Shown piece after piece: positions 1 to 64,000 of a stretch of 64,000 bases of DNA. Made by a program: the position numbers and the translations under genes. The DNA is from Flavihumibacter solisilvae (GTDB lineage: Bacteria; Bacteroidota; Bacteroidia; Chitinophagales; Chitinophagaceae). Each line of letters opens with the position of its first letter. The stretch's first letter is position 1. Below the pieces are notes generated by a model. The model had not been told where the DNA came from, ran no database searches, and saw only the letters and a program-made list of their open reading frames with translations. The DNA lies in the NCBI RefSeq assembly GCF_000814475.1, contig NZ_JSVC01000019.1, positions 1 to 64,000 on the forward strand. Reading direction: 5' to 3'.

Positions 1-465
1 TTTGCGTCAAGCACTTTCGCAGTAGTCACTGCATTTGCTCCAATGGTCGGGTTAGGATAAGTACCGGTAAGGTCACCACCTGCATTCCCGCTCACCGGAA
101 TAGAAGTAGGAATTACACCAGGAGCCAGTTTCGCAGCTGTGATGGCACCATCCTGAACTTTTGTTGTGGTGATCGCATCGTCAGCAACCTTAGCCGCGGT
201 TACCGCATTGTTGGCAAGTTTATTATTGTCTACAGAAGTATTGGCAAGCTTGGCGTTAGTAACCGCACCGTCAGCAAGTTTTGCAGTAGTGATATTAGCG
301 TCAAGCACTTTCGCAGTAGTCACTGCATTTGCTCCAATGGTCGGGTTGGGATATGTGCCGGTAAGGTCACCACCTGCATTTCCGCTTACCGGAATTGATG
401 TAGGAATAACACCAGGTGCAAGTTTCGCAGCCGTGATGGCACCGTCTGCAACCTTAGCAGTGGTA
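1..465. repeat. Direct DNA repeat, 294-bp offset, within the fibre-like gene
   Basis: Bases 4 to about 165 recur at 298 to about 459 with few differences, an offset of 294 bp or exactly 98 codons. Diverged shorter copies of the conserved core (the part coding GGDLTG.YPNP) appear near 560, 710, 880 and 1090. The left pair is much more alike than the others, suggesting a recent in-frame duplication. More copies may lie beyond the window edge. Confidence 0.8.
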
Positions 466-1532
466 ACTGCATTGTTGGATATTTTTGCTGAAGTCACCGC
501 ATTGCTTGCGAGCTTGTTCGCATTCACCGCATTGTTGGCAATGGTCGGGTTCGGAAACGTTCCGGTAAGATCTCCGCCGGCATTACCAGAGGGTGGTAAA
601 GTGGTAGGAATGATACCCGGAGCCAGTTTATTGGCTGTGATGGTGTTATTGGCGATCTTGTTTGTGGTTACCGCATTATTGGCGATAGTCGGGTTAGGGT
701 AAGTACCATTCAAATCGCCGCCGGCATTACCGCCGGACGATGGAGGAATAACACCCGGCGCAAGTTTAGCAGCGGTAATAGAACCATCCTGGATCTTCGA
801 TGTGGAGATCGCATCATCAGCTATTTTGTTCCCGGTTACTGCATTATTTGCAATTGAAGGGTTAGGATAATTTCCATTCAGGTCTCCACCAGCGGCACCA
901 CCAGGAGGCAAATTCGCAGGTATTTCAGGAATCACACCCGGTGCTAATTTGCTGGCAGTAATGGCACCATCTGCAACTTTTTCTGTAGTGACTGAGGCAC
1001 TACCCAATTTCTGTGCGGTTACCGCTCCATTTTCAAGTTTTTTGGAACCTATGGCTCCATCTTTCACCACGGGGTTTGGAAATGTACCTGTAAGGTCTCC
1101 CCCGGCATTACCGATGGGTGACGCAGTTTCTGCGCGTAATGCAAAAGGCACACTGGTCAGCTGTGAAGCTCCCAATGAGATAAAGCCCCGTCCATCACCT
1201 AAATCCATTTCAACCTGCAGGAATTTTTTGTTTTGTCCACTCCAGGTAGTTGCTTCAAGTGTTCCGCGGGTATCTGTTGCACCATCACTGCCCATGGCAG
1301 TAGAGAATAATCCGAATTGATTGGTCTTAACAGTTCTCCTTTCACTGTACAATTCTTCACCGTTGGCATCTTTATCTCTTACTGTAAGACGTAGGGTGAT
1401 GTTCTGATTTGATAAGGCTGTCCCATAAGCGTTGCGGGCAATTCCCTGGTAATGGATCTGTTTCGGCACCTGCGCTTTGAGGGAAGTGCATAAAAACAGG
1501 CCTACCACAAATGGCATAACTTGTTTTATCAT
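1..1532 (-). CDS. Repeat-rich secreted protein, tail-fibre-like (3' end missing)
   Basis: The reading frame starts at 1532 and runs off the left edge, so the C-terminus is not visible (about 510 residues are). A signal peptide (MIKQVMPFVVGLFLCTSLKA) is followed by a domain beginning QVPKQIHYQGIARN with a later TNQFGLFSTAMG; this N-terminal domain is common in Bacteroidota surface proteins. The rest is repeats: blocks of GGDLTGTYPNPTI followed by several short NNAVTTAKI/ADGAITAAKLAPGVIP units, at least six blocks in all. Such repeats are typical of trimeric fibre-like proteins, often ending in a tail-fibre chaperone or an adhesin domain. The long plus-strand open frames here are mirror images of the repeats. 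Function unknown; probably extracellular. Repeat type and secretion are seen; the fibre role is inferred. Confidence 0.85.
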   Translation of the reverse strand, partial: MIKQVMPFVVGLFLCTSLKAQVPKQIHYQGIARNAYGTALSNQNITLRLTVRDKDANGEELYSERRTVKTNQFGLFSTAMGSDGATDTRGTLEATTWSGQNKKFLQVEMDLGDGRGFISLGASQLTSVPFALRAETASPIGNAGGDLTGTFPNPVVKDGAIGSKKLENGAVTAQKLGSASVTTEKVADGAITASKLAPGVIPEIPANLPPGGAAGGDLNGNYPNPSIANNAVTGNKIADDAISTSKIQDGSITAAKLAPGVIPPSSGGNAGGDLNGTYPNPTIANNAVTTNKIANNTITANKLAPGIIPTTLPPSGNAGGDLTGTFPNPTIANNAVNANKLASNAVTSAKISNNAVTTAKVADGAITAAKLAPGVIPTSIPVSGNAGGDLTGTYPNPTIGANAVTTAKVLDANITTAKLADGAVTNAKLANTSVDNNKLANNAVTAAKVADDAITTTKVQDGAITAAKLAPGVIPTSIPVSGNAGGDLTGTYPNPTIGANAVTTAKVLDA

Positions 1533-1553
1533 TGGAAATGGATTTTGTATTGG

Positions 1554-2105
1554 TTAATCGATCTTTAAAACTTTGAATGAACCTTTACGGATAACAGGAC
1601 CCTCAACCGGTTCGAGCTCTACATACAGGAAATAACTGCCATTAGTGAGTTTTGTCATATTGATATCCTGCGTATGTCCGTAACCGTAATAATTGAACGA
1701 AGTCTGGTACAGCCGCTCCCCTTTGTCGCTGAAAAGCATACAATTCATTCTTCCAGCCTGGTTAAGGGTAAACTGAACCTTAAGGATCGATTTAACGGGG
1801 TTTGGGAGAATCCTGATCTCGCCTTTTGCAAAATTGGGATCAGTAACAAACACGACCTGCCGCCCGATATCGGGCTGCAGGAATCCCTGTGTTACGACAA
1901 GGTGTTTGTTTTCGGAAATGCGGGTATCAATGCGGAGCAATTCGCCAATGCTCCAGTCAACGCTTATCCGGTCATTGGAAAATGATCCTCCGCCGGAATT
2001 GACCATTCCATTTGAAGAGTGTATCTGTTGTGCACTTGCAGACTGAAAAATCAAGCCGCACAAAAGGATGGCCAGCAGTTTTGGTTTAGGGTTTGTGAAT
2101 TTCAT
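1554..2105 (-). CDS. Small secreted protein with T9SS type A sorting domain
   Basis: 183 residues. An N-terminal signal peptide ends near SASA-QQIHSS. A short middle part (VDWSIGELLRIDT) is followed by a linker and a C-terminal domain of about 85 residues with the pattern ILPNPVKSILKVQF...LTNGSYFLYVE...SFKVLKID, which is the type A sorting domain recognised by the type IX secretion system. The protein should cross the outer membrane and be released or anchored after removal of that domain. It lies 21 bp from the fibre-like gene and 30 bp from the next T9SS gene, all on the same strand, so the three may be co-transcribed. No enzymatic motif is seen. Confidence 0.85.
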   Translation of the reverse strand: MKFTNPKPKLLAILLCGLIFQSASAQQIHSSNGMVNSGGGSFSNDRISVDWSIGELLRIDTRISENKHLVVTQGFLQPDIGRQVVFVTDPNFAKGEIRILPNPVKSILKVQFTLNQAGRMNCMLFSDKGERLYQTSFNYYGYGHTQDINMTKLTNGSYFLYVELEPVEGPVIRKGSFKVLKID

Positions 2106-2135
2106 AGACAGTTTGGGCTTTCCGTAATGGTTGCT

Positions 2136-4115
2136 TTATCTTTTTCGTGCCATGATCATTTTTCCGGTCATTCTCCGATCACCCGTTTCAAGCGTGATAG
2201 GGTATGTTCCGGATGCCCACTTATTCAACCCTTCATAACTGATCAGATTGTTTCCCGGATAAAGCGAAACCTTCCTGACATCCATTAACGCACCAACTGC
2301 ATTAAAAATTTTAATGACGGCCAATTGATTTTTTTTGCTATTGACAACCAGCTGCATTCTATCGGTTACCGGGTTCGGAAGAACCTGTATCTGGTCTTCA
2401 TTCAGAATCACCCGTTTCAGTGCGACTTCCGGTGAATAACGAACCGAATTATCGATCCTTATCAGTTTTACCCGGTAGTATACCTGCTCACCCGGCACGG
2501 TGCTGACATTGTCATTGATCGGGTAAGATACCGTACCGGTTCTGCTGTTATTATTGGTTATAGTTTTTAAATGCTGGAAATTCTTGCCATCTGTGCTTCT
2601 TTCCACTATATAATAGCTGACATTCTCGTTTGAGGATGCCTCAAAGTCCAGATTAACCTCCTGCCCTGCCAGTTTCCCCGTCAGTTTAAGACGGTTTGCG
2701 GGAAGTATATTACAGGAGTTTGAAAAATCGATTACGACAGTATCTAGCGCATACTCACCACAACCGGCCATTAACTGCTGCTTTACAATATAGGTACCGG
2801 GTGCATCGACGGTAATCTCCGGGCCGGTTGTTCCGCTGATGATATTCCCGTCCGCGGTTGACCAGGTGTAAACTGAGGTCGGCATCGCGTTTGTTACGGT
2901 AATCGTACTGACGCTTTCCCCACAGATAAAAGGAATATCGGCGTCAGCTGAAACAGGGTTAAAGGTGAAGAAATCGAATGGCCCAACGAAATCCTTCAAC
3001 TCCGCTGAGAAAGAGGAAGATGACCTGGTTTTGATCAGGATCCGGCTGAACGGAAGTCCACACGCATTGCCACCCAGGAGTGACATTGGATCCAATCCCA
3101 GGTAAGTCATATTCACTGCAAATTCAAGGAATTGGTTTGGACTGAAGTTGTCCTGCACACTATTGTCAGCCTTGACTAACTTGAACGGGCCGGCCCAGGT
3201 TGAAGCACTATTCTGTAATCCGCTATAGAAGTTTCCACCCTGGCGCGGTAATATGCTGGCATAGCCATAATTTCCGCCGGCTCCATCGAAAAGTCCGCCC
3301 CACGCGAAATTGGGCGAGTTTAGATTCATCGCATCACGATGTACCCAGATTCTTGCAACGAGGTTCTGCAACCCGCTGCCGCCAAACTCTGCCGTAAAAA
3401 TCACGTCACCCGGCGTTGTTACTGCACCGGAAACCGGATCGAATTTCCATGCAGTGTGCCCGTCTTCAGGACCGGTACCAGTAAATTTCCGGGTCTGCCT
3501 GCTGTAGAAGATATCTGTCTGGTACAACTCAAAATCAAAATACCTGTTACCGTTTGTTGCATCCAAAGCGATTCCCCCGATAAACCAGAGGGAATCCAGC
3601 AGAACTGCAGTTTTTTGAGCCCGGCGGACGTGCACGTAAGTGTCCAGAATATCGTTTTTGTCCGGGATGTTTGTTTCTGTTGCGCCTGTCCATAAAGATG
3701 GATTGTCGCCATTTTTGTTGGACATGGCAAATGTGGTGGAATCAATGCCATGGTAGTCCCGGATATAAATAGCATCTATCAACGTATTTCCGTTCAGCCG
3801 CGTAAATTGAGGATATGACATCGTCCTGAAAAAAGGAAGCCGGCGACTGTTTATATCAGTTACATACCGGTCCGTAATTGATTTCGCACCTGAAGTGTCA
3901 ATTATCCAAATTGGCGGAGTATAGGGAAAATTGGTGGCAGAGTTTGAGAACCAGTCATGGGAATTAGCCGTGGCCTGGGATGCGCCATTCAATTTAGCGG
4001 AAATGACCTCACCGTCAACACCAAAGGCAGCTTTGTTCATTGCCTGAATAACCTGGGCTTTTATGCCGAAAGACCCAAAGGCAACCACGAAGGTTACCAG
4101 TAATAGTTTTTTCAT
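2136..4115 (-). CDS. Large secreted protein with PKD/Ig-like region and T9SS sorting domain
   Basis: 659 residues, starting with a signal peptide (MKKLLLVTFVVAFGSFGIKA). Residues about 30-400 form a large region that I cannot assign; it is rich in aromatic and Asn residues. Around 400-470 there is an Ig/PKD-like segment (ITVTNAMPTSVYTWSTADG), then a fibronectin-like stretch (NVSYYIVERSTDGKNFQ), and from about residue 580 a type A T9SS sorting domain (QVLPNPVTDRMQLVV, ending MIMARKR). This order is usual in Bacteroidota cell-surface proteins. First gene of a possible three-gene minus-strand unit. The true substrate or role is unknown. Confidence 0.85.
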   Translation of the reverse strand: MKKLLLVTFVVAFGSFGIKAQVIQAMNKAAFGVDGEVISAKLNGASQATANSHDWFSNSATNFPYTPPIWIIDTSGAKSITDRYVTDINSRRLPFFRTMSYPQFTRLNGNTLIDAIYIRDYHGIDSTTFAMSNKNGDNPSLWTGATETNIPDKNDILDTYVHVRRAQKTAVLLDSLWFIGGIALDATNGNRYFDFELYQTDIFYSRQTRKFTGTGPEDGHTAWKFDPVSGAVTTPGDVIFTAEFGGSGLQNLVARIWVHRDAMNLNSPNFAWGGLFDGAGGNYGYASILPRQGGNFYSGLQNSASTWAGPFKLVKADNSVQDNFSPNQFLEFAVNMTYLGLDPMSLLGGNACGLPFSRILIKTRSSSSFSAELKDFVGPFDFFTFNPVSADADIPFICGESVSTITVTNAMPTSVYTWSTADGNIISGTTGPEITVDAPGTYIVKQQLMAGCGEYALDTVVIDFSNSCNILPANRLKLTGKLAGQEVNLDFEASSNENVSYYIVERSTDGKNFQHLKTITNNNSRTGTVSYPINDNVSTVPGEQVYYRVKLIRIDNSVRYSPEVALKRVILNEDQIQVLPNPVTDRMQLVVNSKKNQLAVIKIFNAVGALMDVRKVSLYPGNNLISYEGLNKWASGTYPITLETGDRRMTGKMIMARKR

Positions 4116-4495
4116 CGGAATAGAATTAAAAGTGATTATTTCATTTTCATAATGAATGTTACACCATCATTCTTTCCGGGGAAATCCTTACTGGAACTGG
4201 ATTTGAGTAGAAAGTTTTCATAAGAATTTGTTTTAAGTCAGAGGATCTGGATTGTTTTACAAGGACAAGAACGAAATAAATTCCGGTATATTCTAACTAT
4301 TAACCCCTATTTTTTTGGAAATCGTATAAAAACATTTAGAAGTTCGTGGATGTACCATATAGCTGCAGAAATCCACACGCATTAAAATATGATTAAAATA
4401 CCGGGCGGCTTTTCGAGTTGATGTGGTAGTAAGGGGGCCGCCAATTGGGCTAAGGGCGTTAGGGAAGGATGTTAGCAGGTATGTACTAAATAAAA

Positions 4496-4521
4496 TAGCC
4501 GATACTTTACAGTATCGGCTA
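4496..4521 (-). terminator. Rho-independent terminator of the small lipoprotein gene
   Basis: A perfect 11-bp stem (TAGCCGATACT/AGTATCGGCTA) with a 4-nt loop. Read on the minus strand it is followed by TTTTATTT, so it would end transcripts of the gene at 4572-4784. Confidence 0.75.
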
Positions 4522-4529
4522 TCATTCAA

Positions 4530-4555
4530 ACACTTATACGATAACATATAAGTGT
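4530..4555. repeat. Second hairpin, 9-bp stem
   Basis: ACACTTATA and TATAAGTGT are separated by 8 nt. The hairpin lies between the lipoprotein stop codon and the terminator hairpin, so it would form a second stem in the 3' end of the mRNA. It has no U tract of its own and may act as a stabilising structure. Confidence 0.5.
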
Positions 4556-4571
4556 CGGGGATATGAAAAAC

Positions 4572-4784
4572 TTATTTTTTCACAGAATCAACAGCAGCTT
4601 TTGCGCTATCAACAGCAGCAGCAGCAGTAGAATCGATAGCAGCTTTAGCGCTATCAACAGTTGCAGTTACAGCAGAATCAACTGCAGCTACAGTTGAATC
4701 AGCAGCAGCTTCTTTAGAGTCAGCAGCATTGTTACAAGCCGCGAATGCAGCGCCAATAACCAGAACGAACAGGAGCTTTTTCAT
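4572..4784 (-). CDS. Small Ala/Asp/Ser-repeat lipoprotein
   Basis: 70 residues: a lipoprotein signal peptide with the lipobox AFAAC (Cys17), then a mature part made almost only of A, V, D, S, K and T. The pair DS recurs at residues 22, 29, 36, 44, 51, 59 and 66, spacings 7-7-8-7-8-7, i.e. 22 residues per three repeats, which matches an 11-residue (hendecad) helix. The protein ends VKK. It should be a single long helix hung from a membrane by its lipid. In layout (short lipid-anchored helix, basic C-terminus) it resembles Braun's lipoprotein, but there is no clear sequence relation. It is divergent from the sigma-factor gene 137 bp away and has its own terminator. Confidence 0.8.
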   Translation of the reverse strand: MKKLLFVLVIGAAFAACNNAADSKEAAADSTVAAVDSAVTATVDSAKAAIDSTAAAAVDSAKAAVDSVKK

Positions 4785-4921
4785 TTGATCTTTTTTTGTG
4801 TTTGAATGATTGATTTGGAGTTTATACCCGATTTGGAAAAAGGTAACCCGAAAAACCAGTTTTTTTTTTCAGGCTCACTTAAGGGTTACTATTTGTTATT
4901 TTGGGTATTAAATAAAGCAGC

Positions 4922-5491
4922 GTGAGCGCAGACCAAACAGAAAAAGAACTATTAAAAGGGCTGGCCGGGAACGACAGAAAGGCATCCGAAACCATTTATA
5001 AACAACATTATAATATGGTCCAGGCGCTTATAGTGAACAATAATGGCTCTGCAGAGGACGCAAGGGACATCTTCCAGGAAGCCATGCTTGTGCTGTATGA
5101 AAAGGCGAGGTCGGGCAATTTTGAACTAAACTGCCAACTGAAAACCTATATATATTCAGTTTGCAGGCGACTGTGGCTTAAGCGATTACAGCAATTACAG
5201 CGGTATTCCACTGAAATAGACGGTATCGCAGAGGTTGTTCAGGTAGAAGAAGACATGGAAAAACATGAAGCCCGTAACCTTGAATTCAGTGTCATGGAAA
5301 AGGCGCTGCTGAGTATCGGCGAACCCTGCAAGAGCTTGCTGGAAGCCTATTACCTGCAAAAAAGGAATATGGCCGACATCGCAGCAAGTTTCGGGTATAC
5401 AAATGCAGACAATGCTAAAAACCAGAAGTATAAGTGTCTTGCAAGGCTTAAAAAACTGTTTTTCGCTCAATATAAAAACCAGGTAGCATGA
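4922..5491 (+). CDS. ECF-type RNA polymerase sigma factor
   Basis: 189 residues from a GTG start. Region 2 is visible near residues 20-75 (YKQHYNMVQALI, GSAEDARDIFQEAMLVLYEKA), and region 4 near 120-180 (LLSIGEPCKSLLEAYYLQKRNMADIAASFGY) with a helix-turn-helix. Length and order fit the sigma-70 family sigma-24/ECF group of Bacteroidota. It directs RNA polymerase to a small set of promoters. Its last 4 bases overlap the start of the next gene (ATGA), a sign of translational coupling with its likely anti-sigma partner. No TAnnTTTG box is evident upstream, consistent with self-regulation, which is inferred. Confidence 0.9.
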   Translation: MSADQTEKELLKGLAGNDRKASETIYKQHYNMVQALIVNNNGSAEDARDIFQEAMLVLYEKARSGNFELNCQLKTYIYSVCRRLWLKRLQQLQRYSTEIDGIAEVVQVEEDMEKHEARNLEFSVMEKALLSIGEPCKSLLEAYYLQKRNMADIAASFGYTNADNAKNQKYKCLARLKKLFFAQYKNQVA

Positions 5492-6576
5492 CAGACGACA
5501 TGAATTTGATGGAAATGGTCGAAAGGTATGTCAGGGGGGAAATGGACCCGCAGGAAATGTCATATTTTGAATCTTTACGACGGGCAGATCCCGCCATAGA
5601 CCAGCTTGTCGTGGAGCATTCCATGTTCCTCCGCCAACTCAATGATTTCGGGGACAGAAAGGCATTTAAAACCGTGCTTGGTGAAACACATGAAAAATTG
5701 CTGGCGAATGGCGAAATCCGAACTGAGCAGCCGAAGGTCAGGGTGTTGCAAAAGTACAAAAGGGTGCTGGCAATGGCAGCGTCCATTGCGGGACTGACAG
5801 CCCTGGCAATCAGCGGACTGGTCAGCTATTTCACCCCGAAAAGCAGTCCTGTGGAAATTGCACAGCTTAAAAAAGAACTTAACGCTGTAAAAATCTCCCA
5901 AAAGCAGACCCAGAATGAAATTAATACCTTTAAAAACACTTCACCAAGGCCGGCAACGCCTGGTAAATTTGGTGGTACAGGCTTCCTGATTGATGGGAAA
6001 GGTTACCTGGTAACATCAGCTCACGTTGTTGCCAAAGCCGATTCAGTTTATATCGTTAATTCAAAAGGTGACTATTTCAAAGCCAAAACGATCCATGTAA
6101 ACGATAATACGGACATCGCTGTCCTGAAAATTACGGACAGCAGGTTTGAACCGGTCCAGAAGCTGCCCTATGGCATCCGGAAGGCGAAAGCAGATTTGGG
6201 TGAACAGATATTTACATTGGGGTACCCCCGTACTGAAATTGTGTACAACGAAGGCTATCTCAGTGCGAAAACCGGGTTCAATGGTGATACCGTTACCTAC
6301 CAGATCGCAATTTCAGCCAACCCGGGAAACTCCGGCGGTCCCATTTTCAACCAGTCTGGGGAAGTAATCGGGGTACTGAGCGGTAAACAATTAACTGCGG
6401 AAGGGGTGGTATTCAGCAGCCAGAGCAAGAATATTTTCAAGGCACTTGATTCTATAAGACATGACACCACAACATTCACGATAAAAATGCCAACCCATTC
6501 ATCTGTCAAAGGAATTGACCGGGTACAGCAGATCAAACGCATTGAAGACTGCATCTTCAATGTGATGAGTTATTGA
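5488..6576 (+). CDS. Anti-sigma-like / membrane / trypsin-like serine protease fusion
   Basis: 362 residues. Residues 1-90 look like a cytosolic anti-sigma region of the Bacteroidota kind (MVERYVRGEMDPQEMSYFE, then short helices). About 92-115 is one membrane helix. About 118-150 is a likely coiled coil. Residues 160-325 form an HtrA/trypsin-like protease domain with all three catalytic residues: His179 (TSAHVV), Asp209 (NTDIAVL) and Ser282 (GNSGGP). There is no PDZ domain; about 40 further residues follow. With an N-in topology the protease faces the periplasm. The start overlaps the sigma gene by 4 bp, so the pair should be made together. Domain calls are seen; anti-sigma activity is inferred from position and N-terminal pattern. 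Confidence 0.85.
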   Translation: MTDDMNLMEMVERYVRGEMDPQEMSYFESLRRADPAIDQLVVEHSMFLRQLNDFGDRKAFKTVLGETHEKLLANGEIRTEQPKVRVLQKYKRVLAMAASIAGLTALAISGLVSYFTPKSSPVEIAQLKKELNAVKISQKQTQNEINTFKNTSPRPATPGKFGGTGFLIDGKGYLVTSAHVVAKADSVYIVNSKGDYFKAKTIHVNDNTDIAVLKITDSRFEPVQKLPYGIRKAKADLGEQIFTLGYPRTEIVYNEGYLSAKTGFNGDTVTYQIAISANPGNSGGPIFNQSGEVIGVLSGKQLTAEGVVFSSQSKNIFKALDSIRHDTTTFTIKMPTHSSVKGIDRVQQIKRIEDCIFNVMSY

Positions 6577-6595
6577 TCAGCATCACTCGAAATAA

Positions 6596-6631
6596 GAAAA
6601 GGCCAATTGAAACTGTTCAATTGGCCTTTTC
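6596..6631. terminator. Bidirectional terminator between convergent genes
   Basis: A perfect 16-bp stem (GAAAAGGCCAATTGAA and its complement) with a 4-nt ACTG loop, flanked by A-rich and T-rich ends. It can end the protease-fusion mRNA from the left and the nucleotidyltransferase mRNA from the right. Confidence 0.85.
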
Positions 6632-6649
6632 TATTGTTGGGAATTATTA

Positions 6650-7567
6650 TCAGCTGTTTACATTTTCGGCCTTCCACAAATTCTGTGGATATTCACCAGC
6701 TTCAACCAATGCGTCAAGGCTCGCCTGCACACTTGGTGCATCTTCCTTATAGGTAACCCCAAACCACTGGCTCGTGGTTGGTATTACAGGAATCACTCCT
6801 TTCCCTGACTTGGTAAAATCGTCTGCCACTATTGGAATAAAAAACTCCGCTTTCGGATTCTGTGCATGGTCTCTTACAAACTCGTCAAACATCTTCTGGC
6901 TGATGGAAAAAATCGACGGATGGAAACACCAGAAATTCATGGAAACACTGGAATCCAGGGGTAGGGTTCGTGGTGTCTGGTTATCATCACAAACGATTTG
7001 ACCGTCCTGCAGGGATATATTAAGTCGCTCTGCTATTGATACCAGGTTGCCATTCGCATCAACTTCGCAAACGCCCCGATTCACTGTGCCGTGCTCTGAT
7101 AATGTCTTTAACAGGTCATATCCGATTATAGCATGTTTTTTTTCACTTACCTGGGCGGTTAAAAATGTGTACGCTTTCTCAAATGCATCCCGTCCATAAA
7201 AATCATCTGCGTTGATCACCGCAAAAGGTTCATTAACTGCATTTTTAGCACACAGCACAGCATGTGCTGTCCCCCAGGGCTTGGTACGGTCTGCAGGAAT
7301 TTCAACACCGTTCAAGAATGAACGGAGGTCCTGGAATACATATTCAACCTTGATCTTACCCTCGAGTTTTTTGCCGAAGATCTCCCGAAATTCATTTTCA
7401 AATTCCTTCCTGATTATAAATACCACTTTACCAAATCCAGCACGCATTGCATCGAAAATTGAATATTCCATGATGGTTTCACCACTTGGACCAAATGACT
7501 GTATCTGCTTCAGACTTCCATAACGGGATGCCATGCCCGCCGCCAAAATCACTAGTGTTGGTTGCAT
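6650..7567 (-). CDS. NDP-sugar pyrophosphorylase-like nucleotidyltransferase
   Basis: 305 residues. The N-terminus LVILAAGMASRYGSLKQ is a variant of the nucleotide-binding signature of sugar-1-phosphate nucleotidyltransferases (usually LAAGxGTRxxPxT), and INADDFYG supplies the metal-binding Asp pair. Two-thirds along there is FWCFHPSIF as in the sugar-binding half. The family transfers a nucleotide onto a sugar 1-phosphate; the sugar cannot be told from the sequence, and the altered signature sets it apart from GalU and RfbA. Cytosolic. Divergent from the PLP enzyme; ends at a shared terminator. Confidence 0.8.
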   Translation of the reverse strand: MQPTLVILAAGMASRYGSLKQIQSFGPSGETIMEYSIFDAMRAGFGKVVFIIRKEFENEFREIFGKKLEGKIKVEYVFQDLRSFLNGVEIPADRTKPWGTAHAVLCAKNAVNEPFAVINADDFYGRDAFEKAYTFLTAQVSEKKHAIIGYDLLKTLSEHGTVNRGVCEVDANGNLVSIAERLNISLQDGQIVCDDNQTPRTLPLDSSVSMNFWCFHPSIFSISQKMFDEFVRDHAQNPKAEFFIPIVADDFTKSGKGVIPVIPTTSQWFGVTYKEDAPSVQASLDALVEAGEYPQNLWKAENVNS

Positions 7568-7572
7568 TCTGC

Positions 7573-7580
7573 TATTTTTG
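7573..7580 (+). promoter_or_regulatory. -7 box (TATTTTTG) for the PLP enzyme gene
   Basis: Matches TAnnTTTG, the -7 element of the Bacteroidota main sigma factor. It ends 28 nt before the ATG at 7609, giving a leader of roughly 20 nt. Confidence 0.5.
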
Positions 7581-7608
7581 TTTTGAGAGGCGAATATAAA
7601 TATTCAAT

Positions 7609-8517
7609 ATGAATTTAGCTGTTAACCCTGGTTTGGTGACCCTGGACACAGTACATTCTCTTAGCGATCAATCGGTTGCGGTAAACGTGTTGCGGCTCGA
7701 CAAAATCCACTCCGTTGTTTCGGGGAACAAATGGTTCAAGCTGCAGAAATACCTGAAAAATGCACTGGAATCGGGACAAAAGGGGATCCTGACCTTTGGC
7801 GGCCCTTACTCAAATCATATCATTGCCACCGCATTTGCCGCTTCAGCAGCCGGCCTGCAGAGCATCGGAATCATCCGGGGCGAAGAAGCCCGGCAAATTT
7901 CCGGAACATTGAAGGATGCAAGGTCTTTTGGAATGAACCTCGTTTTTGTTTCCAGGGAAAAATACAAGGATCCTGTCATGCATGCTGAAATTACCGCCGA
8001 ATATGGGCATGAATGGACAATTGTGCCGGAAGGCGGCCAGGGCGCACAGGGGATCCTGGGTGCTTCAGAGATCCTGAGCCTGGTCCCGGGTGCTGATTCC
8101 TATTCGCACATTTGTTGTGCTGCAGGTACAGGAACGACCTTAGCCGGACTGGCATCTGTCGCAATGCCATCGCAGCATCTTGTTGGCATCAGCAGCCTGA
8201 AGGGAGATGACACACTTACCGGCGACATCAGCGCCTGGCTTGGTAATCTAAACCGCAGATTCACCATTTTTTTTGATTATCACTTCGGAGGGTATGCAAA
8301 ATATTCATCAGACCTGATACACTTTATGAATGGGTTTTACGCCGACAATAAAATCCCGACAGATTTCGTATACACAGCAAAACTCATGTATGGCGTACAA
8401 CAACTGCTGAAAACTGGCTATTTTCAGCCTGGTTCAAAAGTCCTGGTAATACATAGCGGCGGCCTCCAGGGCAACCGTTCTTTAAAAGCGGGAGATCTGA
8501 TTTTTTCTAATGAATAG
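7609..8517 (+). CDS. PLP-dependent D-cysteine desulfhydrase / ACC deaminase family
   Basis: 302 residues of the tryptophan-synthase-beta fold. The PLP lysine is probably Lys41 in SGNKWFKLQKYL, followed by TFGGPYSNHI, which holds the cofactor and substrate carboxylate, and a glycine-rich phosphate loop near CCAAGTGTTLAGLA. Family members break down 1-aminocyclopropane-1-carboxylate or D-cysteine to a keto acid and ammonia; the sequence does not decide between them, and desulfhydrase activity is the more common outcome in bacteria of this kind. Cytosolic. Probably transcribed with the next gene, which nevertheless has its own -7 box. Confidence 0.85.
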   Translation: MNLAVNPGLVTLDTVHSLSDQSVAVNVLRLDKIHSVVSGNKWFKLQKYLKNALESGQKGILTFGGPYSNHIIATAFAASAAGLQSIGIIRGEEARQISGTLKDARSFGMNLVFVSREKYKDPVMHAEITAEYGHEWTIVPEGGQGAQGILGASEILSLVPGADSYSHICCAAGTGTTLAGLASVAMPSQHLVGISSLKGDDTLTGDISAWLGNLNRRFTIFFDYHFGGYAKYSSDLIHFMNGFYADNKIPTDFVYTAKLMYGVQQLLKTGYFQPGSKVLVIHSGGLQGNRSLKAGDLIFSNE

Positions 8518-8531
8518 CATAATCCGCTCCT

Positions 8532-8539
8532 TATATTTG
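8532..8539 (+). promoter_or_regulatory. -7 box (TATATTTG) 5 nt before a start codon
   Basis: Exact TAnnTTTG match ending 5 nt upstream of the ATG at 8545. If used, transcription would begin at or next to the start codon, giving a leaderless mRNA. Confidence 0.55.
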
Positions 8540-8544
8540 CCGGA

Positions 8545-9495
8545 ATGGTACGGTTCAAACGCTATAATCCGCATTGGCTTCTCGCCCTTCTCAGCATATT
8601 TTTTCAGCATACCGTAACCGGACAGGATACGCTTCCGGATTTTTCTGCGGTTATACGTACCGGTAATAAAGTCCTGATCAGCTGGTCCAACCCTTATGGC
8701 AGCCGTATCCGCCAGTTAAGCATTCAACGATCTGCTGACAGCGTGCGGGCTTTTAAAACGATCATGACTATTCCTGATCCAACGGTTTTGCAAAACGGTT
8801 TCCTCGATGCAAAAGTCAGGGACACCAATCAATATTACAGGCTCTACATTCTGCTTGACAGCGGCAAATATGTTTTCAGTAAATCAGAAAAGGCAAAAAA
8901 ATTTATTCCACCACCGCCCCCACCCAAACCAGCGGTTCAGTCTGTCGTGAAGAAACCAGATGAGCGAGCCAATAGCCGGTTCCCGCCCAGGCCTGTTGAT
9001 GATCCCCCGGTGGAAAATAATGTTGTAAAAGACAAGGCGGTAAGGCCAGCCGTGAAGCTACCAGTAGTGGTACCGGAAAAAATTTATACACTTCGAAAAG
9101 GAGACCTGGTTATCGGAACAGTCGCTGAATCCGCCTTCAGAAGATTTCGCGATTCGATCAATTTCAAAACCAAGGACACGTTGCAGGTGCTTCCTAACGA
9201 CACGCTCCTGGTGAAAGCATTTGTTCCCAAGGAGGTTTACCGGCCTTCTAAATATGTATTTATGGATAAAGCCGGGTTACTTCATATTGCGCTGCCGGAA
9301 GCAGGAAGAAGAAATTACCGGGTAAAATTTTATGAAGAAGACAAGTCACTCCTGTTTGAAATAAAGGATATCAGGGACCAGGTACTTCTATTAGACAAAG
9401 CGAATTTCCAACACGCAGGCTGGTTCCTTTTTGAATTATTTGAAGACGGTTTACTTAAAGAAAAAAACAGGTTCTTTATTGCTCGCGATTTTTAA
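8545..9495 (+). CDS. Secreted protein with FN3-like domain and proline-rich linker
   Basis: 316 residues, no named family recognised. A signal peptide (ending TVTG-QDTLPDF) is followed by a region resembling a fibronectin type III fold (KVLISWSNPYGSRIRQLSIQRS, later YYRLYILLDSGKYVFS). Residues about 120-180 are rich in Pro, Lys and Val (FIPPPPPPKP). The C-terminal third (YVFMDKAGLLHIALPEAG) looks beta-rich. It is probably periplasmic or in the outer membrane. Its stop codon interlocks with that of the convergent lipB gene (TTAA at 9492-9495). Confidence 0.7.
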   Translation: MVRFKRYNPHWLLALLSIFFQHTVTGQDTLPDFSAVIRTGNKVLISWSNPYGSRIRQLSIQRSADSVRAFKTIMTIPDPTVLQNGFLDAKVRDTNQYYRLYILLDSGKYVFSKSEKAKKFIPPPPPPKPAVQSVVKKPDERANSRFPPRPVDDPPVENNVVKDKAVRPAVKLPVVVPEKIYTLRKGDLVIGTVAESAFRRFRDSINFKTKDTLQVLPNDTLLVKAFVPKEVYRPSKYVFMDKAGLLHIALPEAGRRNYRVKFYEEDKSLLFEIKDIRDQVLLLDKANFQHAGWFLFELFEDGLLKEKNRFFIARDF

Positions 9496-10202
9496 CCGGC
9501 GGCGACAGGCTCCTGAACCAGGGCAACCCCGAAAACAGCTTCGAAATTCTTCCTGACTTCATCTTTCACCGCATCGAATGGAACGGTACTGCCAATCTCC
9601 TTCTGCAGTGAGGTGACGGATTTCTGTGCGATGCCACAGGGAACGATATTATCAAAATAAGCCAGGTCTGTATTGACGTTTAAGGCAAACCCGTGCATAG
9701 TTATCCATCTGCTGCAGCGCACGCCCATAGCACAGATCTTTCTTTCCCTGCCAGGAACAGCAGCATCAAGCCAAACGCCTGTTTCGCCTGGTGAACGTTC
9801 GCCCTTCAGACCAAAAAAAGCTATAGACCGGATTATTACCTCCTCAAGGTTGCGAAGGTATCTTCCGATATCCGTATAAAATTTTTCGAGATCAAGAATG
9901 GGATAACCCACTAGTTGCTGGGGACCATGGAAAGTAATATCTCCTCCCCTGTTCGTTTTGTAAAAACCAATACCTTTCCTCACACGGTCTTCTTCACTTA
10001 TGAGAACATTTTCCATGTGCCCGCTTTTACCAAGTGTATATACCGGCGGATGTTCTACAAATAAAAGGTGGTGGGTAGTCTCTGACCGGGCTTCGCTATT
10101 TGCTGATTTGATCTGCAGGTTTCTCTGCAATAACTGCTCCTGCAGGTCCCATGCTCCCTGGTAATCCATCTTTCCCAGGTCCCTGAACAATACTTGCTCC
10201 AT
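9492..10202 (-). CDS. lipB: Octanoyltransferase LipB
   Basis: 236 residues. LipB moves the octanoyl group from acyl carrier protein to lipoyl domains of 2-oxoacid dehydrogenases and GcvH, the first step of lipoate assembly. Seen here: RGGDITFHGPQQ (residues 85-96), Lys155 in KICAMGVR, and the catalytic Cys189 in PCGI followed by SVTSL. Length fits the family. LipA is not in the window. The stop codon shares the TTAA at 9492-9495 with the convergent gene, and the start has a -7 box only 4 nt upstream. Confidence 0.95.
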   Translation of the reverse strand: MEQVLFRDLGKMDYQGAWDLQEQLLQRNLQIKSANSEARSETTHHLLFVEHPPVYTLGKSGHMENVLISEEDRVRKGIGFYKTNRGGDITFHGPQQLVGYPILDLEKFYTDIGRYLRNLEEVIIRSIAFFGLKGERSPGETGVWLDAAVPGRERKICAMGVRCSRWITMHGFALNVNTDLAYFDNIVPCGIAQKSVTSLQKEIGSTVPFDAVKDEVRKNFEAVFGVALVQEPVAAG

Positions 10203-10206
10203 CCTG

Positions 10207-10214
10207 CAAATTTA
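10207..10214 (-). promoter_or_regulatory. -7 box (TAAATTTG) for lipB
   Basis: Exact TAnnTTTG on the minus strand, ending 4 nt before the lipB ATG at 10202. It supports this start and suggests a leaderless transcript. Confidence 0.6.
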
Positions 10215-10237
10215 ACGGAAGGCTGGCTTCCTATGCC

Positions 10238-10245
10238 TATTTTTG
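10238..10245 (+). promoter_or_regulatory. -7 box (TATTTTTG) for the RluD-type gene
   Basis: TAnnTTTG match ending 16 nt before the ATG at 10262. It is divergent from the lipB box only 24 bp away, so the two promoters overlap back to back. Confidence 0.55.
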
Positions 10246-10261
10246 CGGAAATAGTCCGAAC

Positions 10262-11338
10262 ATGGCCGTTGAACTCATTGAAGATGAACTGGATGAACAG
10301 AATGAAGGTACGGAGGAGCTTTACGAACAGCATACAATCCGTACCGATGCAGGCCAGGAGCCGATGCGAATTGACAAATTCCTGACGGGCAGGATTGAAT
10401 ATGCCACCCGGAATAAGGTCCAGAAAGCCATCGACGCGGGAAGGGTGCTTGTAAACGGCCGTCCAACCCAGTCAAATTATAAGATCAAGGCGGGCGACGA
10501 GATCGTGGTTTATTCCCATAAGGAAAAGAAAGGCGAACATATTATACCGGAACCTGTACCGTTGAATATTCATTATGAGGATAATGATATCATTATATTG
10601 AATAAGCCAGCCGGATTGGTGGTGCATCCCGCTTCCGGCAATCCCAGCGGAACCCTGATCAATGGGGTAGCCTGGTACCTGCGCCAGCAAAATGACTCTA
10701 TCACGGAAGAAACCCTTCCCCGTTTTGGAATGGTTCATCGGATAGATAAAAACACAAGTGGTTTAATGGTACTGGCAAAAACTGATAATGCTGTGACTTC
10801 GCTGGCGAGACAGTTCTTTGATCACACGGTATTTCGCCGGTATATTGCCCTGGTTTGGGGCGATCCCGCTGAAGACGAAGGAACCGTAATTGCGCATATT
10901 GGAAGGCATAAACGGTTCCGCAAACTTTTCGACGCATACCCGGAAGGAGACTATGGCAAGGATGCCATCACGCATTATAAGGTGCTTGAAAGATTTGGCT
11001 ATGTTACGATGGTGGAATGCAGGCTGGAAACCGGTCGAACGCACCAGATCCGTGTGCATATGCAGCATATCGGACATCCACTTTTCAACGATGATTTTTA
11101 TGGTGGTGACCGTATCGTGAAAGGGACTGTTTATACCAAGTACAAGCAGTTTATCGACAACTGCTTTGAAATTTGTCCCCGTCATGCACTTCACGCGAAA
11201 AACATCGGGTTTAAACATCCCTCAACAGGTGAGCAGGTATTGTTTGAAAGCGAGATAGCTGCAGACATGCAGCAATTGATCGACAAATGGCGCCATTATG
11301 TAAAGTTCCGGGGAAACTTAGTTTCCGATACCAAATAG
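10262..11338 (+). CDS. RluD-type 23S rRNA pseudouridine synthase
   Basis: 358 residues. An S4 RNA-binding domain (about 34-82, RIDKFLTGRIEYATRNKVQ) is followed by the RluA-family catalytic domain with HRIDKNTSG, where Asp162 is the catalytic residue. GRTHQIRVHMQHIGHP is the usual C-terminal family motif. The family converts uridines in 23S rRNA to pseudouridine; RluD acts on helix 69. The acidic N-terminus (EDELDEQNEGTEEL) is an extension. The last 21 bp overlap the convergent gene ending at 11318. Confidence 0.9.
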   Translation: MAVELIEDELDEQNEGTEELYEQHTIRTDAGQEPMRIDKFLTGRIEYATRNKVQKAIDAGRVLVNGRPTQSNYKIKAGDEIVVYSHKEKKGEHIIPEPVPLNIHYEDNDIIILNKPAGLVVHPASGNPSGTLINGVAWYLRQQNDSITEETLPRFGMVHRIDKNTSGLMVLAKTDNAVTSLARQFFDHTVFRRYIALVWGDPAEDEGTVIAHIGRHKRFRKLFDAYPEGDYGKDAITHYKVLERFGYVTMVECRLETGRTHQIRVHMQHIGHPLFNDDFYGGDRIVKGTVYTKYKQFIDNCFEICPRHALHAKNIGFKHPSTGEQVLFESEIAADMQQLIDKWRHYVKFRGNLVSDTK

Positions 11339-12259
11339 CGTTGCAGTAAACACACCAGTTTCCCGTTTTTTGAGCGCTACCTTCCAATTGCCCGTATACC
11401 GCAAAAGTGTCGGGACAACAAGGTCGTGGAACTGCCCCATTTCCACTTCCATCTGCACATTGAAATCATAAACTCCGGCATCATAACTAAGGTCGTAGGT
11501 TCTGCCGACTATTTTCATGTGCTGCTGATCAAACCAGGTAGTGATACTATTAATAACTATGTCATTTTTTTCGCTGCCTTTCAGATCGTTCCGCATGCTG
11601 ATCCGGAAGACATAACAATTCTCACCGTGATACGGCATAATATCCAGTTCAAAATCATAAAGGGAAGCCATCGGTTCCTCGTAAATATTGATCTTGTCCC
11701 CAATGAATGGTATCCCTGGAACCTTTCTGCCAGGATTGAAGAAGAGCATTTTCAGCTGCTCTTTATGTTTTTCAATTCCTCTTTTGTTTTTGAGGTTTAG
11801 TTCAGAGGCGCTTACTGAATTATCTTCATTACAGACGGAATCCCTGGTAAAGAACAGACCTGCGTACATTTCAACCGTGTAATAATTCCAATCACCTTTA
11901 GAATCGCGCATATCACCTGTTACCTTCTCCTCTACCACTTCCATCTTCCTGCAGCCATTATTGAAATATTGGCGCGTGCGGCTTTGGAGGGTTGCCTTTT
12001 CATTCCCTTTTTTACCATACATCCGGATATCATTCAGGGCTGTATAGTTGAGTTCACGCAGGTTTTTAAACGCCCGGTAAAAACTGGTATCAAGCTGGAT
12101 CCTGCGGATGAAAGCAGGCACGTCCATATTGCTTCTCACCACCACTTCTTTCAGGGTGATGACTTTCTTGTCGACCGTGATGATGCTGTCCTGGGCTGTG
12201 AGTGGAAAATAAAAAAGAATGATCCCCAAAAGGGTCAGTAGCAATGCTGATAGTTTCAT
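11318..12259 (-). CDS. Secreted protein of unknown function
   Basis: About 313 residues from the ATG at 12259; the frame is open to 12274, but the signal peptide (MKLSALLLTLLG...LTAQ-DS) begins at the later ATG. The mature part starts KVITLKEVVVRS, as seen after carboxypeptidase-regulatory-like folds in Bacteroidota outer-membrane proteins, then contains long stretches of alternating beta residues (YYTVEMYAGLFFTRDSV, VINSITTWFDQQHM). I do not recognise a named family. It follows def at close spacing and probably shares its transcript. Its 3' end overlaps the convergent RluD-type gene by 21 bp. Confidence 0.75.
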   Translation of the reverse strand: MKLSALLLTLLGIILFYFPLTAQDSIITVDKKVITLKEVVVRSNMDVPAFIRRIQLDTSFYRAFKNLRELNYTALNDIRMYGKKGNEKATLQSRTRQYFNNGCRKMEVVEEKVTGDMRDSKGDWNYYTVEMYAGLFFTRDSVCNEDNSVSASELNLKNKRGIEKHKEQLKMLFFNPGRKVPGIPFIGDKINIYEEPMASLYDFELDIMPYHGENCYVFRISMRNDLKGSEKNDIVINSITTWFDQQHMKIVGRTYDLSYDAGVYDFNVQMEVEMGQFHDLVVPTLLRYTGNWKVALKKRETGVFTATLFGIGN

Positions 12260-12283
12260 AGGTTTCGGGCACATCCTGTCCGG

Positions 12284-12862
12284 TTATTTGGCAAACATCA
12301 TACGATAATCAACCTTCACCTTTCCTTTCGAAATATCGTCGAGTTTACTTTTCAGCAGCTTCCTCTTAAGTGGCTTAATATGATCGATAAAGAGTTTCCC
12401 TTCAATATGATCATATTCGTGAAGGATCACCCTTGCAGTAATACCTGTAAAGGTGGCGACCTTCGACTCAAAATTTTCATCAACATATTCAAGGGTAACT
12501 TCTTCCGGACGGTAAACATCTTCCCTTATTTTAGGAATACTCAGGCAGCCTTCATTGTATGGCCAGTCGTCACCGTTCAGCGTTTTGATATGGGCATTGA
12601 TAAAAACTTCCCGGATGCCTTCATCGCCAGGGTATTCATTCTTTTCTCCCGGTTCCATGTTTTCGAAGATCTGTTTGCTGTCCACCACGAAAATGCGGAT
12701 GTCACGGTTGATCTGGGGAGCGGCTAGTCCGACCCCATTGCTGTAATACATGGTTTCCCACATATCAGCGATCAATTGATTCAACTCGGGATAATCAGGG
12801 GCAATGTCTTTCGCAATGGTTCTCAGGATCGGATGCCCGTAAGCAACTATAGGTAAAATCAT
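12284..12862 (-). CDS. def: Peptide deformylase
   Basis: 192 residues. Removes the formyl group from the N-terminal methionine of new proteins. All three family motifs are present: GVGLAAPQ (43-50), EGCLSIP (104-110, metal ligand Cys106) and HEYDH (148-152, two His ligands and the catalytic Glu149). Length is normal. A -7 box sits in the 32-bp gap after ruvX, so def can be transcribed on its own; the unknown secreted-protein gene follows closely. Confidence 0.97.
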   Translation of the reverse strand: MILPIVAYGHPILRTIAKDIAPDYPELNQLIADMWETMYYSNGVGLAAPQINRDIRIFVVDSKQIFENMEPGEKNEYPGDEGIREVFINAHIKTLNGDDWPYNEGCLSIPKIREDVYRPEEVTLEYVDENFESKVATFTGITARVILHEYDHIEGKLFIDHIKPLKRKLLKSKLDDISKGKVKVDYRMMFAK

Positions 12863-12881
12863 GTGTTCATTATTCGATGCG

Positions 12882-12889
12882 CAAAGGTA
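12882..12889 (-). promoter_or_regulatory. -7 box (TACCTTTG) for def
   Basis: TAnnTTTG on the minus strand between the ruvX stop codon and the def start, 19 nt upstream of the ATG. Confidence 0.5.
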
Positions 12890-12894
12890 CTTTT

Positions 12895-13302
12895 TTACTT
12901 TGAAAGGTACTCCTGCAGCATAATCGTAGCCGCAATTTCATCTACAAGGGCTTTATTGCGGCGGTCTTTCTTTTTCAAACCACTGTCTATCATGCTTTGC
13001 TTAGCCATTTTTGATGTGAACCTTTCATCGACTCTTTCCACGGGGATTGCCGGAAAATGTTTTTGTAATTCCCGGATAAAGGCTTCGACCAATGGCGTAG
13101 CGTGGGTATCGGAATCGTCCCAGTTTTTAGGTTCACCAATAATGATTTTCTCCACCTTTTCCGTTTCGAAATACTTTTTCAGGAAAGGGATCATTTCACG
13201 GGAAGGCACAGTCGCAAGTCCATTCGCAATAATCTGGAGAGGATCTGTCACCGCAAGCCCTGTTCGTTTACCACCATAATCAATAGCCATGATCCTTGCC
13301 AT
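12895..13302 (-). CDS. ruvX: RuvX/YqgF family Holliday-junction resolvase-like nuclease
   Basis: 135 residues from the ATG at 13302. The frame is open to 13353, but that would overlap ubiA by 38 bp, and the conserved family start MARIMAIDYGGKRTG lies at 13302. RNase-H-fold nuclease with acidic residues at Asp8, in IIIGEP and in VDEIAA. Family members act in processing of 16S rRNA precursors and are also described as Holliday-junction resolvases. Third gene of a trmH-ubiA-ruvX run with gaps of 11 and 13 nt. Confidence 0.9.
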   Translation of the reverse strand: MARIMAIDYGGKRTGLAVTDPLQIIANGLATVPSREMIPFLKKYFETEKVEKIIIGEPKNWDDSDTHATPLVEAFIRELQKHFPAIPVERVDERFTSKMAKQSMIDSGLKKKDRRNKALVDEIAATIMLQEYLSK

Positions 13303-13315
13303 TTTGAAAGAAAAT

Positions 13316-14230
13316 TTAACGGGTGAGAAGATCTGTAATAACGAATAAAGCAAATACCACGCTTGCGATGCCGTTTGCCGTCATGAATGCGATATTAACC
13401 TTTGACAGGTCATCCGGTTTAACAAGGGAATGTTGATATACCAGCATCCCGATGAATACCACGATCCCTATCCAGTACCACCATCCGAAATGTCCCGAAA
13501 CGCCGGCAATTATCACACTTGTGGCACTCAGTAAATGAAGGATTTCGGATACCCACAGTGCTCTTTGCTTACCGAGTGCAGCGGGAATTGAATGAAGATT
13601 ATTCCTGCGGTCGAATTCTTCATCCTGCAGCGCATAAATAATGTCAAAGCCGCTAACCCAGAAGATCACGGCAAAAGAAAAGAACACCGGCAGCCAGTCA
13701 AATTTTCCGGTAACTGCAAGGTAAGCGCCGATCGGTGCAAGCGACAGCCCGAGACCCAGAACCAGGTGGCAGAGGGCCGTAAATCTTTTTGTAAAACTAT
13801 AACCCAGTATCACGAGCAATGCTACCGGTGAAAGGTAAAAACAAAGCCTGTTTATAAACCAGGCACATGCAATAAATAACACACTGCAGGTAATTGTAAA
13901 AAGCAACGCGCGGTCAGCACTGATAATCCCGGCGGGGATCTCCCGTATGGCCGTTCTTGGGTTCAGTGCGTCGAAATGCCTGTCGAGAAACCGGTTAAAG
14001 GCCATTGCAGCGCTCCGGGCAAATACCATACACAGAATGATCAGAAGGAAGGTCACCCCGTGTGATTGAAGCCGGTTACTGATATCCCAACTCCAGGTAA
14101 TGGGAGCATCCAGGTTTATCAAAGTCACGGGGGGCACAACTGCGAGAGTGAACCCGATAAGGGCAAATGGCATCGCAAAGATCGTATGCGAAAATTTTAT
14201 CAGACTTAAGTAATTCCTGATCGTTGTCAT
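13316..14230 (-). CDS. UbiA-like prenyltransferase of quinone synthesis
   Basis: 304 residues from the ATG at 14230, chosen because the upstream gene ends at 14242 and the family start (MTTIRNYLSLIKFSHTIFA) fits. Eight or nine membrane helices. The first Asp-rich motif is NRFLDRHFD (79-87), and the second is in DEEFDRRNN. Enzymes of this group attach a polyprenyl chain to an aromatic ring in the inner membrane. The sequence is of the UbiA-like group used in the futalosine route to menaquinone (MqnP) in many Bacteroidota; the exact acceptor is inferred only. Confidence 0.85.
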   Translation of the reverse strand: MTTIRNYLSLIKFSHTIFAMPFALIGFTLAVVPPVTLINLDAPITWSWDISNRLQSHGVTFLLIILCMVFARSAAMAFNRFLDRHFDALNPRTAIREIPAGIISADRALLFTITCSVLFIACAWFINRLCFYLSPVALLVILGYSFTKRFTALCHLVLGLGLSLAPIGAYLAVTGKFDWLPVFFSFAVIFWVSGFDIIYALQDEEFDRRNNLHSIPAALGKQRALWVSEILHLLSATSVIIAGVSGHFGWWYWIGIVVFIGMLVYQHSLVKPDDLSKVNIAFMTANGIASVVFALFVITDLLTR

Positions 14231-14241
14231 AATTGAACAGT

Positions 14242-14769
14242 TCAGATTCTGGTTCTTACCAATTCCCACAAGACAATCCCGGCAGCAACCGAGATATTCA
14301 ATGAGTGTTTCATTCCCAACTGGGGTATTTCAATGCAACCGTTACAACTGCGGATGACCTCAGCATCGACTCCGCTGACTTCATTACCGAACACTACTGC
14401 TATTTTTTCATCTCCTTCAACCTCAATGTGATTCAATTTATAACTTTCTGTAACCTGTTCAACCGCATAAATATTATAACCAGCTGATTTCAGATCTTCA
14501 ATGGCTTCGGCAGTACCGGTATAGTGCTTCCATGTTACCGTTTCCGTAGCGCCTAATGCCGTTTTATGGATGTCGCGGTGCGGCGGCTGGGGAGTATATC
14601 CGCAAAGATAAACAGCCTCAAGGAGGAAGGCATCAGCCGTGCGAAATACACTCCCCACATTATGCATGCTCCTGATATTATCCAGTACAATAATGATAGG
14701 TATCTTTTCTGCCTCCCGGAATTCAGCCACTGATTTGCGGTTAAGTTCCTCCATGCTCAGTTTTCGCAT
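14242..14769 (-). CDS. TrmH/SpoU-family RNA 2'-O-methyltransferase
   Basis: 175 residues from the ATG at 14769; a longer frame opens at 14802 but runs through the promoter box at 14773-14780. The three SPOUT motifs are seen: HNVGSVFRTADAF, FGNEVSGVD, and IPQLGMKHSLNISVAAG, which together make the knotted SAM pocket. The family methylates ribose 2'-OH groups in tRNA or rRNA; the target cannot be told. First gene of trmH-ubiA-ruvX, divergent from mutS. Confidence 0.9.
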   Translation of the reverse strand: MRKLSMEELNRKSVAEFREAEKIPIIIVLDNIRSMHNVGSVFRTADAFLLEAVYLCGYTPQPPHRDIHKTALGATETVTWKHYTGTAEAIEDLKSAGYNIYAVEQVTESYKLNHIEVEGDEKIAVVFGNEVSGVDAEVIRSCNGCIEIPQLGMKHSLNISVAAGIVLWELVRTRI

Positions 14770-14772
14770 GCG

Positions 14773-14780
14773 CAAATATA
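14773..14780 (-). promoter_or_regulatory. -7 box (TATATTTG) 3 nt before the trmH-like ATG
   Basis: Exact TAnnTTTG on the minus strand, ending 3 nt before the ATG at 14769. It argues against the longer open frame and for a leaderless mRNA. Confidence 0.6.
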
Positions 14781-14850
14781 GGAGTTTGAAATCTGTCCAC
14801 ATTTTTCTCCCACCGTGTTTCCACCCTTGCTACCGACGAGGCAGGGTTAC

Positions 14851-14858
14851 TATATTTG
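14851..14858 (+). promoter_or_regulatory. -7 box (TATATTTG) 6 nt before the mutS ATG
   Basis: Exact TAnnTTTG; the box even overlaps the TTG at 14856 that begins the longest open frame, so the ATG at 14865 is the real start. Confidence 0.6.
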
Positions 14859-14864
14859 CTGGCT

Positions 14865-17492
14865 ATGTCAAAAAGCAGTGCCGATACACCATTGATGCAG
14901 CAGCATAAGGCCATCAAACAACGATATCCTGATGCTGTTCTCCTGTTTCGCGTGGGTGATTTTTATGAAACATTCGGCCAGGATGCCATTATTGCCTCCC
15001 AGGTCCTGGGCATTACCCTTACCAAAAGGAACAATGGCGCCGCTTCTTCATCGGAGCTTGCCGGCTTCCCTCATCATGCGCTCGATACTTACCTCCATAA
15101 ACTGGTAAAGGCCGGCTACAGGGTAGCAATCTGTGACCAGCTCGAAGATCCAAAGCAAGCCAAGGGAATCGTAAAGCGCGGGGTTACGGAAATGGTAACT
15201 CCCGGAACTGCAACCAATGATAAACTGCTCGAGCATCATTCCAATAATTTTCTAGGCAGCCTCTTTTTTTTGAGCGATGACCAGTTCGGTATTGCATTCC
15301 TGGATATTTCGACCGGCGAATTTTTTATTGCCGAAGGCGACAGGGAATATGCAGACAAGTTGCTGCAAAGCTTCCAGCCGGCCGAGATTCTCTTCCAGCG
15401 TCACCGGCAGAAACAGTTCAAGGAATTTTTCGGAACAAAATGTTACGTGTATACGCTGGATGAATGGATCTACCAGGAAACATATGCAAAGGATACACTG
15501 CTCAAACATTTCCAGACCCATTCACTCAAAGGATTTGGGGTTGACACTTTAACTAACGGACTGGTAGCTGCCGGGGCTATCCTGCATTACCTGAAGGATA
15601 CGGAACATCCCAACCTGCAGCATATCACATCAATGCAGCGGATAGACCGGGATGATTTTTTATGGATGGACAGGTTTACTGTCCGAAACCTGGAGTTGCT
15701 TGGCGGCCCCAGCAGCGACGGTCACACCTTACTCAAAGTAATGGATCATACCGTATCCCCGATGGGTGCACGTTTGTTGAAGCGCTGGATCGTATTTCCG
15801 TTAAAGGATGCAGCTCGTATCAATGAACGGCTTGACCTTGTTGAATACTTTATTGCAGAAGTTGAGTTGCGTAACCAGTTGACGCACCATATCCGTCAAT
15901 GTGGCGATATTGAACGGCTTGTAAGCAAGATCCCGCTGAAAAAGATCGGACCCCGCGAAGTCCTGCAACTCGCAAAAGGCCTTAACCAGGTTGCTCAGAT
16001 CAGGGAGCTCAGTGCTGCCACTACAAACAGTTACCTCAATCGGCTTACTGATACGCTGAATCCCTGCAGTTATATTGCTGAAAAAATTACCCGTCAACTC
16101 GTTGAGAATGCTCCACCAACAACAAACAAAGGAAGCTTCATTTGCGCGGGAATTAATGCTGAACTCGATGACCTGCGGAATATAGCCAGTTCGGGAAAGG
16201 AATATCTTGTTAAGCTGCAGCAGCAGGAGTCCGCAAATACCGGGATCCAGTCACTTCGTATCGGGTTCAACAATGTATTTGGCTATTACCTCGAGGTTAC
16301 GAATACCCATAAGAATAAAGTCCCCTCCGGCTGGATCAGGAAACAGACACTTGCAAATGCTGAAAGGTATATTACTCCCGAACTGAAAGAATATGAAGAA
16401 AAGATTACGGGTGCAGAAGACCGGATCCAGCAGATTGAGCTGCAATTGTTTGAAGAGCTCCTGAATGAATTACAGGACTACCTCTCACCTATTCAGACCA
16501 ATGGCAACCTGCTGGCGATTATGGATTGCCTGCTGTGTTTTGCTCAACTGTCGCTACACAACACCTACAAACGGCCACATATACACGAAGACCAGGCACT
16601 TAATATAAAAGCAGGCCGGCATCCTGTCATTGAAAAATTCCTATCGCCAGGTGAACAGTATGTATCGAACGATATCATACTCGACAAATCGGAACAGCAG
16701 ATCATCATCCTGACCGGTCCGAATATGAGTGGTAAGAGTGCACTCCTCCGTCAGGTTGCTATAATTACTTTAATGGCTCACATGGGATGTTTTGTGCCGG
16801 CAGACGAAGCACTAATTCCTGTTACAGATAAGATCTTTACGCGTGTGGGCGCGTCAGATAACCTGAGCGGTGGTGAATCCACTTTCATGGTTGAGATGAA
16901 TGAAACGGCAAGCATCATCAATAACGTTACTTCACGAAGCCTCATTTTACTCGATGAAATCGGTAGAGGCACGTCTACATATGATGGCATTTCCATTGCG
17001 TGGAGCATTGTTGAATTCCTGCACCAGGCGCCACAGCAACCCCTCACCCTCTTTGCCACGCACTATCATGAGCTCAATGAGCTGGAGAACAAATGGGAAA
17101 GGGTAAAGAACTATCACATCACCAACAAGGAGTCAGGAAACCGGATCATATTTCTCCGGAAACTTGCGCCAGGGGGAAGCACCCACAGTTTCGGGATTCA
17201 TGTGGCCAGAATGGCCGGAATGCCGCCTGCGCTTATTAACAGGGCCAACGAAATCCTGCAGCAGCTTGAATCCAAGCACCTTGTTAACAGCAATGGAACA
17301 GAAGCTGCCACAGTTTCGCTGAACGATAAAGTAAAAGAGATCGGCGGACCCAAAATGCAACTGTCGATCTTTGATGTGCATTCCCAGACTTTTGAAGACA
17401 TCCGTAGTGTGCTCGAAGGGATCAATATTAACAGGCTTACGCCAGTTGAAGCGCTGCTCAAGCTACAGGAGATAAAGAATATGATCCACTAA
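14865..17492 (+). CDS. mutS: DNA mismatch repair ATPase MutS
   Basis: 875 residues. MutS finds mismatches and recruits MutL. The mismatch-reading motif is in FRVGDFYETFG near residue 30; the Walker A TGPNMSGKS is near 617; LLDEIGRGTSTYDG is Walker B plus signature; and the C-terminal helix-turn-helix region (LAPGGSTHSFGIHVARMAG) is complete. Full family length, so a MutS1-type protein and not MutS2. Its stop codon interlocks with that of the convergent outer-membrane gene (CTAA, 17489-17492). Confidence 0.97.
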   Translation: MSKSSADTPLMQQHKAIKQRYPDAVLLFRVGDFYETFGQDAIIASQVLGITLTKRNNGAASSSELAGFPHHALDTYLHKLVKAGYRVAICDQLEDPKQAKGIVKRGVTEMVTPGTATNDKLLEHHSNNFLGSLFFLSDDQFGIAFLDISTGEFFIAEGDREYADKLLQSFQPAEILFQRHRQKQFKEFFGTKCYVYTLDEWIYQETYAKDTLLKHFQTHSLKGFGVDTLTNGLVAAGAILHYLKDTEHPNLQHITSMQRIDRDDFLWMDRFTVRNLELLGGPSSDGHTLLKVMDHTVSPMGARLLKRWIVFPLKDAARINERLDLVEYFIAEVELRNQLTHHIRQCGDIERLVSKIPLKKIGPREVLQLAKGLNQVAQIRELSAATTNSYLNRLTDTLNPCSYIAEKITRQLVENAPPTTNKGSFICAGINAELDDLRNIASSGKEYLVKLQQQESANTGIQSLRIGFNNVFGYYLEVTNTHKNKVPSGWIRKQTLANAERYITPELKEYEEKITGAEDRIQQIELQLFEELLNELQDYLSPIQTNGNLLAIMDCLLCFAQLSLHNTYKRPHIHEDQALNIKAGRHPVIEKFLSPGEQYVSNDIILDKSEQQIIILTGPNMSGKSALLRQVAIITLMAHMGCFVPADEALIPVTDKIFTRVGASDNLSGGESTFMVEMNETASIINNVTSRSLILLDEIGRGTSTYDGISIAWSIVEFLHQAPQQPLTLFATHYHELNELENKWERVKNYHITNKESGNRIIFLRKLAPGGSTHSFGIHVARMAGMPPALINRANEILQQLESKHLVNSNGTEAATVSLNDKVKEIGGPKMQLSIFDVHSQTFEDIRSVLEGININRLTPVEALLKLQEIKNMIH

Positions 17493-18157
17493 AACCGCAT
17501 TGCCATGCCCACGCGGATATTCCTGTTGTAAGCGTCTACAGACTGACCTGCATTCAGGCGGCTTAAGCCATGGTCGTAACCTGCATAGATATTAAGTCCA
17601 TTATTGAACTGGTAGCCGATACCACCTGTAATGGCTGCGTCCCAGCGGTTGAACTGATCAGTAACATTCCATTTCCTGTTGAGGAGGTTAACACCAAGCA
17701 CACCCGCCTTTACCCGTAGATCAGAAGATAGCAGGTAAGAAACCTGTGGACCTGCAAACACTTCGAAACCTTTGCCGATCCTTGCTTTTACTAACACCGG
17801 CATCTCAAGATATTGTGTACGCAGGTCTGTCGTAGCGTTAATACCGATCACCTCGAGAACCTTGAGGTTCACTTTACCTTTAAATCCATATCCTTTGGTG
17901 GAATAAGAAAGTCCAGGCTCGATCATTACCCTGGAACCAAGGGGGATCTGCATGAAACCACCGGCATGAAATCCTGTTCGTCCCCCTGTTGTAAGCATGC
18001 CGTCGGTCCATTCAAGAACCTGATCTAATTGTGTAGCTGCATCACCTTTAATAGAAGCAAAGTTGAGACCTGCCCGCACTCCAAAATGCACCGGCGACTG
18101 CGCATATATGGCGCCTGTAACAACAAGGGCGATTAATACCATGAGTGATTTTTTCAT
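17489..18157 (-). CDS. Outer-membrane beta-barrel protein
   Basis: 222 residues with a signal peptide (ending AIYA-QSPVHFG). The mature part has the beta-strand pattern of the porin-like OMP_b-brl_2 group: FGVRAGLNFASIKG at the start, MIEPGLSYSTKGYGFKG, YLEMPVLVKARIG, GPQVSYLLSSDL and a final RNIRVGMAMRF ending in Phe. Likely an eight-stranded barrel of unknown role. Single gene; no terminator between it and mutS. Confidence 0.85.
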   Translation of the reverse strand: MKKSLMVLIALVVTGAIYAQSPVHFGVRAGLNFASIKGDAATQLDQVLEWTDGMLTTGGRTGFHAGGFMQIPLGSRVMIEPGLSYSTKGYGFKGKVNLKVLEVIGINATTDLRTQYLEMPVLVKARIGKGFEVFAGPQVSYLLSSDLRVKAGVLGVNLLNRKWNVTDQFNRWDAAITGGIGYQFNNGLNIYAGYDHGLSRLNAGQSVDAYNRNIRVGMAMRF

Positions 18158-18266
18158 AACTGGACTGATACGGATTTTTAAGCCGTTCCAATCTGTGACC
18201 AGACAAAAATCACGAGGTAAAATGCAGGCTATTCAAAGTTTTGTTAAGGTAACAGTTAACCGTTTG

Positions 18267-19394
18267 TTACAACATCCCCTTTAACTTCTCCACAACATAG
18301 TCAACTTCCTCTTTGGAATTTTGCCTGCTGAAGGAGAACCTGACAGCAACGAGGTTTGGATTGTTATTAATAGCACGGATCACATGAGATCCCAGATCTG
18401 CACCGCTGGTACAGGCGCTTCCACCAGAAGCACAAATGCCATTGATATCGAGGTTAAACAATATCATTTCCGACTTCTCAGTTTTTGGAAATGAAACATT
18501 CAGGACAGTATAAAGGCTTTTGCCGAAAGTATCACCGTTGAAATAGATTCCGGGGATCTCTGCTTTCAGTTTTTCAGCCATGTAATATTTCAGGCCCGTA
18601 ATATATTCCTTATCTGTTTCAAAGCGCGATGTTGCCAGTTCCAGCGCCTTTGCGAATCCAACAACACCATACAGGTTTTCAGTACCTGCCCGCATGTTAC
18701 GCTCCTGCGACCCGCCGTGGATCATTGGTTTGATCTGAACATTCTCGTTGATGTACAGGATTCCAACACCTTTCGGACCATTGAATTTATGGCCTGCCCC
18801 GGTAATAAAATGTACCGGTGTGTTACGAAGGTCAAAGGGATAGTGACCCACAGTCTGAACTGTATCCGAATGGAATACGGCATTATATTTTTTACAAATT
18901 TCACCGGCAGCATGAATATCCAGCAAGTTGCCGATCTCGTTGTTGGCATGCATGAGACTAACCAGGCACTTTTCCCTGCTTTCCGCCAGTAACCTCTCCA
19001 GGTCGGCCAGGTCAATATGCCCGTCAGGGGTCAATCTTACATAGCTCAGGGCTACGTTGCCCTGGCGATTCATATATTCTACTGTATGTGAGGTCGCATG
19101 GTGCTCAATAGGCGACGAAATAATGCGCCTGCAACCCAGGTCCCTGACTGCAGCTGAAATTGCAGTGTTGCTGCTTTCAGTACCACCGGATGTGAAAAAT
19201 ATTTCCGCAGGGTGAGCATTGAGGATTTTCGCTACCGTTTTCCGTGCATTTTCGATAGCTAGCCGGCTTTCGCGGCCATATGAATAAATGGATGATGGAT
19301 TGCCAAACTTTTCAGTCAGGTAGGGCATCATGGCTTCCAGGACCTCTGGATCCAGGGAAGTGGTAGCGGCGTTGTCGAAATAGATCCTCTGCAC
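18267..19394 (-). CDS. Cysteine desulfurase (IscS/NifS type)
   Basis: 375 residues from a GTG start; no ATG fits better, since the family N-terminus MQRIYFDNAATT begins there. PLP enzyme taking sulfur from cysteine for Fe-S clusters and thiolated tRNA. The PLP lysine is Lys203 (GHKFNGPKG); the sulfur-carrying Cys328 is in GGSACTSG; SPIEHHA holds the His stacked on the cofactor. The active-site loop context fits the IscS/NifS group rather than SufS. No iscU or suf genes are adjacent. Confidence 0.92.
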   Translation of the reverse strand: MQRIYFDNAATTSLDPEVLEAMMPYLTEKFGNPSSIYSYGRESRLAIENARKTVAKILNAHPAEIFFTSGGTESSNTAISAAVRDLGCRRIISSPIEHHATSHTVEYMNRQGNVALSYVRLTPDGHIDLADLERLLAESREKCLVSLMHANNEIGNLLDIHAAGEICKKYNAVFHSDTVQTVGHYPFDLRNTPVHFITGAGHKFNGPKGVGILYINENVQIKPMIHGGSQERNMRAGTENLYGVVGFAKALELATSRFETDKEYITGLKYYMAEKLKAEIPGIYFNGDTFGKSLYTVLNVSFPKTEKSEMILFNLDINGICASGGSACTSGADLGSHVIRAINNNPNLVAVRFSFSRQNSKEEVDYVVEKLKGML

Positions 19395-19419
19395 GGTAGG
19401 AATTTTGGTAAAATAAAAA

Positions 19420-19436
19420 GCTCCCCGATGGGGAGC
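19420..19436 (-). terminator. Terminator after the phosphohexomutase gene
   Basis: A 7-bp GC-rich stem (GCTCCCC/GGGGAGC) with a 3-nt loop, followed on the minus strand by TTTTTATTTT. It separates the mutase gene from the cysteine desulfurase gene, whose start is only 26 nt further on. Confidence 0.75.
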
Positions 19437-19463
19437 CGCAAATTTCTGGAATTATTTTGAAAA

Positions 19464-20843
19464 TCAGAGGAACTCTTTAATGTCCTGCATCAGCCGGAGG
19501 GCGATATTGTTGGCAGTAGTCTCAAAATTGCTCTCTGCGTAGATCCGGATGATAGGTTCTGTATTGGAGGTCCGCAAATGCACCCAGTCAGAATCAAACT
19601 CGATCTTCAGTCCGTCTTCAGTATTAACAGGCTGTTTCTTATATTTCTTCTGGATTTTTTCAAATATATCTTTTACGTCAATATGTTTTTCCAGCTCGAT
19701 CTTGTTCTTGGAAATGAAATAGTCGGGGTATTTGCTCCTGAAGGATTTGATTCCGTTCTTATGTTGTGCAAGTGCCGTCAGGAATAAGCCGATTCCGATC
19801 AGGGCGTCCCTTCCATAATGGAGGTCCGGAACTATTATGCCGCCATTTCCTTCCCCACCGATAACAGCATTAACTTCTTTCATCCGGTTAACAACGTTCA
19901 CTTCACCAACTGCAGACGGGAAATATTCACCTTCATGCTTAAGTGTAATTTCTTTCAATGCCTTGGTTGAAGACATATTGGAAACAGTATTCCCTTTGCG
20001 GTGGCTCAGGACATAATCTGCGACGGCGACAAGCGTAAATTCCTCACCAAACATGCTGCCATCTTCACATACAAAACAAAGCCTGTCCACGTCAGGGTCA
20101 ACCGCAATACCAAGAGAGGCGCCGGACTTTTTCACCTCGGCACTCAGGCCGGAAAGATTTTCCGGAAGCGGCTCCGGGTTGTGTGCAAAGCGGCCGTTGA
20201 TTTCTTCATTTAAAATTATCACGTCCTCAACACCCAAGGCATGGAGCAACCTGGGAACAGCTATTGCGCCGCTTGAATTTATGGCATCCACTACCACTTT
20301 GAATTGTTTCCCGCGGATAGCTGCAACATCAACCAGCGGATAATTCACAACAGTTTCAATATGTTTGTCGAGATAGGTATCGTTGACAGTAACGGCTCCA
20401 AGCTTATCAACACCTATAAATTGGAACGCATCTTTTGAAGCCAGTTCAAGAACTTCCCTGCCGGCTTCAGCTGAAATAAATTCGCCGTCTTTGTTCAGTA
20501 ATTTAAGTGCATTCCACTCTTTTGGGTTATGGCTGGCTGTGAGGATAATACCGCCGTCAGCGTTTTCCCACTTCACTGCCATTTCCACAGTAGGTGTGGT
20601 AGACAAACCGAGGTCAACAACCTGGATGCCCAATCCAACCAATGTCTGAATAACAAGTTGGCTTACCATTTCACCTGATATCCGTCCGTCCCTGCCAATT
20701 ACAACCTTGGCTGATTTATTAGATGCAGTAAGCATGCTGCCGTAGGCAGCGGAGAATCTTACAATATCCAGAGGGGTTAAATTTTCGGTAGGATGCCCGC
20801 CTATGGTTCCACGAATTCCTGAGATACTTTTTATCAATGCCAC
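19464..20843 (-). CDS. Phosphoglucosamine mutase / phosphomannomutase family
   Basis: 459 residues from a GTG start. Alpha-D-phosphohexomutase with four domains: the phosphoserine loop TASHNP (Ser104), the metal loop DPDVDR, the sugar loop GEGNGG (here different from the GEESGH and GEQSGH of classical PMM/PGM and GlmM), and the C-terminal phosphate loop RTSNTEP. Most likely makes glucosamine 1-phosphate for cell-wall precursors or interconverts mannose/glucose phosphates; the substrate is not settled. A -7 box lies 21 nt upstream. Confidence 0.85.
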   Translation of the reverse strand: MALIKSISGIRGTIGGHPTENLTPLDIVRFSAAYGSMLTASNKSAKVVIGRDGRISGEMVSQLVIQTLVGLGIQVVDLGLSTTPTVEMAVKWENADGGIILTASHNPKEWNALKLLNKDGEFISAEAGREVLELASKDAFQFIGVDKLGAVTVNDTYLDKHIETVVNYPLVDVAAIRGKQFKVVVDAINSSGAIAVPRLLHALGVEDVIILNEEINGRFAHNPEPLPENLSGLSAEVKKSGASLGIAVDPDVDRLCFVCEDGSMFGEEFTLVAVADYVLSHRKGNTVSNMSSTKALKEITLKHEGEYFPSAVGEVNVVNRMKEVNAVIGGEGNGGIIVPDLHYGRDALIGIGLFLTALAQHKNGIKSFRSKYPDYFISKNKIELEKHIDVKDIFEKIQKKYKKQPVNTEDGLKIEFDSDWVHLRTSNTEPIIRIYAESNFETTANNIALRLMQDIKEFL

Positions 20844-20864
20844 AGTTCCTGGGGTTTAATTAAT

Positions 20865-20872
20865 CAAAAATA
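20865..20872 (-). promoter_or_regulatory. -7 box (TATTTTTG) for the phosphohexomutase gene
   Basis: TAnnTTTG on the minus strand, 21 nt upstream of the GTG start at 20843; supports that start. Confidence 0.5.
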
Positions 20873-20908
20873 AGCGTTTCCCCGGAGTGCTGAACAGATG
20901 TGGATACT

Positions 20909-20916
20909 TACTTTTG
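20909..20916 (+). promoter_or_regulatory. -7 box (TACTTTTG) for the methyltransferase gene
   Basis: TAnnTTTG ending 14 nt before the ATG at 20931. It lies inside the longest open frame (from 20898), which therefore is not the real start. Confidence 0.5.
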
Positions 20917-20930
20917 ACAAAAATTCAGGC

Positions 20931-21671
20931 ATGTCGACCGGCAGCTGGTTCCAGGAATGGTTCAATTCTCCTTATTATCAGCAATTATATTTCAAGCGGG
21001 ATGAAGCAGAGGCAGACAGTTTTATCAGCAGGCTGGTAGGGCATTTAAAACCCGGATCAGGCGCTACCATGCTTGATGTCGCCTGCGGCCGGGGGCGCCA
21101 CTCACGCAGCCTGGCATCAATGGGTTTTGATGTGACAGGAATCGATATTTCAGAAGACAGCATCCGGGACGCGCTTCTAACAGAAAATAAGCATCTGCAT
21201 TTTTTCGTACACGACATGCGGCTTCCCTTCCGGATAAATTATTTCCAGTATGCCTTTAACTTCTTTACCAGCTTCGGATACTTCCGCACGGAAAGGGAGC
21301 ATTACAATGCCATTCGTACAATTGCCCAATCGTTGTTGCCAGGCGGCGTTTTTGTGATGGACTTTCTCAACGTGCACTATGCGGAGGACCACCTGATTCA
21401 TAAACACGAGGAAGAACTCGATGGCGTGAACTTTTTTATCACGCGCTGGCTGGATGAGACACATTTTTACAAGCGGGTGATCGTGGAAGATGATCGTCTC
21501 GAAGCCCCGCTCGAGTTCACGGAAAAGGTCGCCAAATTTTCACTTGGCGATTTCAACGACATGTTCTCTTTCCACAAACTGCAGATCCAGGAGGTGTTCG
21601 GAGATTATGAATTCGGCAATTACGATGTAAAAAAATCTCCCCGGCTGATCATAATTGCAAAAAAAGTGTAA
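20931..21671 (+). CDS. Class I SAM-dependent methyltransferase
   Basis: 246 residues from the ATG at 20931. Motif I is MLDVACGRGRHSRSLA, followed by GFDVTGIDIS, which binds the ribose of SAM; the core continues through FFTSFGYF and LLPGGVFVMDFLN. This is the Methyltransf_25/11-like fold with an extra beta-rich piece near 180-220. Small-molecule substrate unknown. Its stop codon is one base away from the convergent sulfatase-like gene. Confidence 0.85.
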   Translation: MSTGSWFQEWFNSPYYQQLYFKRDEAEADSFISRLVGHLKPGSGATMLDVACGRGRHSRSLASMGFDVTGIDISEDSIRDALLTENKHLHFFVHDMRLPFRINYFQYAFNFFTSFGYFRTEREHYNAIRTIAQSLLPGGVFVMDFLNVHYAEDHLIHKHEEELDGVNFFITRWLDETHFYKRVIVEDDRLEAPLEFTEKVAKFSLGDFNDMFSFHKLQIQEVFGDYEFGNYDVKKSPRLIIIAKKV

Positions 21672-21672
21672 C

Positions 21673-23682
21673 TCATTTATTTCCTTCGCTCCCGGCTTTT
21701 TTGTTGTTCAGGAGCATGTACCTGGCAGTATGATAAAAGGCCTGGGACCACCATTCGTAAGAAGCAGTGTCTGGTGCTGCTTCCACGGGTTTCGCAGCGA
21801 AGTCGGCCCATACCAGGCTTGTCGCACGCCCCTGCATGGCGCGGTTATAATAATACTCTCCTGAGATCAGTCCAAGATTTTTATTGTTATAATCCATAAT
21901 AAAAACCTTGTTTTCCTTTCCGCTGTCACGTGCATTCCTGGCCATGAGGTCGGTCCCCATTCCACTATTCCTGTATGGGATATTCACTATCCCTGCCAAT
22001 GTCGGAAGCACATCAACCTGTGAAGCCAGGTCGTGAATGCGTTTTGCCGGTAACTTCCCCGGGGCGTAGAACAACATGGGTACATGGTTGGATGAAAGGC
22101 GGTTATCTGTCCATGACCTCGGGAACAACGGACCTGCGTTTCCTGCGATCCCATGATCCCCGATAAATGCGAAGATGGTATTATTGTAATAAGGTGATTT
22201 TTTTGCCGTTTCCATGAATCTCCGGAAGCAATAATCGGTATACCGGAAGGCGTTCAATTCCTCGTTGGATTCAAATCCATATTTACGCAGGGTATCAATG
22301 GGGAAGTTGACGATGTCCATTTGCTTCCTGTCTTCTTCGGGAATAGTATACGGCCGGTGATTATCTGCTGTCTGAATAATGGCAAAAAAGGGATGGTCTT
22401 CCGTCTTCAGCACTTTATCAGCTTCAAGAAACAGGTTCATATCGCTGATACCCCAGACATCGACTTTCGGTACATTGTAACTACCTTCTTCGTAGAGGTT
22501 CAACCCAGAAATATTATTGGTGAGAATCCCACGGATATTGGCCCAGCTTGTACTGCCCCCGAGGAAATAGAACTTTTTATGTCCCTTAAAATCATTGATG
22601 ATTGTGTGCTGATCAACCATCATGGGATTCCGGCTCGCCGTTTTCACCAGTTCCACATCCGGGATCCCGGTTATTGTTGCCCACACTCCTTTTGCCGTTC
22701 CTATTAACGGAGTGAAACAATTATCGAAGAATAAACCGTTTTTGCAAAGTTCTGCGAAATAAGGTGTGGTATTCAACGGGCTTCCCCACATTGAACTTTT
22801 ATAGCCGCTGAAGCTTTCACAGATTACCAGCACCACATTCGGTTGTTGGTTACCGTTCCAGTTATATATCGAATCGGGCACTACATTACGTTCGAACCGA
22901 AGTGCATTGGCATCGGGTTGCGTAACCCCCAGGTATTCAGCCATCCGGGGGTATGCCTCGCGGACCTTATTTACATCATATGAGGAACTCCTGAATTTAA
23001 ACGAGCTGAAAAAAGACTGGATTGGATTAAGGGCAATGTTGGCATTGAAATCATTGCCCAGGTTGAAGGCATCACTCCAGCGAAGCGGATATTGCCCGAT
23101 CCTGCCGAATATGCAGATACAGAAAAACACCAACACCAATATAAATGAAACAATCCTGGTAAACTTAGCCGGCGGATCCCAGCGAAATGCGATGTACCGG
23201 TACAAAAACATTAACAGGGCAACTATGATCCAGGTAACACCGATAACGGTTATAGTCAATCGAAACACCGGATAGGTCTGCCAGACCATGCCGGCGGAAA
23301 TCCGGGCATCTTCGAGGAAACTGAGTGCACTCGCGTTAAGCCGTTGGTTCAGATACCGGAAATGAAGGAAATCTGTCACAAAAAACATCACCAATGCCAG
23401 CGTCACTATAATAAAGAAACCTTTCCACCAGGGGCGGGACCGTTCATTCCGGAAAGGGTCTAGGGGAAGAAACGAGGTCGCTGCCAAAACAACCAGCGAG
23501 ATCGCTGCCGCCACACGGGCATCATAACGGAGCCCAAGCCAGAAAGTACGAGACGTGGGACCGGTATCGGCCATTGGTATACGAAACACATACCAGGAAA
23601 AAACCCGGGCTGCAGACATAAATAATACCAGCAAAAGGAAAACTGCAAGGACCCAGCGGATGGTCCGGGGAATTTTGTTCAT
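21673..23682 (-). CDS. LTA-synthase-like sulfatase-fold membrane phosphotransferase
   Basis: 669 residues from the ATG at 23682 (the frame opens 9 bp earlier at a TTG). Five membrane helices lie in the first 200 residues, then an alkaline-phosphatase-fold domain: NVVLVICESFSGY (metal Glu), IGTAKGVWATITGIPD with the catalytic Thr, and FAFIGDHGIAG (metal Asp-His). In Gram-positives this family polymerises glycerol phosphate; in Bacteroidota the role is probably transfer of a phospho-alcohol head group to a glycan or lipid. A near-match box GATTTTTG sits 6 nt before the start. Confidence 0.85.
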   Translation of the reverse strand: MNKIPRTIRWVLAVFLLLVLFMSAARVFSWYVFRIPMADTGPTSRTFWLGLRYDARVAAAISLVVLAATSFLPLDPFRNERSRPWWKGFFIIVTLALVMFFVTDFLHFRYLNQRLNASALSFLEDARISAGMVWQTYPVFRLTITVIGVTWIIVALLMFLYRYIAFRWDPPAKFTRIVSFILVLVFFCICIFGRIGQYPLRWSDAFNLGNDFNANIALNPIQSFFSSFKFRSSSYDVNKVREAYPRMAEYLGVTQPDANALRFERNVVPDSIYNWNGNQQPNVVLVICESFSGYKSSMWGSPLNTTPYFAELCKNGLFFDNCFTPLIGTAKGVWATITGIPDVELVKTASRNPMMVDQHTIINDFKGHKKFYFLGGSTSWANIRGILTNNISGLNLYEEGSYNVPKVDVWGISDMNLFLEADKVLKTEDHPFFAIIQTADNHRPYTIPEEDRKQMDIVNFPIDTLRKYGFESNEELNAFRYTDYCFRRFMETAKKSPYYNNTIFAFIGDHGIAGNAGPLFPRSWTDNRLSSNHVPMLFYAPGKLPAKRIHDLASQVDVLPTLAGIVNIPYRNSGMGTDLMARNARDSGKENKVFIMDYNNKNLGLISGEYYYNRAMQGRATSLVWADFAAKPVEAAPDTASYEWWSQAFYHTARYMLLNNKKAGSEGNK

Positions 23683-23727
23683 ACCCCGCAAAAATCGGGA
23701 ATATTTACACTTGAGCGGACAACTGCT

Positions 23728-23735
23728 TATTTTTG
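23728..23735 (+). promoter_or_regulatory. -7 box (TATTTTTG) for the PAP2 gene
   Basis: TAnnTTTG ending 18 nt before the ATG at 23754. The TTG of the box is also the first codon of the longest open frame, so the later ATG is the real start. Confidence 0.5.
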
Positions 23736-23753
23736 TATAAGTTAGATAATTAC

Positions 23754-24341
23754 ATGGATCTGATAGACCGGTTAATTGAATATGATAAGGCGTTGATGGT
23801 ACGCATTAATAATGAATGGCACCATCCCGTGCTGGATATACTGTTCCAACATATAAGGGAGACTTATTTCTGGATGCCGGTATACCTGTTTTTCATTGTC
23901 TTTGCTGCGCTCAATTTTGGAAAGAGAGGGTGGCTTTGGATATTGGCTGCTGTCCTTACCATTGCAATTACCGACCAGGTTAGCAGCAATCTCATAAAGA
24001 ATAACATTATGCGACTCCGCCCCTGCAGGGATCCTGAGATTGCCGACCAGATCCGTTTCTTTATCAAATATTGTCCGCGAAGCAGCAGCTTTACTTCATC
24101 GCACGCCACCAACCACTTTGGTTTTGCCAGCTTCGTTGTGCTTACCCTGCGGAACTTTACCGGTCCCTGGATCAATATACTTATTCTGTTTGCTGCAACC
24201 GTTAGTTATGCCCAGGTATATGTGGGTGTGCATTATCCGCTTGATGTTTGTTGCGGGGCTATCGTCGGTAGCTCCATCGGATACGGAATGAGTATTATCT
24301 TCAACAAAAAAATAGGCTTGCCGGCTTTTGCCCGCAGCTGA
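23754..24341 (+). CDS. PAP2-family membrane phosphatase
   Basis: 195 residues with about five membrane helices. The three phosphatase motifs are seen: KNNIMRLRP, SSSFTSSHATNH and YVGVHYPLD, with the catalytic His residues in the last two. Enzymes of this type remove phosphate from lipids such as undecaprenyl pyrophosphate or phosphatidic acid on the outer face of the inner membrane. The next gene starts 13 nt downstream, so the two form an operon. Confidence 0.9.
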   Translation: MDLIDRLIEYDKALMVRINNEWHHPVLDILFQHIRETYFWMPVYLFFIVFAALNFGKRGWLWILAAVLTIAITDQVSSNLIKNNIMRLRPCRDPEIADQIRFFIKYCPRSSSFTSSHATNHFGFASFVVLTLRNFTGPWINILILFAATVSYAQVYVGVHYPLDVCCGAIVGSSIGYGMSIIFNKKIGLPAFARS

Positions 24342-24354
24342 TCAATCCAATATA

Positions 24355-25653
24355 ATGACGGAAATTCTAATCATATTTGGTCTTATTTTATTGAACGGTA
24401 TATTCTCAATGGCTGAGATCGCCCTGGTCTCGGCACGTAAAGCAAGGCTCGAATCGCAAGCAGTGAAAGGTGATATAAGGGCCCGCGAAGCCCTTGAACT
24501 CGCCAACCATCCGGACACTTTTTTGTCAACAGTCCAGATCGGTATTACCCTTATCGGCATCCTGACCGGTATTTTTTCCGGTGATAAAATCACCAGTGAC
24601 GTTGCATCCTTTTTCAGCCGGATACCGGTCCTTTCAGACTACAGTAATGGAATCGCGACCGCCACCGTGGTGATCATCCTGACATTTTTCAGTATGGTTC
24701 TCGGTGAACTTTTGCCGAAAAGAATCGGCCTTTCCAACCCGGAAAAAATCGCGAAGCTGGTGGCCGGTCCGATGAGATTCATCAGCAAAATTACCCACCC
24801 TTTCATCTGGCTGCTGAGTAAGTCAACGCACCTGCTGACCCGACTCCTTAATGTCCAGCGAAATGATACGCAGGTAACAGAAGAAGAGATCAAGGCAATC
24901 ATTAGCGAAGGAACAGAACAGGGTACCATCGATGAAGCGGAACAGGAGATCATCGAAAGGGTTTTTCACCTGGGTGACCGGAGTATTACTTCGCTGATGA
25001 CACACCGCAGCGACATCATATGGTTTGACGTTAACGATAATGAACAGTCGATAAAAGAAAAGATCATTAAGGAACCGCATTCCATTTACCCAATCTGTGA
25101 CGGGGATATTGATAACATTAAAGGGGTTGTATCCATAAAGGATCTTTACATAACGAACGATCTTACCTTATTCAAACACATCATGAAACCGGCGATGTTT
25201 GTACCCGAAAACAATACCGCTTACCGGGTTCTGGAACGATTTAAGGAAACACAACTCCACTCCTGCTTCATTGTGGATGAATATGGCAGTGTGCAGGGCA
25301 TGATTACGCTTAATGACATCCTGGAAGCCATAGTCGGAGACCTGCCACAGTCTGATATTGAAGATTATGAGATCATTAAAAGAGATGACGGAAGTTACCT
25401 GGTGGATGCACAGATCCCATTCTATGACTTTCTTTCACGTTTTGAAATGACAGACTGGATGAATGAAGGCGAGCAGGAATTCAATACCCTCGCAGGATTT
25501 ATTCTTCACAAACTTGAAAGAATTCCTCACACCGGTGACAGCCTCGAATGGAAAGGCTTCCGATTTGAAATTATCGACATGGATTCATTAAGGATCGATA
25601 AAATCCTCGTGACTATTTCAGAAGACATCCGGGAAGGAATGGATGAAGACTAA
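24355..25653 (+). CDS. CorC/HlyC (CNNM-like) membrane protein with CBS domains
   Basis: 432 residues from the ATG at 24355; an earlier TTG would overlap the PAP2 gene. Order: DUF21/CNNM membrane domain with four helices (1-190, including FSMAEIALVSARKARLE), a pair of CBS domains (about 205-330, MTHRSDIIWFDV and HSCFIVDEYGSVQGMITLNDI), then a CorC_HlyC transporter-associated domain (LVDAQIPFYDFLSRF). The family is linked to Mg2+/Co2+ efflux. The common name hemolysin is historical. Cotranscribed with the PAP2 gene. Confidence 0.9.
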   Translation: MTEILIIFGLILLNGIFSMAEIALVSARKARLESQAVKGDIRAREALELANHPDTFLSTVQIGITLIGILTGIFSGDKITSDVASFFSRIPVLSDYSNGIATATVVIILTFFSMVLGELLPKRIGLSNPEKIAKLVAGPMRFISKITHPFIWLLSKSTHLLTRLLNVQRNDTQVTEEEIKAIISEGTEQGTIDEAEQEIIERVFHLGDRSITSLMTHRSDIIWFDVNDNEQSIKEKIIKEPHSIYPICDGDIDNIKGVVSIKDLYITNDLTLFKHIMKPAMFVPENNTAYRVLERFKETQLHSCFIVDEYGSVQGMITLNDILEAIVGDLPQSDIEDYEIIKRDDGSYLVDAQIPFYDFLSRFEMTDWMNEGEQEFNTLAGFILHKLERIPHTGDSLEWKGFRFEIIDMDSLRIDKILVTISEDIREGMDED

Positions 25654-25682
25654 GCCAAATTCAAAACTGAAAACTCAAAATA

Positions 25683-26171
25683 CTAGAACCCGAATTTTGC
25701 AACATTATCAGGATAGTTAAGCCGGGTACTTTTCCTTACCCCTTTTGTGTTGACATGCATTATATTTATCTGTTTGTCAAACGAATCGTAAAGAAGCGTA
25801 TTCCTGACCTGGATCTCCGAGACTGAGTTTACCTCATTTACCTGCACATAGCACCATGCAGATTCACGTTCCCTTTCATAACCAACAAATTCAAGCCTGA
25901 CCGGTTTTCCGTTTACGGAAACCTGGAGATGCTGCTGCAGGTATTCAAAGATCTGTTGGTTAACTTTGGCTGCATCTTTTGGCTGCCCGAGATCAACAGG
26001 TTGGTTGTAGGTCTTTCCCAGCGAGGTCTCAAAATCATCAATAAATAGTTTTACGCTGATTTCCAACGTTTTATCCTTATCATTATGAGAGATATCCGTC
26101 ACGCTGACATAAAAAGGATGCATGATTGCAACCATTCCGGTCATTAACCACTTAAACAATATTGCTGCCAT
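25683..26171 (-). CDS. DUF6702-like secreted protein
   Basis: 162 residues. After a hydrophobic start, MHPFYVSVTDISHNDKDKTLEISVKLFIDDFETSL is the typical opening of a Bacteroidota family now called DUF6702; the rest is beta-rich. Function unknown. It is divergent from the HupE-like and M1-peptidase genes, the usual neighbours of this family. The assignment of family is by recall of pattern. Confidence 0.75.
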   Translation of the reverse strand: MAAILFKWLMTGMVAIMHPFYVSVTDISHNDKDKTLEISVKLFIDDFETSLGKTYNQPVDLGQPKDAAKVNQQIFEYLQQHLQVSVNGKPVRLEFVGYERERESAWCYVQVNEVNSVSEIQVRNTLLYDSFDKQINIMHVNTKGVRKSTRLNYPDNVAKFGF

Positions 26172-26229
26172 TAAACATTTTTATTTTTCCAGCACAAAAC
26201 TCTGGATTATTTTGAAAGCTTGATTAAGT

Positions 26230-26838
26230 ATGCAAGATTTTAACCTTTACTTCGGGCTCGGTGTTGAACATATTCTGACCTGGGATGCGCTCGATCACAT
26301 TCTGTTTGTAACAGCCCTTTGCCTTCGATACAAATTTTCCGACTGGAAAAAAGTAGCAGTGCTTGTAACCGCATTTACCATCGGGCACAGTATCACACTC
26401 ATATTAAGTGTTTTAGGATATGTATCTGTTCCGGTTGCCTGGATTGAATTCCTTATTCCCCTTACAATTGCCGGAACCGCACTCAATAATTTGTTTTTTA
26501 AACCAAAACAAATTAATAATAAATTACCTCTGATCTATTTTTTTGCTTTATTCTTCGGCATGATCCACGGTCTCGCATATGCCAACCTGTTGCTTGACCT
26601 CGAAGGATCGGACAGGATAACCAGCCACCTGCTTGCATTTAACCTGGGTATTGAAGTTGCTCAATTACTTGTAGTTACGGTAGTTTTGCTGCTATCATTT
26701 ATATTCGTTGAAAAGTTGAAGACCGTCCAGCGTCTGTGGATTGGCGTACTGTCGGGTCTGATATTACTGTTTTCATTGAAAATGGCTATTGAAAGGATTC
26801 CTGAAATACAAAAACACACCTATACAAAACAGCAATAA
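26230..26838 (+). CDS. HupE/UreJ-like membrane protein
   Basis: 202 residues with about seven membrane helices. The conserved parts are HILFVTALCLRYKF near the start, FTIGHSITLILS, and FFGMIHGLAYA, with His residues in the membrane as in HupE/UreJ metal carriers (nickel or cobalt). The name is by similarity; many Bacteroidota have this form without a hydrogenase or urease. Three bases separate it from the M1 peptidase gene, so they are co-transcribed. Confidence 0.85.
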   Translation: MQDFNLYFGLGVEHILTWDALDHILFVTALCLRYKFSDWKKVAVLVTAFTIGHSITLILSVLGYVSVPVAWIEFLIPLTIAGTALNNLFFKPKQINNKLPLIYFFALFFGMIHGLAYANLLLDLEGSDRITSHLLAFNLGIEVAQLLVVTVVLLLSFIFVEKLKTVQRLWIGVLSGLILLFSLKMAIERIPEIQKHTYTKQQ

Positions 26839-26841
26839 CAA

Positions 26842-29217
26842 ATGAGAAGACTCCTTTATGCATGTCTTGGATTAATTGCCGCCCCGGCGTTTGCCCAGAA
26901 CATACAGAACAATCCCGGTTCAAACCACGGGAACAAGTTTGAGCAGTTGGGCACCGTATTGCCTACGCCAAACGAATACCGTACCGCGAGCGGTGCGCCA
27001 GGTCCAAAATACTGGCAGCAGCGTGCGGATTATGACATTAAATGTGAACTCGATGAAGAGAAACTGCGCCTCACAGGAAGTGAGACAGTGACTTATTTCA
27101 ACAACTCTCCTGACCAGCTCACTTATCTCTGGCTTCAGCTCGATGAGAATGAGCACAGTTCAGAAAACAATGCGAACTACCAGGATGCCTCAACAATCGG
27201 AAAAGAAACTGTTGACCTGGCGGTAAGCAGGATGGAAGAATCCAAAAATGATAATGGTGTAAACATTGTGAAACTTACCGATGCACTCGGTAAACCGTTG
27301 AAATATACAGTCAACAAAACAATGATGCGTGTTGACCTGCCGGCTCCCCTGAAGCCTGGTCAGAAATATGTGCTGAAAATTGACTGGAACTACAAGATTA
27401 CCGACAGGATGAAAGAAGGCGGCCGTGGCGGCTATGAATTCTTCGCCGAAGACGGTAACCATCTTTTCACTATGGCACAATGGTATCCCCGTCTCTGTGT
27501 GTACAGTGACTTCCAGGGCTGGCAGAACCACCAGTTTACCGGTAGAGGCGAGTTTGCCCTTACTTTCGGAAACTTCAAGGTTCAGATGACAGTACCCGCA
27601 GACCATGTAATTGGTTCTACCGGAGAATGCCTGAACTACCAACAGGTTTTGACTCCTGCACAGCTTGCCCGCTGGCAGAAGGCACAAACTGCAAAGGATG
27701 TAGTGGAAATCGTAAACCTCGCAGAAGCTAAAGCAGCTGAAAAAAATAAGAGCAAGGCGAAGAAAACCTGGATCTATAAAGCAGATAACGTTCGTGACTT
27801 TGCCTGGACCTCTTCCCGCAAATTTGTATGGGACGCGATCCCGGCAACTGTTGAAGGAAAAAAGATCATGTGTATGAGTTTTTACGGCAAAGAAGCATAT
27901 GGACTTTACCGCCCTTATTCATCTAAAGCCGTGGCTCACACAATCAAGAGCTACAGTAAATTCTCCATTCCTTACCCTTACCCGGTTGCCCAGAGCGTGG
28001 AAGCTGCCAACGGTATGGAATATCCGATGATCTGCTTCAACTACGGTCGTACTGCCCCAGACGGCACATACAGCGAGCAAACCAAATATGGTATGCTTGG
28101 TGTGATCATTCATGAAGTAGGACACAACTTCTTCCCGATGATCATTAACAGCGACGAACGCCAGTGGAGCTGGATGGATGAGGGACTTAACACATTCGTG
28201 GAATACCTTACAGAAGAACTGTGGGACAATAAATTTCCAAGCCGTCGTGGTCCGGCTGCTTATATCACGGATTACATGAAGCTCCCTAAAGATCAGCTTG
28301 AGCCGATCATGACAAACAGCGAAAACATCATCCAGTTTGGGCCGAATGCATATTCAAAACCCGCAACAGGCCTGAACATCCTGCGTGAAACAGTTATGGG
28401 CCGCGAGCTGTTCGATTATGCTTTCAAAGAGTATGCACGTCGTTGGGCTTTCAAACATCCAACACCGGCTGATCTTTTCCGTACGCTGGAAGATGCGAGC
28501 GGCGAAGACCTCGACTGGTTCTGGAGAGGATGGTTCTACAGCACAGATGCTACTGACATCGCAATCGATACTGTTCGCTACCTGCGTCCCGAATTCAGTG
28601 AGCCTTCAAACAATAATGCATCCGGTACAAAGAAGACCAAACTCGCAAAGCCACAGGTAAATGCATTTGAAGATCTTTCAAAAATCCGCAACCGCGAAGA
28701 CAAAAACATTGTTTTTGAAGTTGACAGGGACACTACCCTGCGTGATTTCTACTGGAGATATGCGCGTGGTCTGGAGCCTTATGACTCCACTACTTATGAA
28801 GTTCCTGCAACTTCAAACGTAACGAAGGCTGATGACGAAGTGAAAAAGAATTTTGAGAACAAACACGTTTACGAAATTGCTTTCTCTAACAAAGGCGGCC
28901 TCGTAATGCCTATCATTGTAGAATTTACATTTACGGATGGGTCTCAGGAAGTTGATCGCATTCCTGCACAGATCTGGCGTAAAAACGAAAGTAAAGTAAC
29001 CAAGGTATATGTGAAGAACAAGGAAGTTAAGTCGATTAAGCTTGACCCGATGAAGGAGACAGCCGACATTAACGAAGCCAACAATACCTGGGGAACAATT
29101 GCTGAACCCAGCAAATTCCAGTTGTTCAAATACAAGCAGAACACCCGCGGACAAAGCACTGGCATAACACCAATGCAAAAAGCCCAGGAGAAGAGCAAGG
29201 AGAAGAAAGCATTTTAA
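26842..29217 (+). CDS. M1-family zinc metallopeptidase (aminopeptidase)
   Basis: 791 residues with a signal peptide (ending AFA-QNIQNN). The M1 zinc site is complete: HEVGH (424-428) with the third ligand Glu447 in WMDEG, exactly 18 residues after the second His. Upstream there is the exopeptidase motif region NGMEYPMI (variant of GAMEN). Secreted, likely periplasmic or surface. The C-terminal 200 residues are beta-rich with Lys-rich ends (QEKSKEKKAF) and no T9SS domain. Strong terminator follows. Confidence 0.92.
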   Translation: MRRLLYACLGLIAAPAFAQNIQNNPGSNHGNKFEQLGTVLPTPNEYRTASGAPGPKYWQQRADYDIKCELDEEKLRLTGSETVTYFNNSPDQLTYLWLQLDENEHSSENNANYQDASTIGKETVDLAVSRMEESKNDNGVNIVKLTDALGKPLKYTVNKTMMRVDLPAPLKPGQKYVLKIDWNYKITDRMKEGGRGGYEFFAEDGNHLFTMAQWYPRLCVYSDFQGWQNHQFTGRGEFALTFGNFKVQMTVPADHVIGSTGECLNYQQVLTPAQLARWQKAQTAKDVVEIVNLAEAKAAEKNKSKAKKTWIYKADNVRDFAWTSSRKFVWDAIPATVEGKKIMCMSFYGKEAYGLYRPYSSKAVAHTIKSYSKFSIPYPYPVAQSVEAANGMEYPMICFNYGRTAPDGTYSEQTKYGMLGVIIHEVGHNFFPMIINSDERQWSWMDEGLNTFVEYLTEELWDNKFPSRRGPAAYITDYMKLPKDQLEPIMTNSENIIQFGPNAYSKPATGLNILRETVMGRELFDYAFKEYARRWAFKHPTPADLFRTLEDASGEDLDWFWRGWFYSTDATDIAIDTVRYLRPEFSEPSNNNASGTKKTKLAKPQVNAFEDLSKIRNREDKNIVFEVDRDTTLRDFYWRYARGLEPYDSTTYEVPATSNVTKADDEVKKNFENKHVYEIAFSNKGGLVMPIIVEFTFTDGSQEVDRIPAQIWRKNESKVTKVYVKNKEVKSIKLDPMKETADINEANNTWGTIAEPSKFQLFKYKQNTRGQSTGITPMQKAQEKSKEKKAF

Positions 29218-29237
29218 TTACTTTTTATTTCTCTGAT

Positions 29238-29270
29238 AAAAAAGGAATGACTAAGTCATTCCTTTTTTTT
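29238..29270 (+). terminator. Terminator of the M1 peptidase gene
   Basis: Stem AAAAAAGGAATGAC/GTCATTCCTTTTTT with a 3-nt loop and a long T run (nine Ts). Perfect in both arms. Confidence 0.9.
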
Positions 29271-29528
29271 TGATAATTCCGTTAAAATAGCTGTAAAGTC
29301 ACTTATGGTTTGGTGTGAATTGCCGGGATCTTCATGGATAAGCGCTATGTTTGCACCACTTGGAAATTTTATTTACCATATACGCCCCTATTTACCACGG
29401 CAAACATTCAGCGTTGCCCTTCTTTTCCAATCTGAAGGCCTTTGGTACTTTAACCCCGGCATGACAATTATTTAAGTCCCCCGGGGTATTGTCTTTTCCT
29501 TTTTTCTTTCATCACATAAACCTGTGCC

Positions 29529-31088
29529 ATGCCACGGAATCAAAGTGCGATTCCTGTCAGCGGTAGTATTATTTTCATTTTAGTACTGCTGAACGGGATC
29601 ATTATTAAATGGGCATATACCCAGGATACACGCCTGTATCTTTTGTTGTTAATCACATTACCGCTGTTGCTGTTAGCTATTTCCAATGTCAGGCAAACAA
29701 AACATGCACTACTTCGCAACTACCCGATTATCGGTTATTTCCGATATGTGCTTGAGGCATTCAGGCCTGAAGTGCGGCAGTATTTTTTTGAATCAGAATC
29801 GGACGGAAAACCCTTTAACCGACGTCAGCGTTCGATTGTATACCAGAGGGCTAAGGATGTACGCCAGACTGTAGCCTTTGGTATGCAGGTGAACCCAAAT
29901 GAACCCGGGTACGAATGGGTGGCACACTCGATCTACCCGGTGAGGGTTGATGAAAGCGACCTTAGGGTAACCATCGGTAATCACCAATGCAGCCAGCCTT
30001 ACAATGCCAGTGTACTGAACATCGGTGCCATGAGTTATGGTGCACTAAGTAAAACGGCGATAGAGGCTTTAAATGAAGGAGCCAGGCTGGGCGGATTTGC
30101 TCACAATACGGGTGAAGGAGGAATTAGTCCTTACCACCTTAAAGGTGGACACCTGATCTGGCAGATCGGTACGGGGTATTTCGGCTGCCGTAATGCAAAA
30201 GGAAATTTCGATGCAGACCTGTTCAGTGAAAATGCCTGCCGGCCGGAAGTAAAGATGATAGAGCTCAAACTGTCACAGGGAGCAAAACCAGGGCATGGGG
30301 GTATATTACCTGCGGCGAAAAACACAGTTGAGATAGCAACAATCCGGAATGTACCGGTTAATACCACCATCAATTCCCCGGCCGGACACACAGCGTTCAA
30401 TAATGCCGCAGGCATGCTTCATTTCCTCGGTTCCTTAAGGGAATTATCTCTCGGTAAACCAGTAGGATTCAAGCTTTGCATCGGCAGCAGGAGGGAATTC
30501 CATGAGATCTGCTACGAAATCCGTAAAACGGATATAATACCCGACTTCATCGTGATTGACGGAGCTGAAGGGGGAACAGGTGCTGCACCACTGGAGTTTA
30601 CGGATCATGTAGGTATGCCGCTGTATGAAGCACTTGCTTTCGCTTCCAAAACTTTGCAGGTCTATGGTTTAAAAGATAAGGTAAAGCTGATTGCTGCAGG
30701 TAAAATAATCTCGGGTTTTGATATCCTGAAAGTGCTTGCACTTGGAGCAAGCGCTGTGTACAGCGCCAGGGGAATGATGTTCTCTCTCGGCTGCATCCAG
30801 GCCTTGAAATGTGACAGTGGAAAGTGCCCCGTTGGCGTTGCCACGCAGGAATCGCAATTATACAAAGGACTTGATATAACGGACAAAAAAGTCCGCGTCG
30901 CAAACTTTCATAAAAATACAATAAGGGCTACCATTGAATTAATGGAGGCTTGCGGATTCAGAAACCTGAATGACATAACTGTTTCCAGCTTTTTCCGCAG
31001 GCTAAGCTTATCAGACACACAGAGCTTTGAAGAAATTTATGGAATGAAAACAATCCAGAAAACTGCTATTGATCACATTTATAATTAA
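29529..31088 (+). CDS. Membrane-anchored FMN glutamate-synthase-domain protein
   Basis: 519 residues. Two membrane helices (about 10-50) are followed by a glutamate-synthase central domain: NIGAMSYGALSKTAIEAL, GGISPYHLKGGHLIWQIGTGYFG, IDGAEGGTGAAPLE for FMN and a CIQALKCDSGKC motif, i.e. C-x5-C-x4-C, the 3Fe-4S signature of GltB. The amidotransferase (glutaminase) and the GltD-like parts are absent. The family is widespread in Bacteroidota and archaea; substrate and electron donor are not known. The upstream 258-bp region holds a TATGTTTG -7-like box at 29346 and no clear gene. Confidence 0.9.
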   Translation: MPRNQSAIPVSGSIIFILVLLNGIIIKWAYTQDTRLYLLLLITLPLLLLAISNVRQTKHALLRNYPIIGYFRYVLEAFRPEVRQYFFESESDGKPFNRRQRSIVYQRAKDVRQTVAFGMQVNPNEPGYEWVAHSIYPVRVDESDLRVTIGNHQCSQPYNASVLNIGAMSYGALSKTAIEALNEGARLGGFAHNTGEGGISPYHLKGGHLIWQIGTGYFGCRNAKGNFDADLFSENACRPEVKMIELKLSQGAKPGHGGILPAAKNTVEIATIRNVPVNTTINSPAGHTAFNNAAGMLHFLGSLRELSLGKPVGFKLCIGSRREFHEICYEIRKTDIIPDFIVIDGAEGGTGAAPLEFTDHVGMPLYEALAFASKTLQVYGLKDKVKLIAAGKIISGFDILKVLALGASAVYSARGMMFSLGCIQALKCDSGKCPVGVATQESQLYKGLDITDKKVRVANFHKNTIRATIELMEACGFRNLNDITVSSFFRRLSLSDTQSFEEIYGMKTIQKTAIDHIYN

Positions 31089-31093
31089 ATGCC

Positions 31094-31504
31094 ATGGATG
31101 CACAAATAAATAAACTGATTTTACTGAAGAGTGACTATGACCTGTTGCTGAAATATATTTATTCCCGGATGAGTCCCATGTCGGGTGAAAGTAAACACGC
31201 AGAACAGTTATATGACGAATTAAATAATGCCGAGATAATCGAGAAGGAAGACAGATTCCCAGCCGACGTCATTAGGCTGAACTCAAATATTGAAGTGATT
31301 GAGGAAGACACCGGGCGGAGAATACACTTCAGGCTAGTATTGCCTACCCAGGCGAATTTAAGTAAGGGAAAACTGTCCGTCTTCGCTCCCCTGGGAATTG
31401 CCTTGATAGGATATAGAAAAGGTCAGCATGTCGCCTGGGAAATGCCGGCTGGCAAAAAGGTATTTTATATTGCTGATGTGACCAATGAAGGGCTTCTCGT
31501 GTAA
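31094..31504 (+). CDS. GreA/GreB-family C-terminal protein (Rnk-like)
   Basis: 136 residues. It has a short helical N-terminus and the FKBP-like GreA/GreB C-terminal domain (FRLVLPTQANLSKGKLSVFAPLGIALIGY). It lacks the long coiled-coil of GreA, so it resembles Rnk, which binds RNA polymerase without transcript cleavage. Five bases downstream of the glutamate-synthase-domain gene, so co-transcribed with it. Confidence 0.85.
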   Translation: MDAQINKLILLKSDYDLLLKYIYSRMSPMSGESKHAEQLYDELNNAEIIEKEDRFPADVIRLNSNIEVIEEDTGRRIHFRLVLPTQANLSKGKLSVFAPLGIALIGYRKGQHVAWEMPAGKKVFYIADVTNEGLLV

Positions 31505-31535
31505 AGGGGTTATTTTTATATACAATGATTCGCCT

Positions 31536-32324
31536 ATGATAAGGATGTTGTTTTTGTTAGCCACCATTTCCTGTATGCAGAGGTCTTATGCCGCAACAGT
31601 CGACACCGTAAGTATTTACAGTGAAGTAATGAAAAGGAACATTAAAGCGGTGGTGATAGAACCTTCTGGCGGAAAAGGCGGAGAGGCTTACCCGGTACTT
31701 TATTTACTTCACGGACTTGGAGGAAATTACTCCCTGTGGATAAACAAAGTACCATACCTTCAGCAGGCTGCAGACAAATATAAATGTGTGATCGTTTGCC
31801 CTGACGGTGGAAGGGCAACGGTTTATTTCGATAACCCCATGGACAGTAGTTCCCGGTTTGAATCGCATTTTGTGCAGGAACTGATGCCTTACATTGAACA
31901 ACACTACCCGGTCAGCCTGGATCGTCGTTATCGTGCAATCACAGGGATAAGTATGGGTGGTTTCGGGGCAATGCTTATTGCCAGCCGGCATAATGACCTT
32001 TTTTCTGTTGCCGGAAGCATGAGTGGCGTTTTAAACCTGAGACCGTTTACTACAGGCAGTGCATTAAGGCAAAAAATTGCGGACAGCACGTGCTGCAGTA
32101 TTGACTGGGAGAAACTTAAAAACACCAGGCTGATTATCGATTGTGGATTGCAGGACTACCTGCTGCCGGTAAACAGGAATATTCACAAGCAATTGGAAAC
32201 AAAGCAAATTGCCCACGACTACATTGAACGGGAGGGCAGACACGACTGGTACTATTGGAAAGTCGCCATAGATTTCCAGCTGTTTTTTATCCGTAAAGCC
32301 TGGGATGAAGGCTTATCCAATTAA
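31536..32324 (+). CDS. Secreted alpha/beta-hydrolase esterase
   Basis: 262 residues from the ATG at 31536; the frame is open further upstream, but the signal peptide (MIRMLFLLATISCMQRSYA) begins here. Esterase D-like hydrolase: VLYLLHGLGGNYSLW, the nucleophile Ser139 in GISMGGFGAM, Asp in DCGLQDYLL and His in EGRHDWYYW. The fold is that of S-formylglutathione hydrolase or antigen-85-like esterases; substrate unknown. Stop codon interlocks with the convergent gene (TTAA, 32321-32324). Confidence 0.85.
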   Translation: MIRMLFLLATISCMQRSYAATVDTVSIYSEVMKRNIKAVVIEPSGGKGGEAYPVLYLLHGLGGNYSLWINKVPYLQQAADKYKCVIVCPDGGRATVYFDNPMDSSSRFESHFVQELMPYIEQHYPVSLDRRYRAITGISMGGFGAMLIASRHNDLFSVAGSMSGVLNLRPFTTGSALRQKIADSTCCSIDWEKLKNTRLIIDCGLQDYLLPVNRNIHKQLETKQIAHDYIEREGRHDWYYWKVAIDFQLFFIRKAWDEGLSN

Positions 32325-32986
32325 TAGTTAACGTGGCCATCACGAACCCGGATCTTCTTTTTGCCGGCATTCTTTTTTTCGTAATCCAGTACTTCTTTGG
32401 GCTTTGCAGTTTTTTTGCGGGCCACGGATAAAGTATCGGTTGCCAGGGTCGCGGGTTCGTTACTTTTATCAACCTTTCCCAGGAGATAAAATTCAGTTTT
32501 GTTGATAAACCCGGTACCCGGATCGTAAAACTTCCAGGTGCCATGCTTAATTGAAGAACCTTCATTTTTGATGATCACCTGCGAATAGTTTCCCGGGTTC
32601 ATTACATCTTCCACATCGACGGTATCATATAATTTGTCGGGATTGAAGGCTCTCCAGCTTTCTTCCCGTACAATATTACCAGCCACATTAAAATACTGGC
32701 TTTGCCCGTCAAGGAATCCCCAGCGATACTGCTGAATTGCCAGAAGGTCTCCCATCAGGCTGTATTTCCTCCAGGTTCCTTCTTTCCTGTCTTCTACAAA
32801 CTGCCCTTCTTCTTCGAATCCCGGTTCTCCCCTCACCTGGTCGTATTTCAGAACCCAGGGACCTTGTCTTTTTCCGGACTTATCCACCCTGTTAAGGGTA
32901 TCACCTTTCACCCCGATCATATAATCCTTCCATTGACAGAAGGCCACATTCCCGACGAAAAGTAATAACACGAATAACCAGCGCAT
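32321..32986 (-). CDS. Secreted MORN-repeat protein (YwqK-like)
   Basis: 221 residues from the ATG at 32986. Signal peptide (ends VAFC), then repeats of the MORN-variant type: GKRQGPWVLKYD, KEGTWRKYSLMGD, DGQSQYFNVAGN, KHGTWKFYD. The family is called an antitoxin by old annotation, but this protein is exported and has no toxin partner here. The C-terminus is Lys-rich (TAKPKEVLDYEKKNAGKKK). Role unknown. Confidence 0.8.
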   Translation of the reverse strand: MRWLFVLLLFVGNVAFCQWKDYMIGVKGDTLNRVDKSGKRQGPWVLKYDQVRGEPGFEEEGQFVEDRKEGTWRKYSLMGDLLAIQQYRWGFLDGQSQYFNVAGNIVREESWRAFNPDKLYDTVDVEDVMNPGNYSQVIIKNEGSSIKHGTWKFYDPGTGFINKTEFYLLGKVDKSNEPATLATDTLSVARKKTAKPKEVLDYEKKNAGKKKIRVRDGHVNY

Positions 32987-33077
32987 GATCAAGAGTTTGA
33001 ATATGGTAATAACGGATTTTGCGGGCAGATTGTTATCCCGAACCTTTAAGTCTATCCCAACAAATATGCCGGATTGG

Positions 33078-33506
33078 TTAGTCAGCAGCCAGTTTAACGA
33101 TGTACCTGACAGCCAGTTCGTAACCTGTCAGGCCCAGTCCGCAGATAGTTCCTTTTGCCTTGGCAGAAACATGGGAAAGCTTCCGGAATTCCTCCCGGGC
33201 ATGAACATTACTAATATGAACTTCTATAACCGGAGCGCTGATGGCAGCAATAGCATCTCCGATCGCAACGGAAGTATGGGTGTAGCCGCCTGGATTTAGC
33301 ACAATGCCATCGGCAGAAAAGCCTGCTGACTGTAACTCATTGATGAGTTCACCTTCAACGTTACTTTGATAATAACTGAATTCGATCTGAGGGAAAAGTT
33401 CTTTAAGGGAACTGAAGTAACTGTCGAAATCCTGGGAGCCATAAACGCCAGGCTCGCGTTTTCCGAGCAGGTTCAGGTTTGGACCGTTAATAATAGCAAT
33501 TTTCAT
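33078..33506 (-). CDS. aroQ: 3-dehydroquinate dehydratase, type II
   Basis: 142 residues. Third step of the shikimate pathway: 3-dehydroquinate to 3-dehydroshikimate. The family start INGPNLNLLGKREPGVYG carries the catalytic Arg and Tyr loop, ILNPGGYTHTSVA and VHISNVHAREEFR are the active-site motifs, and the length is normal. Preceded 19 bp upstream by the GNAT gene on the same strand, so possibly co-transcribed. Confidence 0.95.
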   Translation of the reverse strand: MKIAIINGPNLNLLGKREPGVYGSQDFDSYFSSLKELFPQIEFSYYQSNVEGELINELQSAGFSADGIVLNPGGYTHTSVAIGDAIAAISAPVIEVHISNVHAREEFRKLSHVSAKAKGTICGLGLTGYELAVRYIVKLAAD

Positions 33507-33525
33507 GTCGCTAAAAATATGCTAT

Positions 33526-34053
33526 TCAGTCCAGAATCTTCGCATATACATACAGACTGATGCGCTTACCATTTTTCACTTCTGTATCACGAAGAAGTCC
33601 CTCTTCGCTGAAGCCACATTTCTGCAATAGCTTCCTGCTGGCTTCGTTTCCAGTTTCAACCCAGGCTTCTATGCGATGAACCTTCCATCGCCCGGAAATG
33701 TACGTAAGCATCGTTTCCAGGCATTCCTGCATAATGCCCCTGCCCTGGTATGCGGGGAGCAACCAGTATCCGATCTCAATTTTTTCATGGTGCGGAATGA
33801 AATTATTGCAACCGCAGGCACCGCATGGCTTGCCTGTGGATACATCAATGATCTTCCACCAGGAACCGGTTTCGCATATTTCCAGTACGTTATAAAACTC
33901 AAGCTGTGCAGCTGCCGCTTCGAAACTGTCATAGCTGACACCATAAAAACGGATCACATCAGGATGGCTGAGCCCTTTGAATACGAAGTGCTGGTCAGCA
34001 GCGGAAAAAGGTTCCATGCGATATGACCTCGTTTCAAGTATCGGCGGTTTCAT
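33526..34053 (-). CDS. GNAT-family N-acetyltransferase (RimJ/RimL type)
   Basis: 175 residues. GNAT fold of the ribosomal-protein-alanine acetyltransferase-like group: LETRSYRMEPFSAAD at the start, IGYWLLPAYQGRGIMQECL as motif A for acetyl-CoA (the sequence QGRGIM fits Q/RxxGxG/A), and a C-terminal EGLLRDTEVKNGKRISLYVYA. Substrate unknown. Confidence 0.88.
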   Translation of the reverse strand: MKPPILETRSYRMEPFSAADQHFVFKGLSHPDVIRFYGVSYDSFEAAAAQLEFYNVLEICETGSWWKIIDVSTGKPCGACGCNNFIPHHEKIEIGYWLLPAYQGRGIMQECLETMLTYISGRWKVHRIEAWVETGNEASRKLLQKCGFSEEGLLRDTEVKNGKRISLYVYAKILD

Positions 34054-34065
34054 CCGGTAAATTAA

Positions 34066-34098
34066 AAAAATCCGGCACTTGTCGGGTGCCGGATTTTT
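34066..34098. terminator. Terminator after carA
   Basis: Stem AAAAATCCGGCAC/GTGCCGGATTTTT with a 7-nt loop, two bases after the carA stop. T runs exist on the minus strand. Confidence 0.85.
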
Positions 34099-34099
34099 A

Positions 34100-35209
34100 T
34101 TAGCTCTTTTCTGATTTAATCAGGTCTATAAATTCATCAAACAGGTACCTGCTGTCGTGCGGACCAGGAGTGCTTTCCGGGTGATATTGTACTGAAAAAG
34201 CTGGTTTTCCCTTGATCCTGATACCTTCAATGGAATTATCGTTGAGATTCACATGGGTAATTTCGATATGGTCGGCTTTCCTGACTGCTTCCGGATCCAC
34301 ACCGAATCCATGATTCTGGGTAGTAATCTCGCACTTGCCTGTAACAAGGTTCTTTACCGGATGATTCAGTCCACGGTGCCCATGGTGCATCTTAAAGGTC
34401 GGGATATCATGCGCCAGTGCCAGAAGCTGATGTCCAAGACAAATTCCGAATGTCGGTTTATTTTCTGCTACAACTTCCTTTATCGTGCGGATAGCATAAT
34501 CCATCGCGGCAGGATCGCCCGGTCCGTTGGAAATGAAATATCCATCGGCTTTGAACGATTTGAGTTCATCCATGCTGACTTTGGCAGGGTGTACACGAAC
34601 ATATGCTCCGCGGTCGACCATACATTGCAGGATATTTTTCTTAACTCCATAGTCTATCACCGCAATCCGGATTTCACTTGAAGGGTCACCCATTTCATAC
34701 GGCTCATCAGTACTCACCTTGCTCGCAAGTTCCAGTCCGTCCATGGAAGGCACTTCCTTCAGCATCGCCTTGAGTTTTTCCACATCCGAGATCTCCGAAG
34801 AAATGATACAGTTCATTGCCCCGTCTGTACGTACCTTAGCAGTGAGCGCACGGGTATCTACTCCTTCAATTGCCACGATATTATGAAGCTTCAGGTATTC
34901 ATCCAGGGAGCCTTTCGCCATCCTGCGGCTGAACAGTTCTTCCAGGTTCCGGGCGATTACACCGCGAACCTTTACAGAAGATGACTCTATATCTTCATCC
35001 TTTACGCCATAGTTACCGATATGCACACTGTTCATAATGACTACCTGACCATAATAGCTGGGATCGGTAAATACTTCCTGGTAACCTGTCATTCCTGTAT
35101 TGAAACAGAGCTCACCTGTGGTGGTGCCGATTGTTCCAAAGGCTTTACCATAGTGAACTGAACCATCCCCGAGTACGAGGATAGCTTGCTGTTGTGGTGT
35201 ATTGGGCAT
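34100..35209 (-). CDS. carA: Carbamoyl-phosphate synthase small subunit
   Basis: 369 residues from the ATG at 35209; the frame opens 21 bp further up at a TTG. The N-terminal CPSase small-chain domain (LVLGDGSVHYGKAFG, NTGMTGYQEVFTDPSYYGQ) is followed by a class I glutaminase domain with the catalytic Cys in FGICLGHQLLALA and His-Glu in VQYHPESTPGP. It supplies ammonia from glutamine to CarB, for pyrimidines and arginine. carB is not in the window. It follows the ribosomal operon, from which a terminator separates it. Confidence 0.95.
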   Translation of the reverse strand: MPNTPQQQAILVLGDGSVHYGKAFGTIGTTTGELCFNTGMTGYQEVFTDPSYYGQVVIMNSVHIGNYGVKDEDIESSSVKVRGVIARNLEELFSRRMAKGSLDEYLKLHNIVAIEGVDTRALTAKVRTDGAMNCIISSEISDVEKLKAMLKEVPSMDGLELASKVSTDEPYEMGDPSSEIRIAVIDYGVKKNILQCMVDRGAYVRVHPAKVSMDELKSFKADGYFISNGPGDPAAMDYAIRTIKEVVAENKPTFGICLGHQLLALAHDIPTFKMHHGHRGLNHPVKNLVTGKCEITTQNHGFGVDPEAVRKADHIEITHVNLNDNSIEGIRIKGKPAFSVQYHPESTPGPHDSRYLFDEFIDLIKSEKS

Positions 35210-35243
35210 TTCTGTTGGAAAATTTTGCAAATATCACGAAAAA

Positions 35244-35273
35244 AAAAGCAGAATGGAAAACCATTCTGCTTTT
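35244..35273. terminator. Terminator between rplQ and carA
   Basis: Stem AAAAGCAGAATGG/CCATTCTGCTTTT with a 4-nt A loop. On the minus strand it follows rplQ by 24 nt and has a T-rich end, so it closes the ribosomal operon. Confidence 0.85.
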
Positions 35274-35296
35274 ATTAAGAAATCAATCATTCATCC

Positions 35297-35788
35297 TTAT
35301 TCAGCTGATTTTTCTTCAGTTGACTCAGCGGGTGCAGCTGCAGGTGCTTCAGCAGAAGCAGCTTTCTTACCACCACGACGGGTTCTCTTGGCAGGTTCAG
35401 CTTTTGCAGCGGCTGTCTTACCGTAAACCTCGTTGAAGTCAACCAGTTCGATCAGTGCCTGTTCAGCGTTATCACCCACACGGGTACCGAGCTTAATGAT
35501 ACGGGTGTAACCACCAGGACGGCCGCCTATTTTTTCCGCAACAGGTCCAAACAGTTCAACGACAGCTTCTTTGTTCTGAAGGTAGCTGAATACTACCCGG
35601 CGGTTGTGGGTATCATTAACTTTAGCCTTTGTGATAAGGGGTTCGAGGAACACACGCAGTGCTTTGGCCTTAGCCAGGGTAGTTACAATACGTTTGTGCT
35701 CGATCAGGCTGATGGACAGGTTTGCCAGCAGCGCTTCGCGGTGGGCTTTTTTACGGCCCAGGTTGTTGATTTTGTCTCCGTGACGCAT
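35297..35788 (-). CDS. rplQ: 50S ribosomal protein L17
   Basis: 163 residues. The core [20 protein letters not shown] to about residue 120 is L17, followed by an Ala/Lys/Glu-rich tail of about 40 residues ([12 protein letters not shown], then APAAAPAES). L17 is usually near 116-130 residues, so the tail is an extension of the kind seen in Bacteroidota. Last gene of the alpha operon. Confidence 0.97.
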
Positions 35789-35849
35789 GACTTGTTGTTT
35801 TTTACCGGCTGCACCGTGTCAGGAATTGCAGCCTACGATTAAAAGTGAA

Positions 35850-36848
35850 TTAGTCTTCTTTATCGATTCCGAGCTTAGCGAGGTCCATGCCGAAGCTGAG
35901 GCCACGCTCATGAAGCACCTGCTCGATTTCAGCCAGTGATTTCTGACCGAAGTTGCGGAATTTCATCAGGTCTTCCTGCTCATATTGCACCAGTTCGCTC
36001 AGACTGTTGATCTTAGCAGCTTTGAGGCAGTTAAAGGCACGAACGGAAAGATCGAGATCTTCCAGCGGAGTCTTCAGCACTTTACGCAGCTGAAGCGTCT
36101 GCTCATCAACGAGATCCTCTTTCTTCTCTTCCTTGTTATCAAAAGTGATGTTCTCATCAGTGATGATCATCAGGTGCTGGATAAGGATGCGGGAAGCCTG
36201 CTTAACAGCTTCTTCGGGATGAATAGTTCCGTCGGTAGCAACGTCCATGATCAGCTTTTCAAAGTCAGTACGCTGTTCCACACGGGTATTCTCAATGCTG
36301 TATTTTACATTCTTGATCGGAGTGTAAATAGAATCGATGGGAATAAAGCCCAGAGGAGCGTCTTTTACCTTATTTTCTTCTGCAGGAACATAACCACGAC
36401 CCTTACCAATTGTCAGCTCAATTTCAAGCTTAGCAGAAGGATCCATTGTGCAGATCAGTTGCTCGGGGTTCATGACCTGGAAGCTGGATGTACCTTCCTG
36501 GATCATTCCGGCAGTGAACTCGCTCTTCCCTTTGATGTGAAGAACGATCTTCTCGTTGGAAACTTCGGCTTCGATTCCCTTTTTAAAACGAACCTGCTTC
36601 AGGTTCAGGATGATATCAGTAAGATCTTCTGTAACACCCTTGATTGTTGCAAACTCATGTTCAGCCCCTTCAATTCTGATACCCACGATAGCATATCCTT
36701 CCAGTGAGCTCAGCAGCACCCGGCGAAGGGCATTACCGATGGTCACACCGTAACCAGGCTCCAGAGGACGGAATTCGAATTGTGCTTCAAAATCATTTGC
36801 TTTCTGCAATACGATTTTGTCGGGTTTCTGAAAGTTTAAAATGGCCAT
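35850..36848 (-). CDS. rpoA: RNA polymerase alpha subunit
   Basis: 332 residues. N-terminal domain for dimerisation ([21 protein letters not shown]) and C-terminal domain ([36 protein letters not shown]) that binds promoter DNA and regulators. Complete. It lies between rpsD and rplQ as in most bacteria. Confidence 0.98.
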
Positions 36849-36899
36849 TTGTATGTTCGATTTACGTTTTTTGGATGATGGTTAATTGATTATCCCCTA

Positions 36900-37505
36900 T
36901 TACTTAGAGTAAAGTTCAACGATCAGTTGTTCCTTAATGTTCTCCGGAACACTTTCTCTCTCGGGATAAGCAATAAAAGTACCTGTCATCTCTGTTTCAT
37001 TGAAGTCAACCCAATTGTACTTGATGTTCTTACCACGCACCTGGCTGGTTAGACCGGACTTTTCAGTTGAAGCAGGTTTGAAGGTAACAATATCTCCTGG
37101 CTTAAGCTGGAAAGAAGGAACGTTCACTACTTCACCGTTTACCATAATGTGCTTATGGCTAACCAGCTGGCGGGCAGCAGGACGTGAAGGTGCGATCCCC
37201 ATACGGAATACAGTGTTGTCGAGACGTGCTTCCAGCAGTTTGATCAGGTTTTCACCTGTAACACCCTTGCGGCGTGCAGCTTCTTCGAATGTCCTGCGGA
37301 ACTGGCGCTCGAGTACGCCATATGTGTACTTGGCTTTTTGTTTTTCGCGCAGCTGGAGAGCGTACTCACCCAGGCTCTTACGCTTACGTGCAGCACCATG
37401 CTGACCGGGAGGGTTGCTGTTCTTGTTCAGCCATTTACCATTTCCCAGGATGGGCTCACCGAAGATTCTAGAAATTTTGGTCTTTGGACCAGTGTAACGT
37501 GCCAT
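36900..37505 (-). CDS. rpsD: 30S ribosomal protein S4
   Basis: 201 residues: MARYTGPKTKISRIFGEPI, the S4 domain (RLDNTVFRMGIAPSRPAARQLVSH), and no zinc-binding Cys, i.e. the Cys-free form. Assembly starter of the 30S subunit and, in some bacteria, a translational repressor of this operon. The 129-bp gap to rpsK upstream holds a hairpin. Confidence 0.98.
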   Translation of the reverse strand: MARYTGPKTKISRIFGEPILGNGKWLNKNSNPPGQHGAARKRKSLGEYALQLREKQKAKYTYGVLERQFRRTFEEAARRKGVTGENLIKLLEARLDNTVFRMGIAPSRPAARQLVSHKHIMVNGEVVNVPSFQLKPGDIVTFKPASTEKSGLTSQVRGKNIKYNWVDFNETEMTGTFIAYPERESVPENIKEQLIVELYSK

Positions 37506-37585
37506 ATCAACTTGATTTTTTAGTTACGGTGGGCAATCAGTAAAAATCTTAAAATCAATTGCACACCCATGTTAAAAATAGAAAT

Positions 37586-37620
37586 CCAAAACCCAAAGCC
37601 TTGCTGGCCTTGGGTTTTGG
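37586..37620 (-). promoter_or_regulatory. Hairpin with U-rich tail before rpsD
   Basis: Fifteen-base arms (CCAAAACCCAAAGCC and its complement, one mismatch) and a 5-nt loop, followed on the minus strand by ATTTCTATTTTTAAC. It stands between the rpsK stop and the rpsD start, in the middle of an operon, where a full terminator would not be expected. It may be a partial terminator or attenuator, or a binding site for S4; neither is shown. Confidence 0.55.
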
Positions 37621-37634
37621 TATATCAAAAAAGA

Positions 37635-38051
37635 TTAAACGCGGCGTTTTTTCGGAGGACGGCAACCATTGTGCGGCAATGGTGTAACGTCTTTGATCAT
37701 CACCACTTCGATTCCGTTCTGGGCGAGACCGCGAATTGCGCTTTCCCTTCCTGAACCAGGACCTTTAACGTAAACGTCCACACGCTTCAGGCCTGCGTCA
37801 AGTGCAGTTTTTGCTGCATCTGCAGAAGCCATCTGGGCTGCATACGGAGTGTTTTTCTTCGATCCTTTAAATCCCATCTTACCTGCAGATGACCAGGAGA
37901 TCACCTGACCGTTCTTGTTGGTAAGGCTGATGATGATGTTGTTGAATGTAGCAGAGATATGGGCATCACCATATGCGTCTACCTTCACGATTCTCTTCTT
38001 GGCAGCGGCTTTGGCTCCACCGGCCTTAGCGCTTTGTTGTTGTTTTGCCAT
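37635..38051 (-). CDS. rpsK: 30S ribosomal protein S11
   Basis: 138 residues. Core from [22 protein letters not shown] to [17 protein letters not shown], the universal C-terminus of S11. The N-terminus is a Lys/Ala-rich stretch ([20 protein letters not shown]). Part of the platform of the 30S subunit. Confidence 0.98.
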
Positions 38052-38154
38052 TACAAATTTTGAGGTAATCTTTAAAAATGTTCCTGTTACAACCCGTAAC
38101 AGGCCGCACCACTCCCTCCCCCTCCTAAGCAGGATCCGGCAGCGGCACTATGTC

Positions 38155-38535
38155 TTACTTCTTAGGAGCCTTCTTCTTACCAGCAACTGTCTTACGTTTA
38201 CCTTTACGGGTACGGCTGTTCGTTTTGGTACGCTGACCACGAAGCGGCAACCCTTTACGGTGACGGAGACCACGGTAGCAGGCGATATCAAGCAGACGCT
38301 TGATGCTCATCTGTACCTCAGAACGAAGCTGACCTTCCACCTTGAACTCATCGTTAATGGTGTTACGGATAGCTGCCAGTTCATCGTCGTTCCATTCATG
38401 AACTTTCTTCTCAAAACTGATGTTTGATTTGCTCAGAATGTACTGGGCGGTTGAACGGCCAATACCGAAGATATAGGTCAGACCTATTTCGCCTCTTTTG
38501 TTTTTTGGTAAGTCTACACCGGCAATACGAGCCAT
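38155..38535 (-). CDS. rpsM: 30S ribosomal protein S13
   Basis: 126 residues: [26 protein letters not shown] and the basic C-terminus [22 protein letters not shown]. Sits at the head of the 30S and contacts the P-site tRNA. Gap of 55 bp from rpmJ upstream. Confidence 0.98.
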
Positions 38536-38590
38536 AATGTGATTCTATTTTCGATTTTACAAATGACTAATTCAGGGTCAGGCCTGAGGA

Positions 38591-38707
38591 TTAACCTTGC
38601 CTTTGCTTGTAACGCGGATTCTTTTTGTTGATCACGTACAATTTGCCCTTTCTTCTCACGATCTTACAATCAGCGCTCCGCTTCTTGATGGATGCACGAA
38701 CTTTCAT
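38591..38707 (-). CDS. rpmJ: 50S ribosomal protein L36
   Basis: 38 residues, read directly from the minus strand: [20 protein letters not shown] at the start and [13 protein letters not shown] at the end. Of the four zinc ligands of typical L36 only Cys14 is kept, so this is the zinc-free form. Between infA (9 nt upstream) and rpsM. Too short to be picked up by simple open-frame searches. Confidence 0.95.
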
Positions 38708-38716
38708 GATGCTATT

Positions 38717-38935
38717 TTATTTATATCTGAAAATAATCCTACCCCTTGTTAAATCATACGGACTCATCTCCACCCCTACCTTATCACCAGGCAGGATCCT
38801 GATATAGTGCATTCTCATTTTTCCTGAAATTGTGGCCAGTATTTCGTGGTCATTCTGGAGTTTAACTTTGAACATCGCGTTCGAAAGTGCCTCTACAATA
38901 ATTCCATCCTGTTTAATGAGTGCTTGTTTTGCCAT
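38717..38935 (-). CDS. infA: Translation initiation factor IF-1
   Basis: 72 residues, the exact family length: [22 protein letters not shown] through [15 protein letters not shown], an OB-fold that fills the ribosomal A site during initiation. Its -7 box lies 16 nt upstream and is probably the promoter of the seven-gene operon infA-rpmJ-rpsM-rpsK-rpsD-rpoA-rplQ. The secY/map genes often found upstream are not here. Confidence 0.98.
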
Positions 38936-38951
38936 ACAGATTTTGGGAGCG

Positions 38952-38959
38952 CAAAGATA
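38952..38959 (-). promoter_or_regulatory. -7 box (TATCTTTG) for the infA-rplQ operon
   Basis: TAnnTTTG on the minus strand, 16 nt upstream of the infA ATG; a leader of about 10 nt. Confidence 0.55.
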
Positions 38960-39072
38960 GTATTAAATAGTTCAAATAAGAAAAAAATTGCCAATTTTCA
39001 ACAAATGTCGTTGAAAATCCGGTTTTTCTGCTAGTTTCCTGGGAACCGGCTCCCGCCCGGGAAGGTCTATTT

Positions 39073-39471
39073 TCAATTCCTCCCCAGCTCCACCTTGGTC
39101 ATTTGGTAATAATGATTCTGTAGCTGGTGTACATGGATCGGCTGTTTGATATGCCGCCTGTCTTCCCTGTACCAAATCTCGAAATCACTAAATCCACCTT
39201 CAGCCGGTAACTGGATCCGGAATGGGCCTTTTTTGTATTTTATCCGTCCGTCACCGTTGGACTCCTTCTCAAAGTTGAACTTAAACAGCTCGTTTTCACT
39301 CAGCGGGATCGGCCGCAGGTCCTCCGGCCGAAACCAAAACTCCTGTACTTCAGTCTGCACGCAGACCTCCTTATCCTCATTATTCAGATCATTTACAATG
39401 CCTTCCCATAATTCGCCTTCATATTGGGCATACACATAATCCCCCGGTTGTAATTCGTTGAATTTGATCAT
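39073..39471 (-). CDS. Conserved hypothetical protein, SH3-like N-terminus
   Basis: 132 residues, no signal peptide, no membrane helix. The first 55 residues (LQPGDYVYAQYEGELWEGIVNDLNN, then EFWFRPEDLRPIPL) look like a small SH3/Tudor-type barrel. The rest has conserved-looking aromatic and His residues (FEIWYREDRRHIKQPIHVHQLQNHYY). I know similar proteins of unknown role in Bacteroidota but no function. Confidence 0.7.
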   Translation of the reverse strand: MIKFNELQPGDYVYAQYEGELWEGIVNDLNNEDKEVCVQTEVQEFWFRPEDLRPIPLSENELFKFNFEKESNGDGRIKYKKGPFRIQLPAEGGFSDFEIWYREDRRHIKQPIHVHQLQNHYYQMTKVELGRN

Positions 39472-39548
39472 ATGGCAGATTGATTTATTGAACTAATATA
39501 AGGAAAATGAGCAATAAGAGAAGTCTGCTTTCACCCATTCACTTTTTC

Positions 39549-40706
39549 TCATTCCGCCCAGCTCATCGTATATCCCTGGTTCTCGATCTCCAGCGCCTCA
39601 ACGGTGAGCTGCAGCGGGTGGAAGGTGTCTACCATCACGGCCAGCTCGCCGGTCTCCTTCTTGCCTATGCTCTTTTGCACAGCGCCGGGGTGTGGACCAT
39701 GGGGGATACCCGCGGGATGCAGGGTGATCATACCACGGGTAACATTCTTCCGGCTCATGAAATCCCCATCAACATAGTAAAGGACCTCATCACTGTCAAT
39801 ATTGCTGTGGTTATATGGGGCCGGGATGGCATCAGGATGATAATCGTAAAGCCGGGGAACAAATGAACAAACCACGAAATTATTGGCTTCAAATGTCTGG
39901 TGTACCGGTGGCGGCTGGTGAACCCTTCCGGTTATTGGTTCAAAATCGTGTATACTGAAGGCGTAAGGATAACAGTACCCGTCCCACCCCACAACATCAA
40001 AAGGATGGTGTCCATAGTGCAACCCGTACATCCTTCCCTTCTTCTTGGCCCGGATCCGGAAATCCCCGGCTTTGTCGATAGTAACCAGGTTTTTCGGGCC
40101 GCGGATATCCCTTTCACAATAAGGACTATGCTCCAGCAGTTGTCCGTATTTGCTCAGGTACTTTTTCGGATAACGGATCGGACTGAATGACTCTACAATG
40201 AAAAGCCTGTTGGCTGAACTGTTGAAACTGATCTGGTAAATGGTTCCGCGCGGGATTACCAGGTAATCGCCATAAGCGAATTCCAGGTCACCATACATAG
40301 TGTGCAGTATACCGCTGCCCTCATGAATGAAGATCATTTCATCAGCATCGGTATTCTTGAAAAAGTATTCGGTCATACTCTCTTCGGGCGACGCCAGCAC
40401 GATATGGCAATCATTGTTAACCAGGATGGGTTTTCTGCTTTCCAGGTAATCTTTTACCGGAGGAACACGAAAACCGTCGAAGCTCCTGTGCTGGAGCATC
40501 TTTTCTTCAGCGATGCGTGGCATCACATCTTCATGGTGCTCTGCCCTGATAATCTGTGTGGGCGGGTGACAATGATAAAGCAGGGAGTAATCATTTGAAA
40601 AACCTTCAGTGGAAAAAAGCTGTTCGGAATACAGCTCGCCATCAGGTTTCCTGAACTGCGTGTGTCGCTTATGCGGAATGGATCCAAGACTTTGGTAGTG
40701 GGGCAC
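39549..40706 (-). CDS. hmgA: Homogentisate 1,2-dioxygenase
   Basis: 385 residues from a GTG start (MPHYQSLGSIPHKRHTQF). Opens the ring of homogentisate in tyrosine and phenylalanine breakdown. The iron ligands can be seen: His in APYNHSNIDSDE, Glu close after it (DEVLYYVDGDF), and His in HPAGIPHGPHPG. Slightly shorter than the mammalian enzyme (about 440). No other catabolic gene adjoins it, so the pathway is completed elsewhere. A 15-bp AT-rich tandem repeat stands just before the start. Confidence 0.92.
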   Translation of the reverse strand: MPHYQSLGSIPHKRHTQFRKPDGELYSEQLFSTEGFSNDYSLLYHCHPPTQIIRAEHHEDVMPRIAEEKMLQHRSFDGFRVPPVKDYLESRKPILVNNDCHIVLASPEESMTEYFFKNTDADEMIFIHEGSGILHTMYGDLEFAYGDYLVIPRGTIYQISFNSSANRLFIVESFSPIRYPKKYLSKYGQLLEHSPYCERDIRGPKNLVTIDKAGDFRIRAKKKGRMYGLHYGHHPFDVVGWDGYCYPYAFSIHDFEPITGRVHQPPPVHQTFEANNFVVCSFVPRLYDYHPDAIPAPYNHSNIDSDEVLYYVDGDFMSRKNVTRGMITLHPAGIPHGPHPGAVQKSIGKKETGELAVMVDTFHPLQLTVEALEIENQGYTMSWAE

Positions 40707-40736
40707 TGTGAAAAATTAAAATGTGAAAAATTAAAA
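40707..40736. repeat. Tandem 15-bp AT-rich repeat
   Basis: TGTGAAAAATTAAAA occurs twice with no gap, directly upstream of the hmgA GTG. On the minus strand it reads TTTTAATTTTTCACA twice, and may be a regulator-binding site or chance slippage. Confidence 0.6.
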
Positions 40737-41009
40737 TTCAAAAAGGGCTATGGAGTCTGCCTGTCTCCGGATTCGGCAAGTGTCACAAGGAGGAAGACAT
40801 ATTTCCACGTCCTTTTATCAATGCTCCAGGTAAAATTTCTGTTGAATGGCATGAGCTGATCGTTGCGCTTCCTTGCAAATTACTATTTTGCCACGTTTCC
40901 GTTGAAATTATTCAGATTCACACCCGCTGACCGGGTGACGGGACTGACGGCCCCTAGCATACCGCGCTGCCGGAGCTTAACGGGAAACGCATTTAAAAAA
41001 TGGATTCAT
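40707..41009. other. 303-bp intergenic region
   Basis: Divergent gap between hmgA and the phosphoesterase. It holds the tandem 15-bp repeat at 40707-40736 and no gene that I can support. A plus-strand open frame reaches back into it (from 40863) but the family start is at 41010. Confidence 0.6.
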
Positions 41010-41537
41010 ATGAAGCGTATCGGACTGATTTCGGATACTCACGCCTACCTTGATGAAAAAATATTCCCGCATTTCAACAATTGTGATGAGATCTGGCATG
41101 CGGGCGATTTCGGAAATATTTCGATTGCGAATGAACTGACAGGCCGCACAGGTCTTCCATTAAGAGGCGTATATGGAAATGTAGACGGGCGCGACGTGAG
41201 GGCAATATATCCCGAAGAAATTTCCTTTAACTGCGAAGAAGTCCGGGTTTACATGAAACATATTGGTGGTTATCCCGGGCGGTACGCCCCTGGTGTGCGA
41301 CAGAGAATAACTGAAGAAAAAGCTCAGTTGTTTATATGTGGCCACTCCCATATTCTAAAAGTACAGTATGATCCTTCGCTGCAATGCCTGCACATAAACC
41401 CGGGGGCGGCTGGCAGGCAGGGCTGGCACCTTAAACGCACCATCATCCGGTTTGTGATCGATGGCAGGGAAATCCGTGATTGTGAAGTAATTGAACTTGG
41501 AGACAGGGCCGGAAAGCCTGGCAATTTCGTAACTTAA
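41010..41537 (+). CDS. YfcE/MJ0936-type metallophosphoesterase
   Basis: 175 residues from the ATG at 41010. The fold's metal motifs are complete: GLISDTHAYL (Asp-x-His), WHAGDFGN (GDxxN-like), VYGNVDGRD (GNxD) and GHSHILK (GHTH variant). Small phosphodiesterase of the YfcE group, probably cytosolic; natural substrate unknown. Followed 19 bp later by the aminotransferase gene. Confidence 0.9.
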   Translation: MKRIGLISDTHAYLDEKIFPHFNNCDEIWHAGDFGNISIANELTGRTGLPLRGVYGNVDGRDVRAIYPEEISFNCEEVRVYMKHIGGYPGRYAPGVRQRITEEKAQLFICGHSHILKVQYDPSLQCLHINPGAAGRQGWHLKRTIIRFVIDGREIRDCEVIELGDRAGKPGNFVT

Positions 41538-41556
41538 CACAAACCAACAACTGTAT

Positions 41557-42681
41557 ATGACAAGTCAACTGCATCGTCGCGAATGGCTGAAGCAAAGCGC
41601 CCTGGCAGCTTTGGGAGTTGGATTCTCCCTCCGGTCTTTGGCTGGTGAAGATCAACTGGCCAGGGAATTTGGAAGTGAACATGGGCTTATAAATCTCGGT
41701 TCAAATGAAAATCCGTATGGAATTGCACCTGGTGCGAAACAGGCAATTGCCGACCTGATCAGTTCCGCACATCGGTATCAATATAATATCCCGGGAGTGC
41801 AGACTTTTAAAAAAGAACTCGCCGATTACTATGGCGTTACTCCTGAGCACCTGCTGGTCACACCCGGCTCGGGCGAAGCCCTTAATCTCCTGGCGAGACA
41901 CTACAGCAAAGGGAACCTGGTTACGGCAACCCCTACTTTCGGCATCCTGCCAAACACCGCCAAAAAGATCGGAACAACTGTCAAGGAAATTCCGCTGGAT
42001 AAAGAAAAGGTACATGATCTCGATCTCATGCTTAAAGCTATAGACAACGAGACATCGCAGGTGTATATTTGCAACCCTGCAAACCCTACCGGTACAATAG
42101 TATCACCAGCCGCATTGAAATCATTCTGCCGGGAAGCAAGTAAAAAGGCAATGACCTCAGTAGATGAAGCTTATATTGACTTCCTTGATGCACCGAATAA
42201 TGAATCCATGATCAGCCTGGTGAAAGAAGGGAACAGGAACATTGTTGTTATCCGGACTTTTTCCAAGATCCATGCAATGGCAGGATTAAGGGTAGGCTTT
42301 ATAATTGCTCATCCTGAAACCATCCAGTCGCTTTCAGCTAATTATTTCGGTAACAGTAATTTCTGCGTCAGCGCATTGTCTATCGCAGCTGCACAGGCAA
42401 GCCTGAAGGATCCGAACCACAGCAAACTGAGCAAACAAAAGAATGAAGCGGCGAGAAATTATACCATCAAAACACTACAGGAACTCGGATATAACCCGGT
42501 TCCCTCCTATACAAATTTCATCTATTTTAACCTGAAAGATTACCCGGGGGATTTTGCCAAAGACATGCTTGCAAAAAACATTATCCTGCGCTCGAGCGAA
42601 CAGCCTGATGGCAAATACTGCAGGGTGAGCGTGGGTACCCTGGATGAAATGAAATCTTTTATCAAGGAAATCAAAAAGTAA
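41557..42681 (+). CDS. HisC-like PLP aminotransferase with Tat-type signal
   Basis: 374 residues. The N-terminus HRREWLKQSALAALGVGFSL fits a twin-arginine signal: two Arg, then Trp-Leu-Lys and a hydrophobic helix, ending near LAG. The rest is a class I/II aminotransferase close to histidinol-phosphate aminotransferase: GSNENPYG, NPANPTG (172-178), DEAYIDF and the PLP lysine Lys237 in TFSKIHAMAGLRVG. Folding with PLP in the cytosol before export would explain Tat use. Substrate unknown; it is not in a his operon. Confidence 0.85.
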   Translation: MTSQLHRREWLKQSALAALGVGFSLRSLAGEDQLAREFGSEHGLINLGSNENPYGIAPGAKQAIADLISSAHRYQYNIPGVQTFKKELADYYGVTPEHLLVTPGSGEALNLLARHYSKGNLVTATPTFGILPNTAKKIGTTVKEIPLDKEKVHDLDLMLKAIDNETSQVYICNPANPTGTIVSPAALKSFCREASKKAMTSVDEAYIDFLDAPNNESMISLVKEGNRNIVVIRTFSKIHAMAGLRVGFIIAHPETIQSLSANYFGNSNFCVSALSIAAAQASLKDPNHSKLSKQKNEAARNYTIKTLQELGYNPVPSYTNFIYFNLKDYPGDFAKDMLAKNIILRSSEQPDGKYCRVSVGTLDEMKSFIKEIKK

Positions 42682-42694
42682 AAATTGAAAATAA

Positions 42695-42737
42695 AAAGGG
42701 CACCCGGTGAAAGCATTATGCTTCGCGGGTGCCCTTT
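42695..42737. terminator. Bidirectional terminator
   Basis: Outer stem AAAGGGCACCCG/CGGGTGCCCTTT, with an inner hairpin AAGCAT/ATGCTT, so nearly the whole 43 bp can fold. It serves the aminotransferase gene (plus) and the small membrane-protein gene ending at 42755 (minus). Confidence 0.85.
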
Positions 42738-42754
42738 ATTATGAGTTTATTTCC

Positions 42755-43216
42755 TTAAATGATCGGCCTGGCGACTGCCTCACGGAATGGCCAGGGAATA
42801 CTGATCAGGATCAGGATCAGCGCTACAAGGAATAGCGTAAATGCTTTCTTGTGTTGCGCTACGCCCGCTGTTGCGGGCTTGCCTGCAGCGCGGCCAATTG
42901 TGATCAGGATAATGGCAATCAGCATTCCTACAAAGTGCTCAACTGCAAAGAACCGGAATGAGGCGTTCTTCATCACTTCGCCAAAGCCCAGTGCCTGGAT
43001 ATTCTTTAGTCCCAAGGGTCCTGCAAACCACTGGTAAAGTCCGATCAGCAACATAGTATGTGACGCGATCATCAGGAACAGGTCAATTTTCCTGTCTCCC
43101 GGAGTATATGACGCCCGTGCATTCATGCCTCTGTAATGGCGGACAAGCGCGATTACAAGCAAAATAAGAATCACCCATCGTAAGAAGTTGTGTAAGTGCA
43201 ATAAGCCTGTGTACAT
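42755..43216 (-). CDS. Small four-helix membrane protein, cytochrome b-like
   Basis: 153 residues with four membrane helices. Several His residues lie in or near helices (GLLHLHNFLRWVIL, IASHTMLLIGLYQ, AVEHFVGMLIAI, AQHKKAFTLFL), two of which could hold a haem; homologues are often labelled cytochrome B, without proof. Downstream of the TolB-like gene with a 23-bp gap, so probably one transcript. Confidence 0.7.
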   Translation of the reverse strand: MYTGLLHLHNFLRWVILILLVIALVRHYRGMNARASYTPGDRKIDLFLMIASHTMLLIGLYQWFAGPLGLKNIQALGFGEVMKNASFRFFAVEHFVGMLIAIILITIGRAAGKPATAGVAQHKKAFTLFLVALILILISIPWPFREAVARPII

Positions 43217-43239
43217 ATTGTTGGTTTTGTTGTTTTCGG

Positions 43240-44370
43240 TTATTCTTCAGCTTTCCATTCACCCACAAAGATATTTGTATCGCGGGTTCCACCATTGTTC
43301 CGATTACTGCAGAACACAATCTTTTTTCCATCATAACTGAACATGGCAAAAGCGTCAAAGCCTTTATCGCGGCTTATTTTGGTCATATTGCTGCCATCAT
43401 CGTTCATTTGGTAGAGATTAAATGGAAAACCGCGTTTGTATTCGTGGTTGGATGCAAATAAGATGCTTTTGTTGTCAGGCATAAATACAGGCGCCCAGTT
43501 CGCCTGCCCGAGATTGGTAACCTGCTTAATTCCGGACCCGTCGGCATTGGCTGTAAACACCTCCATGCGGGTGGGTGCAACCAGGTGCTCAGCAAGCAGG
43601 TCTTTGTACTCCCTCACTTCTTCTTCTGTCGTCGGCCGGCTGGCACGCCAGATTATCCTTTTACCGTCCCGGCTAAACCAGGCTCCCCCATCGTATCCAA
43701 CAGTATGGGTTATCCGCTTTTCCTTTCCCGTTTTCAAATCCATGATATACAATTCCAGGTCACCATCCTTGTCACTTGTATAAATCATTTTTTTGCCATC
43801 GGGAGAAAGTGTGGCTTCGGCATCATAGCCTTTCGACCGGGTCAACTGTTTTACGATTACCCCGTTGGTATCCGCCATGAAGATGTCGTAAGCCGGATAT
43901 AACGGCCATATGTACCGGTTGCCGTATTTACTGCGGTCCGGTACGGGTGGACATTCATTCCCTGAGAGGTGTGTCGAAGCATATATGATGTGTTTCCCAT
44001 CTGGCAGAAAGTAGGGACAGGTAGTTCTCCCCTTGCCGGTGCTCACCATTTTCGGACTGAATTGCTGGTCTTTGTTTTCGGGAATCTTTCCTATAAAGAT
44101 CTGGTCACAGTTTATTCCCTCTTTGGGATTGGTTTTTTGAAACACCAGGTATTTGCTGTCGTAGCTGAAGTACGCTTCTGCATTATCGCCACCGAATGTG
44201 AGCTGGCGCAGGTTGCGGAACGAAGTTTCTTCAGGGTATTGAACGGTATCAGCACTGGCTTTACTGAAGTGACCGGAACCAGGAATGACAGTCGCTGGTT
44301 GCTTTTGGTTAGCCATAGTCCCCATCAAAAGGAAACTGCCGATTCCCAATAAGGTTTGAATTGAGTACAT
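43240..44370 (-). CDS. TolB-like beta-propeller protein (PD40 repeats)
   Basis: 376 residues with a hydrophobic export signal (residues 1-20). Repeats of the PD40/WD40-like type: DAEATLSPDGKKMIYTSDKDGDLELYIMD, DGGAWFSRDGKRIIWRAS, WAPVFMPDNKSILFASN, FAMFSYDGKKIVFCSNRN, at least five blades. Similar to TolB but without the N-terminal TolB domain and with no pal gene nearby. Probably periplasmic; role unknown. Confidence 0.85.
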   Translation of the reverse strand: MYSIQTLLGIGSFLLMGTMANQKQPATVIPGSGHFSKASADTVQYPEETSFRNLRQLTFGGDNAEAYFSYDSKYLVFQKTNPKEGINCDQIFIGKIPENKDQQFSPKMVSTGKGRTTCPYFLPDGKHIIYASTHLSGNECPPVPDRSKYGNRYIWPLYPAYDIFMADTNGVIVKQLTRSKGYDAEATLSPDGKKMIYTSDKDGDLELYIMDLKTGKEKRITHTVGYDGGAWFSRDGKRIIWRASRPTTEEEVREYKDLLAEHLVAPTRMEVFTANADGSGIKQVTNLGQANWAPVFMPDNKSILFASNHEYKRGFPFNLYQMNDDGSNMTKISRDKGFDAFAMFSYDGKKIVFCSNRNNGGTRDTNIFVGEWKAEE

Positions 44371-44395
44371 ATATTACAATGTTCTTATTACTGCG

Positions 44396-44403
44396 CAAAT
44401 GTA
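44396..44403 (-). promoter_or_regulatory. -7 box (TACATTTG) for the TolB-like gene
   Basis: TAnnTTTG on the minus strand, 25 nt upstream of the ATG at 44370. Confidence 0.45.
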
Positions 44404-44445
44404 TTGGTATAATATCATTTTTACCGAAAACCATAGATTTGACAA

Positions 44446-45468
44446 ATGAAATCATTAACAGGCCCTGTTCTCTTACTCTTTTTTCTACTGGCGACTGCTT
44501 GCAACGGAAGTGATGACGCGTCCGGTGAAAAGGTTTCTGACGCCCGTATCCTGGAACAACAACCCTATGCCGGGCTGACAGACAGTATCGGGTCAGATGA
44601 TAAGAATGCCGTTTTATATGGCAAACGGGCGGCTTTACTGATCCAGAACGGGGAATACTCTCTTGCGGAACAGGACCTGGAAAAGGCCTGGCAGATCGAA
44701 CCTTCGGAAGAACTGGCGTCGCTCCACGTAAATACATTATTATTGATGGGCAGGCAGGCTGATGCACTCGCACAATTAAAGTCTTTGACAGAGAAATACC
44801 CGGACAATACTACGTTTAAAAGGAGGCTTGCGGAACAGTTGATGCATGGTGGTCAATTTGACCAGGCCCTTGCATCCTACAACAAGATCCTGGCTGAAAA
44901 TCCGGACGACTTCGAATCCTGGTATGAAAAGGCTTTACTACTTCTTGAGAAAAAAGATACTCTTGCTGCCCTTAAAGATCTTGAGCAATCCTACCGGATA
45001 CAACCATTACAGATAACCGCGCTGACACTTGCCAATATTTATGCTGAAAGAAAAGATGCACGTGCACTGGAACTCACAAACGCAGTAATCAGCCGCGATT
45101 CAGCTGGCGAAATGATCGACCCCGTTTTTATTAAAGGAATTTACTACTCCAATACAGGCAACTACCCGAAAGCATTGGAGCAATTCAACACCTGTATCAA
45201 AATGGACTGGAAATTCCAGGAAGCGTATATTGAGAAAGGAATCATATATTTTGAACAAAAGAATATGGATGAAGCGCTTCAGCAATTCAAACTTGCCGCA
45301 ACTGTCACCAATACTTATCCTGACGCTTATTTCTGGCAGGGACGCTGCTACGAGGAACTGGGAATGAAAAAGGAAGCACTTCAGAATTATGTGCGTGCCT
45401 ATTCACTGGATAAGAATTTCAAAGAAGCGGTTGAAGGCGCTGAACGGATTAAAAAACAAAACAACTAA
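44446..45468 (+). CDS. TPR-repeat lipoprotein
   Basis: 340 residues. Lipoprotein signal with lipobox LATAC (Cys19). The mature protein is a run of about eight tetratricopeptide repeats (ALLIQNGEYSLAEQDLEKAWQIEP, LAEQLMHGGQFDQALASYNKILAENP, YYSNTGNYPKALEQFNTCIKMD). Such proteins hold other proteins together at the membrane. The next gene, rpe, starts 4 nt after its stop, so they are co-transcribed. Confidence 0.88.
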   Translation: MKSLTGPVLLLFFLLATACNGSDDASGEKVSDARILEQQPYAGLTDSIGSDDKNAVLYGKRAALLIQNGEYSLAEQDLEKAWQIEPSEELASLHVNTLLLMGRQADALAQLKSLTEKYPDNTTFKRRLAEQLMHGGQFDQALASYNKILAENPDDFESWYEKALLLLEKKDTLAALKDLEQSYRIQPLQITALTLANIYAERKDARALELTNAVISRDSAGEMIDPVFIKGIYYSNTGNYPKALEQFNTCIKMDWKFQEAYIEKGIIYFEQKNMDEALQQFKLAATVTNTYPDAYFWQGRCYEELGMKKEALQNYVRAYSLDKNFKEAVEGAERIKKQNN

Positions 45469-45472
45469 CCAC

Positions 45473-46138
45473 ATGCTCATCGCTCCCTCCCTCCTTGCTT
45501 CAAATTTCCTTAACCTGGAAGCTGAATGCCGGATGATCAATGAAAGTGAGGCTGACTGGTTTCACCTGGATGTAATGGATGGCCGATTTGTTCCCAACAT
45601 CAGCTTCGGCTTGCCGGTCATCCAGTCAATCCGCAAGGCATCGAAGAAAGTATTTGATGTTCACCTGATGATTGAAGAACCCGGAATGTATGCTGAAGCG
45701 TTCAAAAAAGCAGGAGCCGATAACCTTACTGTACACCTCGAAGCCTGTCCGCATCTTCACCGGAATATCCAGCAAATAAAACAGCTGGGGATGAAGGCTG
45801 GAGTGGCAATTAACCCGCATACACCGGTTCAGTTGCTACAGGATGTGCTTCGTGATATTGACCTTGTCCTGATCATGAGTGTGAATCCAGGTTTTGGCGG
45901 CCAGCAATTTATTCCTCATACGCTTGATAAGATCCGGACACTGCGGCAAAAGATCGATCAGTTGTCGCTGCCTGTTTTAATTGAAGTGGATGGCGGTATA
46001 GATCTCACGAACGCCCGGGCAATTGCAGAAGCAGGGGCTCATGTACTGGTAGCAGGCAGTTCAATTTTTCATGCAACAGATCCCAAATCTGTAATATCTG
46101 CATTGAAACAGGCTGATAAACAACAGCACATCATTTAA
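45473..46138 (+). CDS. rpe: Ribulose-phosphate 3-epimerase
   Basis: 221 residues from the ATG at 45473; the open frame begins earlier inside the TPR gene but the family N-terminus MLIAPSLLASNFLNL starts here. TIM barrel with HLDVMDGRFVPNISFG (metal His and Asp), VNPGFGGQQF and EVDGGI. Interconverts ribulose 5-phosphate and xylulose 5-phosphate in the pentose phosphate pathway. Confidence 0.95.
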   Translation: MLIAPSLLASNFLNLEAECRMINESEADWFHLDVMDGRFVPNISFGLPVIQSIRKASKKVFDVHLMIEEPGMYAEAFKKAGADNLTVHLEACPHLHRNIQQIKQLGMKAGVAINPHTPVQLLQDVLRDIDLVLIMSVNPGFGGQQFIPHTLDKIRTLRQKIDQLSLPVLIEVDGGIDLTNARAIAEAGAHVLVAGSSIFHATDPKSVISALKQADKQQHII

Positions 46139-46147
46139 TTCTGGCTT

Positions 46148-46894
46148 ATGGCCAAAGACCTATTTTCCCGACAGGCAGGTGAATACGCCCGGTTTCGCCC
46201 CGGGTACCCGCCGGAATTGTACGAATTCCTGCTTTCGTTCGTGCCAGACCGGGATCATGCCTGGGATGCCGGAACGGGAAATGGGCAGGCAGCCATTGAA
46301 CTGGCCAGGCATTTCAGGAATGTTACAGCGACGGATCTCAGCAGTGAACAAATAAGCAAGGCCGCAAAGCAGCCGAATATCACCTATTATGCCTGCCCTG
46401 CCGACAACACTCCCATTGCACCAGCAAGCGTAGACCTCATTACTGTAGCACAGGCCTACCATTGGTTCCCGTTTGATAGTTTTGCAGAAGAAGTCAGGAG
46501 GGTTAGCCGGCCTGGAGCAATTATTGCCGTATGGACTTACCATCTTCCCGTAATTCATGACACCACGCTTAACGACAGGTTGATTGATTTTTATATCAAC
46601 CGCACAGGCCCTTTCTGGGATTCTGAAAGAAGATATGTCGATGACCGTTATGCCTCAATTCCCTTCCCCTATCGGCGGCTTTCCGACCGGAATTTCAACA
46701 TGTTTTATGACTGGACACCGGCCCAGATGGCGGGCTACCTGCGAAGCTGGTCAGCAGTTCAGCATATCATGCGGGAAAGTAACATTGACCCTGTTCAACC
46801 TTTTTATGAAAGCCTGCTGGACAGGTGGCCTGAAGGCGAACTGAAAAGGATAGGGTTTCCCATAACACTGATCGTGGGAAAAGTAAGCGGGTAA
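46148..46894 (+). CDS. Class I SAM-dependent methyltransferase
   Basis: 248 residues. Motif I is [14 protein letters not shown], then [10 protein letters not shown]; the post-motif VAQAYHWF marks the group related to yeast Crg1 and trans-aconitate-type methyltransferases. It starts 9 bp after rpe and ends 14 bp before pdxJ. Substrate unknown. Confidence 0.85.
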
Positions 46895-46896
46895 CC

Positions 46897-46904
46897 TATC
46901 TTTG
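46897..46904 (+). promoter_or_regulatory. -7 box (TATCTTTG) 4 nt before the pdxJ ATG
   Basis: Exact TAnnTTTG ending 4 nt before the ATG at 46909; it starts just after the stop codon of the methyltransferase gene. It indicates an own, leaderless promoter for pdxJ inside what looks like an operon. Confidence 0.6.
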
Positions 46905-46908
46905 CTTC

Positions 46909-47628
46909 ATGACAAAACTCTCTGTCAACATCAACAAGTTTGCGACTATCAGGAACAGTCGCGGCGGAAATAATCCGGACGTAGTAAAAGCTGCTGCAGA
47001 TGCACAAAGATTTGGTGCCGACGGTGTTACTGTACACCCGAGGCCTGACGAACGGCATATCCGTTATGCTGATGTCAGAGCCATTAAACCGATAATCACT
47101 ACAGAATTCAATATTGAAGGCAACTGCCGCGAACAAAAGTTTGTGGACCTGGTACTCGAGGTAAAACCGCACCAGGTGACATTGGTTCCGGATGCTGAAG
47201 GACAAATCACGTCCGATCACGGTTGGGACACCATCAGGAATAAGGATTATTTAGTTGAAATGATTGCTGTTTTCAAAAAAGCAGGGATCCGGACTTCCAT
47301 CTTCGTAGATCCGGATCTCAGCATGGTGGAAGGCGCGGCGGAAACCGGGACTGACAGGATTGAATTATACACCGAAGGATATGCCCGCAGGTATACCTCC
47401 GGCCGCGAAGAAGCAATAGCTTCCTATGTCCAGGCAGCACAACGGGCACATGAACTGGGACTCGGACTGAATGCAGGCCACGACCTCGACCTGGAGAACC
47501 TGCGATATTTTGCACAGCAGATCCCTTTTATTGACGAGGTCTCAATCGGTCATGCGCTTGTTTGCGATGCCTTATACCTGGGTTATGAAAATACCATTCA
47601 GCTCTACAAACGCCAGTTGGCGATCTGA
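46909..47628 (+). CDS. pdxJ: Pyridoxine 5'-phosphate synthase
   Basis: 239 residues. Joins 1-deoxy-D-xylulose 5-phosphate and 3-amino-2-oxopropyl phosphate, the last ring-forming step of vitamin B6 synthesis. TIM barrel with the family start [55 protein letters not shown] and [13 protein letters not shown]. Full length. Several PLP enzymes are encoded in this window. Confidence 0.96.
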
Positions 47629-47740
47629 GTGCTGAATTTTCCCGGGCAAAGCCATTCATCCATCCTAAGTGGCACCCGTAACAAATGTGTCGGCCTGCGT
47701 ATTTCTTGTAGTAGATTTCCTTTTAATTAATACATATTGT

Positions 47741-48844
47741 ATGATCAACAGGTTTATTACTGCTACCGTCTTTCTTTGCCTGGGTTTCCAGTTTTCCATG
47801 GCCCAGCTGACAACTGTACCCGATGGAGGTAACAAAAGGGCATGGGTCGGCGAACAAATCGGTCTAACGGAAGTGCATATCCGTTATGATCGTCCAGCAG
47901 TTAAAGGACGTACAGATGCCATCTGGGGTAAACTCGTACCGTACGGATTCAATGATCCTGGCTTCGGCACGAGTAAAGCGTCTCCCTGGCGGGCAGGAGC
48001 CAATGAAAATACCGTCATTAGTTTTTCGACAGATGTAACCATAGAAGGCAAAGCGCTTCAGGCTGGTGAATATGGGTTTCATATTGCGGTGTATGAAGAC
48101 AAATGCACGCTGATATTTTCAAAAAATCATACAAGCTGGGGAAGCTACTTTTATGATCCATCGGAAGATGCATTAAGAGTTGATGTAAAGCAACAGACCC
48201 AAAACGACATAACGGAATTCCTCAAATATGAATTTACTGGTCAAACGGAGAAAAGCGCAGTGATAAACCTGCTGTGGGAAAAGTGGCGCATCCCTTTCAG
48301 GATAGAAACAGACCTGGTTAATCTACAACTCGCTTCCTTTCGCCGGGAACTGCGGGGTGAAAAAAGCTTCATACCCGGATGGCAATCGTGGGTACAGGCA
48401 GCTCAATATTGCCTGCGACATAATGTGAACCTGGAGGAAGGACTTAAATGGGCTGAAACGGCAGTTACCGGAACGTTTATTGGCGAATCTAATTTCATCA
48501 CACTCAGCACGAAAGCAGCATTACTGGAAAAGCTCGGTCAAACCGGCGAGGCTGCGAAAGTCATGCAACAGGCGATCCCGCTGGGAAGTGTTGAACAGGT
48601 TCACAATTACGGACGTGAATTAATGCAAAAGAACAGGACCAGTGAGGCTGTTGATGTATTCAAAAAAAATTACGAGAAACATCCGGATACATTCATAACA
48701 AATGTCGGAATGGCGCGGGCCCTATCAGCTTCAGGTTCAAACAAAAAAGCCCTGCCCTACGCCGAAAAAGCTTTAAACCAGGCGCCTGATGGGAATGCTA
48801 AAAAGCAGGTAGAAACAATGATACAGGAACTGAGCAAAAAATAG
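47741..48844 (+). CDS. Secreted DUF2911 protein with C-terminal TPR-like part
   Basis: 367 residues from the ATG at 47741, where the signal peptide (MINRFITATVFLCLGFQFSM-AQ) begins; the frame is open upstream from a GTG. Residues about 25-190 are a DUF2911 domain (VHIRYDRPAVKGR, WRAGANENTVISFSTDV, GEYGFHIAVYEDKCTLIFSKN). Residues 230-367 are helical repeats like TPR (KAALLEKLGQTGEAAKVMQQA, GMARALSASGSNKKALPYAEKAL). Role unknown; periplasmic. Confidence 0.88.
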   Translation: MINRFITATVFLCLGFQFSMAQLTTVPDGGNKRAWVGEQIGLTEVHIRYDRPAVKGRTDAIWGKLVPYGFNDPGFGTSKASPWRAGANENTVISFSTDVTIEGKALQAGEYGFHIAVYEDKCTLIFSKNHTSWGSYFYDPSEDALRVDVKQQTQNDITEFLKYEFTGQTEKSAVINLLWEKWRIPFRIETDLVNLQLASFRRELRGEKSFIPGWQSWVQAAQYCLRHNVNLEEGLKWAETAVTGTFIGESNFITLSTKAALLEKLGQTGEAAKVMQQAIPLGSVEQVHNYGRELMQKNRTSEAVDVFKKNYEKHPDTFITNVGMARALSASGSNKKALPYAEKALNQAPDGNAKKQVETMIQELSKK

Positions 48845-48868
48845 GATTTGAATCCATCAGGTTGAATA

Positions 48869-48902
48869 AATAAAAAGCGAATCAAATGATTCGCTTTTTA
48901 TT
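48869..48902. terminator. Bidirectional terminator
   Basis: Stem AATAAAAAGCGAATCA and its complement with almost no loop. Serves the DUF2911 gene (plus) and the cytochrome gene (minus). Confidence 0.85.
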
Positions 48903-48911
48903 TATTGTGGA

Positions 48912-49853
48912 TTAGTTTTTGACTTCTTCTGTTTTAACAGGCTTCAAAGAACCGAGATAATTCCAGATTGCTGTGAGGTCATCGTCTGACATCCTGCTGT
49001 AAGAAGACCAGGGCATATGTGAATGTTCAATAAGTTTTCCCATCCTGAAACGGGCGATGAAAATTTCTTTTGTCCAGCTATTAAGTCTTCCGGTCGCATG
49101 CGGAGTAAGATTTGGTGGCGTAAGCGTATCTTTTCCCGGCTCAATAAACGGGTTACCACCTGCAAGCGGTTCACCAACAAACTGTCCAACTCCATCCCTC
49201 TTGGTATGACATGCACCACAATTCGCAACATTAGAAACCAGGTAACGACCATATGCAGCCGAAGTGTCCGGAGTTATTGTTTTCTCCACTTTTTCAGTCG
49301 GACCAAGAGGCTTAAGAATGAAGGCCTTCAGCACTTTTCCCATCACGGTAAACTCAGGCAATGGAATTTCCTTTTTTACCGGTTTGGTTGAACGCAGGTA
49401 GGAAATTACTGCTGAAAGGTCATCATCAGTCATATGCTGGTAGGTCATGAAAGGAAGCACAACTTCACCATTTGCATGAACGCCATACCTGATGATCCTG
49501 CCGATCTCCATATCAGTATATTTTCCGATACCTGTCGCTGTATCAGAGGTGATGTTCCTCGAGTACAACTTGCCAAATGGCAGGTCAAAGAGGTAGCCGC
49601 CAGACAGTACCGGGTCAATGCCGGCCTGTAAAAGGGAATCTTTGTTTGCATCAGTACTGTGGCATGCCACGCAATGTGCGGGACCGAAAACGATATTGCG
49701 GCCACGTTCAATAACGGCGCTGTCTTTTGATGCCTTTACGAATGGAAAAGGAGCATCATACTCGAGGTGTTGTCTGAAACCGGTGGCGATGGTCACGCCG
49801 CCTACCAGGAGCAATACAATGGCTCCGAACCATTTCAGGATTTTCTTGAACAT
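48912..49853 (-). CDS. Di-haem c-type cytochrome
   Basis: 313 residues. One N-terminal membrane helix (7-26) keeps it in the inner membrane, facing the periplasm. Two haem-binding sites: CVACH (61-65) and CGACH (212-216), each with a following Met-rich part for the sixth ligand (FMTYQHMTDDDL; HSHMPWSSYSRMSDDDL). The two halves repeat the same fold, as in the small subunits of alcohol or gluconate dehydrogenases, but no dehydrogenase is encoded nearby. An electron carrier. Confidence 0.92.
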   Translation of the reverse strand: MFKKILKWFGAIVLLLVGGVTIATGFRQHLEYDAPFPFVKASKDSAVIERGRNIVFGPAHCVACHSTDANKDSLLQAGIDPVLSGGYLFDLPFGKLYSRNITSDTATGIGKYTDMEIGRIIRYGVHANGEVVLPFMTYQHMTDDDLSAVISYLRSTKPVKKEIPLPEFTVMGKVLKAFILKPLGPTEKVEKTITPDTSAAYGRYLVSNVANCGACHTKRDGVGQFVGEPLAGGNPFIEPGKDTLTPPNLTPHATGRLNSWTKEIFIARFRMGKLIEHSHMPWSSYSRMSDDDLTAIWNYLGSLKPVKTEEVKN

Positions 49854-49962
49854 AAAAGGATAGGTTTATTGGAAGGCGAAGCTAACAGAAGCCATTAAGC
49901 GCTGCAATAAGGCAGTGTATGAACTGAGTTGGGTGAAGTATGAACTGTGCGGGAATTACCTT

Positions 49963-50562
49963 TTAGCGAAAAAATATCCTGAATCTTCCTTCTTCAATCA
50001 TAGTGCGACGACCATCCATTGTGAACGCTGGGCCGCTGAAAGTGCCGGAGGCAAAGGCATCTGCATGAGTATATTGATCGATGTGAAGACCGAATGTTCC
50101 AGTCGAGGGAGCTTTAAATACATCAGAGGGGGTTATATTGTCATAATACAAAACTGAAACCTGCTGCGCATACAGATCCGTTTTATCCTTATCCAGGGCA
50201 CTGGCCATAATAACTGTAATGATCAGGCCTGAATCCGGTGAACATGCAGATGTACCCCAGAATGTAAATGCCGTACGGTCCGGGGCGATCACTGCGCGGG
50301 TAACATTTCCGCACACGAATGCACCTTCATTTTTGAATTGCCATTTTTCGTCCCCGACAGGAATTGACACATCACAAAATGAACAGGCAGGGAATCCGAC
50401 CACCGGCTGAATTACCGTATCAGGCTCGGGTTCCGGCAATGGCTGAGTGGTGTCGGCAGCAGGTCCTCTTTCATAACTATATTCCTTTGCACAACCAGGA
50501 TGAATGCTGATCGCAACCCAAAGGCAAATGATGAAGGAGACTTTTTTATAACCGCTTTCCAT
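49963..50562 (-). CDS. Lipoprotein of unknown function
   Basis: 199 residues from the ATG at 50562; the frame opens earlier (50634) but the lipoprotein signal MESGYKKVSFIICLWVAISIHPGC starts here. After a Pro/Asp-rich linker (TTQPLPEPEPD) comes a folded part opening FPACSFCDVSIPVGDEKWQF. It resembles small lipoproteins such as the DUF6252 type, without certainty. A near-match box TCAATTTG is 5 nt before the start. Confidence 0.7.
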   Translation of the reverse strand: MESGYKKVSFIICLWVAISIHPGCAKEYSYERGPAADTTQPLPEPEPDTVIQPVVGFPACSFCDVSIPVGDEKWQFKNEGAFVCGNVTRAVIAPDRTAFTFWGTSACSPDSGLIITVIMASALDKDKTDLYAQQVSVLYYDNITPSDVFKAPSTGTFGLHIDQYTHADAFASGTFSGPAFTMDGRRTMIEEGRFRIFFR

Positions 50563-50781
50563 GAATACAAATTGAGCGGATAATGGCTTATTTAAAGTTA
50601 ACCAAAAAGAAATCAACAGGTTAATAGTCGCCACTTCAGGCCCACACGGTCAGGGACAATCGCTGCCGGACCTGTCAATCCAACCTGTGTTTGACCATTT
50701 ATTTCCGTTATTATTTTGTAAACAAACATTTTTTCCGAATTTTATTCGGAAATATCATTAACTTTCAGAAAATATTACGGC

Positions 50782-51252
50782 ATGGATATCAGTTTAGACC
50801 ATACAGATTTACAGATCCTGGAACTGATGCAAACCAATGCCCGGATATCAAATGCGGATCTTGCAAGAGAACTTGAAATGGCTCCTTCAGCTGTCCTGGA
50901 GCGGGTAAAAAAACTGGAGCAAAAGAAAGTGATCCGCAGGTACACAACAAGCATAAACCCTGCCGCCATACAGCAAAAATTGCTGGCTTTTATTTTCATC
51001 CGGTCCTCGGAAGGATTTTCCTGCTGCACAAACACAGCGCAGTTACTGGCCCAGATCCCGGAAATCCAGGAGGTACATCATATAGCAGGTGAAGATTGTT
51101 TCCTCGTCAAGGTGCGCACCGCGGATGCGGCCTCATTAATGGACCTGATGCGAAACTCCCTGCAAAAGATCCCTAACATAGCCTCTACGAAGACTACGAT
51201 TGTACTCGAAACCGTGAAAGAACAACAAGAACTGGTCATTCCAAAAAAGTAA
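50782..51252 (+). CDS. Lrp/AsnC-family transcription regulator
   Basis: 156 residues. Helix-turn-helix (5-50: LDHTDLQILELMQTNARISNADLARELEMAPSAV) and the RAM ligand domain (HHIAGEDCFLVKVRTADAASL). Usually senses an amino acid. It is followed after 5 bp by an EamA exporter, a common pairing in which the regulator controls the exporter. Confidence 0.92.
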   Translation: MDISLDHTDLQILELMQTNARISNADLARELEMAPSAVLERVKKLEQKKVIRRYTTSINPAAIQQKLLAFIFIRSSEGFSCCTNTAQLLAQIPEIQEVHHIAGEDCFLVKVRTADAASLMDLMRNSLQKIPNIASTKTTIVLETVKEQQELVIPKK

Positions 51253-51257
51253 CACGT

Positions 51258-52265
51258 ATGACAACTACTGCAAATAAAGCAGCATCGCCAATTATGGTGA
51301 TGCTGGCCTTCGCTACCGTTTACATTGTATGGGGCTCTACTTACTTCTTCATCCAGAAGGCTATTCATGACATCCCGCCGCTGATGATGGGCGCAATGCG
51401 ATTCATTGCCTCCGGTGGTATACTTATGTTATGGTGTATCATTAAAGGGGAAAAACTTTGGGAACCAAAACAGGTAAAGGTTGCCGTTATCAGCGGACTT
51501 ATGCTGCTGCTGGTGGGTAACGGTGCGGTTATCTGGGCAGAAAAGTCTTTGCCAAGTTCACTGGTGGCCGTTTTGGTTTCATCTGCCCCTGTATGGTTTG
51601 TTGTGCTTGACAGGCCCCACCTGAAGGAAAATTTGTCGAGCCGTTCCACATTACTTGGACTTATCGTCGGTTTTGCCGGGGTTATCATGTTATTCAGTGA
51701 GCAGGCAGGAAAGGCGCTGGGAGACTCAGGCAATTCCGGGCAGGTGCTCGGATTGATAGTGCTGATCATAGGTTCCATGAGCTGGGCTGGCGGGTCTCTA
51801 TATTCGAAATATAAGTCAACAGGTTCCGCAACTGTGAATACTGCCTGGCAGATGATGGCAGCGGGAATTGCATTTATTCCGGGAAGTCTTTTGAACAATG
51901 AGTGGTCCGGCTTCAATGCGCAGGCTGTATCAACCGGCGCCTGGCTGTCCGTATTGTACCTGATAGTAATGGGTTCCCTGGTCGCTTATAGCGCTTATGT
52001 ATGGTTGCTGCAGGTGAGACCGGCGACCCAGGTCAGCACTTATGCATATGTAAACCCGGTAGTAGCTGTATTGCTGGGAACGATGCTGGCTGGAGAAAAA
52101 ATGACTGTTTTGCAGTTGACAGGCTTAGCAATAATACTTACAAGCGTATTACTGATAAACCTGTCAAAGTACCGCAAACAGTCACTCAATATTAACGAAC
52201 GTAAAACCGTCGTATCAAAAAGTAATAGGATAACAACTGCAATTGAAGAAGAAGCAGTATGTTAG
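51258..52265 (+). CDS. EamA-family (DMT) transporter
   Basis: 335 residues with ten membrane helices in two EamA repeats (FATVYIVWGSTYFFIQKAI; SMSWAGGSLYSKYKS, VNPVVAVLLGTMLAGE). The last 40 residues are a hydrophilic tail. Related to RhaT/YdcZ and amino-acid exporters such as YdeD/RhtA. Paired with an Lrp-type regulator, so an amino-acid or metabolite exporter is likely (inferred). Confidence 0.9.
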   Translation: MTTTANKAASPIMVMLAFATVYIVWGSTYFFIQKAIHDIPPLMMGAMRFIASGGILMLWCIIKGEKLWEPKQVKVAVISGLMLLLVGNGAVIWAEKSLPSSLVAVLVSSAPVWFVVLDRPHLKENLSSRSTLLGLIVGFAGVIMLFSEQAGKALGDSGNSGQVLGLIVLIIGSMSWAGGSLYSKYKSTGSATVNTAWQMMAAGIAFIPGSLLNNEWSGFNAQAVSTGAWLSVLYLIVMGSLVAYSAYVWLLQVRPATQVSTYAYVNPVVAVLLGTMLAGEKMTVLQLTGLAIILTSVLLINLSKYRKQSLNINERKTVVSKSNRITTAIEEEAVC

Positions 52266-52303
52266 GAAATTGGGCATGGATTTTAAAAACGGGCTGACAC
52301 TTA

Positions 52304-52795
52304 TTACATCATCACAGCTTCAGATACAACTTTGCTTCCATCAGTAACCCTGATACGGAATCCCTGCATGGTGATCAGATCATCATATTTAATCGGAGTA
52401 TCAGCTGTAGCAAGTGTTACGGCATTTTTGCTTCCTGCACCGGTAGCACTACTTACTTCACCAAGGTCTGCGAAAACTTCGTCTTCATTGGTGTCACCGT
52501 CGATTGCAACCAACTGCACTTTCAGTTTGGATCCACTTGCGCTGAGAGATTCATCAAGAATCACTTCAACGGCTGCATTACCATTCTCAAGCTTGTTGAT
52601 TTTGAAATATCCTGTTTCTGTAGAAGAAGAACTGTTAGCGAAAAGCGATTGCTGCTTAGATTCTGTAGCTACAGCTCCTGGTGCACTGATCTCTTCCTGA
52701 GCTGCAGTTGGCTCAACGACACTGTCATTCTTATTACAAGAAATTGCCATAACTGTTGACACCAATAACAGCAGGCTCATGATTGGCTTTTTCAT
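52304..52795 (-). CDS. Small lipoprotein, unknown function
   Basis: 163 residues from the ATG at 52795. Signal MKKPIMSLLLLVSTVMAIS with the lipid Cys in ISCNK. A Glu/Ser/Thr-rich linker leads to a beta-rich domain (GYFKINKLENGNAAVEVILD, KLKVQLVAIDGDTNEDE, IKYDDLITMQGFRIRV). No family recognised. The 38-bp gap to the transporter gene carries no terminator that I can see. Confidence 0.7.
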   Translation of the reverse strand: MKKPIMSLLLLVSTVMAISCNKNDSVVEPTAAQEEISAPGAVATESKQQSLFANSSSSTETGYFKINKLENGNAAVEVILDESLSASGSKLKVQLVAIDGDTNEDEVFADLGEVSSATGAGSKNAVTLATADTPIKYDDLITMQGFRIRVTDGSKVVSEAVMM

Positions 52796-53019
52796 AATAA
52801 TTGAATTTTCGCTTAACAATCCAAAACAGTACCAAAAATGAATCCCGGTTGTTAAAATGTGTTAAAGGGAACGCATTTCCCCGTTATGGCCGATCGTCTG
52901 GATAAGAGGGTGAGATTACGGGGAAATTCTTGCAAAATGATCGTAGAAAAACACCTACGCATTGCGGAAATACTCCATGTAAGCAACAGCTTTCCAGGAA
53001 ATCCGGTCAATTATTTTTT

Positions 53020-53667
53020 TTAAATTTTTTTCCGCACCAGAAGCGTAAGTATGCGCGGCACAAGCGTTTGGTCATTACCGTCAAAGAATTCATTCAGGTC
53101 AATCAAATCCATCCCGTTTCGCCGGGCAGACTGGACAAATTCTGAGATATGGTGATTGTAACATTCCAGCACCTGGGTCCCTTCTTCGGATTCAAATCTG
53201 GCCTTTGTTCCTCCATATTGTTTAAACGGATGAAGTTCACCTATATACATATAACCTCCCGGCTTAAGTGAGGCGGCTGCTTCTGAAAAGACATGTCCCA
53301 GGTCGTTAATATGTTCCAGGACGAGACTAAAACTGACGAGGTCATATAAACGGCTCCGAAAGGACCAGGGCTGCAAAATATCAGCAAGCACATAGTCTAC
53401 CCTGCCAGTGCCGGTTTTTTCCCTTGCCCTGGCCATCATCTCCTCCGACTGATCCACGGCGGTTATATGACGGGCTTTTTCAAGCAGCCATAGCGTATTC
53501 TTGCCTGTCCCGCAACCTATTTCGAGGCAGTCATCAAAAGGCAGATCTTTTAAAACGAAGCGTAGTGCCTGGCCTTCAAGATCACGGGTCTTATTAATAT
53601 TGGAATCGTATTGTTCAGCCCATTTATTATATGCTCGTCTTATGCTCATAAGATGTAATGTGTCCAT
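53020..53667 (-). CDS. Class I SAM-dependent methyltransferase
   Basis: 215 residues from the ATG at 53667 (the frame is open to 53781, which would run into dnaE2). Motif I is CLEIGCGTGKNTLWL, then ITAVDQSEEMM and VLEHINDLGHVF, of the Methyltransf_11 type, with an SIRRAYNKWAEQYD start. It lies 16 bp after dnaE2 on the same strand and may be carried along with the mutagenesis cassette. Substrate unknown. Confidence 0.85.
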   Translation of the reverse strand: MDTLHLMSIRRAYNKWAEQYDSNINKTRDLEGQALRFVLKDLPFDDCLEIGCGTGKNTLWLLEKARHITAVDQSEEMMARAREKTGTGRVDYVLADILQPWSFRSRLYDLVSFSLVLEHINDLGHVFSEAAASLKPGGYMYIGELHPFKQYGGTKARFESEEGTQVLECYNHHISEFVQSARRNGMDLIDLNEFFDGNDQTLVPRILTLLVRKKI

Positions 53668-53683
53668 AAAATTACGGTGGCAC

Positions 53684-56600
53684 TCATTTAAAATTCCTTG
53701 CTTCCGGAAAAATCCTGGTCTGGATTGAAAGGCTGGTTGAGGTCTTTTTACGTTGACCGGGAGGAGCTGATTTATCATCACCCCTTGCCGGGGTATTTAC
53801 TGGTATATTATCCTTCAGTGCCGGGGTCAGCTCACGAAGCAGCCTGGTATAATCGTGACAACTGCTTACAATTACATGAATAACTTCTCCAACCCGTTGC
53901 AACTTTCCCTCAACCATAATCAGGCGGGACTGTAAAATCGCTTTTCGGTAGGTTTCAAACAAATTTTGAAAAATGACCAGGTTTGCAAAACCTGATTCAT
54001 CTTCGATAGTCATGAAACAAACACCACCGGCTGTACCTGGCCGTTGCCTTACCAACACCAATCCAGCAATTTTCACAGAATCGCCATCTGCAGAAGCTCC
54101 AAGATCTTTAGCTGCCATCACTCCCAACCGGCTAAGTTTATCCCTTAAAAAGCTAACGGGGTGGGCTTTAAGGCTAAGAGATGTAGTAATATAATCCTGC
54201 ACGACATGCTCAGAGACCTGCATAAGTGGCAACTGGATATTTTCCACCTGGTCATCCATTGATTTTCTCCCTTCAAAGAGTCCAACCGGCCGGTCTTTTG
54301 CCGAAACTTCCCATAAGGCCTGCCGTCTGTCCAACCCCACGGACCGGAATGCATCTGCTCCGGCGAGTTTCTCAAGAACAGACAAGGAAAGCCCAAGGGT
54401 CTTTAACTGGTCAATAGTTTCATATCCCTCTCCCCTCCCTGCCAGCAAAAAGATAATATCCTCCTGGCGAAGTCCTTTAACCTGCCTGAATCCCAATCGC
54501 AAGGCACAATATTTACCGGTATTTTCTTCCAGCAGGTTATCCCACTCAGAATAATTAATATCAACAGGTCTTACCTCTACCCCATGTTTCTCCGCATCAA
54601 TTACAATCTGGGAAGGCTGGTAAAATCCCATCGGCATACTGTTCAGCAAAGCACAAGCGAAAACATCCGGGTAGTAATGTTTGATCCACGAGGAGACATA
54701 TACGAGTAATGCAAAACTTGCTGCATGACTTTCAGGGAACCCATAACTTCCGAAACCTTCCAGCTGTTTGAATACACGCTGTGCATATTCGGCAGAATAC
54801 CCGTTCTTCAACATTCCGGTGATCAGTTTGTCTTCGAACTTTTTGACCATGCCCTGCACTTTAAAAGTTGCCATGCTCCTGCGCAGCTGGTCTGCTTCTG
54901 CAGGTGTAAACCCTGCAGCAACTATGGCGATTTTCATAGCCTGCTCCTGGAAAAGCGGAACTCCCAATGTCCGCCGGAGAATTTCTTCAAGTTCCTTTGA
55001 AGGATATTCAACAGGCTCTTCACCATTCCTTCGACGCAAATAAGGATGCACCATATCGCCCTGGATCGGTCCGGGCCGAACGATTGCCACCTCGATCACA
55101 AGGTCATAAAAATTGCGGGGCCTGAGCCTCGGAAGCATGCTTTGTTGTGCCCGGCTCTCAATCTGGAATACCCCAATAGTGTCGGCCTTGCAGATCATCT
55201 CATATACTTCAGGATCATCCTGCGGTATATTGGCAAGGGTAAGATCCAAACCGTAATGAGCTTTTGCCAGGTCAAAAGCCTTACGGATACAGGTGAGCAT
55301 CCCCAGTGCAAGCACATCAATTTTCAGGAAGCCCAAAGCATCAATATCATCTTTATTCCATTCAATGCAGGTACGGTTTTCCATCCGGGCATTCAGGATC
55401 GGGCAAAGATCAGAGAGCCTGCCTTCCGTGATCACAAAACCGCCGGTATGTTGCCCCAGTTGCCTTGGAAATCCCATAAACTCCCCGGTCAACTGCAGTA
55501 CTTTGCGAAGATGCCGGTCATCAGGATTCAAGCCCTGCTCCGTTAATCGTTTTCCTTCAAACCATTCCTCAGTAAATTCCCAGATGGCACCTGACAAGCG
55601 ATTGATGGTATCAACAGACAGGCCCATCGCTTTGCCAACATCCCTTATAGCACCCTTCTGGTGTTGCTGGGTCACGGTAGCCACAATTGCAGCACGTTCA
55701 CGCCCATATTTACGATATATATACTGAATTACTTCTTCACGCCTTTCATGTTCGAAATCAACATCAATATCCGGCGGTTCATTCCTCGCAGATGATATGA
55801 AGCGCTCAAACAGGAGATCGAACTTCGACGGATCAACAGAAGTAATACCCAGGCAGTAACAAACAGTTGAATTTGCCGCGGACCCCCGTCCCTGGCACAG
55901 GATATTCTGCTCCCTTGCATACCTGACAATATCATACACAGTCAGGAAATATTCTGCATAATTCATTTGTTCCATGAATGCAAGCTCATATTCAATGGAA
56001 TCGCAGATCTTTTGTGGAATTGTATTTCCGTAACGTTCATGCGCGCCACGCCACGCAAGAAAAGTCAGTTCTTCCTGCGGCGTGCGGCCTTCAGTAGTAA
56101 TTTCTTTCGGGTAATGATATTTAAGCTGGTCTAACGAAAAGCTGCAGGCTGAAATAATTTCCTGCGTGCAATTCAATGCTTCCGGATATTGACGGAACAA
56201 ACGCTCCATTTCTCCTATTGGTTTCAGGTACCGCTCTGCATTAGCATGAAGCCGGTATCCTGCAGTATATATGGTACATTTCTCACGGACACAGGTAACG
56301 ATATCCTGCAATTGTCTTCGCCCAGGAATGTGATAATGCACATCATTGGTTGCCACTAAGGGCAACTCAAATTCACGTGACAACTGTGCGAGGCGAAACA
56401 ACTGTTTCCCGTCGTCTCCATTGTATCGCCGGGAAGCCGCAACATGAAGTTCCTTGCCGAAGGCGGATTTATATTCTCCCAAATCATTTTTAAAAGCAGC
56501 ATCGAAATCAAATCCGTGGTTCAGTTTATCGGGAGGAACTATAACAAGCTTTATATCATCACTATTTCCAAACAGATCACTCTTGTATAAATGACACTGA

Positions 56601-56905
56601 CCTTTTTCAGCCCGCAAATTGCCTGTTGTTATTATTGAACTCAACCTGGAATATGCAGCAAGTGTTGCAGGGTAAGCAAGTAAGGATGGTCCATCCAGCA
56701 GATCCAGCCGGCATGCAGGAATGATCCGGATGTTATTTGTCCTGGCAGCAGCATGCGCTCTGACAATGCCTGCAAATGAATTCCGGTCCGTAATGGCAAT
56801 TTCCCTGTAACCCATCGAGGCGGCCTGCTCAACGAGTTCTTCAGGGTGTGAAGCACCGCGGAGAAAACTAAAATTTGTCGTTACCTGTAATTCAGTATAT
56901 GCCAT
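53684..56905 (-). CDS. dnaE2: Error-prone DNA polymerase DnaE2 (ImuC)
   Basis: 1073 residues from the ATG at 56905 (a GTG lies 6 bp earlier). A C-family polymerase: the N-terminal PHP region starts AYTELQVTTNFSFLRGASHPEELVEQA and has lost metal-binding His residues (LQVT instead of LHxH, ITDRN instead of ITDH), so no proofreading is expected. The catalytic Asp cluster is PDIDVDFEH. A C-terminal OB-fold is present (VKIAGLVLVRQRPGTAGGVCFMTIED). It makes mutagenic bypass of DNA lesions together with ImuB and ImuA. Last of the imuA-imuB-dnaE2 run. Confidence 0.95.
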   Translation of the reverse strand: MAYTELQVTTNFSFLRGASHPEELVEQAASMGYREIAITDRNSFAGIVRAHAAARTNNIRIIPACRLDLLDGPSLLAYPATLAAYSRLSSIITTGNLRAEKGQCHLYKSDLFGNSDDIKLVIVPPDKLNHGFDFDAAFKNDLGEYKSAFGKELHVAASRRYNGDDGKQLFRLAQLSREFELPLVATNDVHYHIPGRRQLQDIVTCVREKCTIYTAGYRLHANAERYLKPIGEMERLFRQYPEALNCTQEIISACSFSLDQLKYHYPKEITTEGRTPQEELTFLAWRGAHERYGNTIPQKICDSIEYELAFMEQMNYAEYFLTVYDIVRYAREQNILCQGRGSAANSTVCYCLGITSVDPSKFDLLFERFISSARNEPPDIDVDFEHERREEVIQYIYRKYGRERAAIVATVTQQHQKGAIRDVGKAMGLSVDTINRLSGAIWEFTEEWFEGKRLTEQGLNPDDRHLRKVLQLTGEFMGFPRQLGQHTGGFVITEGRLSDLCPILNARMENRTCIEWNKDDIDALGFLKIDVLALGMLTCIRKAFDLAKAHYGLDLTLANIPQDDPEVYEMICKADTIGVFQIESRAQQSMLPRLRPRNFYDLVIEVAIVRPGPIQGDMVHPYLRRRNGEEPVEYPSKELEEILRRTLGVPLFQEQAMKIAIVAAGFTPAEADQLRRSMATFKVQGMVKKFEDKLITGMLKNGYSAEYAQRVFKQLEGFGSYGFPESHAASFALLVYVSSWIKHYYPDVFACALLNSMPMGFYQPSQIVIDAEKHGVEVRPVDINYSEWDNLLEENTGKYCALRLGFRQVKGLRQEDIIFLLAGRGEGYETIDQLKTLGLSLSVLEKLAGADAFRSVGLDRRQALWEVSAKDRPVGLFEGRKSMDDQVENIQLPLMQVSEHVVQDYITTSLSLKAHPVSFLRDKLSRLGVMAAKDLGASADGDSVKIAGLVLVRQRPGTAGGVCFMTIEDESGFANLVIFQNLFETYRKAILQSRLIMVEGKLQRVGEVIHVIVSSCHDYTRLLRELTPALKDNIPVNTPARGDDKSAPPGQRKKTSTSLSIQTRIFPEARNFK

Positions 56906-56917
56906 AACCACATTTGT

Positions 56918-58420
56918 TTATGCAAAGAATCCGTGCAGGAACCAATGTGGTGATTTATCGCCTGTATAATGACCTGACCTGAACAGCCAGTAACGTTTTC
57001 CCGTTTCATCTTCTACTGCATAGTAGTCCCTATGCTCACCTTCTTCAATCCACCATTCCTGCTCAATTCGTTCAGGGCCGTCTGCTTTTTTTATAGTGTG
57101 TAATTTCCCTTTGTGCCTAAATAACATGGGAGGATAATCCGGAATGGGTGCTGTAACTTCTATCTTTTCAGGAATGGGTAGAAGTTCAACTGGCCGGGCA
57201 CGATCTGTCCTCCATTCCACCTGTGGTTGCTCTAATAGGGAACCGGCTGATTTTATTGATCTTTCCGGCCAGTAATGTGCATCAGGCAGATACCTGGTTA
57301 TATGCCCGGAACCATACTTCCCAGACAGCCGGTCTATCAATTCCGACAATTGAATTCCAGCCTGGCTTCCACCGAGCTGCCACAAATCCTGTTGGACAGG
57401 TGAATTATCCTCAAATACAGGCGCTTCAAGAATAAATACCTCTACCCCTGATTCCGCATTGAAGTCCTGCAGCTTCAATTCAAACAATTTGAATAAATGA
57501 GAAACACTGGTGCTGGGTCGGGTTGTACTAATTTCAACCTGGACTGTTTTACCGTCAACCCTGAAACCTTTGAACCTGGCTGTACGCAGGCCCTTTTCTT
57601 CCTGTTGTAATTTTTCGCACAGGGTTTCCAGGAGCCTGCCCAATGCGATTTCAATTCCTCCCATTGTGGAAATAGGATCAAGGCTGTAGAGGCGTTCTTG
57701 CCATGGCTCTGCGGGCACAACCGGAATGAGATTTTCCTCCTGGTTCCCTAAGGCCATGTCGAGCCTGTCGAGGAGTAACTGACCAAACCTCCGTCGCAGT
57801 GAGGCACGTGGAATCCCCAATACCTGGCTGACCTGGCGAAGTCCAAGCTGCTGCAATAAAAGCGTATCTTCTGCCGGTAATCGCAGCGCTTCAGGAGGAA
57901 GAGGCAAAAGCGCATCAAGCTGCCTGCCCTTTTCAATGACCCGGGATCCTGATCCAAATCTTGCCATTGCCCAGGCACACCCGATGGTATCAGCCATGGC
58001 TATACGAACATCATAACCGAAATCAGAAAGCCGGCCTGCAATTGCATCGACATACCCCTGGTCGCTATTCCAGAGATGAGGGCAACCAGTTGCATCCAAT
58101 AATATTCCACCAGGTAAATCAACTGCTACAAGTGGTGAAAACCGTATGCACCAAATCGCAATCCTTTTTAAGAGTTTTTCGGTGAAACCAGGTTTATCAA
58201 TCAGCACTTCGAGATCCGGAACTATCGCTTTTGCATCAGCTACAACCATTCCCGCAAAAACGCCATTGCTTTCTGCAGTGAGATTGCTGGCCGTTATAAC
58301 CATTCGTCCACCCGAAGCAGCACTTAAAACAAATGGCTTTATTTCAAGTTCCCGCCTGCTTCTCGTAACCCAGTCAGTTGCCAGGTGCGGAAACCATATC
58401 GCCACAAATCGCTTCTCCAT
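56918..58420 (-). CDS. imuB: ImuB, catalytically dead Y-family polymerase-like protein
   Basis: 500 residues from the ATG at 58420. Y-family fold, but the catalytic acidic residues are replaced: the first motif reads FVAIWFPHLATDW with no Asp in place, and the second reads LLDATGCPHLW. In other bacteria ImuB is an inactive scaffold that brings DnaE2 to the beta clamp. A C-terminal region contains the Trp-rich ImuB tail (RIEQEWWIEEGEHRDYYAV). Starts 2 nt after the imuA stop codon. Confidence 0.9.
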   Translation of the reverse strand: MEKRFVAIWFPHLATDWVTRSRRELEIKPFVLSAASGGRMVITASNLTAESNGVFAGMVVADAKAIVPDLEVLIDKPGFTEKLLKRIAIWCIRFSPLVAVDLPGGILLDATGCPHLWNSDQGYVDAIAGRLSDFGYDVRIAMADTIGCAWAMARFGSGSRVIEKGRQLDALLPLPPEALRLPAEDTLLLQQLGLRQVSQVLGIPRASLRRRFGQLLLDRLDMALGNQEENLIPVVPAEPWQERLYSLDPISTMGGIEIALGRLLETLCEKLQQEEKGLRTARFKGFRVDGKTVQVEISTTRPSTSVSHLFKLFELKLQDFNAESGVEVFILEAPVFEDNSPVQQDLWQLGGSQAGIQLSELIDRLSGKYGSGHITRYLPDAHYWPERSIKSAGSLLEQPQVEWRTDRARPVELLPIPEKIEVTAPIPDYPPMLFRHKGKLHTIKKADGPERIEQEWWIEEGEHRDYYAVEDETGKRYWLFRSGHYTGDKSPHWFLHGFFA

Positions 58421-58422
58421 AA

Positions 58423-59151
58423 TCAACCAATTTTCCGATGAACCTCCTGTATATTTTGCGAAGACTGGGGAACAACCTTAATACCACCATCAACAAATTT
58501 CAATTGCCAGTTAAGCGGCTTACCATTCCGGATTTTCAACAGCTGAACATTCCAATGGGGAAAACCGATTCCCGGCAAACCATCTTCCGAATCTGTTGGT
58601 AAATGAGTAATCTTCCACCTGGTCACACATGCCGTTGTATTCAGGTTACGGATATTCCGCCTGATTACAAAACCGGTAACCCGGCTATCTTCAACTGCAA
58701 GCTGAAGCCGGCGTGAAGCGGTAAAACTCAGTTCCTTTACGTCCCCGATTACAGCCGCAAGTCCATCACATTTTAATGCCTCTTCCATCGCCCATAACAC
58801 ATCATTCTCCTTTTTCAACCGGATAAATATGATTCTTTCGGATGCAACTCCATATGTCGTGAAAGCCGGGGGAAAAAGATGACTGTTTGTACTGATCCAG
58901 ACCGCAAACCTGCCACCCTGCATCAGCGATGCAAGTACTCCGGCAGTAAATCCGGTAGTAGCAGCATAGTCTTCACTTCCTGCACAAACGAATTCATGTA
59001 TTACACCCAACGGGAATGACCTGCTTAATAAAGGGTCTGTGAAAGGTTTTGGAAGCACCCCGCAGTCTTTTCCATGAAAGGTCTTATACCCATTCATTGA
59101 AAAGATCTGTTCCTTTAAAGCTGCAATAATATCATCGTTAAGATCTGGCAT
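58423..59151 (-). CDS. imuA: ImuA-like RecA-fold protein
   Basis: 242 residues from the ATG at 59151 (the frame is open to 59202, across the promoter). Similar to the ImuA of translesion cassettes (FPLGVIHEFVCAGSEDYAATTGFTAGVLASLM). There is no GKT/GKS Walker A, which RecA and SulA-type relatives have, so ATP binding is doubtful. First gene of the cassette; probably damage-induced through the palindromes upstream. Confidence 0.88.
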   Translation of the reverse strand: MPDLNDDIIAALKEQIFSMNGYKTFHGKDCGVLPKPFTDPLLSRSFPLGVIHEFVCAGSEDYAATTGFTAGVLASLMQGGRFAVWISTNSHLFPPAFTTYGVASERIIFIRLKKENDVLWAMEEALKCDGLAAVIGDVKELSFTASRRLQLAVEDSRVTGFVIRRNIRNLNTTACVTRWKITHLPTDSEDGLPGIGFPHWNVQLLKIRNGKPLNWQLKFVDGGIKVVPQSSQNIQEVHRKIG

Positions 59152-59169
59152 AAGCCCGGTTTCACAATG

Positions 59170-59177
59170 CAATTTTA
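59170..59177 (-). promoter_or_regulatory. Likely -7 box (TAAAATTG) of the imu cassette
   Basis: One base off TAnnTTTG, on the minus strand, ending 18 nt before the imuA ATG at 59151. Its upstream end is overlapped by the first palindrome. Confidence 0.4.
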
Positions 59178-59226
59178 CTAATTTATTTAGTATTATAAGC
59201 ACATAATTATACTAAATTAATTAGAT
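59176..59226. promoter_or_regulatory. Two palindromic operator candidates before imuA
   Basis: Site 1 (59176-59192) is TACTAATTTATTTAGTA, with perfect 6-bp arms; site 2 (59210-59226) is TACTAAATTAATTAGAT, with CTAA/TTAG arms. Their centres are 34 bp apart and they are also inverted copies of each other (15 of 17 bases). Site 1 covers the region just upstream of the -7 box, as a repressor site would. By analogy with other imu cassettes the ligand could be LexA; no lexA is in the window. Confidence 0.5.
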
Positions 59227-59289
59227 TCATAAACTGCAACTTAACGCAATGAAAGTCAAACAATTGAGTTTTCCGGACCTTGGCCAGGG

Positions 59290-59868
59290 TTAGGAACCAT
59301 TATCTTTCCTCAGGTTCTTCAGGGCGCGGTTAAGGCTCCTCGGGGTTACACCGAGGTAGGCGGCCATATCATCCTTTGACAGGTCAATTCCGAGCCGGGA
59401 CTGCAACCCAAGTATTTTCCTCAGGCCAATCTCAATTGTAAATAATTGTTGCGCTGAGGATCGGGTGCTTGTATTTACCAGACGTTCCGCAAGTTCATTT
59501 ATCAACAATCTGCTGAAGGAGGTATTATTGTCGAGTAATGAGCGGAAATAAGGAACCCTTAAAGCATATACTTCCACATCTGTAACGGCTTCCACACTGC
59601 ATAAGCAGGGTATATCCCTGATCACTTCAAGCTCACCGGCTACTTCTCCGGAACCAAGGAATTCAACTATGAAATCCTTTCCATTTTCTTCGCTGAGGAA
59701 ACATTTTACTATACCCGTTTTAATAAACAGTACTCTTGGCAATATCATCCCCTGCTTCAATAACAGGTTTCCCTTCGTGTATGTCTTTAAGGTAATTTCT
59801 TCTTTACGATCCTGCTCATCATAAAGCTGAGTGATTAACGCCAGGAAATTCAGGTTGGTTCTTAGCAT
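59290..59868 (-). CDS. Crp/Fnr-family transcription regulator
   Basis: 192 residues. A cyclic-nucleotide-like sensor domain (YTKGNLLLKQGMILPRVLFIKTGIVKCF, GSGEVAGELEVI) and a C-terminal winged helix (LSKDDMAAYLGVTPRSLNRALKNLR). The ligand is unknown and no Cys cluster for Fe-S is evident. It is divergent from the HAD hydrolase gene. The gap to the imu promoter contains nothing further. Confidence 0.9.
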   Translation of the reverse strand: MLRTNLNFLALITQLYDEQDRKEEITLKTYTKGNLLLKQGMILPRVLFIKTGIVKCFLSEENGKDFIVEFLGSGEVAGELEVIRDIPCLCSVEAVTDVEVYALRVPYFRSLLDNNTSFSRLLINELAERLVNTSTRSSAQQLFTIEIGLRKILGLQSRLGIDLSKDDMAAYLGVTPRSLNRALKNLRKDNGS

Positions 59869-59950
59869 AGATTATAAGTGCCGGGACAAATGTCCTTTTC
59901 AGGGAGATGCTGAAATGCGATTTTTGCTTTGTAAAAAGTACAAAATAACA

Positions 59951-60655
59951 ATGAGGGACAAAATAAAAGTCATTGCTTTTGACGCAGATGACACGCTATG
60001 GGTAAATGAGCCTTTTTTCCATGAAACAGAAGAGAAGTTCTGTGCGCTGCTCGAAGATTACCTGCCACATCACAGCATTTCGCAGGAGCTCTTCAAAACG
60101 GAAATGCAGAATCTTCATTTATATGGTTATGGTGTAAAAGGATTCATGTTATGTATGATTGAGACCATCAATCGGGTGTCCAACGGCACCGCATCGATCC
60201 GGCTTGTAACTGAAGCCATTCAACTGGGCAAGGAACTGCTGGAGAAACCTATTGAGTTGCTCGACGGTGTGCAGGAAGTACTTTCAGCATTGCAAGGCCA
60301 ATACAGGCTGGTAGTCGCCACCAAAGGTGACCTCCTCGACCAGGAAAGGAAGCTGAAAAAATCCAACCTGCAGAATTATTTCCATCACATTGAAATAATG
60401 AGCGACAAACAGGCTGGCGATTACAGGAAGTTGTTGCGCCACCTGGATTGTGAGCCGGCAAATTTCCTGATGCTGGGGAATTCTATAAAGTCAGATATTT
60501 TGCCGGTACTGGAACTGGAAGGATTTGCAGGTCATATCCCCTATCATACCACCTGGGCACATGAACGGTATGACAATGAGCTTGAGCACCCGAATCTTCT
60601 CCGGTTAAACACATTGTCTGATATCCTGCAATTTGTTGACCGTTCCCTAGATTAG
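59951..60655 (+). CDS. HAD-family hydrolase
   Basis: 234 residues from the ATG at 59951; an upstream stretch is open but overlaps the divergent gene. HAD motifs: motif I AFDADDTLW (nucleophile and acid Asp), motif II VVATKGD (Thr), Lys in KKSNLQNYF and motif IV near FLMLGNSIKSDI. Cap type I. Likely a phosphatase of small molecules, pathway unknown. Stop codon interlocks with the convergent hydrolase gene (TTAG, 60652-60655). Confidence 0.88.
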   Translation: MRDKIKVIAFDADDTLWVNEPFFHETEEKFCALLEDYLPHHSISQELFKTEMQNLHLYGYGVKGFMLCMIETINRVSNGTASIRLVTEAIQLGKELLEKPIELLDGVQEVLSALQGQYRLVVATKGDLLDQERKLKKSNLQNYFHHIEIMSDKQAGDYRKLLRHLDCEPANFLMLGNSIKSDILPVLELEGFAGHIPYHTTWAHERYDNELEHPNLLRLNTLSDILQFVDRSLD

Positions 60656-62370
60656 TTTCCACCCGGGACAATCCCGGTTTGCACAGGTACCTTTATGAAG
60701 CTTTCACTTGACCAGTGGATCTGCATTGGCACACCTGCATCGAGGACACTTTCATCATTTACGTCTTTTCCGCTACCGTAATTAACCACCTCAAATGGAT
60801 GCTTGTTCACGTTGAGCACAATGACAAGCCTGCTGCCCTTACTGAATTTCCGGCTGGTGATCCGCGTATTGCTGATTGGTATATTTACTTCCTTACCTGG
60901 AACAAGCAATTGTCTCCTGCTGTTTTGTCCCGCATAACTCGCCCTCCCAAGGTAACGGGTGAGATAGAAATACCGGCCATCCGGCATCTGCTCGTAGAAG
61001 GCGATGGAAATATCCATATCCTTTTTGTTCACCATTACTTTCAACCGGCCGGAAAAAGCACCGTTGAGCAATACCGGTTCCCGGAAGGCAGGTGATACAA
61101 ACACGAGACCGCCACCTGGTTCAAGTGTTTCGTTGATGATGAGTGGCGTAAAATAATTATTATGATTCACCCGGTCGCGGAAATCAACCTGCTGGTCGAA
61201 TGTAAGTGCAGGTAACGGCTTCGATTGTTCGAGGCTGTTAAAACGTCCTTCCTGCGAGCTTCCGAGATAATAAGTCAGGGTATCGTTGCTCATCGCTTCC
61301 AGTGTGGGTGCGTGTCCCCATTGGTTCGCTCCCATGATCTCGTAGTTAATACGGTCTTTCAGGATGGATGGTCGCGGCGCACCCTTCAGGATATGATCGA
61401 GCCAATCAAACGCTATATCTACCATATTCAGGCGGGCGGCACTGTCAACGGCATAACCCATCAGCGTATCCGCAAACCGTCTTTGACCGCCCCAATGATC
61501 ATAGGGACCGATCACAAGGTAATGTTCAGCATGGCTGTTGAACTGGTTGTGCCGTTTATAGTATTCCAGCGCACTGATGGCGCAGCCATCATAATACCCG
61601 GTTGTGGTTAGGACTGGGATATTGATTTGTCCGTATTGAGACGGGGAAGGCGCGAATGACTGCCAGTATTGATCATATGCTGGATGACGCAACCATTGTT
61701 GAAAAATAGGATTCTTTCTTCCGGCGAGACTATCTAGCCGCCGGTATGGAATTCCCTTTTCAAACCATGTAAAAAGAAGATCCCCGTTCAGGCGCGGCAA
61801 TTTGTAAATGTTGTCGTGGGACCAGCTTAAAATATGTCCAAGCGGAATGTTGTTTTCCATTGGAAAATCGAAACCGGGCATTACCGGCACTTGTGGTACA
61901 ATCGTTTTGAGGGCCGGATGAAAACGGCTTGCTGCTGCCCATTGAACGTAGCCGGTATAACTGCCACCATACATTCCTATCTTCCCGTTACACCATTTCT
62001 GCCTGCTGATCCAGTCTATTACGTCGTAAGCATCATTCCCGTCATTTACGAATGGTATATAATCCGCCAGGTCTGAGCGGATTCCCCTGCAATAAGCAAG
62101 CACGCCAACATATCCCTTCAATGCTGCACGACGGGCTACATTGGTATCACCCGGTCCCATGTAGTAGGTGGTATAAAACAATACTGCGGGAAGTGGCTCC
62201 CTTATAGCCGGGTCCGTTACAATAATGGCTGAAACATATTTACCATTACGAAGCGGGATCCGAACCGAATCACGAACCAACAACTCGCGGTCCTGGGCAA
62301 AACATGGAAAGCTATTAATAACGGAAGCGAATAGTATTGACTGAAAAAGAAGGGAAAACAGTGACTTCAT
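60652..62370 (-). CDS. CocE/NonD-family secreted hydrolase (X-Pro dipeptidyl-peptidase type)
   Basis: 572 residues with a signal peptide (ends CFA-QDREL). Alpha/beta hydrolase with the nucleophile Ser in GMYGGSYTGYVQW, the acid Asp after YYDGCAIS and the His in GPYDHWGG, followed by the jelly-roll C-terminal domain of this family (FLPRY-like ISNTRITSRKFSKGSRL). It cleaves peptides or esters such as acyl esters; the substrate is unknown. Starts 3 nt after the EthD-like gene, so they form a pair. Confidence 0.9.
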   Translation of the reverse strand: MKSLFSLLFQSILFASVINSFPCFAQDRELLVRDSVRIPLRNGKYVSAIIVTDPAIREPLPAVLFYTTYYMGPGDTNVARRAALKGYVGVLAYCRGIRSDLADYIPFVNDGNDAYDVIDWISRQKWCNGKIGMYGGSYTGYVQWAAASRFHPALKTIVPQVPVMPGFDFPMENNIPLGHILSWSHDNIYKLPRLNGDLLFTWFEKGIPYRRLDSLAGRKNPIFQQWLRHPAYDQYWQSFAPSPSQYGQINIPVLTTTGYYDGCAISALEYYKRHNQFNSHAEHYLVIGPYDHWGGQRRFADTLMGYAVDSAARLNMVDIAFDWLDHILKGAPRPSILKDRINYEIMGANQWGHAPTLEAMSNDTLTYYLGSSQEGRFNSLEQSKPLPALTFDQQVDFRDRVNHNNYFTPLIINETLEPGGGLVFVSPAFREPVLLNGAFSGRLKVMVNKKDMDISIAFYEQMPDGRYFYLTRYLGRASYAGQNSRRQLLVPGKEVNIPISNTRITSRKFSKGSRLVIVLNVNKHPFEVVNYGSGKDVNDESVLDAGVPMQIHWSSESFIKVPVQTGIVPGGN

Positions 62371-62373
62371 GTT

Positions 62374-62712
62374 TTAAAATACTCTATCCGTATCAAATTC
62401 CACGGACAATTCTTCGACACTGCCAAAAATCATCTGCACGCCGCCGGGTGCGAACTTACTAAAATCAGTGACCATAGCCTTTCCTTCCGGCGAATCCAAT
62501 GAATGCTGCAGGGAGTGCTGATCAACGAAATAAAGTTCAGACATCCTGTAAAAGGGAGGCTTTTCGCCTGATGGATTACTTACAAAGTTGGTCAGCTCCA
62601 TTTTCAGGTATCCCTCGAGCCTTTCGGCAAGGGGTAAGTGCGTTTCGAGGAAATACTTGTCAAACGCGGCTGCATCGGCAGGCTGGCTGTACAAAAGAGT
62701 TACTTTATACAT
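62374..62712 (-). CDS. EthD-like dimeric alpha/beta-barrel protein
   Basis: 112 residues from the ATG at 62712; the frame is open to 62754. EthD family pattern: VTLLYSQPADAAAFDKYFLETHLPLAERLEGY and a C-terminal SKFAPGGVQMIFGSVEEL. Named for ether-degradation clusters but of broad, uncertain function. Unusually it has a strong Shine-Dalgarno (GGAGGG, plus-strand ccctcc at 62720-62725) 7 nt before the ATG. Paired with the CocE-type hydrolase. Confidence 0.85.
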   Translation of the reverse strand: MYKVTLLYSQPADAAAFDKYFLETHLPLAERLEGYLKMELTNFVSNPSGEKPPFYRMSELYFVDQHSLQHSLDSPEGKAMVTDFSKFAPGGVQMIFGSVEELSVEFDTDRVF

Positions 62713-62800
62713 GGCAATTCCCTCCGTTGGTGTTGTTATATAATTTACGTTCATTTATCGGAAAAATCAATAAAATTTGAGTCCACGGCTTTGTAGATTA

Positions 62801-62808
62801 TAACTTTG
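62801..62808 (+). promoter_or_regulatory. -7 box (TAACTTTG) for corA
   Basis: TAnnTTTG ending 18 nt before the corA ATG at 62827. A TTG at 62777-62779, 21 nt upstream of the box, can serve as the -33 element. Confidence 0.55.
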
Positions 62809-62826
62809 TACCAATAACTTCCAGCT

Positions 62827-63801
62827 ATGAAGGAGGTAATTAACTGTGCTGCTTATTCCAATGGCATCAGGGTACCTGATTTCGATATTAATCACCTGGA
62901 TGATCCCATTTTTGAAACGCAATTTGTATGGGTCGGACTACATGAACCGGGCGAAAAAACCCTTGAACTTTTCCAGAGACACTTCGATCTCCACGATCTT
63001 GCGGTGGAAGATGCGCACAACGCCCACCAACGGCCAAAGATCGAACGATACGGTGAAACTCTTTTCATTGTCCTCCGAACAGCCCAGGTCAATCAATTGC
63101 AGCACAAGATCGATTTTGGCGAAACGCATTTCTTTATCGGGAGCCATTTTTTACTTACAGTACGCCATGGCTCATCAATTTCCTATTCGGATGTCCGCAG
63201 CCGCTGTGAAAGCATGCCATCACAACTTCGCATAGGCCAGGGGTTTGCGCTTTATGCAGTCATGGATGCGATCGTTGACCAGTATTTCCCGGTAGTGGAA
63301 GCACTTGAAGAAGAACTGTTGTCGATCGAGGATAAAGTGTTTGCAGATAAGCCATCCCGGGAAACGACACACGATATATATGTGCTGAAAAGACAGATGC
63401 TGGAAGTGAAAAGAGCAGTCTCCCCGCTTGTCGACATTTGCAACCGGCTGATGCGATATGACAACTCATTTATTTCCGCTGATACGCAACCATATTTCCG
63501 GGACATTTATGATCATGCCCTCCGGATCAATGAGATGGTTGACCATGCGCGTGAACTGCTCAACACTGCGTTAGAAGCCAACTTCTCCCTCATTTCTATT
63601 TCGCAGAACGATATTTCCAAAAAGTTTGCGGGCTGGGCCGCCATCATCGCTGTTCCTACGATGGTAGCAGGTTTTTATGGCATGAACTTCAAATTCATGC
63701 CGGAGCTGACCTGGCAATATGGATACCCGGTTGTGGTAACCGGCACTATTGTAGCATGCCTGCTTATCTACCTTTTATTCCGGCGTTCCGGCTGGTTGTA
63801 A
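62827..63801 (+). CDS. corA: CorA magnesium/cobalt channel
   Basis: 324 residues. A cytosolic N-terminal alpha/beta domain (EPGEKTLELFQRHFDLHDLAVEDAH), a long stalk helix (IYVLKRQMLEVKRAVSPL), and two membrane helices with the signature YGMN (GMN at 285-287) between them and the basic end FRRSGWL. Forms a pentameric Mg2+ channel in the inner membrane. Its stop codon abuts that of the next convergent gene. Confidence 0.95.
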   Translation: MKEVINCAAYSNGIRVPDFDINHLDDPIFETQFVWVGLHEPGEKTLELFQRHFDLHDLAVEDAHNAHQRPKIERYGETLFIVLRTAQVNQLQHKIDFGETHFFIGSHFLLTVRHGSSISYSDVRSRCESMPSQLRIGQGFALYAVMDAIVDQYFPVVEALEEELLSIEDKVFADKPSRETTHDIYVLKRQMLEVKRAVSPLVDICNRLMRYDNSFISADTQPYFRDIYDHALRINEMVDHARELLNTALEANFSLISISQNDISKKFAGWAAIIAVPTMVAGFYGMNFKFMPELTWQYGYPVVVTGTIVACLLIYLLFRRSGWL

Positions 63802-64000
63802 TTATTTGCAATGAAATGCAGCCGGAAGTGCAAGGTGTTCATCAACCGATTTCCTGCTGATTTCGATCTGCGGTTTACTTTCCGCAACAGAAACTTCCAA
63901 TACTTTACGATTGAATGAATCAGTAAAAGGAACAAAACGCGAAGCCACATTACCCTGGAGATGCTGATTCATATCAAGCACTTTTGAACCGGAATTACAA
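63802..64000 (-). CDS. 3' end of an unidentified gene
   Basis: Only the last 65 codons are visible; the frame continues past the right edge. Read from the minus strand it includes VLDMNQHLQGNVASRFVPF and ends in HLALPAAFHCK. I do not recognise it. Its stop codon (63802-63804) directly adjoins the corA stop. Confidence 0.65.
   Translation of the reverse strand, partial: CNSGSKVLDMNQHLQGNVASRFVPFTDSFNRKVLEVSVAESKPQIEISRKSVDEHLALPAAFHCK

Follow-up and report, generated by a model that had tools for sequence, protein, structure and literature searches.

Near the start of the window, by which we mean the whole 64,000-nucleotide stretch of Flavihumibacter solisilvae DNA analysed here, an ECF sigma factor gene (4922..5491, + strand; 189 aa, GTG start) is followed by a gene (5488..6576, + strand; 362 aa, ATG start) for an apparent fusion of an anti-sigma domain, a membrane helix and a DegS-like protease. 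The initial annotation had placed both reading frames here with a 4-bp overlap, and the sequence agrees, the shared bases being ATGA. The sigma factor scored 63.2 bits against TIGR02937 (cut-off 42.9) over profile positions 4–163 of 165, covering regions 2 and 4. Pfam Sigma70_r2 was also above cut-off (E 8e-9), with no Pfam region 4 match. A small Asp/Ser/Thr/Ala-rich lipoprotein, a conserved partner recognised through LPAM_1 and its relatives, is encoded divergently (4572..4784, − strand; 70 aa). Its lipobox lies below the LPAM_1 cut-off (16.7 bits, cut-off 20). Sequence and translation put the start of its ORF 137 bp from the sigma start, as originally described.

The AlphaFold model of the fusion (101 sequences; mean pLDDT 88.9, pTM 0.60) opens with a helical, anti-sigma-like domain (residues 1–75; 5488..5712, + strand), made up of helices 2–16, 21–33 and 35–73 and delimited by the model together with profile matches in the same genome. 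The membrane helix was set at residues 92–115 (5761..5832, + strand) from the model, hydrophobicity and the alignment; AlphaFold alone extends it over 89–115, and the most hydrophobic stretch is 94–112. A predicted periplasmic coiled-coil helix comes next (121–149; 5848..5934, + strand), so the model preserves the earlier reading of a membrane helix and then a coiled coil. The HtrA/DegS-type protease domain (161–326; 5968..6465, + strand) was delimited by Pfam, triad, alignment and fold search. Where DegS has its PDZ domain, the fusion ends in a conserved helix and strand (345–361; 6520..6570, + strand), modelled at pLDDT 92–98, with R345 and Q348 nearly invariant in the 101-row alignment.

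The protease with an intact triad and without PDZ, as first proposed, was upheld. Pfam matched Trypsin_2 at residues 163–296 (E 2.9e-24), enclosing His179 (codon 6022–6024), Asp209 (6112–6114) and Ser282 (6331–6333), all on the + strand, and listed no PDZ family up to an E-value of 1. All 95 distinct fusion proteins and all 101 aligned rows keep the triad unchanged, on which ground we rejected a dead protease; other invariant positions of that alignment include A97, G280, G283 and P285. The best PDB match of the fusion by E-value was DegS lacking its PDZ domain (2qf0_F, E 3.7e-13, TM 0.69 by target length). The fusion thus has the trypsin-like fold and His-Asp-Ser triad of HtrA/DegS (family S1C), and it missed the NCBIfam cut-offs for Do (86 of 416 bits) and DegS (60 of 423 bits); its protease part is DegS-like, not a DegS. 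Candidates for a sensor replacing PDZ are the helix and strand at the C-terminus or else the lipoprotein. A second full-length copy of the fusion in the genome was ruled out: the two other matches span only residues 153–299 and 162–315.

The gene pair is widespread. Of 294 genomes from the same family, 283 have a fusion match with an E-value of 1e-15 or below; in three of them it reaches only 1e-17 to 1e-19 and could be the protease domain alone. Among the matches listed in this search, down to E ∼1e-101, the query was covered almost entirely. Named relatives come from Flavihumibacter, Niastella, Segetibacter, Pinibacter, Longitalea and other Chitinophagaceae, with 78% identity to the fusion of F. 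stibioxidans. A sample of 149 genomes of the order held one genome outside the family (G348, locus L126) with a near full-length relative. In a class sample of 295 genomes, 43 carried one by a tally made by eye in which 5 of the 43 rows begin only at residue 14 or 70–83; seven belong to the same family and 36 to nine other families. At L153, L154, L155 and L157 (families f88, f70 and f61) the match begins at query residue 70–83, and the N-terminal part has diverged. Remaining matches in the order and class samples are to the protease part, and the 11 that were fetched (L129–L139) have no such adjoining sigma gene; these, and the protease matches L002 and L003 of the same genome, are left out of the 149-locus counts given below. 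Some loci represent one genome present in two collections, the first 110 loci yielding 95 distinct proteins.

The fusion gene is immediately preceded by a same-strand sigma gene in 148 of the 149 loci; at the lone exception, L156, the locus meets a contig end. The gap between the genes ranges from −17 to +94 bases and is most commonly −4 (42 loci). This rules out chance juxtaposition of the two genes. The conservation of the pair, on which the initial annotation had let its reading depend, was confirmed, and the search it had proposed for the same domain order beside ECF sigma genes in other Bacteroidota genomes was positive.

We built a profile of fusion residues 1–91 from 30 rows and ran it on the F. 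solisilvae genome, where it gave seven non-self matches at E up to 1. Singly these matches are weak (E 0.0045 to 0.51). Five of the seven follow a same-strand ECF sigma match at a distance of 47–195 bases; the genome has 47 ECF sigma matches above cut-off in 5.4 Mb, from which we estimate the chance of such placement at well under 1% for each. Six matches are the N-termini of proteins with a hydrophobic helix next: four are FecR proteins by Pfam, of which three directly follow an ECF sigma gene; another ends in TonB_C, and the last has no family above cut-off. The seventh falls inside a 562-aa ORF that we take to be MutL, from its sequence. A protein with a similar N-terminus and TonB_C (L195:1468-2592) lies behind another ECF sigma gene of this genome and is perhaps a second unusual anti-sigma fusion.

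Curated families gave less. No anti-sigma family of Pfam or NCBIfam was above cut-off in the window protein or in its relatives' N-termini. Below cut-off, relatives matched PF13490 (zf-HC2; 17.8 of 22.2 bits, L140) and NF052375 (anti-sigma; 15.8 of 100, L103), and the window protein itself gave neither a zf-HC2 nor an NCBIfam anti-sigma match. Pfam presumably includes a model of the RsgI N-terminal domain; no RsgI family was found in the whole fusion (Pfam, E up to 1) or in seven N-termini (E up to 10). FecR and FecR_C domains were likewise not found by Pfam in the fusion, whereas four of its profile relatives have FecR. With six of seven profile matches being FecR-type or sigma-linked membrane proteins, relationship to known anti-sigma domains argues that the fusion N-terminus is of anti-sigma type. 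In 136 of the 149 loci the side preceding the membrane helix has more Lys and Arg than the side following it; the two sides are equal in eight loci and reversed in five. This bias predicts an N-in topology. On this charge bias we rejected an N-terminus outside the cytosol, a finding that the initial annotation had named as fatal to its view; its cytosolic anti-sigma-like segment is supported by the profile relatives and the predicted topology.

We also modelled a sigma factor together with the N-terminal domain of its fusion partner. Some relatives have the two genes in one frame, and we folded the sigma factor and N-terminal domain of L074 as one chain with the stop read through (19 paired, 57 sigma and 69 N-terminal rows; no control fold). 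The model reached pLDDT 87.3 and pTM 0.82. Such a pTM despite low-confidence linkers suggests that sigma region 2, region 4 and the N-terminal domain are packed in a defined way. The sigma part resembled ECF sigma factors whose structures were determined together with an anti-sigma partner (4cxf, Z 8.3, rmsd 2.7, 87 aligned; 5wur, Z 8.1, rmsd 2.9, 95 aligned), a likeness that holds domain by domain, not overall, with Z values (best 8.3) in a range common for helical models. A fold search with the combined model gave no match at E 0.001 or better; ECF sigma chains top the list. The whole sigma part superposed poorly on the sigmaE of the RseA complex (1or7_A, TM 0.39 by target length), leaving an RseA-like arrangement without support. 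The comparison that gave these Z values covered mostly residues 3–190; the anti-sigma part is left with no fold match, which excludes none. Coupling analysis of 176 distinct sigma-fusion pairs leaned to residues 1–75 over the protease, with too faint a signal for an interface to be mapped: the 50 strongest pairs between the two genes include 21 in residues 1–75 (1.67-fold) and 19 in the protease (0.78-fold), and the top 20 include seven (1.39-fold) and nine (0.92-fold), respectively. None of the three findings by which the initial annotation would have been refuted turned up, the evidence on a sigma interface being indirect.

The region separating the sigma gene from the divergent lipoprotein gene contains two mirror-image copies of GGGTTAC-N15-GTATWAA. 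One, GGGTTAC-N15-GTATTAA (4883..4911, + strand), is the predicted sigma-dependent promoter of the sigma-fusion operon; the other, GGGTTAC-N15-GTATAAA (4821..4849, − strand), is that of the lipoprotein gene. Of 147 usable upstream regions, 138 have GGGTTAC no more than 80 bases from the sigma start, compared with a mean of 0.32 and a maximum of 3 in 200 shuffles; six of the nine regions lacking it have GGGTGAC. Both boxes, with a few variants allowed, are present in 137 regions, with a spacer of 15 in 113 and of 16 in 24. The predicted −10 box ends 10 bases before the sigma GTG start (window 4905–4922), and in the 137 relatives with both boxes the distance from −10 to the chosen start is −1 to 19 bases, often 3 or 10. 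This short distance makes a nearly leaderless sigma mRNA probable. In 102 of the 147 regions there is an inverted −35-like box (GGTAACC or AGTAACCC) no more than 150 bases away, and both motif orientations are found in 95. Searching the open-licence literature for GGGTTAC with a sigma factor returned one unrelated paper only.

By our reading, the ORF nearest on the divergent side encodes a lipoprotein-like protein of 55–93 aa with an acidic Ser/Thr/Ala-rich tail at 100 of the 102 loci that have the inverted box; L076 has no such ORF and L077 has another ORF. The initial annotation had raised the lipoprotein as a possible target. The promoter motif that its gene has in common with the sigma gene, in mirrored form, makes this probable, and puts both the sigma operon and the lipoprotein gene probably under the same sigma factor. 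An extra lipoprotein copy with its own promoter occurs away from the sigma gene (L287:1123-1338), and L306 and L307 each have two lipoprotein genes, each with its own copy of the promoter.

We searched for further sites genome-wide. Allowing one mismatch, the F. solisilvae genome gave six more sites of related pattern against four matches of the reversed control, so these six may be chance. The exact motif was found in 96 of 117 genomes of the family, with 16 reversed-control matches. Another family had it in 37 of 41 genomes, at 83 sites compared with 4 for the control; the counts of sites and control matches are our own. At 60 loci taken from both motif searches there were 86 distinct sites, of which 44 lead to a sigma gene, 32 to a lipoprotein, one to a CBM-like protein and nine elsewhere. 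From the family-search list we picked by hand another 20 sites that are not at the sigma gene; these precede six proteins of 141–146 aa, five CBM48-like proteins of 96 aa, one lipoprotein copy and eight others or none. The 141–146 aa proteins look secreted and are of one kind, starting 111–182 bases past the promoter (L269, L270, L272, L276, L280, L286); the four scanned have no Pfam family above cut-off. The 96-aa proteins (L274, L275, L279, L281, L288) stand behind the same promoter in other genera, and both of those scanned have AMPK1_CBM above cut-off, placing a module of glycogen-binding type in the predicted regulon.

Within the genus of the window, a third promoter site precedes a CBM48-like/HhH protein of 201–221 aa at seven loci of sister species (L224, L230, L232, L229, L235, L236, L220). 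The one scanned has HHH_5 above cut-off and CBM models below. This target was not found in the F. solisilvae genome; an empty result of such a search is by itself no evidence of absence. Judging by promoter conservation, the targets of the sigma factor very probably include the sigma-fusion operon and the lipoprotein gene, along with a few more genes that vary from genus to genus.

Several known systems resemble parts of this one. One is the sigmaE system of E. coli, where the available text describes a membrane anti-sigma factor, RseA, that is cut outside by DegS, a periplasmic HtrA-type site-1 protease, then within the membrane by RseP, ClpXP clearing the rest (PMC7593790). The closest solved fold of the fusion's protease part is DegS-deltaPDZ. 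RseA and DegS are two proteins and the signal passes through the DegS PDZ domain, whereas the fusion is one chain with no PDZ match; we propose, by analogy, that the fusion could work like RseA plus DegS in one chain. HtrAw of Brevibacillus sp. WF146 is a membrane-anchored HtrA that, given substrate, is reported to cut off its own N-terminal membrane anchor, between molecules; it has PDZ, and the accessible portions of that report mention neither an anti-sigma domain nor a linked sigma gene (PMC5359297).

Other regulators share the N-terminal side of the design. FecR-type regulators of Bacteroidota have the related N-terminal domain and membrane helix, and an ECF sigma gene directly precedes three of the four in this genome, but they have periplasmic FecR and FecR_C domains where the fusion has a protease. 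Dma of Bacteroides, said in the available text to occur only among Bacteroidota (PMC13088901), and a similar Phocaeicola pair (PMC9308784) are also large, unusual anti-sigma factors; as those sources describe them, they span both membranes, with an outer-membrane beta-barrel in Phocaeicola, whereas the fusion ends in a protease. IutY of Pseudomonas putida is a one-piece ECF signalling protein too, but according to the text available it joins sigma to anti-sigma, not anti-sigma to protease (PMC7593790).

The nearest described case we found is RsgI9 of Clostridium thermocellum, of another sigma class. As far as the available text goes, this anti-sigma-I factor has a membrane helix that contains xAA, as in the fusion, and its outer domain is S1C protease-like; it is a SigI/RsgI member without a sigma gene paired to it, the autocleavage reported for it takes place in the RsgI-type periplasmic domain, and its S1C domain is reported to bind polysaccharide (PMC12203970). 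The initial annotation held the fusion to be an undescribed system. This stands for ECF factors, in that the portions of the open-licence literature searched describe no ECF anti-sigma/protease fusion, and needs qualifying in that RsgI9 already combines an anti-sigma-I factor with an S1C domain. The gene neighbourhood may already be listed in ECF classification work.

On balance we favour a reading in which the second gene encodes an anti-sigma factor joined to its own site-1 protease and feeding intramembrane proteolysis. Residues 1–75 would hold the ECF sigma factor in the cytosol, and a single membrane helix, predicted to have its N-terminus inside, would lead to the periplasmic coiled coil and the DegS-like protease without PDZ. 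An envelope signal would switch the protease on to cut its own coiled-coil stretch, or that of a neighbouring subunit, with helix 121–149 as the candidate site. The shortened stub would then be cut within the membrane by an RseP-like M50 protease, and its remainder degraded in the cytosol through an exposed xAA end, freeing the sigma factor. Going by promoter conservation, the freed factor would act on the sigma-fusion operon, on the lipoprotein gene that diverges from it and on a small number of others. The sequences show the domain composition, the conserved pair and triad and the shared promoter; we infer the inhibition of the sigma factor, the cleavage, the intramembrane step and the signal. 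The fusion's membrane helix has A97 in all 101 aligned rows with A98 nearly invariant, and a hydrophobic-Ala-Ala-Ser/Ala motif is present in 119 of the 149 loci. The available account of RsgI helices with xAA has two of them recognised by ClpXP in chimeras (PMC12203970). The genome encodes one M50 protease. Self-release by a membrane HtrA, the xAA motif and the single M50 protease together favour coiled-coil cleavage by the protein itself or its neighbour as the first step. Against this explanation count the lack of a curated anti-sigma match above cut-off, the individually weak profile matches, the weak couplings, the poor superposition on sigmaE and, without PDZ, the absence of signal sensing in the DegS style.

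A less probable reading, still to be taken seriously, keeps the fusion as an anti-sigma factor but has its protease act on other periplasmic proteins or serve as a ligand-binding sensor, with the site-1 cut made by another protease or the sigma factor released by a conformational change. HtrA proteases mostly break down damaged proteins, and two other places in this genome match the protease domain. The polysaccharide binding reported, in the text available, for the protease-like domain of RsgI9 (PMC12203970) would suit a sensor. A mere binding domain is nonetheless opposed by the invariant triad, and with the protease fused beside the stretch to be cut, self-cleavage would be the simplest design.

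Four FecR proteins among the N-terminal profile relatives suggest a further explanation, drawing on this type, which is able both to inhibit and to be required for activity. We consider it improbable; a short helical domain, a membrane helix and a periplasmic protease would better suit a design of inhibitor plus cleavage. Envelope-stress sigma factors are known to control HtrA-type proteases (as sigmaE does DegP), but that the fusion is just a membrane-anchored periplasmic protease co-transcribed with and induced by the sigma factor, its N-terminus otherwise employed, is very improbable given the little or no gap between the genes in 148 of 149 loci and an N-terminal profile that points to sigma-linked proteins.

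An anti-sigma factor joined to its own site-1 protease would place sensor, first protease and inhibitor seemingly in one protein. More tentatively, and with the odds rather against it, the pair could be a self-contained envelope-sensing circuit, near-universal in one Bacteroidota family and found in nine more of the families sampled from the class, in which the anti-sigma factor is its own site-1 protease, the state of that protease alone sets sigma release, and a small, disordered lipoprotein expressed from the mirrored promoter acts back on the protease, whether as its ligand, a decoy or a substrate. In the text available, only 6% of Bacteroidota ECF sigma factors are reported with a class I anti-sigma neighbour (PMC7406223). 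Here the clear promoter motif, the few candidate targets and the one catalytic residue make the anti-sigma switch-off directly testable. Given the strength of its conservation, the pair may be a core envelope-stress system of these bacteria.
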